A stretch of DNA of 64,000 nucleotides, taken from Romanomermis culicivorax. Taxonomy: Eukaryota; Nematoda; Enoplea; Mermithida; Mermithidae. A model generated the notes under the pieces. The model ran no database searches. It was given only the letters and a program-made list of their open reading frames with translations, and was not told the DNA's origin. Where the stretch lies: positions 868,001-932,000 of the forward strand of contig CAWUHX010000099.1 of the NCBI GenBank assembly GCA_963922205.1, in the 5' to 3' direction. This document shows positions 1 through 64,000 of this stretch, in pieces (position 1 is the stretch's first letter; each line of letters begins with the position of its first letter). Position numbers and translations under genes: made by a program.

Positions 1-1160
1 ATCACATTGATCTTGATCACTATTCCGACGAATTTTAACGTTTCTTGTCCAAGGCTTGGTCATCTGCAAGAAATAAACATTGAAAATCTCAGGAAATGCA
101 AAAACTACAATACAACAAAAAACAAAACGAACTCCAATTGAAAATTTGGGATGAAGTTTTCAAAAATAATCCTACCGTCAAAATTCACCATCCACCAAAA
201 TTCATTTTCCCATGGCATAACCCTACATCGTTTTAGAAATAAAGCCCCCTATAGTTCCCATCAACCTACCTAATGCATGAGGAACACAAGCGGAGTGGAT
301 ACATATGAATCTACCCAAGAAAAAGAAAGGTACCGGAAAATATGCAAAAAGTGCCTCTAAAACGAAATATACCAATAGGAACTTGTGGCACTGCCTCCGT
401 GCCCTAATGACCTTTTTGCCCTGTCAGAAAACGAAAAGTTTCTTTTTGAGCTACATAATGAAAAAACATTTCGTACATTTTTAGCATGCAAATATTTTAC
501 CTACATTTCTCATCTTCAATTTTTCGTACAATTACTCATTTGATAACATCAAAAGTAACTTTTCATGTGTATGTTTCATTTTTCGCATTACGAGCAAGCT
601 TATTTCTCGAACTCAGTCGTCTCATACCTATAGATTTTGGAGCTAATTTTCTTATTAAAAACTTTTTAAGAATTTTTTTTGTGTCTTCCCTAAGAGTTCA
701 AAATTTTATTGTTACCCTTTCCCTCCTTATCATTTTGTTTCAAATAGTGTAATTTACAGTAATTTGATTTTTGCCACACCACTATTCAACTCCATGACTT
801 ACTGTAGTTTGTTACAACATCATTTTCGACTATTATTATTATTCTGATAAATTCTTACTACGTGACAATTTACTATTTTTTTGACCCATCTTTCTTGTAC
901 TTTTTCCTTTGAATTAATCCACGCAATGTAATTATTGAAATGATTCTTTCTGTCAAATGTATGTTTAAAAAAATATTGATCGTATGTAATTTTTTTTTTA
1001 GAAAACGGTCTACTTTTTATGCATCATTTATTTTAGATGCTTTGAAATTTTTTAATTTTATCGTTTTTGATTGCCTCGAAATGGCAACTGCGACGAAAAA
1101 AATGACAACCAAGAAAAGTATTGGAAAAATTGCAATGATGGCATCTACAACGGATACCTC
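1..1160. other. AT-rich non-coding stretch, no confident gene
   Basis: I see no supported gene. Short open frames here are T-rich and lack family motifs. One weak possibility is an exon on the minus strand running off the left edge: a pyrimidine-rich stretch plus CAG sits just above position 69, and the frame below it stays open to base 1, beginning MTKPWTRNVK. It is too short to assign. Confidence 0.4.
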
Positions 1161-2387
1161 ATGCCATACGTCATTGACATCAATAGCAGTGACGATGAAT
1201 CGGGCAGTTTGATAATCGATCGCTGGGTAAACCATTGGTTGGAGGTAGGCTTAAATAGTCCAGACATGCATCCCGATTTATTTGATCACCTTGCAAATGA
1301 CGTGGGACGCACCCCTTTGAAGGGAAGATTTGATCACTGCACAGATTCACAATCTTGCCCTGAGCTATGTCAGTTTCTGTTAAAAAACCCACAACACCCT
1401 GAATTATTCGCCATTTCCATAACTACCATAACCCATGAAGTCCCATGGGAAGAATGGCCCATAGAATTTAAAACCTCGTGCCCAGTTAAAGCCCAAAATG
1501 ACTCTGAAGCCAGAACATCTTTTTAAGCAACCATCAAAGTCGCCCGATTTGATGGATCAGTTGTTATTTTTGATTTGCTACAAATGCATGAAACTCCCAA
1601 TTCACTCATCACACTGCTTCTAGAAATACCATTTACCATAGGCTTTAACAGCCAACAGGTCACACAGATCATATCTAATTCCACAGAAGAATTGACACTT
1701 TACAACACCTTAGCTGATCCGAAACGTATATGGTACACCTTGAGACACGAGAAAACTGTTAATTTTCTGCGACAACACATCAAAAAATCTGAATCAGCTG
1801 AAAATGCATCCCTTTGCACAATGTTAGGTTTACCATTTGCACCAGAAAACGCCAGATCCACTCTTCAAGCTACGCTTCAACACCTTTTAGGACCCACTTT
1901 GTCTCAGACTCCAGAATGCACTATAGGAAATCTATCAGAAGCATGCTTACAACACACTGCTTTAGAAGCTTTGATCACCATTGATCTTTATCTAGTTTTG
2001 GATCACCACCACTCAACATTGGTCCATTTTCAAAGCTTAGTTTCCAGTGAAAAAAGACTACTCAAGTTGCCTTTGCTGCCTATACAAATCATCAATTGTC
2101 ACAATGCATCAGTACAGAAAGTAATCACTAATAAGTCAGCCCCAATCAGTTTGATTAATATGGGACACCCTGTTGACATTGTCTTTCCACCATCAAAAGT
2201 TATGGAATTCAAGGTCCCAAAAGTCCCTAAAGTTAACAAAAAGTCAGTTACACCAACTTTCCGAAATTCTAAAGCTCGAAAAATAGATAACCCCGAACGA
2301 ACTGGATCACAAAAGACATCTGAAGTTGAATGGCTTCATGCTGCAGGTCATAAGCGATCTTATTCACAAGATGAGCAGAGCACCATT
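1161..2387 (+). pseudogene. Degenerate DEDD 3'-5' exonuclease-like frame (EXD/Mut-7/Egalitarian type), interrupted by an in-frame stop
   Basis: A frame opening at ATG 1161 (MPYVIDINSS) runs to TAA at 1524-1526 and continues in the same frame to TGA at 2388-2390. The stretch after the stop, VARFDGSVVIFDLL, resembles the exonuclease I/II core strand seen in EXD, WRN and Mut-7 proteins (typically 'LIQVAT..G.VYLFDIL'). Further on, LQATLQHLLG followed by LQHTALEALITIDLYLVL resembles the C-terminal 'L.DL...LLG ... YAA.DA' exonuclease III region. WPIEF just before the stop sits where the first D-x-E motif is expected. The catalytic D of YAALDA is E here and the Tyr is His, so activity is doubtful. 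There are no introns, unlike every other gene in the window, which suggests a retrocopy. Family assignment is by motif reading only. A single CAA-to-TAA change would explain the stop; a short intron or readthrough are alternatives. Confidence 0.5.
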
Positions 2388-2755
2388 TGAGAGGATCACT
2401 TCTAGAAGATCTGAACCACGAGAAGATCTTAGGAAACAAAGCAGAATTGTCGCCTGTTGAATCACAAGGAATTGAACTATCTATAAATTCAAAACACAGA
2501 TTTTTTTCGCATTCTCCTCAGGAGAGCAAACCGACGCCTTTAATCGATTTTTGTGAACCTGACGCCAAAACTGAAAACGAAAATTTGACCACTAGTCCTA
2601 GGACATCGTCCAACAACCCTCCGCCACTGCCATTCTCTTTTACGTTCTCTATGCCCCCAGGAGCCCCAATAGGTCCCAGGTGGAGTTTTGGTATCAGAAG
2701 ACCTATTTCTTCGCACCAGATCAACCACTATAACAAGAATGATTGCACTAAATAG
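2387..2755 (+). pseudogene. Frame-shifted proline-rich tail of the preceding exonuclease-like frame (or a separate small ORF)
   Basis: The frame shifts at the end of the exonuclease-like region. Within about 20 bp of its TGA a second frame opens and runs 122 codons to TAG at 2755, starting at a TTG rather than an ATG. It is rich in Ser, Pro and Asn and has a short PPPLPFSFTF-type stretch. There is no ATG near its start and no recognised domain, so a frameshifted C-terminal tail of the upstream protein is more likely than an independent gene. No function is proposed. Confidence 0.3.
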
Positions 2756-3208
2756 CATCAGCATCAGCGTCAACAGTATACGAAAATTATTTCAAATGCA
2801 TAATTAACGATTTTATACTAATTTCTTTCCTATGGCGTCCTAAAAAAGTGTAGACAAGATTCAGACGGGCTTGAAAATGAAATATGATTGCACCTTGTGA
2901 ATTTTCGAGAAAGAAAAGTGTACTAAATCCTGCGATTTCCAAACCAACTAACCTTATGAACTGGCTAACACCAAATGAACCGACAGAGTTTCTCTATGTA
3001 TAAAATCATAGTACTCAACTCACTCATTTCTGTGATAAGATCAAAAAATCATTTGGTTTCAGGTATGACTTCTTGAAGAGCGATTTTTTTCATGTGAACT
3101 ACGGGTATGATTGTATTCCAATCCTCTCTCGATTCAGTAGGAAAACATACTTTATTACAAGTATGATATGATGACGTTCTGCGGGTATGTCCTGTCAACG
3201 CACAGTAT
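2756..3208. other. Non-coding spacer
   Basis: AT-rich sequence without a supported open frame, repeat or RNA gene. Confidence 0.4.
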
Positions 3209-4711
3209 TAGTGCAAAAGAGACCATTGCCCAACAAGACTCGTTACCGCACAAAATAATAAGGGTCTGTTTCCGCAAAAGACCAATTACCGCAAAAAATC
3301 TTCATTCTTGTTGACTTTCAATGAAGTGTCATTCAAAATTTTTCGAAAAATGCTTTCACATAATGCATAAAAAGATTGAATGTGATAACAGTGCGATGAT
3401 TTGGTTGTTAAAAAATATGGAATTAAATTAGCGTTTTAAAGTTAAAAATAGAAATAACATGCATACATGGGTCTTTTTCAAAAAGCATCACACAGCTTTT
3501 GTAATACATCTGAGTGACCATTTTGAACTTCTTCGTGAAATTTTCTTCATTTGTTGCAACCAATGCACAATCGTGATCAAATTCGAGTCCATAATTTGCA
3601 AAGGGCGGTTTATCAATCAAAACACCACGATGAAGCTTACGTTGAGCTTGACCATCCAATCATGAATGCAAAAGAAAGACTTTCAAATGCAACAAATCAC
3701 TTGTGGAATTTCCAGGATTTTAACGCGAATTTCAGTATTTGATGAATGAAATCCATGCATGTTTGCATTATGTCAGACACCTTATTGGAAAAAAATCGCG
3801 TGTAGTTTTAGCTGATCATTGAGTTATTAAAACAAAGTTGAAATGAAACACGAGTAAAACTGATTAAAATTAATGTCTTCATTATTAATTTTTTAAATTG
3901 TCGTGTCATTGAGTTTGTTATGTTTACTCCTCTGCTTAGATCTGAAGACGTCAGCAACGTAACTCAAGATACTATCGGCTTGTATCCAACTGACTACTGT
4001 AGGTCACTCAAAGGAGCTTCCTATTAGCAATCAGCTAAGTACAGTGCAACAGTCCTTAAGCAGAAATAAACACAACCTTCAGTCACTAATTAGTAACTGG
4101 AAACTCTAACTCTTGCAATCGAAAAGCAATCGGGATCTCCCCAGATGCTTCCTAAAGGTTTACACAAATAACCAGAAATCACTATACCGATGTCCAGGAA
4201 GGCTTCCCTTGGTAAATGGCTCCCGTGTAAATAGGCTCCCGCCTCTGCTAAATGCGCAAGTAATAAATAATAAATAATGATAATAATAATATAAAAATAT
4301 TATTCAAATTTGTGTTGGGCCGTTGACGTTCCGGTTTACTAGGCGGAACAGAACAAATATAATACAAACGGACGCGACTTGCCCACAACACAAACAAGTT
4401 ATCAGAATGATAAACATCCTGTTTCTTGGTCGAATTGTGACTTCCTCGATTTCACCAATTTTGCATAGATGTGGGATGACTGCTACCGTAAGTACATCCC
4501 CAACAAGTTGATTAAAATAAATACAGTAGCGGGTAACTTAGTTTTCTTTAGTATCATTAAATTTTTGCGATAATGAATTTTTTCGGTAAAAACCATTTTT
4601 TCAGTACTAAACTACAATATAACTTATAGAACATATTTTTGTGGTAATGGACTCTTTTGCGGTACCGGCCTTTTGTGGTAATGGGCCTTTTGCGGTAACA
4701 AACCTCAATCA
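3209..4711. mobile_element. Non-autonomous element with inverted ends made of a repeated TTACCGCAAAA motif
   Basis: Three or four imperfect copies of a short motif (GTTACCGCA, TTTCCGCAAAAGACC, ATTACCGCAAAA) lie at 3220-3300. The reverse complement of the same motif (TTTTGCGGTAATGGGCC and variants) is repeated four times at 4640-4706. The two clusters face each other across about 1.3 kb of non-coding DNA. A gene is not visible inside; short open frames there show no motif. The exact ends and target duplication could not be fixed. Confidence 0.55.
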
Positions 4712-7700
4712 CATTCTGCATCTTTATCTACACTTTATTTATGTGAGTTTTTGGTCAGAAACTAGAATTTCGATCTATCATGCAAAGAATGTACCACTGA
4801 GCATATTCAAGTAGGCATAGGTGTGTCATTGACTAAATTCGACCTAAGAACTACAAAAAATGTTTCCGGTGGGTTTTTTTCACTCTGCGGCCTAGAGGCT
4901 GGTAGTTGGAAAAGAGACTGGATTAGCCCGAGGCCGGAACCAATCACTCCTTATACTTAATATCTTCATACATTCGAAAAACTTTCGGGATAAAAATCGG
5001 CATGCACTCGATTCAAAAGTAGGAAAAATTAAAGACTGTCAACGATTTGTCAAAAAATTAACCTATTCAAAAGTTCTAGACATCAATTGGATTTTTCGGC
5101 TTCAGTGGAACTTTGTTTGGATACTCACGTATATCTCCGGCAACCCAAGAATCAGAACTAGAGTGGCACATCCAACAAATAAGACATTAATATCGAAATT
5201 AAATAGAAATATTGAGCTGAAAATTTGGTATCTACGGTACTTACCACATTTTCAACGACCTTTCAATTTAAATTAATAATTTATGATACTCGTTCGTTCT
5301 ACTCTATCTTCATCATCCTTCACTATGTATAATGTTCTGACGTTCTATTTTCATTAGTACATCATTTTCATTCATCATAGTATCACTGGGGGCTAAGGAA
5401 CTAACAATGTTTTCACTGTTATGTTTTTGGCGCCATGAAAAATTATGTACTTACGGTTATGGAATTCAAAGGCAGTTTGGGAATGCGGCATTTATTAAAG
5501 TGATTCAATATCCGTTTTCTGTGTACTTTTTAGCATTCTGATCTCAACAGAAAACTGCGAAATAAAATGAGAACTTGAAAAAAAATTGGAAAATGTACGC
5601 AACTCTCGATAGGGCATTAAGAAACACATATCATAAATCAAGTTTTGCACCGCAATATTCATTTTCTACTAAGAATAGAAATCGAGATTGACATTGATCC
5701 AAAGAAAAAGAAACCAATACGAACTTGCCAAAAAAGGTCAAGATTCTTTCCATTTTTTACCGGCTCAGGAACCCGACAAAGAAATGAAAATTTTAATTCT
5801 TTCTGAAAATACTGTATTTTGGATGAAAAACAAGCATTTTTCACGTTTATTTGAAAAATTTTGAAAGATGAAAATTTTTATGAAAAAACAATATATCCAC
5901 CGAATTCCCCATGTAAAATAACCTCCTCCATTTGTGACCCTCTGTGGAAACTAAGGATGCCATCCGGCAGCAAGCGCTGAACTCAGAAATTTACTTTGAA
6001 GGGTTCTCGTATTATATAAACACGGAGGCGGAGCAACGCCTTTTACTGTTTAGTTTCAGAAATTTTTTAGAAAATGCCACCCATCTTGATTTTTTCCACA
6101 ATGTGATCTTGATTTTTTTCGAAATGGGATCTTGTTTTTACCAAAATCTCATCTTTTTTTGAAATCCCATAGTGATTTTTTTAGGATCATCTTGAGAAAA
6201 TTTCGCTGCACTTGATGCACTAAAAATAAGTCGAACATCGAGAAGCTCTTACATCTTGATTTTCTGCGATACATCTTGAAATTTTTGCGATGCGCCTTGA
6301 AAAAATGTTGTGTGTCGTTCGAGTTGAACTGCGGCTTACCTGTTTACATGTTAAAAATTTCTGCTGCCCTTGAGAGCAGTTACATCGACAAAGCGCCAAG
6401 ATTCAATGCATCATATTGATCAGCGACTAAAACGAACTTACATTGTTCGCATGCAGAAATTTAGAAGTCATAGTCTTTGCGGGAATTAATGACAACACTT
6501 AATGTACTTATTTCCTCTTTTGCCCACAAAATTAATTTTCCGCTTTTCTACTTTGAAGTTATCACAAAATAACTTTTATATTTAATGCTTAATTGTTAAC
6601 AAGCTGCACTTATATGGATGAACTAGTTTAAAACCAAATTTAAATTCCTAACTCTTCTTAAACCATAGAATATGCTCAAGTGGAAAAAATAAAGTGATAA
6701 ATACGATAACGTGTATTCTGTGGCCATGACACGACGTTTATCTCAGCTCTCCCTGGAAAAAGTTGTTTGAAAAAACCAACTATAAAGAAAAGTAGCAAGG
6801 GAAACGGAAAAACACACATATTTGGATCGCACGATTTCACAAGTGTGAATTCACTCGTGCTTGATTCTCAGAGGAATCCGCAGTTTAAAATATGTGTCTA
6901 ATATGGCGACTATTGAACCGCTGAACCAAAGCGACTACTGAACCAGTAGAAAACATAATACTTGTGTACTTAATTTTTTCCACATGTCTCGAGAAGAAAA
7001 TGATGTTCATGCAAATAGTTACACAGCCAACGCAACCTGTAGGCTCTTTTTCTCGCATTAAATGTAGCAGTCAGGACTACTACTTGAAAAAAGATACCGT
7101 TGACTATGATGCATGCTTATCACCTGCTCAGGGATTCCGCTGGATATTTTTACGTTTAGAGGCTCATATTTTGAAATTGAAAGAAGATGGTTTTTCCATG
7201 TCGAAGTTACTTTTATGAAGATCGTTGGTGCAACCGAAAAATGATGTATTGCAACCGAAAAATATACGTCTACTAATGGGACTACTGAACTCTGATGTTG
7301 GTGCAGCCCATCTCAGATCAAGAAACAGAGCCCTAAAACAAATGTTTCACATTGACAATAAGCAATCGTAACTATCGCACTATTTGAGAAAATCTTCGAC
7401 TTCAGAAAGACTGGATACTTCCCAAGCAAATTATTTGCTGTACCGTGAGCGTCATTCTTTTCTTTTTTAAATTGCTCAAAGGATTCGCTAGGAACAAGAA
7501 ACTCTGAAGTACAGGGTGATCCGTGCTCTACTTTGATTTATTGTAAAACTTAAATTTCCCAGGATGTAAGGCAGTCCTTGGAATGTTGTCTGTTAAATTT
7601 TCATGATCGAATCTTGCATATTGATGGAGGCGTACTTGATTTGAGAATGCGTTCTGGTTTGAGTGAATTCGGAATGTTGTCATCGTACAGATAAAGTTTC

Positions 7701-7725
7701 TAAATGAGTTCTACCATAATCAAAA
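4712..7725. other. Intergenic DNA, with a cluster of ATCTTGATTTT motifs
   Basis: No gene is supported. At 6085-6310 the motif CATCTTGATTTTTTC recurs in the same orientation six to eight times at irregular 20-30 bp spacing. A second cluster of the same motif sits at 8195-8345. Otherwise the stretch is unremarkable AT-rich DNA. Confidence 0.45.
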
Positions 7726-7884
7726 ATGACCAATAGCATTCGAAAATGGCGCAGGCTTTTGGACACTGGATTAGTTGGTGACGTGAAAAGAAAGTGGATT
7801 CGGTCAGTGAATTCTGCTGAAAAGTCTTCATGTGCAGAACATTTCACAGAAGGTCCGCGTTCGTCCACCCAAGGGGCAATGTAA
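7726..7884 (+). pseudogene. THAP zinc-finger fragment
   Basis: The frame contains KRKWIRSVNS followed eight residues later by CAEHF. This is the spacing and wording of the second half of a THAP domain, a C2CH DNA-binding finger found in THAP proteins and P-element-type transposases. The first two cysteines and the N-terminus are not present: an in-frame stop lies just upstream at 7717. The frame ends at TAA 7882, and that stop overlaps a GTAAGT that could equally be a splice donor. It is most likely a decayed piece of a THAP-type gene or transposon; a genuine internal exon cannot be excluded. Confidence 0.45.
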
Positions 7885-9992
7885 GTGAGTGCTATTATCG
7901 GATCTTATTAAAAATTTTACCGCCACGAGTTTTGTCTGAATTAGACTTAGGCTAGGCTTAGGCGCATAGACATGTTGGCCACCCTGTATTTCTCTACCAA
8001 AAAAGGAAAAAGCAGCCCTTACTCGTTGGCTGTACTAATTATGTTTCTTTGCACAGTGATAGAAATCAGTATGTATTTATATCTTGAATATATTGCTGAG
8101 TGCCACAGCTTTGTAGATCAGTGTACGTCGATATTTTGGTTTCGCGCGAGTCAAAAATCTTAATTGCGAGTGCCCAAAATCGTGATTTCATTTGCATCAA
8201 ATCTTGATTTTTCCCGCGTACGATTCTGACGTCACAAATATTTGACATCGTAAATCACTATGATTTCTTTTTTTTCTGATCGTGTTCCCTCTTGATTTTT
8301 TAAAATCAAGTTTTTGTGCGTGCTGATCTTGTTTTTTCGTGAAATTTTGACTTGACGTTTTCGATCGTTGACATAATTAATATTGCAATGCAAAACTCAA
8401 CTGGCCCACCTCGTATTCCGTAACTGGCATTGTATGGGACAAATCGGGGAAATTCCCACATGAATACTGAAGTTAATATCCTCAAATTACTTCAACAAAG
8501 ATTTCGGTTTTAGCTAATCCATTTCAAACGAGTTACTAGCTGGTAAAATCTGATTCAACATGATTTTAGAGCCAAATTTTTCAAAACTCAATTATATGGA
8601 TAAGTGCTCGATTTCTTAAGTTAGGAAGCGTTATGTAAGATGAGGAAGTGTGGTCATGTTAAGGCCCCTCCCAAATCCAAAGATCGGGTTTTCACGTGAT
8701 ATGTCTACTTTTACTTTTGTATTTGTCAGTACAATTACAGAGATACCAGTTTCCACAGATGTGGCGTTGCTTATCGATTTGTCCAGATGAGCTACTATCT
8801 AATTAACCATCGGTCACTTTTGCTCCTAAAGTGCGTACAAAAAATTTTTCTTCCACTTTTTGTTGGCCCGTTTTTCGCCACCGTTTGTGTGTGGAATGCA
8901 TTATGCATGATGCGGCGGATTAAGCCGAGCGTACAATATTGGTGGCAAAAGGGTTTTCATTGTTTGTCCATTTTAGACATTGATACGTTTGCCCGTGTCT
9001 CTAACAGAGGTCAGTAGTCAGTAAGGAACTTTCTTTCTGTGGACGAGATACGAAAAACGAGAGATTATTGGGGTTTGGGCGAAAAAAAATTTACGCAGTG
9101 CACGTTTTTCGAGTGACCACTCCACAAAAAGGCCAGGACAAACGATTTGTCGGGTTACTTTGTCGACGACCACATTTGTTCTACTTTTTCAGAAACGACT
9201 ACTCTTTTTGTATGCAGAATAGTTTTTGGGTATCATTGGCCACTTATTATGAGTTAGTGGGCTTTATGATGGAGTCTACAAGGAACGAGTGGAAATTTAT
9301 CTTTGAAATGCTCATGAAGTAAAACTGTGGTCTCTCGCCGAGTGCGAAATTCAGTTAACTCTATCAATTTTATGTGCGTAATTTCTATATCTTGCTAAGA
9401 AGAAATCGTTCTTGGCACTATTTTTTACTCGTTTATAATCTTCGAAACGTTTTTCTTTAGTCGCATTTTCTCAGTGATGTAAATGATTGCATTAAGTGGT
9501 CATTATTTGCAAAATTTCTGTGCTTTCACAAAGCAGTGTGAAAAATGGCATCTTTGGAAATAAGATCGAATCTCAAGAAAATAATTTTCTTTATAATAGG
9601 ATGCCCATTTCGTTATCGTACAATTATTTATCGATACTCTTACACATGATTCATCAATGCTCTCGAAGATATAAATCACAGTTTTCTTGAACATCGAATT
9701 CAATATTCTTCACTAAAACTTGAAAATGTTGTTCAATTTTTTGAGTCGCTTGACATGTCGACGAATCAAATTCACATTTATAGCACTTAAAAGTTCTCTT
9801 TGATTGTCATATTGGTTAGAGAAACAGTTTCGTAATGTATATCTGACTTCAGCTGTTAAAAAGCAGTGTATTCAACAGCGGTATGTGCATTCAACAATCG
9901 GAAACTTCAGAACTTTGATGTTCAGAAAAATCTGAGGTGAAGCTTTTGAATCTTTGGCACACCACAAAAAATTATCACCAAAATGCAGAACC
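7885..9992. other. Intergenic DNA, no gene seen
   Basis: Open frames of 60-84 codons at 8787-9017, 9068-9322 and 9496-9690 have no recognisable motif and no splice context. The second ATCTTGATTTT-type cluster is at 8195-8345 and includes a short palindrome around 8290-8312. Confidence 0.4.
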
Positions 9993-10242
9993 TATAGTCT
10001 GTTTTTCTCGAAATGCTTCTAAATAATGAAAGTGGAAAGCAAGTAGTATTTCAAATTTTTACGATTTTCCGATAAACAACACATCGTATAAGACTGGAAA
10101 TTTATGAGCATACTGACCTCAACTTTAACAATTTTTCGAGTGAAAAATTTTACGATAAGAGCTTTATGTGAACGACTTTGACGACAGTTCTGATTTGTGT
10201 CACTTTTCTATTTGGAAGCATTTTACAGAAAACAGACTATAG
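9993..10242. mobile_element. 250-bp MITE, TATAGTCTG family (copy 1)
   Basis: It begins TATAGTCTGTTTTTCTCG and ends with the inverted form TTTTACAGAAAACAGACTATA. The TA dinucleotide at both ends fits a Tc1/mariner-style TA target. The interior matches the other copies (phrases such as TTTTTCGAGTGAAAAATTTT and TTTGACGACA). It has no coding capacity. Confidence 0.75.
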
Positions 10243-11249
10243 TAATTTCATATGCCAATTGGTACATCATGTCAAGCAGGACCGAATATGTTAATAAATA
10301 TTTTTTGAAAAATCTAAAGGAAGGTATTTAATGCTTACTCCCTCTTAAGGTTGAAACTGCTACAAAAATAACTATATTAGAAAATTCTACGCAGTGGCAT
10401 TTGATCTAATAACTAAAGGTATTTTTAATATTTTTATATTATGACCTGCAACAAAGTCAAAATCTTATTTGTGTGCTCTGAATCGAGATGCTTGCTTCAC
10501 ATATTTTGTATCTTTATTATTGAGCATCAGAAAATCGGTAACGTTGATCACGATTTTCAGAATTCTACCGTAATATCCCTTAAATGCACCCCGTTCGCAC
10601 CTCGTGTATGTACATTGTTTTCCATTTTGTCGTCTATTTTTCTTGTTTTCGACACCAAGACCACATCGTTCTAATATATAGATGTGCATATTCTTAGGCC
10701 CAAATTTGTGCCCATACCAGCCATAATATACGTGCAATGCCCAACTTTAGTCCAATAAATTTCGAAAAATGTCAATTTTTGTTACTCTCTGAGCAGGGCT
10801 TTACGGAAAGATGTTGTCAATTAATTGTAAGAAACTAATCCGTTAAATTTTTGCGTTTTGAGACGAATAGTGTGTATAGGAAGGGGTATACCGCTCCAGA
10901 AAATAGAAGAATGAAATGAGCAGTTCACCTATCAATTTCTCATAGTACTAATACCATTCACTTAAATGTCTATTCGGCCCCGGGTTAAAATTTTCGAGTC
11001 ATTTGTTGTACTACCTGACTATTTCCAACGCATAGGTAGCAGAAAATTTTTGAACTGACTGCTGAAAAACTTATGATTTGGAATTGTTTTCTGCGATTTT
11101 TTCGTTTTTAGTGAAAAAATTTCATCATGTCATTTAAACCCATAATTTTATTCATTTTTCAATCGGCGGTTTGCGAGGCGAGTTGGTGGTAAAGGAATTA
11201 ATTCAATTTATTCCAAAAGCCGACTATAAAATTATGGTTTATTTTTTAG
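10243..11249. other. Spacer upstream of the first recognised Wnt exon
   Basis: No gene is supported. A signal-peptide exon of the Wnt gene must lie upstream of 11250, but none of the open frames here (for example 10441-10674) gives a convincing Met-hydrophobic leader joined to a donor in the right phase. Confidence 0.35.
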
Positions 11250-14200
11250 GCTATTAGCTATGCCTAGCGCTTATCAGATGACATTACGATTGGACGAAGA
11301 TTATAAAGATCAATGTCGAAAGATGAGCTATCTGGTGGCCAGGCAACGGGAATTGTGCACCTTGAGCAAAAACTTGCTTATGGTAGTTAGCCAAGGTAAT
11401 TTGCAATACCAACAAAATTAATTATCCGCTTCATTGAATAATTATCGTCAGTCATACTCATGACCTAAAATTATATCTTCTGTCTCTTATCAAATAGTAA
11501 ATCTTCGTAACAAATTCGATATACTAAGTTTGGATATTTGGATATCACGTTTAGCTTCAGATTTATAGCATATTTTTCTTAAGAACTTGTAAATAATAAC
11601 AGTGGAAAGGAACACTGATTTTCTGTTGACCTATATGCCACATATGACTGAAAATTCGCGAGCACACGCAACTAACCTTTAATAATTTTTGAAGAAAACG
11701 ATATTTCGTCATTTTCCAATTTAAAAAGCATTTTATAATGAAACAGACTATAGTTAATATATTTCTCAAACGACTAATCAAACTTTTCCCAAACAGTGCC
11801 CTGTACCTACTTGTGGGAGTTTTTTATTTTCAACTCCTGCCTTGATTTTGTTCATCTAAGAGCTCCACAATCCGGTCTTGTAATGGAACGTTGATGATAG
11901 CTAAATTCCCTCACATACTACTCGCACACGCTCGAGCCATGCATATCCTAACAAATTTGATTCATCTGATACCAGCCAGCTTATGGCTCTCACATCCTTG
12001 CGTGATTGCCAAGCCAGATATGGGTAGCATAGATGCTCAAAAAAAGCCTAACTGCCCCTGCCTGAACTCTTAAAAATGGAAAAATTGGTCTACCTGAACT
12101 TTTACAAATTGAAAAAAAGTTGCGAAAAAATCAGTTGATGGGACGTGGCGAGGTATTGATCATCTGCAGATTTTGATTGATCCTTAGCAGATTCTTGCTG
12201 ATCTCCGACAAATTCGATTCCCACCGCAATGATCGAGAAGACGACGGAGAAAAATGAGCAAGAGAGAAGAGATAGCTGTCATAAGAACGAAAATGATGCT
12301 GTAGTTAGACGATTTTTCCAAACAAAGCATACTAGATTTCAGAGCGGTATGGGTACATGACATTAAAACCTTAAGAAGTGGTGACCATGCAAATATTTTA
12401 ACAACTTGAAGAATGTGCTGCTTGGGTGTTAGAGGACCTTTCTGTTTGTTATCGAGATAAAAAAATTTTCTATCCCACGCCCTGTCATGATTGACACCCA
12501 AAAGAATTTTTATGCTCTACATGTATGGTTTTCACCCAAATTGGTCTTTTTGAAGGAAATTTTTAAGCCCGCTGAATTTTTCCTCCTGGACCTACCTGCC
12601 TGGAAAATTTTGGCCATACGTTTCTGATAGGTAGGGTCCGAGATTTACAATAAATTTATAGTGTAAAAAATATACACTATCAACGTTGATTTTTAGTCTG
12701 ATCTTGCTCAATGTCCACACATTCTGGAAAACAATTTGATGCAAAACTTTTCACGTTATGTATTCAATGTCTTCACTCATGACTTTAAAGCTTGATCGAA
12801 TGCTGGAAACCAGCTATCTGTAGTCAAAATCCTTTGAGACGATGTACATAACCTTCAGTCCAATATTCCAATAATGAAGCTGGCATGACGAAAACCTTCT
12901 ATAATCAATTATTGTTTTTAAACTGATTGATGCAGCAGTCCTATAAAAGTAAGTTCAATACGGAAAAAGTAAGCTTGAAAGCCTTAGACAGAATAGCTGA
13001 AAATATCGTTCAATAACCTGGTTTAGAGGTCAAAATTTCTCGAGTAGCATTTAGATATCGACGCAGTTGTGTTCAAATTAACAGTGGATAAGCATGACAT
13101 CTTGTCAATGGTGTTGGCCTTTCACATTCTCCGAGAAAAGTTTTGTCTTTTTCTACGGAATAAAGTTTTCCACATAATGGTAATTGACTGTCAAACTGAA
13201 CCTACTTTTTTGGCTTTCGCTGCATGTATCATTTTTAATTAAATGAGCTATATAACAGTTTATTACTGTAAAGAATGAAGGAAATTTTTCGTCCATCGTT
13301 GAAAGTAAATAAGCTATAATATAAAAATCAAGATTTTTATTCCTGACCAGGAGTTCCGTAAAGAAGGCTTAAGGAGCAGTGCAGGACAGTTTGGATTTAT
13401 GCAATGAATAGCATATTGCAAGTGTCTTTTTGACACTTAGTTCAAGTGAGCTTCTTGCGACTTCCGAGTGTGAAAAGCTCTCCTTTGCGAACTCCAGTGA
13501 GTAGTTTACTCATGGAAAAGCTTGAGTATGCTTTTGGAACGTAGGTCACTAAAATTTATGAACCTTCAATATTCTTGATATTCTTCTCTTTCGAAACTTC
13601 GAAATCTTGCTCAGCTAAAATCTTGCTAGGTGGCAGGATTAAGATCTCGAGTTAACTTAACATGGGTTAAGAAGCCTAATTCGACTTCATGCATGCATTC
13701 GATAATGAATAACAACTCTAATAATGCTACAAAATACTTCACTCATTTTGAGATGACCCGCGGAATGCAAAAAAATCTGAATATACGTTATGACTATGCG
13801 TCGTAGGCCAAATTTTCTGTTCCCAAGTTGTAGTCATAAGTGTTACAGTAAATCAGCGGCTGCTTGCGCAGCTTGTTCATTATTTGCGTGAGCATCCTTT
13901 TTCTTTCCGAAAAAAAACTATAATCACTCTCGCCCATAGACCTGCCTTACACAGAAATTTGCATAAATGTGCTGAATAATCGAAAGTTTATCTATACCTG
14001 ATCTAAGGAACTATAACAGGCATCAATAAGTAAAAACTCACGGATGTCAGAAAAGTTTTTCAGGAAAAGATAATCTGAGGCCGATTTCATCAAAGAGACT
14101 TAAGCTCCAGTTGAGCTGCAGCTTAAACTGTAGCTTAACTCTATATGTTATACCATTGCCGTTAAGTTGCATCTCAGCTGTAGCTTAACTCATACACGCA

Positions 14201-17200
14201 AAACATATCGAGAACCTCAAGCTGCAGCTGAGCTGCACCTTAACGACAATGTTATGGCTTACAGAGTTAAGCTACAGCTAATACTGCTATAGATCGATCT
14301 TTTTATTGTTTTGCTTTTATCATCTTCCTTGTCCCTTCATAAAGTAGATAGATAATGGAATTTCAAATAGCTCGAAAGTCATTAGATGGTTTGTATCTTG
14401 TTATTACAAGTCGGGGTGAGAATCGGACCGTTAACTCCATTCAGTTGATCTATCATGTGAAAAATATTTAAAGGAATTTTCTCTATTTAGTCAAGATTTC
14501 AGATCACTCTGGGCTTTGCTATGTGGGAGATTAGTAAATTGTTCGACAAGAGGAGCTTTCGATCGAGCTTCCCAAAATATTTAATTAAATTAAATGTCTT
14601 TTCACTGATGAAATTTCGAATCATAAGTCAGTAGCCACGATATTCTATTGATCGCAAGTATCAACTCGGTTATCTCATCGACTATGACTTCGATAGGATC
14701 AGAAATATACCTCGAGTGTAAATACAGTTCAAAAAAATTCTTTAAATGATCTTAGGTTTCTACAAGAGATTTTCGCCTAATACAACGATTCTAAGTTTTG
14801 AACTTTGTTGAAAATACTTCAATGTCCCTATATACCATGAGACTTCATCTACGTACTTGCATTTCATTAATTGCTCTTCACACGGCTGAGACATTTTCAG
14901 TCATTTTCCTTTTTTTCTTCTTACAGGCGCTCAAATGGGCCTCCGAGAATGTCAATCGCAATTCTCGGGACGTCGTTGGAATTGTTCGACACAATTTGAA
15001 TCCCCCGAAATACCATTATTAGGGGGAGAAAAGTCGACCAATTTTTATCAAAATGTTCAACATAACAATTCGAAATATAGCAATAATAATTCATCGGCGA
15101 AAACTCTTACCAAATCGAGAAATTTGGCCATGATGGGATATCAATCCGATCAACCGATGGACGACGTGGCCGATGTTTTCGGCCGGGTGCTTAAATATCG
15201 TAAGAATTTATTAATGAAAAGTTCTTCCAAATTTCAGCTTTTGTAGTCATTCTTATCAACGGAACATGCCTAAGACGCAGCATGCCATTATGATCCAAAA
15301 ATTCTAGAATTATTGGTATGCATTACAACTTGTTTTAAGGAATGACCTCGCTTCACTGAACTTCATTGTAGTGGGAACAAGCATGATTATCAAAAAACGT
15401 CGTATTCTGGTATCGAGTTTGTCGAATATTATTTGTTATGAAATTTTTGTAAATTTCATAGATTGATGACATTTTACCAGTGATTCGGTCTACATCTTTT
15501 TTTATTCTTCTAATTTGAACACATTATGTTTCCTACATTTCCTACATCTTGTTGGTAGCATATTTAGTGGGTTTAGCATTTTTCTATCAACTTACAGTAA
15601 GTGCAGACACCGACAGCCCGCAAAACGGCATGTAATTCTGATTGAAATTTTAAAACACAATGTGTTGAACATAAGTGGCTACGGAAATGACGAAAAAATT
15701 CTACGACATTCTTCTTTTAATGTCCAAAAAAGACTCCAAATGATCTTTTCGTTTTATTTTGATCTATTATTGTCACGTTAAAGTGGCATAAAAAGTGTAA
15801 AATATATTTTTCATACCTGAGCATATGGTCTTCTGCATCTAATGACCATCTTGCTACGGAGCCACATTGTTTCCGGGTTGCGATATCTCAAACAACGCCA
15901 GAAGGTGTAAAAATTCCAGGCTTCGGTATACTGTAGCTATGCAGATTTTGATTTTTATTGGGAACGAATGCTGCCACGATACTTGATGTGTAAAACCATT
16001 CAAAATATCTCATTTGAAATTTTATTAGTTTTTAACATATCATAGATCAATCTAACACAAGGTCGAATCTCTCAGGAAGCGTGTCTTAAATTTTTCAGTA
16101 TCGAAAAGTGTGTCTTTCACATGCAAAATTATCCGCTCTTACTGTAATCTCTCTAATCTTACAGTGAAGTAAATTACAGTAACTGTCCTCCAATCGGAAA
16201 CCCGACCTTCTTCTTTGCGTCCATCTGTTCCTTACACAGTGCTCTACATATCCTAGGATAGGTCAATCTTTATGGCGTATACTTTTGTTCTTGGTAAACG
16301 AACGATTTTTCTGGGCAAACGGATTTTTGTATGTTTTCGTCCGGAGAATGAGGTCTAGGTTAACGAAAAATTTCGTCTACGAGTAGAAAAAAGATCCCCA
16401 CTCAGTCGTTTATATGAGGGTAGAAATTTCACGGTAGAATAAATCAAATCGGGGGAAGATAATCGGCAGGTGACGGGAGTACGAAATTTTCTTTGATTGA
16501 CGTATATTTAAAAGTATCAAGGACGAGAGGGTTTCTTGAAGCGTATCAAAAAGCGACATTTATATCAGCAACAGGAATAGACATTCAAGATGCAAAGGTA
16601 ATAAATCTGGCAAACATAATTGTCCTAAGCTCAGTGAAAGAAAGACATTTATAGTTAATTCTTCTTGAAACGCTTCAAAAAATACTGGTAAAATAGTATT
16701 TCACTAGTTTATTAAAGAATGCCCCGATGGGGCAGAAAAAAGAAGAATATACTTGCTTGAATAGTTGTCAAGCTAGAAAAACGATGGAACTAGATTTTTG
16801 AGAACTTGAGTTAAAGTATGAAAAATCCACATTTGTAATATTGTATTTTTATTCTTTCACATTGAAATATTTTTCGTGTCTGTGGAAAAGTATATTCTCC
16901 AGCTTCGTGCATTTTGTCCTCCCATAACATTGTATCAGCCACAGAAAAATTTTTCTGGATGAAAATTGTATGCAAGCTATTGGTTGACTTCACTCAAATA
17001 AAGAGAAATTCTAAAGCAATGGCAATATAGCATTTTAAGTCCGGACTGATCCGAGTATATGCTGAAAAATAGTGAGTGACTGGTATATTATAGTCATTTT
17101 GTTTTTGTTCTTTTCAACTTACGCCTGTGATTGAAAAGGCGTCATTAAGCACTCTAAAAAACCTATGATTGGTTTCACTAACCCAATCTGCGAATAATCT

Positions 17201-20200
17201 GAACGTCTGGATTGAATTGCTGATCCTCAGCCATGTTTCATACTCAGTATCCAGGTATTTTGGGTACCTGGGTATACCTACCCAGGTCAATTTTAAAAAT
17301 GAAACCTGGATGCTACCTATGTATTCGGGTGACCTGTTTGCCCGAATTTTTAACAAGATATTGTATGGGTAAAACACTTGTATACACCAATGTTCTAGTC
17401 CTCAGGTTGGATATGCAAAATACCTGGGTAACAAGAGTAGATACAAACAGGGCAACAAGATAAAGCATACAAAATTGCCTTTAAAAAGTTTTTGATTCAA
17501 CCATGCACATGCTACTTTGACACAATTATCATAGCCAAACTAATATCTCTAAACGGACGCATCTTTGATTTTAGATAGAACAAAATTGTATCAGACACCC
17601 ACATATAAAACACTATTCGCTAATTACTCATCTATATCTCTGTTAATGTGATGGGCAAACTTGCTCTGCTCTATGCCATAAAATCTGAATGTATTATAAT
17701 CCATCTTAAACAAAACGTATACATATAGCGCCTTTTGAATGAAAATGCCTTATTTGTAAGGCAATGTTTCAAGTCAATCTTATTTTCGTATTGCAGAGTT
17801 TTTCCTCATCTGTTAAAGCTCATTACAGTTGGAAGCATACATGTGCAGAGCTGATATGGGGACCCAGAGTTTTGAAATTGGAAGCCTTTTCCTGTATAAA
17901 AAAATTTTTTAGTATTTTTGGGATTTTGTCTCAAAAAACCAGGATCCACCCGTTCTGTAACCACTCTTTTCCTTCAGAGCTGCACATGTATGGTTGGAAG
18001 TAGCGATTCATAGGAAGAATTTTCGAGAGTGAGAGTTGAAAATCAAAAAATGGATTTCTAAAAAAAATCAATTTTTACTAATTCTTGTCAAAAAACCAGT
18101 CTTTAATGTGTTTTTAAATTTTGAAATAGTCCAGGGGTAGCCAATTGAGTTTTTCCAGAGGCCAGCCGGGTGTATCCAGAGTCTCAAGGGAAGAATTTAC
18201 TCCCCCACCCTATGTGGATCAATGGTTTATAGGTGTGATGGTGCACTCAGCTGCAGAATATACTTTTCCACGGACATGAAAAATCTTTTAATGAGAAAGA
18301 ATAAAAATCCAATATTACAAAAGTGGATTTTTCAAATTTTAACTCAAGTTCTCAAAAAGCTTGTTCAATGCTTTTTCTAGCTTGGCAACTATCCAAGCAA
18401 GTATATTCTACTTTTTTTCTGCTCCATGGGGGTATTTTCTAATAAACTAGTCCACCTCTTTTTAGTGGGCCTTAACCATGCATGAAAGCCTTCATAGAAG
18501 CACATTGAAGTTTTAAATTTGATCTCACATCAAAGAAACAATAAAAAACGATCTTAAACTGCAAATTCTCATTTTCTGTAAAAGTGCACGTCGTAAACGG
18601 AATGTAAACTGACCATATCTGTTGAATTCCCCACGTTCTAAAATCCTCAGCTCAAAAAATCGCAGAAATACCTTTGTTTACACAAAGAACAATTTTTAGC
18701 TTAAAGTGACCGTATCCATTGAAATCCTTGCAGTCGAAAACCCTTTTCACCAAGAAATCACGAAAATACGCTAGTTTACACCCAGAATAATTTTTTTATG
18801 TCAAGTGACCGCATCCGTTGAATTCCCTGCAGCCGAAAACCCCTTCACCAAAAAATCTTGAAAATACGCTTGTTTACGACGGGGATAATTTTTTTGTGTA
18901 AACTGACCGCAACAGCCGGAATAATTTTTTTGTGTAAAGTGGCTGCATTCATTGAATACCCTGTTGTCGAAAACCCCTTCCACCAGAAAATCACGATAAC
19001 ACGCTTGTTACACCCCGGATTATTTTTTGTGTAAAGTGACCGCATCTATTGAATTCCCTATAGTCGAAAACCCCTTCTCTTAAAAGGCCACGGAAATACC
19101 TTTGTTTTACACGCAGGATAATCAGATCACACTACATCTGTTTCATAAAAATGATTTTTTAAGCCAAACGAAGAGAATTCTCTCCAACTTTGGTCACTCA
19201 TATAATTTGACCAAATCAATATTTTCAAAAAATAAAAAAGCTTTTCGAGTGGACACGGGTAAGATTATCAAGGTCTAGAGATGCATACCCATCAAGGAAC
19301 CTGGTGCAACTGGGACCCAAAAAAATTCCGTTATGTTTTTGGCACCCACCGAGCACCATTTGATTATAGACCCCAATGACCTTTGCTACCCCTATGTTTG
19401 CCCATATGGCTGATATTACTCATGTCTCTATCTATAACCGTTTTTGCTCTAGGGGGGTTAGTCAGATTTTAGGGGGCCAAGTATAACAGGCTGCCGCTAC
19501 AGCGCCACCTATGATATCCTCGTAATTTTTTACTAAATGGTAAGTCATCGAAGGACTGTTCAACTAACCTATCCATTTTTAAAATGAAAAATTACGCAGT
19601 AAGGGCCAGATGGTTTCGACGTCAGTGTGCTGATTTTTGGCATTCTCAATTTAGACATGTTTAGTAAAAAATGCATTTTACATCCTAGATTTACCATGTA
19701 GAAACAAAACTGCACAGCTTCATGTCTTAAGTAATGTGAATTTTTAGATATATTTTTTGCACATGGCTTGTTTACACGCATACATTTTATGCGGTCTAAT
19801 ACTGCCAATTCTACGAGTTCGGTTATTTATTTGAATACTCACACATTCGAGGTCATTTTGGAACAAATCTACTTACTTTGTTTGGCTGGAAACCAGAGAT
19901 AAATCAAGTTTGAAGGCTGCTAATTTCGGAATTTTTAGAGGACTCAATAATCTATAGGATGACGCATTGAAGATTAGTCGCATCAGTACCATCAAAAACA
20001 TTCTGAATTTTATTCGGAATCAACTGTTCCAGAACAAAAATGTTTTTCTAAATACGGTATTTAAAAAACTAGGAGTTGTCTAAGCTCTTATTTTAAGATA
20101 AATAATAAAAATTATGCTAGTATGGAATCATATCGAAGTCTCGTCTGTTTTCGAAATCCTCAGAGGGATGGGTTAGGCCTGAACGGAATTTTGTATTTTT

Positions 20201-23200
20201 CGTGCATCTTTTTTTTATGCATTCCTGGACAGTCAAAGAAAATATCATGTCAAATTCGCAAGGAAAAACAATGAATAAATTTGTTATCATAGGTGGGGCG
20301 ATAGCGTCCACTTATAATATACTTGAGCCCCAAAATTCATGTCCCTCCCCTTAGAGCCAGAACGGTAAGAGCTAGAACCTTGGGTTTTTCTGCATAAATG
20401 CAAAAAACGCACTTTTTAAGAGCCCCCAGTTCCACCATGCCCCGCAATGGGTGTGCCATATCCGAGCTCCATACTTCGCCCTAAGCATCTTGGAGGTGCA
20501 ATCTCAAATAGATTTTTTCATTTTTTAAAAATATAGCCCCAATTCAATTATACCGATGGCTTCAAAAAATATGCAGCACGGTGCCAGAATTTTTTGCGAT
20601 TTCAATGGAACCAGTAGGGTTATTGTGATTTTCGGGGCGCAGGGTTTTCGATCATGGGCAACCCAATGAACACAGTCACTTTACACGAAAAATTGTCCTG
20701 AGTTTAAAACAAAGGCTTCCGCGGTTTTTTGAGGGAAGGAGTTTTTAACCATGGAGAATTCAATTGACGCGATCAGTTTACACAAAAAAATTGTCCCGAG
20801 TGTAAATAAACGTATCACCGCAATTTTTTGGTGGAAGATGTTCTCGACCGCGGGCAATTCAATGGTCGAGGGCATTTTACAGAAAGAATCGTCAGGAATT
20901 AAACATAGATATTTCCGCGAATTTTTGGTGGAAGAGGATTTCAACCGGGAGTTATTCAATGGATGCGGCTAATTTACACCAAACAAATTATGACGAGTGT
21001 AAACAAACGTATTTCCGCGATTTTTTTGGTGAAAGGGGTTTTTGACCACAGAGAATTCAATGGACGCGATCACTTTATACAAAAAATTATCATTAAGTGT
21101 AAAGAAATGTATGAATGTGATATTTTCGGGGAAGGGGTTTTCGGCTATAGAGAATTCGATGGATGCAGTCACATCCCACAAAAAAATTATCCTGAGTATA
21201 AGCAAACGTATTTTCGGGATTTTTGCGAGAAGGAGTTTCTGATCATGGGAATTTCAATGGATACGATAACTTTACATAAGAAAATTATTCTGAGTGTAAA
21301 CAAATGCATTTCCGCGACTTTTTGGGGAAATAAATATTTGACAGTGGGGAATTCAATGGAGGCAGTTACTTTACATACAAAGAAAGCTGGGTATAAACAA
21401 AAGTATTTCTGCGATTATTTGGATGGAGGGATTTGGCCATGAGGAATTCTATGGATATACGCACTTTTCACTTTGTTTACAAGTGTTTTAAGTACTATGC
21501 AGTTTGCACATCTTTTATTTTTATGGAAAGTGGGAATGCGTAGCTTTAAGATGTTTTTTACTGTTTCTTCGATGTGAAGATAGCCAAATTTAAAACTTCA
21601 ATGTGCTTCAACGAAAGTTTTCATGCATGGTTGAGACCCACTAAAAGGAGGTGGACTAGTTTTTTAAGGAAATGCCCGTATGGGACAGAAAAAAGAGGAA
21701 TACACTTGCTTGGATTGTTGCCAAACTAGAAAAAGGGGTGGACTGAGAGATTAAAAAATCCAGCTTAGTAATATTGAATTTTTATTCTTTCTCATTAAAA
21801 AATTTTTCATGTCGCTGAAGAAGTGTATCCTGCAGCTGAGTGCATCAACACACCTTCCAACCATACATGTGCAGTTCGAAAATTTTGAGGAGAGTGCAGA
21901 GGATGGGCTCCGGGTAGTTGACGTTTTTTAGACAAAAAACCAATGAAGTTGGCCAAAAATTTTTTTTCACGTGAAAAATTTTCAAGTTTCAAAACCCTGA
22001 GGGTAGGTGCCCCTTCCCGCTCGCACATATGTGCTTTCAACTCTTACTAAATTTATTGTCCATAAAACAGGAATCAACTGTGGGAAGTAAACACATGACA
22101 TCCAGCTCAGGTTTTGATAGAAAAAGTTACAGCACAAAGTCTTCCTAGAACTAAATCAATTGTGTGAACATAAATTTTGGATCAGATTACTAATATAAAC
22201 GACAGCTATTATAAAAACAAAGGTTTTAGCATATGGTATTTATTGTGAAGCGATTCCACAATGAGGAATGCATGGCATTACTTAAACATCGTTGAACGCT
22301 CGATTTTCAGGTAACTGTAATTTGACACGAAATAGACCGTAAATTATAAGTGCTTAACTACCGTTGTTTAATAAATTTAAAAAGAGGACTGTAGTCTATC
22401 TTATTCCAAATGGGTCTCGGCGCGCAGAAAGATGTTCCTGCAAATAATGAACAACCTGCGTATACGAACAAACAGTAAGGTCAATAAAGTGCGAAAAAAT
22501 ATTTCGGCAAGCGATGAAGGGTGATTTCCTGCCCACTTAATTTCTATGCATAATTTTACTTTCCGAGGCTAATTTGAAAATGAATAAACTATAAAATAGA
22601 TGTAGTACCTGAGGAATAAATTATGGCTGGCTTGAATGCTAAAAGATTTCCAGGCTAAAAATTCTGTGACCACAATTACCAGAACCCTGCTGACGCGCGC
22701 CAACCTCGGTTCTGTGTTTTTCTTCTCCGCGAATTTTCTCATCAGAAACGGTTACTGAGATTCACAGAGTCAATTTCATTTACAGATAGCCGCGAAAAAG
22801 CATATGTCCACGCCATTAGCGCAGCCGGTGTGGCCTTCAGCATAACGAGAGCCTGCAGCAGGGGTGAACTACCATCCTGTTCTTGCGACAAGAATGTCCA
22901 TCGAAGAACGAAAAATAAAGTAAGAGTTTTAAATAAGGAACTCGCACTTCAAGTCAAGTTTACCCCTTCTAAATGGTCATTTATACTTGCCTTTTTCGGC
23001 GGAACGGAATGCAATCGACACAACGTTACCGAACGGAAGGAAAAGTTTCATTCCGTTCGGTTCGGTTGGAGGTTACCGTCGGTCATTTTCTAGAAATTTG
23101 CAGTTATCTTTTGCGATCGAAAGTTGATTTTCAGGCTGAACGGTTCAAGCTGTTGGCGATCGGTTCCGTTCCGTTCCATCGAAAAAGGCAAGTATAAATG

Positions 23201-26200
23201 ACCCTTAAGGCTGTTTGTCGTTGCTACTTGCGATTATCTATCCATAATTAAACTTTCTAATGTGAAAACACATTCGTAACTCACGTCAGTGAGCTACAGT
23301 CAAACAAAATAGACTTGTTGCGCTCGTGAATTGTTATTTTGAAACCTTTGGTTTCTCTGTCTATAGACATGCTAATTGATTATGTTGAGAGTTAAGTTCA
23401 TTTACAGTACCTCGAATTGCTGGGCGGATTTAGAGATCAGTAAAATTTATGTTATATAATCTGCATTTTTATAAAATGCTTGTGAATTGAAAATTGACAA
23501 AAATTAATGCTGTCTCAAAGTTCTTCACATAAAGCTTTTTTTATAGAATTTTTTAGTGTATTATATACTCCACTTAATTTGAAATAATCGAAGTTCGGCA
23601 AACGAAGCCTTACAAGAGATCGGGAAATCAATTTTGATAATCTTGAAATGATTGAAAAGACTGATCATTTAGGACACTGTACCATCAAAGAAATTTATTG
23701 AATAGCCTCGATAGGTTGCGACCCCGATGCAACGAATAGGTTGCGACCTCGATGCAACGATCATTCCAAAATAAATGGAGTATAGTATACTTTTTATAAA
23801 GTGCTTGTAAATTGGAAACTTACAAAAATTAATACTGTCATCTAAATATATTACATAAAGCTTTACAAAAACAATTTTTTTGAGTGTGCTCACAAATTTT
23901 CAATTCAATGTCGGTCCAACAGGAATTATGTCGGTCCAACAGGAAATCTTAGAATAGGAAATATTACTCGCTTTCCAGTTTTTTTTATAATCATTTTAAG
24001 AAAAACAGACTACAATTGAGCACAGGCTTTTTTAGCACGAGTCCTATTAGCACAGCCATTTACTTTCTTGAATTTGTATTACTTTTTTCTTACCATGACT
24101 AAAATTTTCATTAGCACAGGCCCAACTTTATAAGCACGGTGCTAAAAAAACCATGGTTGTGTGTGCTAACAAACTTTCAGTCCTATGTGACACATAATTC
24201 AACAGAAAATGACAAAAGTGTGAAATAGTACTTGATCCTCAGTTTTATTATTTAGGAACAATTAAAAAAATCAGATTTTAATCTGTTTTTATAAAATGCT
24301 TGCACTGATGAATTACAAACATTAGTAATAACGACAAAGTCCCTTACACAAAATTTTTACTGTAAAATTTTCGAAAAAAATTACTGAAAGTTATGTGGGT
24401 TGGTTCACAAATTACCATAAAATCGCGAAAGTATAAAATAGCACTTGTTTTGCGGTACTATTATTTGAAGTATTTCAAGAAAAAACACAGTATAGATCAA
24501 TATTACGTTTTATGCGTTTTCGATTAGCTCGTATTTCAACTTTTTGATGCTGCGGTTGTTACGTTTCAAAGATGTTTTATAATTTGCTCAGTTGTCGAAG
24601 GGCGATCGATATAGGTGCTCTAAACCTTACTTATGTTTCCAATGATGCAGGGTCAATGGGAATGGGGTGGATGTTCCGAAGATCTAGCCTACGGTGAACG
24701 CTTGAGCAAAGATTTCATCGACTCCAACGAAATGTCCAAAAGTCATGATCCGTCCGCCAAACTGATGAACTTGCACAATAATGAAGCCGGTCGAAGGGTA
24801 AATGTTGCTTATTTACCAAACTACAGAAAAAAACTTTCAGTCGAAAGTTTTTTAGACTATACGCTCGCATATGGATCTGATGTGCAAATGTCACGGCGTT
24901 TCCGGCTCTTGTACGATGAAAATTTGTTGGCGAAAAATGGGCGATTTCAAATTGATAGGTGAAACCTTGTTTCAAAAGTTCGACGGGGCGACGAGGGTGA
25001 AATTTAACGAGAAAAGGAACAAATTGCAACCGGCGATCAAAGGTAATACAACAATGACAAAAATTAAGATGAGGTGGGATGATATGGAATGGAATCAAGT
25101 TGAGTCTCCTGTATGGAATATGCTATACAAATTTTGATATGTGAATGTCTGACTATCTGATGTTTCAAACTGTTTGTGGAAGTTTCAAGCGATGCCTAAG
25201 ATCTTTTTACTCCTCGCTTTCAAGATGTATTTCAAACGAAACGAGTTCAAAATATGAAATGAAAGACGAAATTGGAAAACTTTCCTTGAATTCGGTTTTT
25301 AACTTGTTTCAGAAAATTTTTTCAAATTACAAAAAGTATGATGGTAGTGTAAGAATTTGAGAAACTTTTATTTTGCAGACAATGCAGGAAAAGGCTTTAA
25401 AGCAGTAAAATGAATAGTTTTGAATTTCTGTTGTCCGTAAAACATAATTAATACAATATATACAAAAGTCATCTAGTTTAAATCATCAGTCTGTTTTTAA
25501 TGTGTATGATGCTTTGACAGATCAATTCGATAGTAATTCTGTACTCCAAAGGAATAGGTATAGACTGTACATTCAGAGGAGTGAGATTCTAAACATATTT
25601 CATCGGCGCTTATTCATTAATAAAAATACAATGGTAAAATGTGCGATTTCTTATCAACTGACGTCTTATCTGCTGATCGGTAGCTTCATTAGTTTTCACA
25701 AGCAAGAATTTTTCTGTATTACGTAGAAAAAATTCAGTTTCATTTTCTCAGATCGGTCATTGATTTTCTCATCCGAACTTGTTATCTTGAATGCTAGATT
25801 CCAGTTCAAAATCGAAATTTTGGGTATAAAGTCACGAGTCCCGAGCTTTTAATAGTAAATGCTATATGTTTTTTTATAAAATGCTTCCAATAGAAAAGTG
25901 ACACAAATCATTAATGTCGTCAAAAGTCGTTTACATAAAGCTCTTGCTGTAAAATTTTTCACTCGAAAAATTGTTAAAGGTGAGGTCAGTATGTTCAGAA
26001 ATTTCCGGTCACATATGATATATTGTTAATCAGAAAATCGTAAAAATCTGAAATACTATACTTGCTTTCTACTTTTATTATTTAGAAGCATTTTAAGAAA
26101 AACAAACTATAATAAGTAGGTCCTTTTTTTCACTGCAACGGAAAATCTTCTTCATTGTACCAGTTTTTGATTTTCACGTTTTGTTTAATTCTTTTAATAT

Positions 26201-26913
26201 GTCTTCTCTTCAGTAATTCTATTTTCCAGCGCATTTACGCATACATGTTCGATTTTTAAGTTCATTTTTTCCAAATAAGCCCCGGAAAAGAAGAATATAT
26301 TCATTCAAATAATGAACAACTTCCGAGTGCGACCGCAATTTTTCTCAGATTGCCTGTAGTAGTCATAATTAAAACCTGATAAAAGGAGTGTCAGCTCGCA
26401 ATGCATGGTCATTACTTGCATGCGGATTTGTTTGCACTCCTAGGCTCATTTGAAAATGAATATAATACAATTTTTTTTTGTTTCATTTAGTAGTGAAAAA
26501 AAACTAGTCATGCGAATCAAGATCAATGAATTTTTATGAGCTGTACGGTTTGCTTCATTAACCAGCCATCTGATTTTTTAGGTCACAAACGACATACGAA
26601 ACGCGATCTGGTTTATCTACAAGAATCGCCCGACTTTTGTCAAGAAAATCACAAGTTGGGGATCTACGGCACACGGAATCGGAAGTGCAATCGAACGAGC
26701 TACGGCACCGACGGGTGCTCCATATTGTGCTGCGGTAGAGGGTAAGATCTCGCCTTAGCGAAAATTGGAAGCTTAAAACTTTTCTTCTCAATTTGCAGAT
26801 TCGTCACTAAACATGTAGAAAAATTATACGACTGTAATTGCAAATTCGCATGGTGTTGCGAAGTTAAATGTCAAAAATGCCGGGAGAAAATCGAAGAGTA
26901 TTACTGTAAATAA
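11250..26913 (+). CDS. Wnt family secreted glycoprotein, most like Wnt16 (5' exon missing)
   Basis: Seven coding exons join in phase: 11250-11395, 14927-15199, 22786-22919, 24651-24797, 24856-25042, 26582-26741 and 26799-26913 (TAA). From ATG 11260 they encode 383 residues; the signal peptide presumably lies in an undetected upstream exon. Order of motifs: LVARQRELC and GLRECQSQF in the N-terminal helical domain, [52 protein letters not shown], then [10 protein letters not shown], whose serine is the conserved Porcupine lipidation site, [24 protein letters not shown] and a Cys-rich C-terminus ending YYCK. KLGIYGT and CNRTS favour Wnt16; other subfamilies remain possible. It acts as an extracellular ligand for Frizzled/LRP receptors. 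Odd points are an Asn/Ser-rich insertion of about 45 residues after RRWNCST and a 58-bp intron. A possible polyadenylation signal AATAAA lies at 27411. Confidence 0.93.
11564..11753. mobile_element. TATAGTCTG-family MITE (copy 2, internally deleted)
   Basis: The right end (AAGCATTTTATAATG then AACAGACTATAG) is well kept. The left end is diverged (TATAGCATATTTTTCTTAAG). At about 190 bp it lacks part of the family interior. Confidence 0.6.
14079..14285. repeat. Complex inverted repeat built on a GAGTTAAGCTACAGCT motif
   Basis: The sequence alternates between TTAAGCTGCAGCT-type blocks and their reverse complements. GTAGCTTAACTC at 14132 and 14176 pairs with GAGTTAAGCTACAGC at 14264, and CATTGCCGTTAAG pairs with CTTAACGACAATG. 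The RNA strand would fold into a multi-stem hairpin. A related fragment (GGCTTAACGACAATGGTAT) occurs at 61257. It may be a MITE; no target duplication was identified. Confidence 0.5.
17795..19515 (+). repeat. Large composite repeat with internal 84-bp tandem array, copy A
   Basis: It starts near a conserved block with ACATGTGCAG and ends near GCGCCACCTATGATA at about 19515. The internal array at 18600-19121 has about six units of about 84 bp, each with GTAAAGTGACCGCATCC, GTCGAAAACCCCTTCC and ATACGCTTGTTTACAC. The same order of blocks is found in copies B and C. No transposase or reverse transcriptase frame was seen. Confidence 0.7.
19516..20283. other. Spacer between the two inverted repeat copies
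   Basis: About 770 bp of AT-rich DNA without a recognisable feature. It would form the loop if copies A and B paired. Confidence 0.4.
20284..22081 (-). repeat. Large composite repeat with internal 84-bp array, copy B (inverted)
   Basis: On the minus strand this copy runs from about 22081 (CAGTTGATTCCTGTTTTATG) to 20284 (ending in CCACCTATGATA). The array is at 20672-21470 and has about nine units. Because 84 is a multiple of three, the array keeps an open frame of 159 codons at 20963-21442 on the plus strand with a 28-residue period; I regard this frame as incidental. Confidence 0.7.
22973..23205. mobile_element. 233-bp PIF/Harbinger-like MITE
   Basis: The terminal inverted repeats start A(G/T)GGTCATTTATACTTGCC and extend about 35 bp, including CTTTTTCG and GGAACGGAA. 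They are flanked by a 3-bp direct duplication TAA at 22970-22972 and 23206-23208. It sits 54 bp downstream of Wnt exon 3. There is no coding capacity. Confidence 0.75.
23457..24500. mobile_element. Cluster of diverged TATAGTCTG-family MITE copies plus a TTAGCAC inverted element
   Basis: Three diverged copies are recognisable by TTTTTATAAAATGCTTG at the left and CAAGAAAAACAGACTA-type sequence at the right. They start near 23457 (truncated), 23788 (ends about 24013) and 24283 (ends about 24493). Between the last two, 24015-24172 is a small element with ends GGCTTTTTTAGCAC and GTGCTAAAAAAACC in inverted orientation, and TTAGCACAG-type motifs repeated inside. A 28-bp direct duplication (ATAGGTTGCGACC...GATGCAACGA) lies at 23709-23762. 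All of this is within Wnt intron 3. Confidence 0.6.
25043..26581 (+). other. Wnt intron 5
   Basis: It runs from GTAATAC to a TTTTTTAG acceptor. It contains one full TATAGTCTG-family MITE at 25864-26112. Small open frames at 25145-25360 and 25502-25726 have no motif. Confidence 0.85.
25864..26112. mobile_element. TATAGTCTG-family MITE (copy in Wnt intron 5)
   Basis: The left end TATATGTTTTTTTATAAAATG and the right end AGCATTTTAAGAAAAACAAACTATA are inverted to each other. Length and internal phrases match copy 1. Confidence 0.7.
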
Positions 26914-28253
26914 CAAAATCGAACGGTCGCGAGCCTAAAAATTTGATTAACGAGCTTTTTCAAACGCTGCTCAATGTGGAAATTTCTTCGATTTTTATAC
27001 TCATGACAACAATGTCTTCATTTTGTAACAATTATATGGCGCTTCGTACCGGTATTTGTGGCCTAAGTCGATTATCAGAGGATGAAATGAAAAGAAGTGC
27101 AGCAAAACTTATACGTTCAACTTTGTTTTTTTAATTGTTTTTGTACATTCTGTAAATTTTTGTTTATGTTTTAGTATGTACGTAGTAAAAAGATATTAGC
27201 TGAATGAAGCATGCCCTATATTTGATGTAATGCCTCATCTGTTGACTACATGAGGTGGGTATGAGCTCGTCTTGTCGGGGTTTAGCGAGATTAGAGAAAA
27301 TACAACGACGTGATTTTCTATTTGAGAAACTTCATTATTATTCCAAAACTTAACTAGCGTGTATACCATCCGATTGGCCAACTCTTAGCTCGATTTGAAG
27401 CTTCGTCCAAAATAAAGTTAAACACTGGGTAAGATTCCCCTTTCATCACCGTTCATGAGAGCTGCAGACGAAAAATGAGTATAAAGCCTAATTCGGAAGT
27501 GCAGTCGCCGACAAAAATCCCAGGATTTTTCACTTCTGAGTAGGGCTTAATTAACTCAACAATTCAAATTTTTAAATCATTAGAGACAAATACAATATAG
27601 AAAAAATACAGGTCAAAGCCTCAAGCAAGGTGTCGAAAAAACCAAATAAACATAAGCTACATATCTGGAACAACACAAGTGAAGTTCAAAGACAAAACAT
27701 TTAATATAAAGTGAAAATACAACACGTTTAGCATATCAAAGTGTAACAAGATACAAATAGAAGAAAATGTCGATGGACAAAACAAAATAAACAATGTAAG
27801 CTGTACATTGTTTCCGGTCTTCGAACGTAATAAGTACTGCGAGAAAAACGTCATTGTTTAGGACAACAGTTATTGTTGCCCGAGTTGTAAAAAAGTGGAA
27901 GGTTGAGGACCTTAAAGAGGCAGGAAAGGAGGGCTAGTTGAGTCTCGGCATTTTAATAGAATAATGATATCATTTCAGCCTTACAGGCCTTGCAAAGTCT
28001 TACATTCTACTGCAAATGCTTCGAATTAATTAGCATACGTGTTTAAAGCTAACAATATTATCAAAGACAAAAGTGTAATTTGGTAAATTAATATCCCTCT
28101 GATAAAACCGCTAAAAAGTCAAGGCCCCCAGTTTGCGTGGCTAAGAATAAAAGCAAGCGGACCGCCAGAAACAAAAGCTTTAGAAGCTGACGTAGAGCGG
28201 GTTAAATGCGGCTTAAAAACTGTAGTGTCGATGCCCGAAAGGGACAAACTGTC
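26914..28253. other. 3' flank of the Wnt gene and spacer
   Basis: It includes the likely Wnt 3' UTR (AATAAA at 27411). At 27484-27552 a short inverted pair, AAGCCTAATTCGGAAGTG against AAGCCCTACTCAGAAGTG, marks a small possible MITE. No gene is seen. Confidence 0.4.
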
Positions 28254-29022
28254 TTAAGGGCCATCTATACTTCACCGCACGCGAATTACTTCGCCGCAAT
28301 TTTTCGCCGCTACTTTTGCCAATTACTTCGCCGTAAGGCACATGATAGGGCCAACTCAAATAGCCTACTACAACCCATGCGCCAGCATCGCGGAAAAGGC
28401 TCTTGCATTAGACCTTTATATCAATTATTGCGGCGCTCATGGCGCATGCGGCGTTTGGATTTTCTGGGCTCGTATAGCTTCATTTCTGATGCGATGCTTG
28501 TGGCTTTCGAACATTTTCAGATGGTGAATGTGTTTTTCTACGTGTAAATATTTAATAGGCAAAATGTACACAGAAAAGACAAAATTAACATTGGTCGATA
28601 TGAGACAATGCTAATAATATGTACAGAAAAATGCAGCTTTAATTCATTAGCTGAATATGAATGCAGCCTTTTCACACACGCCTAATGCTTCACTCATCAG
28701 TACTCCAAAAACAAATATTCGTACATAGCATGCATGCTGACTAAAGCCAAGCTATATGAATACCTACACATCATTAATATTTAACCAAAAAAGTTTGGCA
28801 TATTTCTATGGAGAAATATCAAAAAAAGATTTGGATATTTGTACCCAGAAATATCAAAAAAGATTTGCATATTTATATGGCCAACTCATATTTCAAGTTG
28901 CAGAAAACTCAGCTTAGTTTTTGTGGTCTGGTTGCACACTTCGCCATCTTTTCGATCGTTAGGTACTTAACTTTCTGTTGTGTTATGGCAAAGCAAAAAG
29001 ACTGTATCGTTATAGCCACCAA

Positions 29023-30003
29023 ATTTAATTATGTGTGGCGATTCAGCCACCATCTCGTTTCGGCCACTGTATCTTTTCAGCCACCATCTCGTTTTAGCCA
29101 CTTTTTCATTTCAGTCACTGCACGCATAACGTGACAATTTCTATTTTCTATACTCAATAATTATCTCAATTGATCGATATTTATTATTCTTTTTCTTTTT
29201 GTTAATTTTTTTCTTCTTATTCTCCATCTCTTACTTTTCGCAACATTTCTCTTTTGTTTCATTTTTTCGTGTTGCATTATTTCGATTTTTCGTTCTTGAT
29301 CGTTTCCTCGCGTGCCCGTTATTTTTCTCATCGATTTATTTTTGTATCTTGCATTTTCCTTCTTTTCTTCTCACATTTCCTTGATTCTGTATGGTCTTCA
29401 TTTTGTCTCCACTCAAAACATTTCTTTCCTTTCTCCGTTTTCTTTTCTCTGTTGATTTTGTTTTTTCTAATATCCTTTTGTCAGTTTCTTATTTTTCTTG
29501 TTTTCGTTTTTTTTATTTTTACTTTTTATTAACCATTTTTCATGTGTCTTTTACCATTTTTTGTCACTTTCTTATTTTTTGTCCTGCATGTCCGGGCCAT
29601 TTTCCCAGTAATTTTGATCCAGTGTTTTTTGATCCGTAAATCATCTCCTAGTTTACAGGACGCCATGGAATGTTAATTAATGCCGTCAGGGGACTAATAC
29701 GCCAATTTAGGAAGGATAGGCGTCCATTTGCATCTCAAATCCAGGAAGAGTGCTTTTTTCAGAAGCCACAAAATACTCAAATTTGGGAAGAAAGTACGAA
29801 AAAAACGAATGAGCAGAAAATTCAGAATATTAATCTCATTATTTTAAACGAATCATCTGAAAATTTACATCATATTCGTGTTTAATGTCATAGTCACTCG
29901 TACTCTCAGCTTAGTGGCTAAAACGATACAGTGGCTGAAACGAGATGGTGGTCGAAATGACACAGTGACTGAATCGACACACCTGATAAAAAATTGGTGG
30001 CTG
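29023..30003. mobile_element. Nested ~1-kb element with inverted ends made of repeated CAGCCACCATCTCG motifs
   Basis: At 29010-29125 the plus strand reads repeated CAGCCACCATCTCGTTT and GGCCACTGTATC units. At 29915-30003 the reverse complement of the same units appears (GTGGCTGAAACGAGATGG, CGATACAGTGGC). The ends face each other across a pyrimidine-rich core. There is no coding potential beyond chance frames. Confidence 0.55.
29140..29640. repeat. Pyrimidine-rich tract
   Basis: About 500 bp in which the plus strand is overwhelmingly T and C (TTTCTTTTTG, TTCTTCTTATTCTCC and similar). A second such tract of about 230 bp lies at 30330-30560. The long plus-strand frames here, rich in Phe, Ser and Leu, are by-products of this composition. 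Confidence 0.6.
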
Positions 30004-30568
30004 GAACCATACGTGTGCACGGGGGGGGGGTTTGACCCCCCCAGAATGGCTGCTGACCCCGGACAGATTTTTCCTGACCCCCGCAGCAGAATTCGAAATT
30101 TCGGAATTTTTTTGGACTTTTCATAATTTTTATGTGCCAAATTGGCAAAAAATGAAAAATTTTCCCCCAGATTTTCGATACTGAACCAAAAGCTTGTATT
30201 TTTGATGTGAACATTTTGTTTCAATGCATTTATCAAAAAACATTTTTTTTCAAATATCCCATTACTTTGAATGCATTGTTCATGTTGCATGATGTGGAAT
30301 CATAAAAATTTGCGTTTTTCACCTGTGTGAACTTTCATTCAATATTTGTGTTATTTTTTGTCTACTGTTTCACTTTCTCATTATTTTCAGTTTCGATTTC
30401 TTCCTTTCTTTTGGTATCAACCATTCTCTTATCATTTTTGTTCCTGGTTTACCTATCTTCTTCCCATTTTAATTCTCTGGTATATATTTTTGTTTCTTTT
30501 TCTTTTCAATTTTTTCTTCATTTTTCCTTTTCATCTTTTCTTTGGGTTTCTCTAATTTTTTTACGCCC

Positions 30569-31615
30569 CATGCGCCACAAACGCCTCATGCGCCACAAAC
30601 GCTCAATGCGCCACAAACGCCTAAAGCGCCACAAACGCCCCATACGCCACAAACGCCTCATGCGCCACAAACGCCCAATGCGCCACAAACGCCTCATGCG
30701 CCACAAAGGCTCCATACGCCACAAACGCCCCATGCGCCACAAACGCCTCATGCGCCACAAACGCCCAATGCGCCACAAACGCCTCATGCGCCACGAACGC
30801 CCCATGCGCCACAAACGCCTCATGCGCCACAAACGCCCAATGCGCCACAAACGCCTCATGCGCCACAAACGCCTCATGCGCCACAAACGCCCCATGCGCC
30901 ACAAACGCCTCATGCGCCACAAACGCCCAATGCGCCACAAACGCCTCATGCGCCACAAACGCCCCATGCGCCACAAACGCCTCATGCGCCACAAACGCCC
31001 CATGCGCCACAAACGCCTCATGCGCCACAAACGCCTCATGCGCCACAAACGCCCCATGCGCCACAAACGCCCCATGCGCCACAAACGCCTCATGCGCCAC
31101 AAACGCCCCATGCGCCACAAACGCCTCATGCGCCACAAACGCCTCATGCGCCACAAACGCCCCATGCGCCACAAACGCCTCATGCGCCACAAACGCCTCA
31201 TGCGCCACAAACGCCCCATGCGCCACAAACGCCCCATGCGCCACAAACGCCTCATGCGCCACAAACGCCCCATGCGCCACAAACGCCTCATGCGCCACAA
31301 ACGCCCAATGCGCCACAAACGCCTCATGCGCCACAAACGCCCAATGCGCCACAAACGCCTCATGCGCCACAAACGCCCCATGCGCCACAAACGCCTCATG
31401 CGCCACAAACGCCCCATACGCCACAAACGCCCCATGCGCCACAAACGCCTCATGCGCCACAAACGCCTCATGCGCCACAAACGCCCCATGCGCCACAAAC
31501 GCCCCATGCGCCACAAACGCCCCATGCGCCACAAACGCCTCATGCGCCACAAACGCCTCATTCGCCACAAACGCCTCATTTGCCACAAACGCCTCATTCG
31601 CCATATGCGCCATGA
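30569..31615. repeat. 18-bp satellite array, about 58 units
   Basis: The unit is ACGCCYCATGCGCCACAA repeated head to tail with few substitutions. One position alternates T, C or A (CCTCATG, CCCCATG, CCCAATG). Because 18 is a multiple of three and the unit has no stop, several frames on both strands stay open for over 300 codons; these give MRHKRP, HAPQTP and FVAHEA periodic peptides, and I do not call them genes. The first and last units are the most diverged, as expected at array edges. Confidence 0.95.
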
Positions 31616-31857
31616 ACGCCTCATGAAACAACACTTACAGAATGATAAATTCAAAACTTTTAACACTATAATGCAAAACATAGTAGTAGGCTAACAGAGT
31701 TGGGCCACATGATAAGTGGCTGCCACATGATAAGTGGCGCAGTTTTTCGCCGCTACTTTTGCCAATTACTTCGTAAGGCACATGATAAGTGGCTGCTATA
31801 CTTACATGCCATATGGCACTGTACGGTGCCGCACGGCGAAGTATAGTTAGCCCTTTA

Positions 31858-33703
31858 ATCCAACGAGCAACTGTCGCCCTAGAGACTGGCTCATGAGATT
31901 TCAGATAGAATAGAACACATCGGGTTTCAGAACTCCTGATTGCTTTGGTTGCATCAAGATAGTGCCGAAAACAAGGGCAGGGGCATAAACGGGATTCGAA
32001 AATTTTAAAACTTTGAAAGATAGTAGGGCTACCTTAATAATGGTTGAGATAGTCATAAAAGTAAAGTCGTCGAAAAATTTTATGTAATATATGTCCAATA
32101 TTCAAATTTCAGACGCACTTTTTGGGCAACTTACTACTAACGACATGATAGATTTTAAAGTTAGCAACTTTAAATCTTGACGGGAAGGAGAAGCTACGTT
32201 AGAGCAAAAATCTTTCAGGAAATGAAGAACGAAGGCAACATCCCAAGCTGAGGAATATCCGATTTAGGTGAATTAAAGATAAAAATCTGTTTCAAGAAGT
32301 GTGTAATTAATGTATAATTTGTTAGGTCGTAGCCAATTTTACATAAAAAAGTAGCAGTAGCAGCTTAGTTGCAGCAACAGTGCTGCATTTAAGATTACCT
32401 TTATGCAAATGTAGTAAATAGTTAACTAATGGAGTAGGTCAAAAGGGACTAATTTGTCGTTGAGAACACCATCAATGCACTTTTTATTGGCCGAATTGTT
32501 ATGATCTGCATTCCACTTGACCATGATTGAAGCACAATGTCCGCAGCCCCTTCTGAAATACGGCTGGTTCACCAAAAATTTGATTTCAAAGCCGAAAGGC
32601 GAAGCATTTTGTTTAGCAGGAGAGTGTGAGAAAACCCTGATGGGTCCGATAGAAGATCTGACATTTAGGGATGGAATATTTGCAAATCGGTGGCTAGGGC
32701 CCACGGTTGAGGCTATTATGGTTGAGTCGGCCTCACTGAAACAATTAGCACAGCCGTAGCAGAATCTAATCTAGATTTTGCCAATTAACGCAAAACGAGG
32801 AAAGGCAAAGGCGAAAAATCATCTAATAAAGACTAGAAGCATTAATAGCAGAAGCATTAAGGTCTTAATTAGGGTCTGGCTACTATGAAACAAAATGTTC
32901 TACTTGTGTGCCTGGAAGCAATAAGGTTAATGGAAAAAGGACCCCGTTTTTTGTCCAAAAAAACTAAAAGGCACTGAATTCAAATGTCAGTTGTCAGAAA
33001 AATTTCGGAAAGGTCAATTAGCTTGGATATTAAATTTTCCTGGAATACGTCTTGCTTTACTTTTTCAGAGACTAAAAAAAAGAATTAAAAAAACACCCCA
33101 GCTATCATCAGAAGCATCTAAAAATATGGTGCAAGAAAAAGGGTCTTTGAAATGTTTCTACCATTTCAGGAATTTAGCTGTTTAGACCAAAGCCCAAGCT
33201 CTTCTCTAGCTTTGGTGGAAAACATAGTGCGATGATGATAGTTTTCGTATTTTTTCAAACCCAAAATTAAGCAAGCCTGCAATTCTCTAGTAAAATGACG
33301 TGAGCATAACAAAGCTTGACTAACTTGTTGTGCAAGTCTTTCCTTATGGATTAAAAAAAGATAGGTTTGTCGTAACTAGTTGGAACTTCTCCTTGGCTAG
33401 GCCTTGGATATAGTGAAACATTTCACGCAGAGATCTGGCAACAACAACTAATACTTACCTTTAAATGGACCCTCACAATGGCTCCTCGTAGACTCCCAGA
33501 AGAAAATATAACTCCACTGGCAGGAATGATACTGAAGAATCCCTCAAGAGGCCTTCCTTCTGACTGACATCTACAAGAGACGTACGCCTGGACCTAAAGC
33601 ACCAGCACTACTATAAATTACCAAATAAATAAACAATAATATCAAAAGAAGGTGGACGTACCACTAAATAATTATGCAAAGTAGAAGACGTGTTGCTGGG
33701 TAA
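31858..33703. other. Intergenic DNA, no gene seen
   Basis: A minus-strand frame of 92 codons (32426-32704) and an overlapping plus-strand frame of 80 codons (32517-32759) occupy the same DNA. The minus one has a CGHC...C arrangement but I cannot place it in a family. Nothing else is supported. Confidence 0.35.
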
Positions 33704-33999
33704 AGGCCCTGTCATACTTCGCCGCGCGGCGCCGCGCGGTACCGCGCGGTGGCTTGTCATACTTCGCCGCGCGGTACCGCGAGGCGCCGTACCGTACCGT
33801 AGGCGCCGTACCGCGAGGCGCCCTATGGCGCCGCTTTTTTAATTTTGGATTTTGCTCTTCTCAAAAAATGTGTATTGGTCTAGTTGAAACCTGACGGGGC
33901 GCCGCAAAAATTACAAAAACCTATCCGTACTTCAAAGGCGGTACCGCTCGGTGCCAGCTGGTACCGCTCGGCGCCGCGTGGTGAAGTATGACAGGGCCT
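33704..33999. mobile_element. 296-bp GC-rich PIF/Harbinger-like MITE
   Basis: The ends AGGCCCTGTCATACTTC(G/A)CC are inverted and flanked by the 3-bp duplication TAA (33701-33703 and 34000-34002). The arms are dense in CGCGCGG, GGTACCG and GGCGCC palindromes, a sharp GC peak in AT-rich surroundings. GTCATACTTCGCCGCGCGG occurs a second time internally at 33754. The ends resemble those of the 28257-31854 element. Confidence 0.8.
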
Positions 34000-34282
34000 T
34001 AAAGGTTTACTAATGGACGCCAGCATAAAACCAAGAATAATATTATAAAAACAATGAATGATTTCACAATCATTTTATTTCTTTCAGTGGTGCTCCATTG
34101 CTCTGCAAATTGTCTATGCCACCAGTTGTCCATTGTCGATTTGCATGTCGACTTCCTGATCATGACTTTGACAGCAACAGAGTGCCCAACAAACTGAAAC
34201 AAATTTTCCTAATAAGCAAGCTACACCATGAAGTATACTTCTGTAAAGAAGTGCGTCACCCCAAAATGTAAGCAACTTTATG

Positions 34283-35060
34283 TTACAGAATTTTTAATGG
34301 TAAAGTTTTGGAACAAATTGTTAGGCCGAGAAAAGTGATTAACATTCTAGGCTCCAATTCCAACCTTTTGCTATTAACAATGAAGCCAAGCTGAGACAAT
34401 AGAACCTCCACAAAATGGCCCTCTGTTTTAAGCTTCTCATATGACACATCTAAAATTAAAATATCATCCAAGTGAATTATCAGATGCCAAGTTGACAACA
34501 AGCAGAAACTACGGGCTTTAATAATTTTGTAAAAACCATTGGAGTCGAATACAGACCAAAGGGCATACACCTAAACAGAAAAATTTTAGTCCCATTCAAG
34601 ACAGAGAAATTTCCCGTCATGAATCGGGACAGTGAAATAAGTATTATTTAAGCATTCTTCATTTCACTTTTAACCTACCTTCCATTTTAAAATTCTCCTA
34701 TTCTACATAAGATTTAGGGGTCACATATCAATAACTGGATGCGTTTCACCATTATTCTTTGAAACAAAGTTGAGAAACATAAAAATCAGAAGGAGCAACA
34801 AAAATAGGTACAGGTTTGATAGTACCCTTAGACAAGAAGAAATGGGACTCCTTAAAAGCCACAAACTGATCCTGAAATGAAAAATTGATCAGTGAAGGCC
34901 TAACTTTCTGTTTAGGTGGAGAACTTTCCTACTTAACATGTAAGTCAGGCACCGTATTTAATAGCCATCTATTAGAGGTCATTCTAGACAATTACTAAGG
35001 AAAAAAGCTAGGCAGCCAGCAATTGGTGTTGGTGGGACCAAGCGAGGTGTAAAATATAAA
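34283..35060 (-). pseudogene. DIRS-type retrotransposon reverse transcriptase, decayed
   Basis: Read on the minus strand across several frames. In order: LAFFLSN near 35020, LSKGTI, a HPVIDM motif (R-P-V-I-D-L in active enzymes), TVPIHD with the following KFLCLEW, a LPFGL-like stretch, then HLDDILIL (the YLDD active site with Tyr replaced by His) and LGFIVNSKRLELEP followed by ITFLGL. The order and wording match the reverse transcriptase of tyrosine-recombinase retrotransposons (DIRS/Ngaro group). There are several in-frame stops and frameshifts, so it is inactive. RNase H and recombinase parts were not seen below 34283. Confidence 0.75.
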
Positions 35061-35412
35061 ACTTGCAATCAATACCTGAAAAAATCACCAGAATGGGAAG
35101 TGTGATCCAGAAACTTCTTGGCACCAGAATCGAAACAGTAATTCTGTGAATGTAGATGCGATGGACCATGATAAGGCAAAGCGGATTTTATAATTTTGTA
35201 GCGCATGTTGTAAACAATATCCTATAAAGCCAAGCCAATGTGACAAAGCCTTTGCTTTATGGTAATAGGAGCAAAAATTGAATCAAACGATGCTCCATCA
35301 TGTTCATTAATTGTAGATACAGAAAAATAGGCAAATTCAAGAACAGACCGTTAAGACAATGGAAATGTTTGTCTTTTCTAGTAAATCACTTTTGTCCTTC
35401 TCCAAAAATTAT

Positions 35413-36060
35413 CTAACCTATTTGCCAATTGCTAATAAGCAGCAAGTGCTTATGCTCGGGTTTCAAAAAATCCGAAAAAGTCAGAATTACTGCTTTGCTA
35501 GATGAGGACAAAGTAGAATGAGAGTATTTCTGATTGACCAAATAGCCAGCAGACACAAGGCTTAAATTCTCATCCAAAATGAAAGGGCTATTGGAACATG
35601 GAACAGTCACTTTTTGAATGGAATGAATGGAAGCAGAGTTGAACCAAACTGAGTCATTATCTCGAACCAACAAAGGTGGTTCAGTTGTAGGTTCGAAGGA
35701 ACCTGTTTGTAAATTATTGTGAGAATAAAAAACCTCTGTGGAGGAACCTTCAATAGTTGGTTTAATGGAACCTTGTACCTGAGAAGTATCATTTTTATCA
35801 ACCAATGATGCTAAGTGTTGATTATTCGATGACACATTTCCAATAGAACCGAAAGTGGTTGACAAAGAGCTATTTGAATCTGATGATTTCAAGAACTGGA
35901 AGACGACATGCATCTGAAACAAGGTCCATGGGTGTCTGGAACAACTCCAATGGTGAGTACTGTGGCTATGATGGCTCAAAGAAGTGTCATGTATGATTAC
36001 CAGAACCCAATGATTACCAGAATTAAAAGACATTTTAGAACAAATAGAACGTGATGACAT
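35413..36060 (-). CDS. 215-codon frame upstream of the reverse transcriptase; possible gag-like ORF of the same element
   Basis: This is a continuous Ser/Asn/His-rich frame from ATG 36060 to a stop at 35413, on the same strand and just upstream of the reverse transcriptase remains. It has no zinc knuckle, transmembrane segment or other motif I recognise. Position alone suggests it is the first ORF of the DIRS-type element. It could also be a chance open frame in degraded DNA. Confidence 0.3.
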   Translation of the reverse strand: MSSRSICSKMSFNSGNHWVLVIIHDTSLSHHSHSTHHWSCSRHPWTLFQMHVVFQFLKSSDSNSSLSTTFGSIGNVSSNNQHLASLVDKNDTSQVQGSIKPTIEGSSTEVFYSHNNLQTGSFEPTTEPPLLVRDNDSVWFNSASIHSIQKVTVPCSNSPFILDENLSLVSAGYLVNQKYSHSTLSSSSKAVILTFSDFLKPEHKHLLLISNWQIG

Positions 36061-36398
36061 AGAAAAAATAAAATGAGCTAAAAGTTAGCCAGCTTGAGTG
36101 AACTACTATGTAAGGGGAATCTTACCCAGTGTCTAACTTTATTTTGGGCACAGCTTTAAATCGAGCCAAGAGCTGGCCGATTGCATGGTACATACACTAG
36201 TCAAGTTGATGCATTTGCAGTAGAATCAATGTTTTACAATCACTAGATACAGAGTGGCATATAAGAACCACTGAAAGAAGCTGAATCATTAATCAAAAGC
36301 TAAAAGACAGAAATTAAAATTTAAGAAATAAGCAATTCATTATGTTACACACATGCAGAAACTTTGCCGAAGCAATAATAAAAAACAAAACATTCCCT

Positions 36399-37366
36399 GG
36401 AGCCAGTTGCATCAACTAAACCTGAGGCTAAACTTGAGCTTGGTTTTAACTGTTAAACCTAAGGTTTATCTAAACTCAACGTCAAGTTTAGCTTTTGGTG
36501 GTTGCAGCAAACATCTTAAGCTTGGATTTAGCTAAATCTGAGGTTTAACTAGAGCTCAGTCACAACTAAGTAAACAACACTTTTCTTTAGAAATAAAAAT
36601 GTGCCACTGCGCATACTTTATGCAGCCTTAGTATAATTGGTAAATATCCAACTGGAATAATAGCCAGTAAATAGCTAAGTTTAATAAGGCTAACTAACAC
36701 AACATAAATATTTCCAAGTACTAAATAATATCCAAGTACTAAATAGTACAATAAATAAAATGAATGGATGTACAAAACAACACACCTTATATAGTATCAT
36801 GGAAGATCACAGAATGTTGTAGAACCTTGTGGAATATAAAAGGATATTATAGAATATTGTGGAAGGTTCTAAAACTTTCCGGTACAATTCAGTACATGAA
36901 GTGTACCTGCACATCATGTCATGTGATCATACTGTAAGGTATGAATCACTCGTACGTGCACATCACGCAATGTAATCATACTGTAATCTATGTATCAATA
37001 TAGCCATAATGTCAGGGTTTCACCCCTATTCAGTGAAACACACAACAGGGATTTTCAAAACAGTGTGACTCAATACAGCAATTCTCGAAACAGTGGTGTC
37101 TCAAAACAGTGATTCTCAATTCAGTGAAGTCTCAATACAGTGGTTCTCAAAACAGGGAAGTCTCAAAACAGCGAATCTCAAAACAGCCAAGTCTCAAAAC
37201 AGCGATTCTCAATTCAGCGAAGTACTATAGTCATAATCTCGACATTGAGCTTATTACAGTCCTGATGACATTCAAATTATACCGAACTTGAGATCAAACC
37301 GAGTCGCCTTTTTGCTCGAGATTATCTTGATCTCAAGCTTAGACCCCTTTAGTGCAACTGGGCCTT
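36399..37366. mobile_element. Harbinger-family element, ~970 bp, non-coding copy
   Basis: The ends GAGCCAGTTGCATC and (inverted) GGCCCAGTTGCAC pair. The left 200 bp (AAACCTGAGGCTAAACTTGAG, ACTAAGTAAACAACACTTTT, ATGTGCCACTG) is closely matched by the element at 41636-42504, which carries a transposase remnant. The interior has a minisatellite at 37048-37226. Confidence 0.6.
37048..37226. repeat. Minisatellite, ~16-bp unit TCTCAAAACAGNGA
   Basis: About ten degenerate direct repeats of TCTCAAAACAG(C/T)GA(A/T) and TCTCAATTCAG variants. It lies inside the Harbinger-family copy at 36399-37366. Confidence 0.7.
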
Positions 37367-37512
37367 GGTTATTTAGGGAGTGAATTCTATATGATATGTT
37401 ATATAAAATGAGTGAATTAAACATATCTTACACAATGGACTTAGTTCTAAGAAGACTTTGTGTTGTAGCCTTTTCTAAAAAACTGAGTGGGACTTAATGT
37501 GTCACTTTCCTA

Positions 37513-39416
37513 TAGTTGATTCCAGTTTTATTGACACTAAATTTAGAAAAAAAGCTCAATCCAGTTAGAAGCACACATGTGTAATGGAGGACATGGGCCG
37601 TACAAACTACCCCAAGGGTTTTGAAACTGGAAAATTCGTTATGAAAGTAAATTTTTTGGTCAACTTTTTTTTTAATTTTTTGTCTTAAAAACGCCAAAAA
37701 ACCAAGGTCCACCTCTGTACCCTCCTCAAAATTTCGCAGATGCGCATGTTTGGTTGGAAAGTGTGTTGATGCACTCAGCTGCAGAACATACTTTTTGACA
37801 GACTTGGAAAACTGTTTTGAGAAAGAATGAAAATCCGATATGACGGAAGTGAATTTTTTCCAACTTTAACTCAAGTTCTCAAAAATCTTGTCCACTTCTT
37901 TTTCTAGCTTGGTAACTATCCAAGCCGGTATATTCTTTTTTGTTCTGCCCTGTCAAGGCATTTTCTAATAAACTAGTCCACCTCTTTTTAGTGGACCTCA
38001 GCCATGCATGAAAACCTTTGTAGATGCACAATTGAAGTTTTAAATTTGGTCATCTTCACATCAAAGAAACAAAAAAACAATCTTGAAGCCATGAATTCTC
38101 ACTTTCGGTAAAAGCAGAAGATGTGTAAACTGTACAGAACTTAAAACACGTTGTAAACATGGTGTAAAAAGAGCATTTCCATTGAATTCCCCATGGTCAG
38201 TAACCTCTTCCCCCAAAAGTCGCAGAAATACATTGGTACACACTCAATTTAAGTTTCTGGGTAAAGTGATCGCATTCATTAAATTCGCCGTGGTCGAAAA
38301 CCCCTTCCACACAAAATCACGAAAATACAATTGTTGACACCCGGGACAACTTTTTTATGTTAAGTGACCGCATTCATTGAATTCCCCGTCGTCCAAAACT
38401 CCTTGCCCCATATTATCACAAAAATACGCTTGTTTACACCCGCGATAATCTTTCGTGTAGAATGACCGCGTCCATCGAATTCCCAATGGTCAAAAACTCT
38501 TTCCCTCAAAAAGTCATGGAAGTACTTTCGTTTACATTAATGATGATTTTTTTGTGTAAAGTGACCGCATCCATTAAATTCGCTTGAGTCGAAAACCCTT
38601 TCCATCAAAAGATCACTAAAATACGCTTGGTTACACTCCAGATAATTTTTGTGTAAAGTGACCGCGTCCATTGAATTCCCAATGGTCGAAAACCCCTTCC
38701 ACCGAAAAATTACAAAAATACGCCTCTTTAATAATAATATTCGTGTAAAGTGACCGCGTCCATCGAATTCCCAATGGTCGAAAGCCTCTTGCTCCAAAAA
38801 GTCACGGGAGTACCTTCATTTACATTATTGATGATTTTTTGTGTAAAGTGACCGCGTCCATTGAATTTCCCATAATCAAAAAACCCTTAAATCCCCAAAA
38901 TCCCAATAAGGCTACCGGTTCAATTGAAACTGCAAAAACTTCGGGCACCGTAGCGCATAATGCTGCAAAAAATTATTTTTTTGAAGCCGTTAAGTCTATA
39001 TAACAAAATTGTCAAATTTCGCGGTTCCCGTGACCTTAGACAACCACATAATTGAATGGAGACCATATTTTTTAAAAATAAAAAATCGCACTTGAGATTG
39101 AACCCCCAAGATGCTTCGGCCGAAGTATGGACGTTGGATATGGCACACTCATTGCTGGGCATGGTGAAACTGGGCCCAAAAAAGTGCGTTTTTTGCTTGT
39201 TTTTGGGGCCCCGCCGAGCACCACTTGCAGATAGAGGCGAAATGACAAAAGGCACCCCATAGTTTGCTCTTATGCCCGAAACTATGAAAAAAACCCGAAG
39301 GTTCTAGCTCTAACCGTTTTGGCTCTAGGGGAGGGGGGACATGAAATTTGGGGGCAAAGTCTATTATAGGTTGACGCTGTCGCGCCACCTATGATAAATG
39401 TAGTTTTACTCGTGTA
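37513..39416 (+). repeat. Large composite repeat with 84-bp array, copy C
   Basis: It begins near AGTTGATTCCAGTTTTATTG and ends at CGCGCCACCTATGATA, the same termini as copy B. The array at 38107-38880 has about nine units of about 84 bp (GTAAAGTGACCGCGTCC, GTCGAAAACCCCTTCC). Its last 500 bp matches the 3' parts of copies A and B (GCCGAGCACCACTTG, CTAACCGTTTTGGCTCTAGG). Confidence 0.75.
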
Positions 39417-40022
39417 CTATTTCAGGTCATCACCTGGTTCATGAGGCATGCATACCAGATAAAATTTGAACATTACTCACTCATCAACAGTTTATTATAC
39501 CCGGCTCACATTCTAGAATTTTTTGTTTTCATTCCTTTCCTATTTCTTTGCAGAACCATATTCTAATGCAACCGTTTTTCGTAATCTGCGAATTTCGGTG
39601 CCTTTCATACCCAACTTGAACCTTTATTTAGCTTTGTTTACGATTGTAATTTTAATTTTAAAAAATTTCTCGTGAGTGGGTAGACTAATTTTGCAAAATT
39701 CGAATTTTTCGCCCCCAGCAAAAAGGGGTATTTCCCATCCTAGTGAGTGATGATAGCTGGTGAAATATGTCCTTTCCTTCAAAAAAATGTCGACTACCTA
39801 TTCTCAGAAAGAAATGAATATGCACACAACTTTCGTATCTTTAAGCATTTGCTGCCTACGTAACATGAAAAGAATCTTCTAGTAGAACAATTTCTTTGCT
39901 TCAGGGAAAATTTCTGGTGAATAAATTTTCACTCATAAGGACCTCGAAATTCTCCTTCAGTATTCGTTCCATTTCCTCGAAAAATTTTTCAGTCGAAATT
40001 TTCACTCTCTCTGATCGACACT
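39417..40022. other. 5' flank of the calponin-homology gene
   Basis: No gene is seen. This stretch should contain its 5' UTR and promoter; no TATA element could be singled out in the AT-rich sequence. Confidence 0.35.
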
Positions 40023-43000
40023 ATGGCTCATCGTACGACCGGCGGCGGCTTAGCTTTCCAAGTTCAACAGAAAGTGAGAAATATGTTGTTGTTAACGGAC
40101 CTTGTAATAAGTGAGCCATTGAATTTGTCCACTTATAGCAACAATCTAAATTTAATGAACAAGAAGCCGAAGGAGCCCTAAAATTTATCAAAGAAAAAAC
40201 CGGTGAAAATTTCTCTACCGATGGATCGAGGGAAAATTTCGGCAAATTGTTGAAGGATGGGCAAATTCTGTGCAAGTAAGCTACAAAACATTTTTGACAC
40301 GCTTAACCTTTTGATTACTCGTGTGTTCAATGATTTAATTCAGTCGCGTTCATTGTTCATGGTTCAGATAAGACCAGATCAGACGGAAAAAGCCCTGCTC
40401 TTTTCTTACTGTAGAATATTCTAATTGGATTTTCAAACACTTCCACTGTTCACGCATGCAACTTGTGTCATCGACGTGTTGTGTAGTTCAGATCATGGAG
40501 TATTATTATGGACCAATCATTATTGCTAGAGCCGTAAAAAACATCATCATCAAGTATTCCCAAGAATGATTGAAAATTTCTAAAGTATTGTCAATAAGTG
40601 TTTTGGAAATCAAGTTTCGCTGCGTCTTTGCTGCATCTATCATTTCAAAAAAATAGGCTATTGTTTTCATGTTAGGCGAGCTCTAGAATTTTTGTTTCCT
40701 GTTGAGCGAATTTGGTGTTGGTCCACTTTGTTGTGATTCGAAAGGAATTCGGCTCGAAAAAGTTTGTAGATCAGAAAGCCAGAGGTTATAGTATACCGTA
40801 TCAAGTGGAGGTATCATACTTTGAACATGAACGGCTGATTAGTGTAGGTTCACTCCAGGTATGAAATATTCACTCCTCAAACTTTTCATATTTGGACAAT
40901 TCCTGTACCTACATTGTTAGAGAACTCACTGTTCATATTTTTAGAGTAGCAATAGCAATCAGAAAAGTTGTTCCTGTTATTCTCTATGGGGTGGTATATT
41001 CCATCCATTTTGAAATGATCGATGCTGCGAGGTCGCAGTCAAACTTTTATCCAAAATTACGCAAGGCTCCTTGACTCTATTCCATGCATTTTTCTTTCAT
41101 GATATAGACTCCTTGATCATAACTCTTTTCAAACATTTCAAAACTAACGAAATTGATTTCTGAATCTTCAGCAAGGCTGCGTTTAACAGCTGCATCGATC
41201 ATTTCAAAATGCACGGAGTATAGTACAAAATACAAAAAGTGTAGTCAGTTGAAAAGCCAATTATTGCTTATTTATATCAAACGTATGAATTCAAAAACAG
41301 TGATGAGCCCAATCAATGCAGTGGGCTGAAACTCTGAATTACGCCCGGCAGAAAAGGTTCACAAGTGGTTGTTTTCTGAAATATACCAGAGCACTTACTA
41401 ACTACATTTTTGAGTAAACATACGGCATAATAATATAGTAGGTACTGTCCTAGGGCCTAACCGCTAACGGTGGAGTAAGTAAGATTAAAGAAGATTAGAA
41501 GCATTCAAAGAGCAAGTTGGGAGCCATCGTGAAGTAAATTCAGAGAGAAAGTTTTTTCGCATTGCAGAAGGTGGAGAAAGTGATGTAAGAATAAACTCGG
41601 AGAAATCTTGAAGGAAACTGAGAGAAAAAGGCAAGGGGCCGGTTGCATCAAGTAAACCTGAGGCTGAACTCGAGCTCGGTTTTAAGTGTTAAATCTGAGG
41701 TTTAGCTGAACTCGACGTCAGATTTCACTTTTAGCGGTTGTATCAAACATCTCGAGCTCGGGTTTAGCTAAACCTGAGGTTTAACTCGAGCTCAATCACA
41801 ACTAAGTAAACAACACTTTTCTCTGGAAATGAAAATGTGCCACTGTGCATATTTTCTGCATTGTATGCATCATATAGCCATAATGTCAGTTTGTTGTGTC
41901 CATTTTTTTGCCAAAGAAGAAAACCCCACGTTTTTTTATTCCATTCTTCAAAATATATTTGATTCAAATCATTTTTTACCAAATCAGTAATATACAAAAT
42001 GGATTGCCGCTCCAATCGATAGCATTCATACAGATCAATATCGTCTAATGAATCAAGGGGAGTATTTCTATCTCGAAAAACCCTGTCTCGCTCCATATTT
42101 TGATTAAGTAAGCGCAGCCGCTGAAAATTCATTCTTATTACTTATGAGGCATAAACAAAAAAAAAGAAATCAACTATTGTATGCAACTCTTGCATAACAA
42201 ACAGGAAAAAGCACGACAACAACACGCAAATTTAAGTAAAACTCTCAGACTTAAACCTCCTGCGACCAATTTTAATTTTTCTATTGCGCAAAACCCGAGC
42301 TCGGATTTAAAAATTGGCAAAAATTTTCATGCAACCCGACAGAATGAGCTCGAGTCAAACCTGAACTCTGGTTCAACTCGAGTTCGGGTTTATCTCGAGC
42401 TCGAGTTTAACTCCACCTTCATGCAACCGCTAAACCTGAGCTCAGACTTAAAATTGTCGGGTTTCGCTCGAGCTCGAGTTTAACTGCCTTGATGTAACCG
42501 ACCCAAGAGCTTCTGGATATTACTTCGGCTAGGAGCAGAAATAAATGAGAAGGACATACTTTTGCACTGTGAAAAATAGTGTCAATACAAGTAATGGACT
42601 TTTTGATCAGTTGGATAATATAGAAAACATCGTTGGAAATGAAAATAAATAATTTACTTTTTTTCTAGCCTTTCCGCTTGATTTCTACTCAAACTGATTT
42701 TAGATAACTTCAGTTGAAATTTGATTTTTTTGAATTTTTCGCCAAGCTACCTTTTTTGCTTGAGCGGAAACGGAGCCGGTTTTTGTTTTCCATTTTTGTT
42801 TTCCAAAACGGAGGATTGTTGTGCCAGACACTCAACGAAGAAACAGAGCTCTTTGGAAGTGAACTTTGTATTCCGTTTCCTATTCTCCATAGCCGAAAGT
42901 TGAGGGCCTAAGAGAAAGAAATCGCTGATCAAAGCCAGACAGCTATGATTAGGCGAGAAAGCTTTGCTTTTGATATGTAGTTCACTCTGTAAGTGCGGTG

Positions 43001-44365
43001 GAAGATGTATTCGAAAAAGAAACATTCGAAAACTTCTATGCTTGCTCAAAGTTTTATTTGACCTTGGTCTGGAGAAAAATCTCCAGCTTCTGCGATACAA
43101 CAGTGGTCCAAATTGTGAGTAGTGGGAGTATGCCTCTTCTCTCCTACTTTACTCTGAGATTACTCCTACTTCACTCCTTCTCTACTCTTTTTTTGCTCCA
43201 TCTTCAGCGATTCGGTCCTTAGTGAGTTTTGTTTGTTCTGAATCAGTACATCTTTATGTATGCACTCTAACGAATATCAAGGTATAGTCTGTTTTTCATA
43301 AAATGCTTCCAAATAGTGAATCTGGAAAGCAAGTTCTATTTTATATTTTCAGCATTTTCTGCAGAGCCGTACGTCATATGGAAGTGAAATTTTGTGGCGA
43401 CACTCAGCTAACACTTATAATTTTTTTGAGTGAAAAAATGTACAGTAGAACCTTCATGTACAGGATTTTCAAGTCACCTAATATTTGTGTCAATTTTCAT
43501 TTTAGTAGCATTTTATAAAAAACAGACTATAGGTAATGTGCAGGTGCAAATTTTGATAGTACATTGAATAATCCATTGTAATATAAATAATTTTACTCTT
43601 ATAATTTCTGTCTTATATCGTATTTAAACTAAAATTTACGCATACTTCGTATAATAATAATTCATCTGTACCTGATATAAACAGACAGTAAGTTGGAGTA
43701 GCACGCATGCGATTAATCATTGTGCCTGGCTAACTACGAAAAAGCTGGCTGTTGTAGCACACACTGTATTGCATATATCATTTACTGTAGTGGCTTGCTG
43801 TATGTAGCTCAGGACTGTTTTTCATGTTATCTAACTGATACTTATTCGTTTATTTTTCCAAAACTGACTCGAATTGTAATCTTAAGTTCACCTAATCCTC
43901 AACCTTTGATGACGTTATCGTAGAATACAATTTCGACTCTGAATCATGATTTCATTAGATCTGTGAACTTATTCGTGAAGCCATAGACTTTTAGTCACCC
44001 TTACATATTACACAAATTCGATGTAAGGGTCATAGAAGTGCAAATCATTATGCTATTCATGAAATCCTAGCTATTGAATTGAAAAAACTGTATCTGGATT
44101 AAATAACATACTGCTGATCTATTATTGTCGTAATTCTATTTCGTTCAAAAGATTCGCAAACGCTCTGAAACCGGGTTCAGTCAAAAAGATTCAAACGGCC
44201 AAAACTTCATTTGCCTGTATGGAAAACATCAACTGTTTCGTGGAAACGGCCCGCAGCTTGGGCGTACCAGTCGAAGAACTGTTCCAAAGCGTCGATTTGT
44301 ATGAAGAAAGGGACCTTTTTTCCGTTGTTTCCTGTATCTTGTCCGTCCAAAGACGCGCCAAATAA
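40023..44365 (+). CDS. Short calponin-homology (CH) domain protein, transgelin/Mp20-like
   Basis: Three coding exons join in phase: 40023-40073 (ATG), 40139-40275 and 44152-44365 (TAA), giving 133 residues. The N-terminus [17 protein letters not shown] has the transgelin/Mp20 style. The CH domain follows: [38 protein letters not shown] and [29 protein letters not shown], then a short end QRRAK. In this family the CH domain binds or regulates actin in muscle and other contractile cells. Family members are usually about 180-200 residues with a calponin-like repeat after the CH domain; that repeat is absent here because the stop follows the CH domain directly. An AATAAA lies at 44554-44559. The 3.9-kb second intron carries transposons. 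Longer isoforms using an exon beyond the stop cannot be excluded. Confidence 0.87.
40985..41228. mobile_element. Inverted-repeat element, GATCGATGC family
   Basis: The inward-facing blocks CATTTTGAAATGATCGATGC (left) and GCATCGATCATTTCAAAATG (right) are perfect reverse complements over 20 bp. Related single blocks occur at 13204-13236, 23752-23787 and 40627-40662, so this is a dispersed family. No target duplication was determined. Confidence 0.5.
41636..42504. mobile_element. Harbinger element, 869 bp, internally deleted
   Basis: The ends GGGCCGGTTGCATCAAG and (inverted) GGGTCGGTTACATCAAG are flanked by a 3-bp duplication AAG (41633-41635 and 42505-42507). The subterminal DNA is rich in CTCGAG/GAGCTC palindromes. 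It carries the start of a transposase on the minus strand. Confidence 0.75.
41764..42132 (-). pseudogene. PIF/Harbinger transposase, N-terminal fragment
   Basis: The frame from ATG 42132 begins [12 protein letters not shown] and contains [20 protein letters not shown] then [14 protein letters not shown]. This is the typical opening of HARBI1/PIF transposases ('R.NPL...DD.E...R+R...E.I..L.D.'). Similarity fades after about 55 residues and no DDE catalytic core follows, so the element is an internal-deletion derivative that would need a transposase from elsewhere to move. Confidence 0.65.
43283..43532. mobile_element. TATAGTCTG-family MITE (copy in CH gene intron 2)
   Basis: It starts TATAGTCTGTTTTTCATAAA and ends AGCATTTTATAAAAAACAGACTATA-like in inverted form, 250 bp. 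This is one of the best preserved copies. Confidence 0.8.
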
Positions 44366-45646
44366 TGGATGGTAGGTGACGAGGAGTAGTGAATAGTGAC
44401 AAGAAACTTTTTAGAATCAGATAATGGACAAACAAAAGCTTGAAGTTACAAAAACTAATTTAGAGCTGACTCAAGAAAAAGTCGTATATTTTTCGAGATC
44501 AGCGGAGATCTGAATACTGAAAATACCGTTCTTTTTCCAAAAGTTCTGAACTCAATAAAAGTTCAGCTCTGTATCCCAACTTGTGAGAAGAGCCTTCGAA
44601 CTTATTATTATTGAGGCTTTGAACGCGTAATGGTACTTGTTTTACACACCGATCCTGAGAACAATAAAGCATATAGAGGTTCACTATAATGTTTATTTTT
44701 CCGGTAGAAAATCTGGAAAATAAAAAAAAAACATTTTCACATAGGGGTTTTAAAAATTTGGTTTGAACTCCTGGACGGAAGAGTCTATAGTCCGTTTTCC
44801 ATAATATGCTTGTAAATTAAAAAATGACAAGAAATAAATACCAGTGTCAGAGTCTTTCACAGAAAGCTGTTACTGTAGCTTTTTTGCGCAAGACATTACA
44901 AGGGTTGGAAAAATAGGCAGAAAAATTTCCAGTACTGTGCGACAGTTGGTTCAGCAGGAAATGTCAAAAAAATCAAATGGTACTTGCCTTTCACCCTTGA
45001 TATTTACTAACATTTCAAGAAAAACAGAGTATATGTGAAAATATACATGATTCGAAATATCTACAATAATCATTAATGTCACTCGGTTCAGATTGAATCT
45101 TTCACGACTCTCGCTGTCTCTACCAGGACAGTTCAATTATAATTATTTTATTGTCACAAGTATAGGTGTACATCACGTAAGAATTGATCCGTAAGCCTTT
45201 AGGTTTTTATTTAACTTTACTGATAGAAACCTAAACCTAATTCAACCATGGCACGTTGAAATACTTGGTAATACTTGTTATTCAATGCATTTTGATGACG
45301 TCCTCGTTCTCGACTTGACATCCTTAAAATCAGATATCACCTTTTAGAAGGAAAGCGGTCTGAAAGTGTGAAATTTATGTATTCGAACTGCCTGAGCTCA
45401 CTGTACGAGAATATCAAAATTTTCAATACAACGGCCTCGCTTTTCTTCACCGTACTCCATCAATTTTTCTCCGTTGAAATATATAGTTATTTAAAGAGTA
45501 ATCAATAATAAAAAGCGTCTATCATAATTCTTCTCAGGAAAAAGTCAATCAAAAAGATCCCTTAACACTTCAATAACGCACAAAATGGTCTTTCTTGCTA
45601 ACTTCAACAATTTAGCTTTGAGTAGCTGCGCCTCACTTGCAATTCA
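44366..45646. other. 3' flank of the CH gene with a further MITE copy
   Basis: It contains the CH gene 3' UTR and a TATAGTCTG-family MITE at 44786-45033 (TATAGTCCGTTTTCCATAAT at the left, CAAGAAAAACAGAGTATA at the right). No gene is seen. Confidence 0.5.
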
Positions 45647-46130
45647 CTACATCAATTGCTGATATGTAAGTGAATCATTAGGATGAATCCAATCGAGTTT
45701 ATTCGTCTGTAATTGTAATTTATTGATCGCGAGCATCGCGAACCTTCTTTCGATTTGCTGGCATTTTTTGTTCATTTGTGGCAAACGAGAAACCATGTGT
45801 GCGCAGATTTCGGAGAGCTCCAAGAGGTCTGTAAAATACACTTGTATTGCACCATAGGAGAATCCAAGAGCGACCTTATCACAGGCACTCTTGTATCGTC
45901 TTTCGTCGTTAAATAGCTCCCGTGTGTAATCCTTAGGAGCCGATGATTTCTGAGTTCAGTTCAATGATCATCTTGAAATAATTCTGCAGCAGCTTCTTAA
46001 AGGACTGTTTTGCATATTCGTAGGGTTTCGATGAACTTCTTTAAACTTGCTATGAATATGTACCAACTTTTGACGCTCCTGCATAAAACACCAGGTACTC
46101 GTAAGAGTATCGCTCACTTTTCATTATTTT
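45647..46130 (-). pseudogene. Decayed protein-coding remnant of unknown family
   Basis: Reading down the minus strand from about 46130, charged helical segments continue across three frames: MQERQKLVHIHSKFKEV, then KPYEYAKQSFKKLLQNYFKM, then KDYTRELFNDERRYKSACDK, ending in an open 64-codon frame (LELSEICAHMVSRLPQMNKK and onward) that stops at 45647. At least one frameshift and one or two stops interrupt it. The composition is strongly protein-like (amphipathic, Lys/Glu/Gln rich) and unlike the T-rich chance frames around it. I do not recognise the family and propose no function. Confidence 0.4.
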
Positions 46131-47043
46131 CGACAGGCTTTCAACGTGGGGAAAGTTAATCAAGAACTATCGACAAAAACCATCACTTGCCATGAAACCT
46201 GATATGGATTTATCTTTTTAGTCAAGAAACAAAACTCTAAAAAATCATTATAAATTGAATACAGTCCAAAAATCTGTGGATTTATTGGTCAACCCTAGTT
46301 TTTTCGAAGCGTATTTTCACAATATCGCCACCATATTTTTTATCCTGCCTTTTTAGATTTGCAGAACCCCGTGCTATTGTTTCAATGTTTGCGTTCACCG
46401 ACTTATGATAAATTCACCAGGTAGAATAGCCATTTGAAAAAATGTAGTATCGAAAAGCTACACGTATTTACTTATTATAACTCCACTCATGTTACCGCTT
46501 CGCGAATTTATATTTTTGAACAAATAAAGTAATCCACGTAACTCCTATTGTTGCATAAGCATTTGATCGATTTAAGAAGACACGCATCTAAGTGTTTTTT
46601 CGAATTACTGCAATGCAAGAAAGCCTCAAATTGTTGACAAAATGCAGTTCAACTTTGGTAGAACTCATCATCATACGTTTGTCCACTCGTTTTTTACGTT
46701 ACCAATAGCACAAATCAATGGATCGCTATTGTGCTAGTGAAAACGAATGAATTCAGTGTACAAATAGTTTCAGAGGGAAATCAAATGAAAAAGGAAAAAA
46801 ATGGTCTAAATTAGCAGACGATAAAATTATGGTACACAATAATTTCACATTGAGTATATTAAAAACTATAATCTAACAACGAATTCATTTTTGATTGATC
46901 CAGCTACCGAATAAATAGATTCTTTATTCTCGTTTTTTGATTGTTCCTCCTCGGAATTTTTGTCACATTTTCCAAATTTGATCGAAAGTTTGTGAGTTCT
47001 AAAAACAGATTTTTTGCACACAGAGGTTTTTTCAATACAAGTT

Positions 47044-50000
47044 TTACCTTATAAACTCGGCACCCTCCTCCAAAGTTTCAGTCATTTCTTCGCCTGCCGT
47101 TTCGGGTAAATAACAAACCAAAATCGAGGCTATTAGGGCGCAAGTACCGTAAACGGTTGTAGGAATCCAGATTCCGAAAGACTTGGCCTAGAAACATAGA
47201 TGAAGAAAATGAGGGTGCGACTACAAACTTTTATACTCTATATATTTTCAAGTGAGCCTCGGACCACAAAAAGCCCAAAAAAATCTGTGGGCAGGTGATG
47301 ACTATGTACCGTAAGTCAACACTATCTTTTTCCAAGTTCTAGTCCATGACTGCTACGTGAAAAAGATCCGTGAAAAATTGTTTTTAATTTGCATGAGCAT
47401 CTTTTTTCTGCCTGAGATTCGTTTGGAAAAAATCTAATATATAGTATACTCTTTGCTCACGAGTAAAGCTATTTGAGTAGAGGACATCCCACCAATCCTC
47501 GAAACGGACGAACCGTAACCTGTGACCAAATTTCGGATTACTGTAGGGAAAATTTCGCACGTATAAAGGTAGGTTATAGCGAAGGAAGCTGATATGCAAA
47601 ATTTGCCGATGTTGGTCAACACTTGCACGACGACGGCTAAAAGAAGGACCATCATTGCACTGTTTTTCATGACGCTCGCAAAAAATATTACAGTTTTATT
47701 AGAGCACTGAACTTGGAACTGTTTGTAGATAACCTTTCAAGATAAATATCATAACAAAAGTACAAATTGGAAAAATTTCGAATGAATAGAATTTACATGA
47801 GAAATTCGATGGGTATTTTCGATGATCGATGATTCGTTTCTCATTTGCGTTACCAAGTCAACCACAGTCAACTAGACTATAAATCGAATTAACCACACAT
47901 TGTGGCTAACCAAGTTAATTATTGCATACTAGTCCAAACAATACATAAATTTTAGATGAGTAGAAGTTGCTGAATTTATGCAAAATTGATATGCTTTAGT
48001 GCGTTTTTCGTCTCAAAAATTTCTTAATCACAAATAAATCTTTCCAAGATGAAGATCAGAAAAAACAAAATCGTATCACAACAGTTTTCTTAAAAGTGTG
48101 ATGTTCAAGCTACAAGGGGAGATGGCGGATTTTATTCTTTTATATTCTCTGTCGAATTAACTGTATGTTTCTCGATGTTTGGTGTCCAGAAAATTTAGAA
48201 AAACTTTGACATAAAATTTTTGTATTTTTAAAATTATTAAAACATCAGCATATGACAATGATAAAAGTTGCTGAAGAATCTCAATTCCTTGCTGCTTGAC
48301 TGACTTTTTACTTTTAGTTGCATGCTTTCAATATGATTTTTGCATTTTGCCCGACAGGAAAATGATCGAATACTAAAAAAATAGTATAAAAATAGAATAG
48401 CCTTTTATCCATAAAATAAATGCTGGAAAAATTCGTGGGCCAAAGTTCTAGAAAATCAAAATCCAGAGATTTTTTCCTGAATTTTGCGCCAGAACAAATG
48501 ATATTCAAATTCAATTTTTTCGCAATCTGTATGTTTATGCTTCAGGTCATTTGAACACCATCTCTTTTGACGTACTGTTATCATTTCCGGAACTAGAACT
48601 CCAAGAAGCTAATTTTCTTATGTTTTGATTAATTAGTGACCACGGAAATATAAGAATGTTCAAAAAATATCAAAAAATCATAAGCATAAAAGAAGCATCT
48701 GTGGACATTTTTGAGTGAAAAAGATGACTTGGCAAAAATGGCGAAAACAATGTTGACTCTTTTCACCAAATGGTGAAAAAGTCCCTGCGAATAAAAATAG
48801 TGCATATGATCATATCTCTATTTTCTGATGGACCAATCAAAAAAATTCGACCAGCAGAGATGCATTTTGGTTACAGGAGTTTTCTAATTCGTCAGAATCC
48901 TGAACAGTTTTATAAAGACTTGAAACTGTTTCCGAAACAAATGGTAATTATTGTGATGATAACATTAAACAAAGAGTAACAGCTCTATCTGACTAATGTC
49001 ATATGAAAGAAGGTAACGTTACTTACAGTGTCCAGAAAATCCGCTAAGCATAATACTCAGGCCTCCGGTGGACAAAAATCCAAAAAGCGTAAATCTTCTG
49101 CCCACGTATTCCATCAAGGGCACGCATATCATGTAGCTCGGCAGTTCACTGAGGCCTGACAATACGAAATTGACGTAAGTATCACCGGGCAATGAGGTCG
49201 AACCCCACGACAAGCCGTAATAAACTGTACCGTCAACTAACCTGTGGTGAAAAATGTCTCATAAAATATATTCTTAGGGCCGTAAAGTGCAAGTTAGCAC
49301 TGTTTACTCCAGTTGTGAATACAGCCTTTAATGTATACAATAAATTACCATAATATGAATATTATGAGGGTGACGGGCACAAAATCTGAAATCCCGAATA
49401 GTTCCTTCATCGAACACATGTGAACTTTGTTATCGATGGTCTGAGAAGAAGAATATAAAACGAGAGGAAAAGGTCGCATTTCTAGGCTCTCTTACCAAAT
49501 CTCTGAGCAAAACTTCATCGGGTATCTCCACGTGATTCCACTTAGCAGCCTTTTTCACAACGTCAGCCGCCTCTTTTTGTCTATGTCGCACGGCCAACCA
49601 TCTAACGGATTCGGGATACAACCTGATTTATTAAAATCAATCAGTATAAAATATTATGCAAATAAAGCCATTTACCAATATAAGGGTAAGTAACACAATG
49701 TCAAAAATCCAACTGTCCAGGTCAAATAACGCCAGTCCCTTATGAAATAGGCTGCGGCGCCAACGTAAACGTACCCGAAAGCAGTCATAGCCTGAACGGC
49801 TACGCCAAAAACAGTCTTGGCCATTCCGCCGAAAAGTTCGATTACTGTAAATTAAAATAAGGGCACACTATTAAAATTATTGTATGAGTTATTTTTGCTT
49901 TCGATGGCATAATCGATTTTATGCAAAAAAGTTTGTCATGATTAGGCCAAAATCTAAGGGTCTTACATTCCACTCGGAAATTGCTCAATATTTTTTTCAA

Positions 50001-51089
50001 TAAGTCACAGTAAATTGGCGCGTGAACTGAACTTAGATCGTAAAATAAGCGAAAAATCATTTTTTATACTAGAAGGGTTCCAAAGGCTAGAACAGTTCTA
50101 AAATTGATGTCTCTTACCCATTGTGAAACCAGCCAAAAACGAACCGGCCTGCACAGCACCAGCAGCCACTTGCAGCGCGCTATAGACGTAAAAGTTTGGC
50201 GAAAAAGGCATTATATTCACAACTAAAATTTGTAGAATTCCAGCGACCATAAAAGCTGATTTTCTACCGTATCTAAAAAGTCGATGGAAAAGTGTTGATC
50301 GGTAAATCAAAACGCAAACCTTACTTATCTCCCACGTTGGCAAAAATCGTATTCCCGACTAAAACACCGATCATCGTGCACATGTTGATCAGTTGAGTTT
50401 TGTAATAATTGTCGCAAACTAAGTCAAACTATATACATTAATATAAGACAGGGTTTCTTGAAATTTTTGTCCAAAGTTTTATCTACCATAGAAGTCAGCG
50501 TGTACATGTATTGTTCTTTGTCATACACAAATTTGTGGCATTTCCTGGACTGTCGCTCCGTACACGAACCATTGGAGGTTGTCGGGCAGTACGTACAATA
50601 CATGCTGGCCCCAGCAACTTTCAGCGGGGGCGGCAGAAAATTATTCGTTTCGTTGAGATCAAAAACGGTTGAATAGGAGCTGCCGGGCTGGTCATCGACC
50701 CCAGGTATAAAACACCTGGGATATGCGAAAAACATTGAAGAAAATCTTTTTGTGGGAGGAAGATCAGATTTGTCTGTCTTTCATAATATACTTCTCAAGT
50801 TGAAAAATTACGTAATGAAAGTTGAAGGAGTATGCTCGCAGTCTTAATTAGAAGCATTTCAAGAAAAAATGCTGTAGTTTGCTAAAATGCTACTCTGAAA
50901 AATGTGTTTGTTTATTGTGGACATCATCTTTCCAAACCTGGTGTTGGGGATTGCAGCTGTGAAAATCGGCAACATGACTGTGGCGCAACTGATGATGCAT
51001 GGTACAAAAAATAACGAAAAAGCGAATATTTGGAAACGTCCCCAATTCCCGATGTATTGGAAAATTTCGTGCATATCCGAATGCTTCGG
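47044..51089 (-). CDS. Organic cation/carnitine transporter-like protein (SLC22 branch of the major facilitator superfamily)
   Basis: Ten coding exons on the minus strand join in phase: 51089-50938, 50715-50487, 50428-50325, 50272-50118, 49844-49676, 49622-49496, 49440-49349, 49241-49027, 47636-47461 and 47187-47044 (TAA). From ATG 51074 they encode 515 residues, normal for the family. Landmarks in order: IGNWGRFQ before TM1, a large Cys-rich extracellular loop (CFIPGVDD through CTERQSRKC), FDLVCDN before TM2, GDKYGRKS in the TM2-3 loop, FIRDWRYL, the LYPESVRWLA signature after TM6, VYYGLSWGS, PLMEYVGRR, IGKFCISASF, YTCEIFPTVIRN and the tail LPETAGEEMTETLEEG. It should be a 12-TM plasma-membrane carrier of small organic ions; the substrate cannot be read. 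PKHSD precedes ATG 51074 in the first exon, so an upstream coding exon is possible. A minus-strand AATAAA lies at 46928-46923. Confidence 0.94.
47637..49026 (-). other. Longest intron of the SLC22-like gene
   Basis: A 1.4-kb intron from GTAAGT to CTTCTTTTAG. The plus-strand frame at 48770-48979 and minus frame at 48314-48514 have no motif. The acceptor at 47636 is the only one nearby that keeps the frame. Confidence 0.75.
50771..50878. mobile_element. Short derivative of the TATAGTCTG-family MITE
   Basis: GTCTGTCTTTCATAATATAC at the left and AGAAGCATTTCAAGAAAAAA at the right mark a 108-bp internally deleted copy in intron 1 of the SLC22-like gene. Confidence 0.5.
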
Positions 51090-52059
51090 CTAAAAAATGA
51101 AATAAAGCCAATAAATGGTAAGCAGAAAACAAAAAAGCATGAAACAAAACATTTACTTGATATACTAATTTGCATTATATTAGGCAGCCTGTTTATGTGC
51201 AGAATTTATCAGCATTATTTTATCAGTTGTTATGTTTAGCATTCGTGCATCTCAGAATTTGTTTGTTCATGGTTTAGCAAATAGTGTAGAATAAAACTGT
51301 AGCTTGCATACGAAAACAACCCCAATTATAAATGACTGATATACGCGACGAACACACTGCAAATGAACGAGAATCCTAGATTTTCAATGTCACTACCCAC
51401 TGGATCGTAAATCACTATTTTCAGATCACAAATGACTAATTGTCAATCTTGGAAAGAACTGGCTTGGATCCAAGATGTGACTTTCTGAAGTACTCGATAA
51501 CCCAAGTTTCAAAGATTGATTGCATTCGTGCAGGCGCTTACAATAGTTGAAAAATCTGGTTGAATCTTCTGAAAAGCAGTATCCTCTTTGTTCAAAATCA
51601 ATTCGAATTGTTTGATTGGGATTTACTCCGTTCATAAAATCTGTTATGATCTAAGCAATAGCTAAATTTTGAAAATGCAAATCAAATTCAAATACGACTT
51701 AAAATAAATTATTTAGATTTTCTGAGTTCCGGCCGCGATATTCAACTATTCGATCTAAATCCGTATATATTCTTTGTTCCAAATTTTTTTCAGCATTACG
51801 ATCACTTTTGTTGTGAAATTTTTCAATAATCTTTGCTTGAATAAAAAGTGCTTCAAATCTGTTCAGTTGTATTTGAAACTTTTGGTAAATCGCATCACGT
51901 GGACATTCCTTTTGTTCAAAATTAGTTCCTCCTGTCCAAACATATAACCTTTGAGCCCGTTGTATTAAGACATTAACTACATGAAAACCTCAGATGAATG
52001 TTATTCATTTCGACCAAATTTAGAAATCCTGATTCAAGTTGAAGATTAAGAAGCAGAAC
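51090..52059. other. 5' flank or first intron of the SLC22-like gene
   Basis: A non-coding or leader exon is likely here because 51089 has a good splice acceptor (TTTTTTAG). No convincing exon was found; the minus frame at 51426-51635 lacks motifs. Confidence 0.35.
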
Positions 52060-52374
52060 TTCAGGTATGAAGATGAAGCAAAAAGCAGACGACCAGATGA
52101 TGAGTGTGATCAAGATATACGACCACAGAATCCAAAGTCGCTAGGTGCGGAATAGGTGACAATCTTGACATCTCACATGCAACAACTTAAAACCAATTGG
52201 AAAGTTTCCAAGATTGGTATACGGGTGCCTGAAAAGTTGAGTGAACAAGCAAAGCAACATCGTTACCTTCAGCGTAGCATTACTTTCGAGTCTCAACATT
52301 TTTTATTTGATCGGATTGTTACAGGAGTTGAACAGTGGGTTCTGTACAATAACATTATTTTAAGTAGGGGGTAG
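52060..52374 (+). pseudogene. Mariner (SETMAR-type) transposase fragment
   Basis: DEAKSRRPDDECDQDI resembles the linker between the two HTH motifs. After an in-frame TAG at 52153 the frame continues SHMQQL, WKVSKIGIRVPEKLSE, then FLFDRIVTGVEQWVLYNN. In active mariner transposases this reads 'RIVTGDEKWVLYNN'; the first catalytic Asp is Val here. Diverged remains of the C-terminal half continue to about 52680 in broken frames. The N-terminal HTH and the inverted repeats were not found. Confidence 0.8.
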
Positions 52375-52689
52375 TTTGTCAGGACTGCAAACTAGCCATA
52401 AAGTCAAAGCCACAACCCGCATATGATAATGTTATTCCTCTGATGGTCAACACAAGGAATCGTATAGCTCGAGATGTCAAGCCCAGTCTTAGCACCACAG
52501 GGAACGTCTACGCTTAGAAGCAGCCAGCCTCGGTGTAGTATAAGGGAGTACGCTACCAGGTTTTGTTGCTGCGGTTCAAGAAAAACTCCAAGGGCTGGAT
52601 TGCGAGCTACTGTCTCGACTGCCTCACTACCCTAATATTGCCTAAATTGCACATATGCAACAATTTTTTAATCAAAGCCAATTAAATTT

Positions 52690-53784
52690 TATCAAACTGA
52701 TCTAATCATGTTACTAACCATATGGAATAATGTTATTTATAGCAATAGTGCTTATTTTTATGTTGAACCTGCAAAATTTTGATTGCGAAAATCTTAAAAA
52801 GTGCAGTAAAATTTCATCAATTACATGCTTTACAAGGATTATTTTAGAAATTTTCTCACCGTTATGGCTTTCGGGAATGGCATTTTTGCGGTTTGTCGAA
52901 TAGAATTCTTGAATTATTAACGATGGCGATTGCATAATAATATGCCAAGTTTCAGAATTACAAACTGAATTTATACGCATTGCTACAAAAGTGGAAACAC
53001 GTCACACTAGAGAAATCGTCAAAAACTTGCCTTTGAATCAATAAATAGATAGATGAAAACATGAACTTAATTAGTAAATAAACGGATTAAACCCGAAATA
53101 GTCTTTTTCACGTAACTAATCCCACGAAGAAATTACGATCTGTTTGCTTGAAATTTCGAGTTTGCACGTCCTGTAAGCTCCTCAAACCTTAACCAGATTT
53201 TTCTAGAAAATGCTCTACAAGTTGAAAAAATTATTTATAAATTCCCGTTCAGCTTAGCTCGACCTTCACAGTTTCGGAACCCTTTCCGTATATTTTATAT
53301 TAGCTGGATTCACAAAGTTATCTAGCTTCACTGAAATCTATAGAAAAAAGAGGCAAAACAAAACAAACCGCCGTATTTTTTACATATTATTTATATCAAA
53401 ACCCCAAATTGTCATGTTTGTGTATTTACTGTGCAATCTAAAATCTCTTTTTCATGCAAACTATCCAGTAAATTCTTTTTATAGACGTTTATTGAAGAAT
53501 GTCCATGATTGATTTGCCATAATATTTTGCAAAAGGTCTCCAAATAAATAGTATCCTAATGTTACAAATTCTAGGATGAAACGTAAGTACGTAGCTTCGG
53601 TGCAAACTAAAATACGGACGTTCGATAAAACACAACAAACTGGATTTACATCACCGACGAGGGAAAGTTTCAAAGTGTAAATTCTGGCAATGCACCTGTT
53701 ATACTGCATTCGATAGCACGCAACAAATGAAGTAAAGCTACACTATCCGTTTTCTCCGTGGAACTTTTTTATACAGAAATTACC
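52690..53784. other. Intergenic DNA, no gene seen
   Basis: The frames at 52714-52980 and 53479-53709 (minus) have no recognisable motif and no repeat partner in the window. Confidence 0.35.
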
Positions 53785-53799
53785 ATAAATGGGCATAAC

Positions 53800-54239
53800 G
53801 GGCCGTTTTGATCTAGTGGTTATCGCCTCTGACTACTAGTCTCAAGAACCTGGTTCGATTTCGAGTGTAACCCGAAAATGAGTCTCTGGTAGCTGGCCCA
53901 TGCAGTAACAGCCTTTCGGGGTAAATAAATTATATAGGCGAGCTTAGAACGCTGCTTGCTGGGGTTTAATCAGCTCAGTTAGCATTGAAGCGATGGTGCG
54001 GCGAATGAGGAGGTGGGCCTATTTCATTATGAGCTAGGTAGCCGAACAAGTCCTGCTTGTCAGGCAGACGCCAGCCATTGGAATGGGGCCTCCACTAGGC
54101 AGTAAGAAAGCACCCAAAGAGCGCCTATCATATAAGTTGGGCACACTTATATGACCAGTCCTGTAAAACCTGCCTTTCCGGCTATAGGAAAAATGGGTAA
54201 GTGTACCCGCCAAAATTTAAAAAAAATTAAAAAATAAAA
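53800..54239 (+). mobile_element. tRNA-derived SINE with target-site duplications
   Basis: The head at 53800-53875 has an A box (TGATCTAGTGGTTA) and a B box (GGTTCGATTTC) at tRNA-like spacing, the internal RNA polymerase III promoter. A tRNA-unrelated body of about 330 bp follows, then an A-rich tail (AAAAAAAATTAAAAAATAAAAA). A 15-bp duplication, ATAAATGGGCATAAC at 53785-53799 and ATAAATGGGCAAAAC at 54240-54254, flanks it with one mismatch. It would be mobilised by a LINE in trans. The near-intact duplication points to a fairly recent insertion. Confidence 0.82.
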
Positions 54240-54399
54240 ATAAATGGGCAAAACAATAAAAATTTAAACGTATTTTTCAAGCTGTAACTTTGTAGCACTT
54301 TCTAAAAAAGCGTTTTTAGAAAAAAGTTTTTGCGGGTGAAATTTTATCCGGAATCAGGAGGTGGTCAGTCTAAGAAACCAACACAATACGATTTTCTGT

Positions 54400-54900
54400 T
54401 GTACAGAAATAAGCAAAAAATTGTTACAAGAGGACGACAACACAATCATATATTTTCTATTCTTCGAGGCTAACAACACCTTTTGACCCATTATCCGTTC
54501 AACCTATTATCCTTTTGTACAATCCATTATGCCCACGTCATTAGGCATTCTACTGCCGAACTGTCATCCAACCAGCATCATCCAATCATTCCCCGAAAAA
54601 TCGTTCTACTGGCTTCGCCTCCCCAATCTTCCACCAAAAGGCTGTCCTATCGCTTCCCCCTGCCCTCTAACATCGTCCTATCGCAACCACAGTCTTATTG
54701 TCGCCCCAGCCATCATCCTGCTATAAATCTGATGTCACTCACATCACTATCACTTCATGGTTTTGTGATTTGATGTTGGACCTAGATCACTATCCTGTAA
54801 TCGTGAAATATAGGCGACGACGATTTACCAGACTCAGGTTTAAATTCGACGACCCAAAGGCTAAGGAAGTACTGTTCAAATCGGTCTGTGTGTAAATTAG
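54400..54900 (+). pseudogene. C-rich open stretch ending in a DHYPV-type motif; possible non-LTR endonuclease remnant
   Basis: The frame at 54698-54895 contains LDLDHYPVIVKYRRRRFTRL. A D-H-x-P-V motif before a hydrophobic strand is the C-terminal signature of the apurinic-like endonuclease of non-LTR retrotransposons. No other endonuclease motif precedes it; upstream the sequence is C-rich with Pro/Ser frames. The call is tentative. Confidence 0.25.
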
Positions 54901-55061
54901 CCAAGACAAAAGAATGAACAATTATCATATTCAAGATGTAGATGTCTAATTACAAATTTATGGCCACAGACGAAATCTAGAAAATTCAAAGCCCACAATT
55001 ATGTTAGCTCAAACGAACTTGAGCATGCTATGGATTTCACCATACTGACTTGTGTCATTTT

Positions 55062-56166
55062 CCAATTTAGAAAAATTTCATAAAAAATGAACTATAGCGT
55101 AATGTGACTCGCGTTGTTATGGGCTATCCAATGCAACCTGACCTTCCTTCGACAACTCTCAGCTGACTTGGGGTCTATTTCTAATAACGTATTGAATCTA
55201 CGTAAACTGAAAAGCGGCAAAACATTCTACTATTGTCAAACTTGTATTACACAAATCTTTTGCAATAAAATTTTTCACTCAAAAAATTGCTTTACGTCAG
55301 TTGAGTATGATCACAAATTGTCACACATGATAAACCAAAAATCGTGAGAATATTAAGTAGTACTTGCTCCTTACTTTTATTTAGAAACATTAAAAAACAG
55401 AGTAAATTTAAAATTTTCTTAAAAAAAGAAAAAAATTCATACTTATAGGGACCGTGAGCTGCATACACGGGACGTTTAAAAGCGAATATGAATATTACCG
55501 TTTAGATCGTCATTTTGAAATGTCAATATCGATATGAAGACTAAAATAACATGTCAAAGATTTTTACAGTGACTACAGTCTGTTTTTTAAATCCAAAAAT
55601 GACAAAAAAACTTCTTCTGTACTCAATTTTTTCTATGAAAACCCTTTACTTTGCAATTTTTAGTCAAATAATAGCCTAGTTGGTAAGCTCACAAATGTAT
55701 GCACAGTTTCATTTGAATTACGGTACGTCAAATCATAAAAACATGATATCGTACTTTCTTTCCACTTTTCTTAATGGGAAGCATTTCAAGAAAACCATAC
55801 TACATGAAACAATGATACTCTTTTCTTTGCAGAGACCGCCTGGTGTTGCTGATGTAAATCTCTTCTATAGAAGTTTGTTCCAAAAATCCGCATAAGTTGA
55901 CTTCTACAGTCTGTTTTTTATAAAATGCTTCCAGTTAGAAAAGTGACACAAATCAGTATCGTTGTCAAAATCGTTTGCGTAGAGCCCTTATTGTAAAATT
56001 TTTCACTCGAAAAATTGTTGAAGGTTAGATCAGTATGCTCACCAATTTCCATTCCTATGTGAAATATTCTTTATCAGAAAATCGCGAAAATCTGAAATGA
56101 ATGAAAGTGAAAATCTTGCTTTCCACTTTCATTATTTAGAAACATTTCAAGAAAAACAGACTATAG
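55062..56166. mobile_element. Tandem cluster of TATAGTCTG-family MITE copies
   Basis: One well-kept copy lies at 55915-56166 (TACAGTCTGTTTTTTATAAA to AAAAACAGACTATAG). A diverged copy is at about 55576-55804 and a left-truncated one at about 55230-55405. A right-end fragment ends near 55096. The interiors share TTTTTCACTCGAAAAATTG. Several independent insertions appear to have landed next to one another. Confidence 0.6.
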
Positions 56167-57690
56167 GTTCCTGACATCAGACGTTTCTTATGTCGTGTGG
56201 TGTGTTTCCGATTCAGAAAATCAGTGGTGACATTATCGCTGAACAAACACTTACACAAGTATAGCACCACAAACTGACTGAATATGCTCAAAGTCCAAAA
56301 ATCGAAAGCTATCAACTTGTGGTAATCGAGTGACAGACTATTTTACGAAATCCCTGAATGCTTTTTGAAATAGATACATTTTTAGATTCCCTCGTGGCTT
56401 GCCACTCATCTTGTTTCATGTGCGCTCGTACACACCTTCAGTTCGAACTTCAGGAACCTTTTAATTAAATTTTTGAGCAACCCTGTATACATTTCAACAT
56501 TTTCGATGTATATTCTGTATTGACATATTTTTGTCCTTTTGTTGTTAATATTTTCGTCTTTATTCATTTTTCTGTTGTAACATAATCATTTTTCTTTATT
56601 TTCGTATCTGTTCATCCTGCCCATTTGGTCATAATTATGTTCATCTTTCTAAATATTTCTCTGTACGTCAAAGTGCTACTTTTGGCTATGACCCAGGCAC
56701 AATACTACCCACATACCAATACTATTACATTTCCAACAACAAAAACATTTATACGTTTTTCACAGTTTATGTTTTGTTCAGAAGGCTGCTCCCCCAAATG
56801 CGATCAGGCGATCTAATCTCCTGCTATTTCCAGCATGAAGAGCGACATCATGAAGCAAAATTGATCGATTTTCTTAATTTTTATCCCCCTTTTCAAGATC
56901 ATGTTTTTCTCTATTTGCGTGAGAAATTTTGCGTGTTCGACTGTCTCCCCTTCTCACGCGTAATATACACATGCAGCTTTTCCTCATTTCCATGTCTTGC
57001 TTAGATAATATATCGATTTTCGTTGATATTCTATAGAATCTCCCTCTTCTATCTTTCACTTTCTGGCTCTCATTCTACCTCTCTCAAAACGGTATCCAGA
57101 GACGTGAAGAAAATGAAAAATTGCGCAGAGGGTTCGACGGTATAGATTTTCTACAGTAATACAAGCCACTACAGAAGAATAAGCGCGTGTGTCATTCTGT
57201 CGGTGTTATTAAGTCTCGTAAGAGAGAGTGAGCACATGGTTTCATGGAAACCTGCTCTACATACAATCTAGGAGGCAGTGTATTTCCTGCATAGCGTGTT
57301 GTGTGCTATATCCTCCTAAGATTAAATGAGACTTTAGTCTCACAATAATTCCATTATTGGAAAAATAGGGGGCCTGGAGGATTCTGTTGTTTAGATCTTT
57401 TTCTCCCACTTCCCGATATCTGTGCCTACTTTTCAGGCTGGAAGAGTTGATGCTTATGGAGGAAGGCTCACTATGTCAGCGAGAAATAAGCATTTTTCTA
57501 GATGCTTTTTAAAGGCTCTTGTTATTCGCTCTTCTTTTTTGCCGCCTAACAGGAAAAATCTTTTTCGAAATCAATTTCCTATTGGTTATATACCGAAATC
57601 AGTATAGAATACTCAAACTCAATTTGCCTATTGTTTACGATAATTTCCAATACCTTTATCGTCTAGGTACGCGACGATAAGTAACCGATA
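56167..57690. other. 5' flank of the CELF gene
   Basis: No coding exon was identified. The overlapping frames at 56774-57059 on the two strands show no motif. The promoter and 5' UTR of the CELF gene are expected here or further upstream. Confidence 0.35.
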
Positions 57691-60056
57691 ATGGTACAGC
57701 AAAATGTCGGCTCAGCGTTGATTGCGGTTGTGGACAGTTCGAAAGTCAACATTGGCTATAATGCAGGTGGGTATGGCTTCTAAAAGTCGGCGAGTTTTAC
57801 TGTATCTTATGAAAAAACTGAAAGCAAAGCATTGAATTATTGAAAACCTTTTTGGGCGAATTTTCCAGCAAGTGCATCAATTTACTAAAATCTGAAGTAT
57901 CGTGCAACACTGTGAACTCGGAACATAACTGTTTTAGTTTATATCTAAACTTCAATGATAAGTGTACTTCAGAATAACGAATAGTGAATCACGAATGATC
58001 ACTTTTGTGAAGCATTGTAAAAGGTATCTAAAAAACTAAGTTTTGTTTTCTCTATTTTTTACAATCTAAAAAGTTTTGATGTTAATGCAGACAATACCAT
58101 AGTTCTGATTTTCGTCAATGATGATCCTGTTTGCATTTTTACCTTGGAGAATGTGCGTAAATCGTGTTAACAATTTCTCCGATGAAAACTTCCCGCCTAT
58201 TAACAAATGATACTCCATAATAAATACTTAGCAACTTTAACATCTCATCCTACGACATCTTATCAGAGAGGTTATCACGCTGCAAACGAAAATAATTCTA
58301 CACGAGACTCTTCAATTCTATATTTTGTTAGTTGGGAATCAAAGTGATATCTGATATTTACAGAATCAAGTAATTTTTTGTCAACCATTACTTTTATATC
58401 TTTCCAATTTTGCGAGTAATCAATTGGAAAGAAATATTCTTGTAATTTTCTGCTAGATCATTAAACTATTTTGAAGACAACACGGTTTTGTCATTCTGTA
58501 GATTTACAAGCATTCCATAAGTGACAGATCATTGATCATGAATGAAAATGATTTGACGTTTTGCATGCTAGTTCCGGATGTGAAAACTGCTGAAATGGTT
58601 TTAAACCTGACTCTTAAGCTCTATTTCTTTCTGATGGTCGTGCATGATAAAATTTGAATGTTCGGATTGACAAATGCCATTTTGTAACAAGTCTTTCTAC
58701 TCCACTTTACAGATCTCATAAACAACAATTCTACCAATTTGAACTTGAACATTATGAACTCAGCTCCTTCAAACATCAATAGCAGCAACGGCGCTCCTAT
58801 GATCCATTCCGTCGGATCGAATAGTCCCTTGAGTAACACTTCCAGTACGGACAGCAACGGATTTCCGGTCAAAGATCATGATGCGTTGAAATTATTTGTC
58901 GGGCAAATACCCAGGAATTTAGAAGAAAAGCATTTGCGACCGTTGTTCGAACAATTCGGCAAAATTTACGAATTTACCATCCTGAAGGATAAGTTCACCG
59001 GCATGCATAAGGGTGAGGGCCTAGATAAAACTCGGAATTGGATCCTGCCTGAAACTACACCCAGCCATCTAATCCAACAATTTATAGTCTTAAATCCAGA
59101 TGTAGATTCTAAATAGGACTGGGTCAAGCTTAGGGTTAGGCGTTCCGGATCCTTCGGATATTTGTCCCAAAAATTGTTGGATTCAGCTTGTTCCGGCTCT
59201 TCTTTTACTCGTCGTACACGTGAACCATAAATCCAAAATCAGAAAAAGATCCAAAAAACTGTTCCTCCGAGAGTACCGTTGATTTTTTTCATTCCTGCAT
59301 TGCAAAAATGTATCTTTCACATTCTACCTGTAGTATTGATATTCCACCTAGTCCACGGGAGCCAAACCCGTTTGTGGCGACCTCAGATCGGTTTGATCAC
59401 ATTGACCTTGTGACTTCTCAGTGATGGAAGAACTTCGCCACCACCTCGAGGCCCTTCAACGAATTATTTATCCAGGAATAAATTTCAACTTGATTATTTT
59501 TCCATCACATCTTTGTGCATGTTTATTTGCGGTTGCGAGGAGTGATAAGAAACATAATTTTGTGCAGTAATACACCTAAAAATAATCTGTCTTGTATAAA
59601 AGCAGATTTAATTTCTTCCTGGAAAAGATGTATAGAACTCGAAAGTTGATGCCGTACCTCCTTAATGCTTTACCTGCAGGAAAAACTTATTGTCTCAAAG
59701 TTTCCGAATGCTCTTTCTCTGCCATAAACACAGAAACGTAAGCATTCCTCACAAAAGCAGAGTCTGTGTTTACTATTAAGGTTAATAATTAATTTGTTCA
59801 TGGAAAAAGGTCATCTTGCCGATTCTTACGTTATTGTTTATAATCCAAATTATCGTTTGTCACATTACCAAGAAAAAGAGTGCAATATTCAAAACAACAG
59901 TTGAAAATTATTGCATCAACTGGTTCATTTGGTCAAATTTTTGTCTGAAACAACCTCCTACTTTCTATTTCAGGATGTGCCTTCCTAACTTATTGTCACA
60001 GAACATCGGCCTACAAATGTCAAGCAATGTTGCACGACCAAAAAACTTTGCCCGGG
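57691..60056 (+). CDS. CELF4/Bruno-3-type RNA-binding protein, 5' part (continues beyond the last exon found)
   Basis: Three coding exons join in phase: 57691-57766 (ATG), 58713-59012 and 59974-60056, giving 153 residues before the gene leaves recognisable sequence. After a low-complexity N-terminus (Asn/Ser/Thr-rich, [14 protein letters not shown] and NTSSTDSNG) the first RRM follows: [16 protein letters not shown] with the RNP2 strand, [16 protein letters not shown], then GCAFLTYC as RNP1 and [14 protein letters not shown] and QKTLPG mark the CELF3-6/Bruno-3 branch; CELF1/2 differ there. These proteins act in alternative splicing and mRNA stability, binding GU-rich elements. Two more RRMs are expected downstream. 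The donor after LPG (GTAAGA at 60057) is in the position expected for the family, but the next exon is not seen before 64000. An upstream non-coding exon is likely. Confidence 0.92.
57767..58712 (+). other. CELF intron 1
   Basis: GTGGGT donor to TTTACAG acceptor. AT-rich, no feature seen. Confidence 0.7.
59013..59973 (+). other. CELF intron 2
   Basis: GTGAGG donor to TATTTCAG acceptor. No repeat or gene is recognised. The open frame that runs past the donor to 59116 is intron readthrough. Confidence 0.7.
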
Positions 60057-63000
60057 GTAAGATCCTTATATATAGCGTTTTTCTTTATGTCTACTGTTTC
60101 TCTCTCATTTTGTCATTTTTTAATTTCTTCAAAAAATGACAATTTTTCATGCTCGACTTGACCTTGTTTCCAACCCCGATGCGCGGAGTAATAGACAAGC
60201 ATTTGCTTATGTTAACAAAATTATAATGACCAGACGTATATACAAACAGTGGCCAGATGTCCCGCGGTTTCCATGCAGTGCGTATTAGTGGGGACAGCAG
60301 TCGGAAAGGAGCCTAATTATGCTCAGTGTATATAATTGGTAATGCTGCAAGCAGATGTTAAAAATTCTAGTCTAGAGGGCAAATGAGGTTTTCGGAGCGA
60401 AATTTCTTTCATGTAGAAAAGAGCGTGGAAAAAATTGGAAAATTATGCAAAAATTGCATGAGTAAAATGTAATTCAGCAAACTACAGCCTGATAATATTA
60501 TATAAAAATGCAAAATACGTTGTTTGCATTTGACACCAGGTCAAAAAGAAAAGATGTTAGTTTCTCAATTTTCATTATGTAGTTTGAATCTAACATATTG
60601 ATCGAGAACGCTCGAAGCTCAATCACAATTTTTCAAATATTTTAATATATTCACTAAATTAAAAGGAAATCACTCTAAAAAATCAGATCGTATGTGTGCT
60701 CAACTTCTTAAATCCATATTTTCTGGTGCAAAGGAAAGTGCATGTGTGGTTATACAATGAAGATATTTTAAATCTCGGGTAAATTTTCAAATTTTTGCTT
60801 TTGTTCTGAAAAATTTTCGGTGATGAAGATGCAAGCTTACTGCACAAACAGGGATATAATGATCATTTAGAGTATATTCTGATGTGCTTGAATCAGCTTT
60901 CAATTTGAAATTTTATTATTCAGAACTGAAGCGCAGTCGGTTGTAACTGCATTTCACTTACGCAAACATTGTTTTCCTGCACTGAATCTCCAGTTACGCG
61001 AAACAATCGACGTTTGGGAACCTGGTTTTGCTCTGAAATATCATCGTTGAAAAACTTTTATCTGTTCTTCCTTTGCCGATCTTAGCAAATGTAGCGGTCA
61101 GTTTCCCACATAATGGATAAATACAAAATTGGGGAAACAGCAATTATTCAATTACTCTGTCTTTTGCATGAATATTAAGACGAATATAATTGCCTTCAAA
61201 CTGATCCTATCTTGTTCAAGTTGCAGTGTTAAAAAATCAAAGCTTCGTGTCTGGCCGGCTTAACGACAATGGTATAAAATATAGGGTTTAGCTGCAGCTC
61301 AGAATGCAGCCGAGTTTGTGCAATGGTTGCCTGTCTGTTCACAAACTTTTGCACTTTTTTCTACTGAATTTCGAAAAACCTTGGAATACTAACGCAGGGG
61401 GGTTCCAAACTTCCATTCTAAAAACCCTTCATTACAGTAATCAGAAAATATGTGAGCTGCCTGTTTTTTCAGTCGATAATAAAATTGCTTTAACTATTAT
61501 TGTACATCGGAATTTCAATCTCAGACTAATCGGCTTGACTTTATGTGAAATCACTCTTTTTATATCATTTTTTAGTTTATTTTCTGGCAGCAGAACCTCG
61601 ACAAATTTGAAGTCAATACTGTTGAAACGTCAAGTTTGGAGTCGAACAACTCTCAATAATTCCTTATCCAAAAGACTTAAATTCAATTATAGTTTAGAAC
61701 GGGTTTCTGATCAGTGACATCGTCCATATTGTTCATACAAATCATCCAGTAAAAATCCAGTAAAAAAATTTATTGAAAAATCTATTTTGACATTCATTCA
61801 GCACTGAAAAAGGCCATCGCCTTGAATTATCTGGCGATGTTTATTTTGAGATGTTTTGCATAATTTCCTATGCAATATGTGTACGAGTCCAATAGTGCCT
61901 ACACTCTACCTTCGCCTGTTTTTTATTTTATGCTCATAACCGAGTCATGACAGAAAAGTATAGTATCGAAAATTGTCACATAAGGCTTTTGCTTCAGAAC
62001 TTTTGCTCAAAGAGACTAGTCATCTTAGAGTTTTAGTTAACTAACTTCTGACTTTTCATTTCCGTTTGACGTATGGCTTAGCGGAAAATACGAAAATATG
62101 AAATAGTACTTCGTTTCCAGTTTCCACATTCACAAACGTTTAATGAAAAAAGGCATGTATTTCGGTACTATGAATTTTCAGTCGATTCATTTGTTTAGAT
62201 CATTCTAACCTAACCAACTTTTACAGTAATGGACTTATGACCGAACTCGCGACTAAACATCTCACCCGACTCTAACCGTGTAATCTAGAACGAACAGTCG
62301 ATTTAGGAAATTGGGGAATTATTCAGTTATATTATCTTGATATATTTGTCATTTTTGTGAGCTTCTTCACGTCCAGTTTCAAACTGCATTTATGACTATC
62401 TAACGGTGCCATTCAAAATTTAACTTGTTGAGTTTATCACTTGACCACGTCATGATTTGAACCAACCAGTGTGATATTAATATTTTTCTCCAAATGAGCC
62501 TTGGCAACACAATAGTTTTTTTAATGCAAATAAATCAGCATCGTCAGTTAATGCTTTTCACAAGTTGACAGTTGCGATCTAAATCACTGCTTTCCCTTTC
62601 ATCATTTCCTCGTTTGAATCAAAATTTTGCATCGCCGACAGTCATTTGAAACTAAATTGTTTATAATAGAAATTTTTGTCTTCACATTGATATTCGGTTG
62701 GTTTTGACACATCGCACTTTAGATAAATAACAAAATTGTTTCGTGATGCTTTCACAACCATTTTTTCGAAAGATGTATTTATTCGACAAAAACAATAAGA
62801 AACATATAAATATAAGAGAAAAGTAAAAAGTTTTGACAACTATTAGTGAATCACCATAGGTAAAGATTCCTCCCAGAAAGTGTTTGGCCTCACTCGGATA
62901 GATGTTCGTTCCCGCCCTAATAGAGAATTTTTCAGTGAGACTGGACTTCTGTGTTCCGAAACGCAGCAAATTTTGCATCAGTTGATAAACCTCGTTGAAT

Positions 63001-64000
63001 TCAAAAACAAGATGTAAAATAATGAATTTTTAGCTTTAACAAAGTTATACGTAGATCAAAGGTTGGTTAAAAATTTGTTGACCGTCTCCCCAAATTTTCC
63101 TTGATGCTGGTGTATATCATGCTAATTGATAGCTTTCCTAAATTTAATTCTGATGTAAGAAATACATATTCGCTTTTCAGAACGCTCGATAAAAAATAAA
63201 GATGAAGTGGTTTGTTGAACAGCAACTTCTTTACTCATTATCTGTGACTTCATTCAACAGATTTATCAAAATTTATTTGAATATTATGATGACAATAATC
63301 AACATATGTAGAGTATAAATTCAACAGCAGTCTTTCTGGATGAAACATTGCAATTCAGAGGATGCCTCATATACTTTGTCGCAATTCATGATTAGAAGAT
63401 ATAATATGTCTTCTTTAGCGTTTGGACCAGAAGTTTCGGTCAACAGTAACAGATTTTCTAAGTTTTCGAATGGATGCATCTGTGATCAGAGTCGTTATGT
63501 CTACAAATGTATGCATATCAACATAAATCGTGATAATTTAATATAAGGTAGATATTTGACTCGAGTAGGATGTTATTAATATTCTTAATCAAAATACGCA
63601 AGACTCTTTTTTGTAATCGGTTTCCATTATATTGACGTACTTTTTCTGACGTCAAAAGTACTTAACGACCATTTTTCGAAAATAACATACATTGATAGCG
63701 CATGTTTGTACAATTTAGCTATTTGCAATCAGTATTCGAAATTTGAAAATTTCGTCATATTAGCTATGCTTTTCATAAATGTCTCGAACAATGAAAACTT
63801 CACCCATATTTGATCAGACTAACCATCGAAGCGCGTGTGCATACAATGAGAGATTTCCCTGAAAACACTAGAGTCCACAGGACTAATATTCAATCCCCTA
63901 TACTTCCTGAAATACACGATGCTGAGTTTCATGGTGTTGGTAAGCTGATAACTCGAAAGCTGTGCAAAATCAGTAATGTCGACGCCTTAAGTATCTTTCG
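60057..64000. other. CELF intron or intergenic DNA, few features
   Basis: No confident exon. A fragment of the TTAAGCTACAGCT repeat lies at 61255-61312, and a degenerate TATAGTCTG-family copy may occupy 61965-62155. Frames at 61304-61717 and 63340-63546 have no motif. A minus-strand frame near the right edge (63830-63985) is open but unassigned. Confidence 0.35.
62870..63015 (-). CDS. Possible exon of an insect-type chemoreceptor (Gr/Or), unconfirmed
   Basis: On the minus strand a frame reads NEVYQLMQNLLRFG then LTEKFSIRAGTNIYPSEAKH and FLGGIFTYG. The pattern 'Lxx..fsi.AG..+p.s...f...l..tys' is reminiscent of the segment before the last transmembrane helix of insect gustatory/odorant receptors. 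The flanking splice sites are weak and no other receptor exon was found nearby, so this is a low-confidence call; the strand and length are approximate. Confidence 0.22.

Follow-up and report, generated by a model that had tools for sequence, protein, structure and literature searches.

A tandem array that sits in one arm of a transposon while the other arm holds a single inverted copy of its unit raises a simple question: was the array born in this very copy, was it captured from elsewhere, or is it an inherited part of the transposon's end? We addressed this question for a locus of Romanomermis culicivorax, in a window (the whole stretch of DNA analysed) of 64,000 nucleotides. The earlier note on this DNA had described an array of about 58 units in a right arm and an inverted near-copy of the unit in a left arm, and here we agree with it: both are present, the strings CGCCATGAACGCC and CGCCATGAGCGCC stand as it gave them, and the unit in one arm and the array in the other do belong together in one transposon. 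With a 20-base unit as query, the best match in the window outside the array (17/20) is at 28439 on the minus strand, the next being 16/20. The left arm scores 38 against its own unit (20 shuffles reach at most 23) and 16 against the unit of a distant family, C79, for which the shuffle maximum is 18. The features on which the argument rests are the following (no strand is given where none applies).

28348..31706, plus strand: non-autonomous Merlin-type transposon of 3359 bp, an internal deletion derivative
28340..28347: left target-site duplication, ACATGATA
31707..31714: right target-site duplication, ACATGATA
28348..28371, plus strand: left terminal inverted repeat, GGGCCAACTCAAATAGCCTACTAC
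31683..31706, plus strand: right terminal inverted repeat, GTAGTAGGCTAACAGAGTTGGGCC
28440..28457, minus strand: single inverted unit in the left arm (17/18, in phase)
30563..31603, plus strand: 18-bp tandem array in the right arm, about 58 units (Tandem Repeats Finder, period 18, 57.8 copies)
31607..31706, plus strand: right arm, conserved across families
29001..29003: deletion junction, about 1.1 kb (DUF3987 gene) relative to long copies, whose alignments break there
30562..30563: deletion junction, about 3 kb relative to long copies (rest of the DUF3987 gene, transposase and degenerate left edge of the array lost)
28257..28347: outer repeat, left piece, the insertion target of the element, lying beyond the limits of all sister copies of the inner element
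31715..31854: outer repeat, right piece, found at 84-90% in at least 20 other places

The limits of the transposon are narrower than had been thought. What the earlier note took for a single element with long arms (28257-31854) is in fact two nested things: an inner element at 28348-31706, with a perfect 8-bp duplication on both sides and with GGGCCAACTC..TAGCCTACTAC and GTAGTAGGCTA..GAGTTGGGCC as imperfect terminal inverted repeats, and on either side a piece of another repeat, to which the outermost similarity between the arms belongs. A search with the left arm gave 20 matches of at least 97%, the window included, and one with the right end gave 19 of at least 98%. Besides the window, 18 of the 19 left-arm matches start at query position 89-92, that is, at the inner end (28345-28348), and the remaining one is partial and starts at query position 149. 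The right part of the outer repeat recurs in its at least 20 further places among the 40 of 272 candidates that were scored; three copies of this repeat, compared for the empty site, gave no clean one, their alignments coming in overlapping pieces. Since the sister copies start at the inner end, and since the duplication flanks the inner element, we reject the single long-armed element.

Some other features of the window are mentioned here for completeness. Short 17-bp repeats (TTCAGCCACCATCTCGT) stand inverted at 29042-29118 and 29913-29977, either side of a pyrimidine-rich stretch which, in long copies, separates two parts of the DUF3987 gene. Tandem repeats of another kind, of about 98-99 bp (134 bp in one row), occupy 18653-19044, 20643-21421 and 38178-38872, and the flank of one copy (L009) resembles them. 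A frame at 58739-59113 holds a partial RNA recognition motif (RRM_1, E 4.5e-8) and is probably an exon of a host gene; this motif was the sole Pfam match among the nine window frames searched.

The history of the array can be read from its close sisters. Besides the window we examined 20 loci, 19 of the same family and one diverged (L028). An array is present in 20 of these 21 sequences, with 17 to 96 recognisable units in the stretches read (the arrays of L020 and L025 being seen in part); in L028 none was found in the stretch read, which showed no right end. One more right end, on C52 (L042), is also array-bearing. All 20 near-identical copies, the window included, thus have the array, and the order of units is common to them. 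The 8-bp duplication is perfect in 14 of the 15 copies with both ends and agrees at 7 of 8 bases in the C7 copy, L013, L015 and L018 standing outside this count for want of a right end. L017 and L024, both among the 15, lie on one contig with a common target site and probably go back to a single insertion that was duplicated. On C118, two long copies about 200 kb apart (794445-802884 and 998013-1005590) have a common 8-bp target site and similar flanks, probably through segmental duplication.

Outside the array, the divergence among twelve deletion-derivative copies is 0.09-1.8% (mean 0.7%); their unit numbers nevertheless range from 17 to 69. Their unit maps run in the same order in the window (58 units), L010 and L016 (49 each), L014 (46) and L012 (69): apart from an additional block of nine units and a few single-unit differences, the window map is equal to those of L010 and L016, a block of about 23 units is repeated in L012, and L011 differs from L012 by about 22 units at 0.1% divergence. 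In long copies the left edge of the array fades into degenerate units, and the middle is more uniform. The array is inherited, and it changes by blocks, fast relative to point changes. The earlier note had seen in this copy the captured birth of a satellite, a piece of the right arm having been expanded about 58-fold. The contrast between one inverted unit on the left and a long array on the right does invite such an idea, but the sisters all carry the array, and the two with 49 units, whose map is the same, differ by little more than one block. Because the sisters share the order of units, the array was inherited and not amplified 58-fold in the window copy; we reject that amplification and give a birth in this copy next to no probability. 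The origin of the first array predates everything observed here.

Could the array have been taken up from a satellite living elsewhere in the genome? Many satellites are known to spread with transposons (according to the accessible part of PMC12628747), and free arrays of the unit outside the element had been named in advance as an observation that would refute a birth in this copy. In the assembly we counted 390 matches to the exact two-unit pattern (146 forward, 244 reverse): the copies that we read account for 146 forward and 190 reverse matches, and 54 places on C7 are the rest. All 390 are inside copies of the element and none is outside them, so that for exact pairs across the whole assembly there is no sign of the arrays outside mobile elements that define an independent satellite DNA. 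Moreover, related families have arrays of their own in the same place. Capture of a free satellite is rejected at the level of exact pairs, and we consider it very improbable. Hardly more can be said for the array as part of a repetitive protein-coding gene. Four long frames do cross it in the window, two on each strand, but a stop-free 18-bp unit by itself keeps frames open, and units of 16, 17 and 19 bp break the frame in several copies; it is on these frame-shifting lengths that we reject a coding repeat, whose probability we put as low as that of capture.

One copy has grown out of all proportion. The C7 copy spans about 41.5 kb (C7:1922267-1963775), its left end being at 1963775 and its right end at 1922267, with about 35 kb of array between them. 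Three stretches of 1,971, 9,001 and 2,001 bases (about 13 kb) were read; the latter two consist wholly of the unit, as does the first save for the right terminal 111 bases. This suggests an array of about 1,900 units, of which about 21 kb are known through scattered exact matches only and to which assembly error may contribute. Distances of 3,813 and about 7,000 bases recur between the exact matches on C7.

What kind of transposon carries the array is best seen from four long copies, joined from adjoining stretches (7.6, 8.4, 11.4 and 12.1 kb). They encode a DUF3987 protein upstream and an IS1595-type transposase downstream, in frames that stops interrupt in several copies; most of both genes is missing from the window copy, at 29002 and 30562. 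Because L026 has a gag-like retrotransposon frame, the larger long copies must be at least partly swollen by nested inserts. In L026 the transposase matches DDE_Tnp_IS1595 (PF12762) at 1.2e-27 and NF033547 at 1.1e-34 (120 bits for a cut-off of 75). The DUF3987 domain matches at 8.4e-13. The terminal inverted repeats begin with GG (left GGGCCAACTC.., complement of right GGCCCAACTC..), and the duplication of 8 bp agrees with the 8 or 9 bp of Merlin. The accessible part of PMC8101967 states that Merlin lacks the Zn_Tnp_IS1595 domain; the Pfam model of this domain gave no match at E 1 or better in our transposase, which shows by eye two CxxC pairs and has weak zinc-like matches (0.016-0.99), all below cut-off. 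The element is of Merlin type: transposase, duplication and ends fit. The same source gives a single transposase gene for the related IS1595 insertion sequences, and here there is a second gene, for DUF3987, inside the element and upstream of the transposase. Because the single-gene rule is stated there, in the part accessible, for bacterial elements, we take the two-gene arrangement as a variant of Merlin.

Is this partnership general? We merged 62 DUF3987 matches into 46 loci, six of which are of the main family. At 14 of the other 40 (C79, C351, C122, C86, C87, C48, C420, C139, C177, C146, C65, C39, C444 and C133), a transposase follows 1.75-3.6 kb downstream on the same strand, for a chance expectation of 0.02; this count used 83 of 150 transposase rows, those weaker than E 2.4e-12 and second fragments being omitted. 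It is possible that these 14 pairs represent a two-gene Merlin lineage. The remaining 26 have no transposase within 5 kb in that arrangement (three of them have one nearby in another orientation), and two loci that bear units, C9 and C123, have no DUF3987 match nearby, so that the link between the array and the DUF3987 gene is not a strict one. In the open-access literature we found no eukaryotic transposon with DUF3987 (one match concerned bacteria), and the term is absent from the accessible part of the Merlin survey PMC8101967.

The array is not a peculiarity of the youngest copies. Among 19 diverged right ends, all read in part and representing about 12 independent places by their flanks (common to L052, L053, L056 and L064; to L059 and L060; to L061, L065 and L066; and to L062 and L063), 16 carry 2.8 to 29.8 degenerate units at 70-88% identity, with unit scores of 40-654 for a maximum of 24 in 95 shuffles. 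The other three, L066, L068 and L069, have no units within about 1 kb, and copies without the segment in their arms had been named beforehand as evidence against an expansion in place. But in L066, whose flank is common with two array-bearing copies, other sequence replaces the array, and the similarity of L068 and L069 is confined to the last 40-45 bases, so that the three do not show an older, array-free state. The sequence that L066 has in place of the array is seen by eye in L078 as well, after its array, and is a chimeric or nested piece. On the left, six of seven diverged arms show two groups of inverted unit matches and L051 one weak group, the window arm having one (shuffle controls cover the window arm and that of C79); an array is absent from all eight.

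More distant relatives tell us whether it is the unit itself or only its place that is conserved. Of the 14 regions read on the downstream side of more distant transposases, all but L084 have an array; in nine of these 13 the right end is visible just past it, and it is unseen in the pieces read of L078, L081, L082 and L085. Counting the window's there are seven unit types, a type being at times represented by several arrays, so that these are not 14 independent cases. For lags up to 20, every one of the 14 arrays (the window's among them) peaks at 9, 17 or 18, and each has more C than G on the transposase strand. The types are graded, those of the window, L077, L078 and L081 being partly alike: arrays of the C79 type score 28-36 for the window unit (shuffle maximum 20-24) and 58-68 for that of L081; for the same two units the C122 type has scores of 14 and 97, and the C139 type resembles no other. 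By construction, the best score of each array is for its own unit.

If the units serve for recognition, any family whose unit is different has to carry that unit of its own at the other end too. The C79 element (1154398-1160146, 5,749 bp, with the 8-bp duplication TAAATTTG) has open frames of 652 amino acids around DUF3987 and of 305 around the transposase. In its left arm, the C79 motif stands inverted six times at spacings of 34-40 bp; the arm scores 89 for this motif, which none of 40 shuffles reaches, and 12 for the window unit, which all 40 reach. The own unit is thus found at both ends in the two types read at both ends, of the seven known, the other five being those of the C48, C420, C122, C139 and C9 families.

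The array belongs by inheritance to the right end, and one or two inverted units in the left arm correspond to it. We think it rather probable, by analogy with Spm/En, that the units are family-specific binding sites working like the subterminal repeats of that system. The units would be recognised by a protein that the element encodes, either the transposase or the DUF3987 protein; motif and protein would change together, a minimum number of units would be kept, and unequal exchange or slippage would add or remove units in blocks, one copy having reached about 35 kb of array. The ends might also be kept alike by conversion between the inverted arms. A neutral minisatellite would dispense with the protein altogether: a C-rich stretch of 9-bp periodicity slips and drifts in each lineage, and conversion between the arms does the rest. 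Copies differing by 0.09-1.8% outside the array already range from 18 to 69 units, by blocks; the degenerate edges and more uniform middle in long copies are what unequal exchange predicts; and one array has grown to about 35 kb. All this is in favour of such a neutral process. Against it, position, strand bias and period are alike across seven unit types, at least about three units are kept in 16 of 19 right ends, and the left arm of C79 is no copy of the right array but a series of six spaced inverted motifs. We therefore regard the neutral alternative as unlikely, if a good deal less so than capture or a coding origin.

Returning to the binding-site reading, a broader proposal may be built on it, which we hold as plausible though with somewhat less than even confidence. 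There would be a two-gene lineage of Merlin in which each family has, at both ends, its own iteron-like repeat on a 9-bp base, read by the DUF3987 protein or the transposase of that family; the joint diversification of repeat and reader would end cross-mobilisation between families, and runaway growth of the repeat would lead, as a by-product, to satellite arrays. This genome has seven versions of the end, arrays that range from about three to roughly 1,900 units, and young copies, mostly less than 1% apart, with readable unit maps. Two questions become testable in this way: why tandem repeats are so often found in transposon ends, and how the recognition sequence of a family can change at both ends together. 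If confirmed in other species, the DUF3987 gene next to the Merlin transposase would moreover represent a type of partner new to that superfamily. This partner, and a family-private repeat common to both ends, are what we consider new here, having met neither in the open-access literature searched, which is less than a full survey and was in part accessible as portions of papers.

How does this element compare with known systems, so far as the accessible parts of the sources cited allow one to say? It shares with described Merlin elements the IS1595-type transposase, the GG ends and the 8-bp duplication, and both internal tandem repeats in Merlin and the idea of a proto-satellite are already published (PMC8101967); it differs from them in the DUF3987 gene upstream of the transposase and in arrays that one family after another has at its right end, with a 9-bp-based period and a private sequence. 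Transposon-borne satellites, such as the arrays of MITEs and Helentrons (PMC12628747, PMC7492417), likewise lie inside a mobile element and expanded in place, whereas here, for exact pairs, no copy of the array is found outside elements. The foldback elements Tetris and Galileo of Drosophila also have tandem repeats in their arms, which change in copy number, may seed satellite-like arrays and have been proposed to add sites for the transposase; these are, however, repeats of 220 bp in both arms, with no private 9-bp-based motif per family (PMC4079207). There is also a likeness with the CACTA elements of the Spm/En type, whose transposition requires a second element-encoded protein, TNPA, which binds short repeats within the two ends; these subterminal repeats vary between families (PMC2613891). 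There, as here, the short repeats inside the two ends are asymmetric and family-specific in sequence, a second protein exists besides the transposase, and deletion derivatives retain the ends. The differences are in the transposase, in the ends and duplication (GGGCC ends and 8 bp here, in place of CACTA ends and 3 bp), and in the arrays, which are tandem and far longer in our case and whose binding by a protein is putative. The element may thus work like Spm/En though it is no member of that group.
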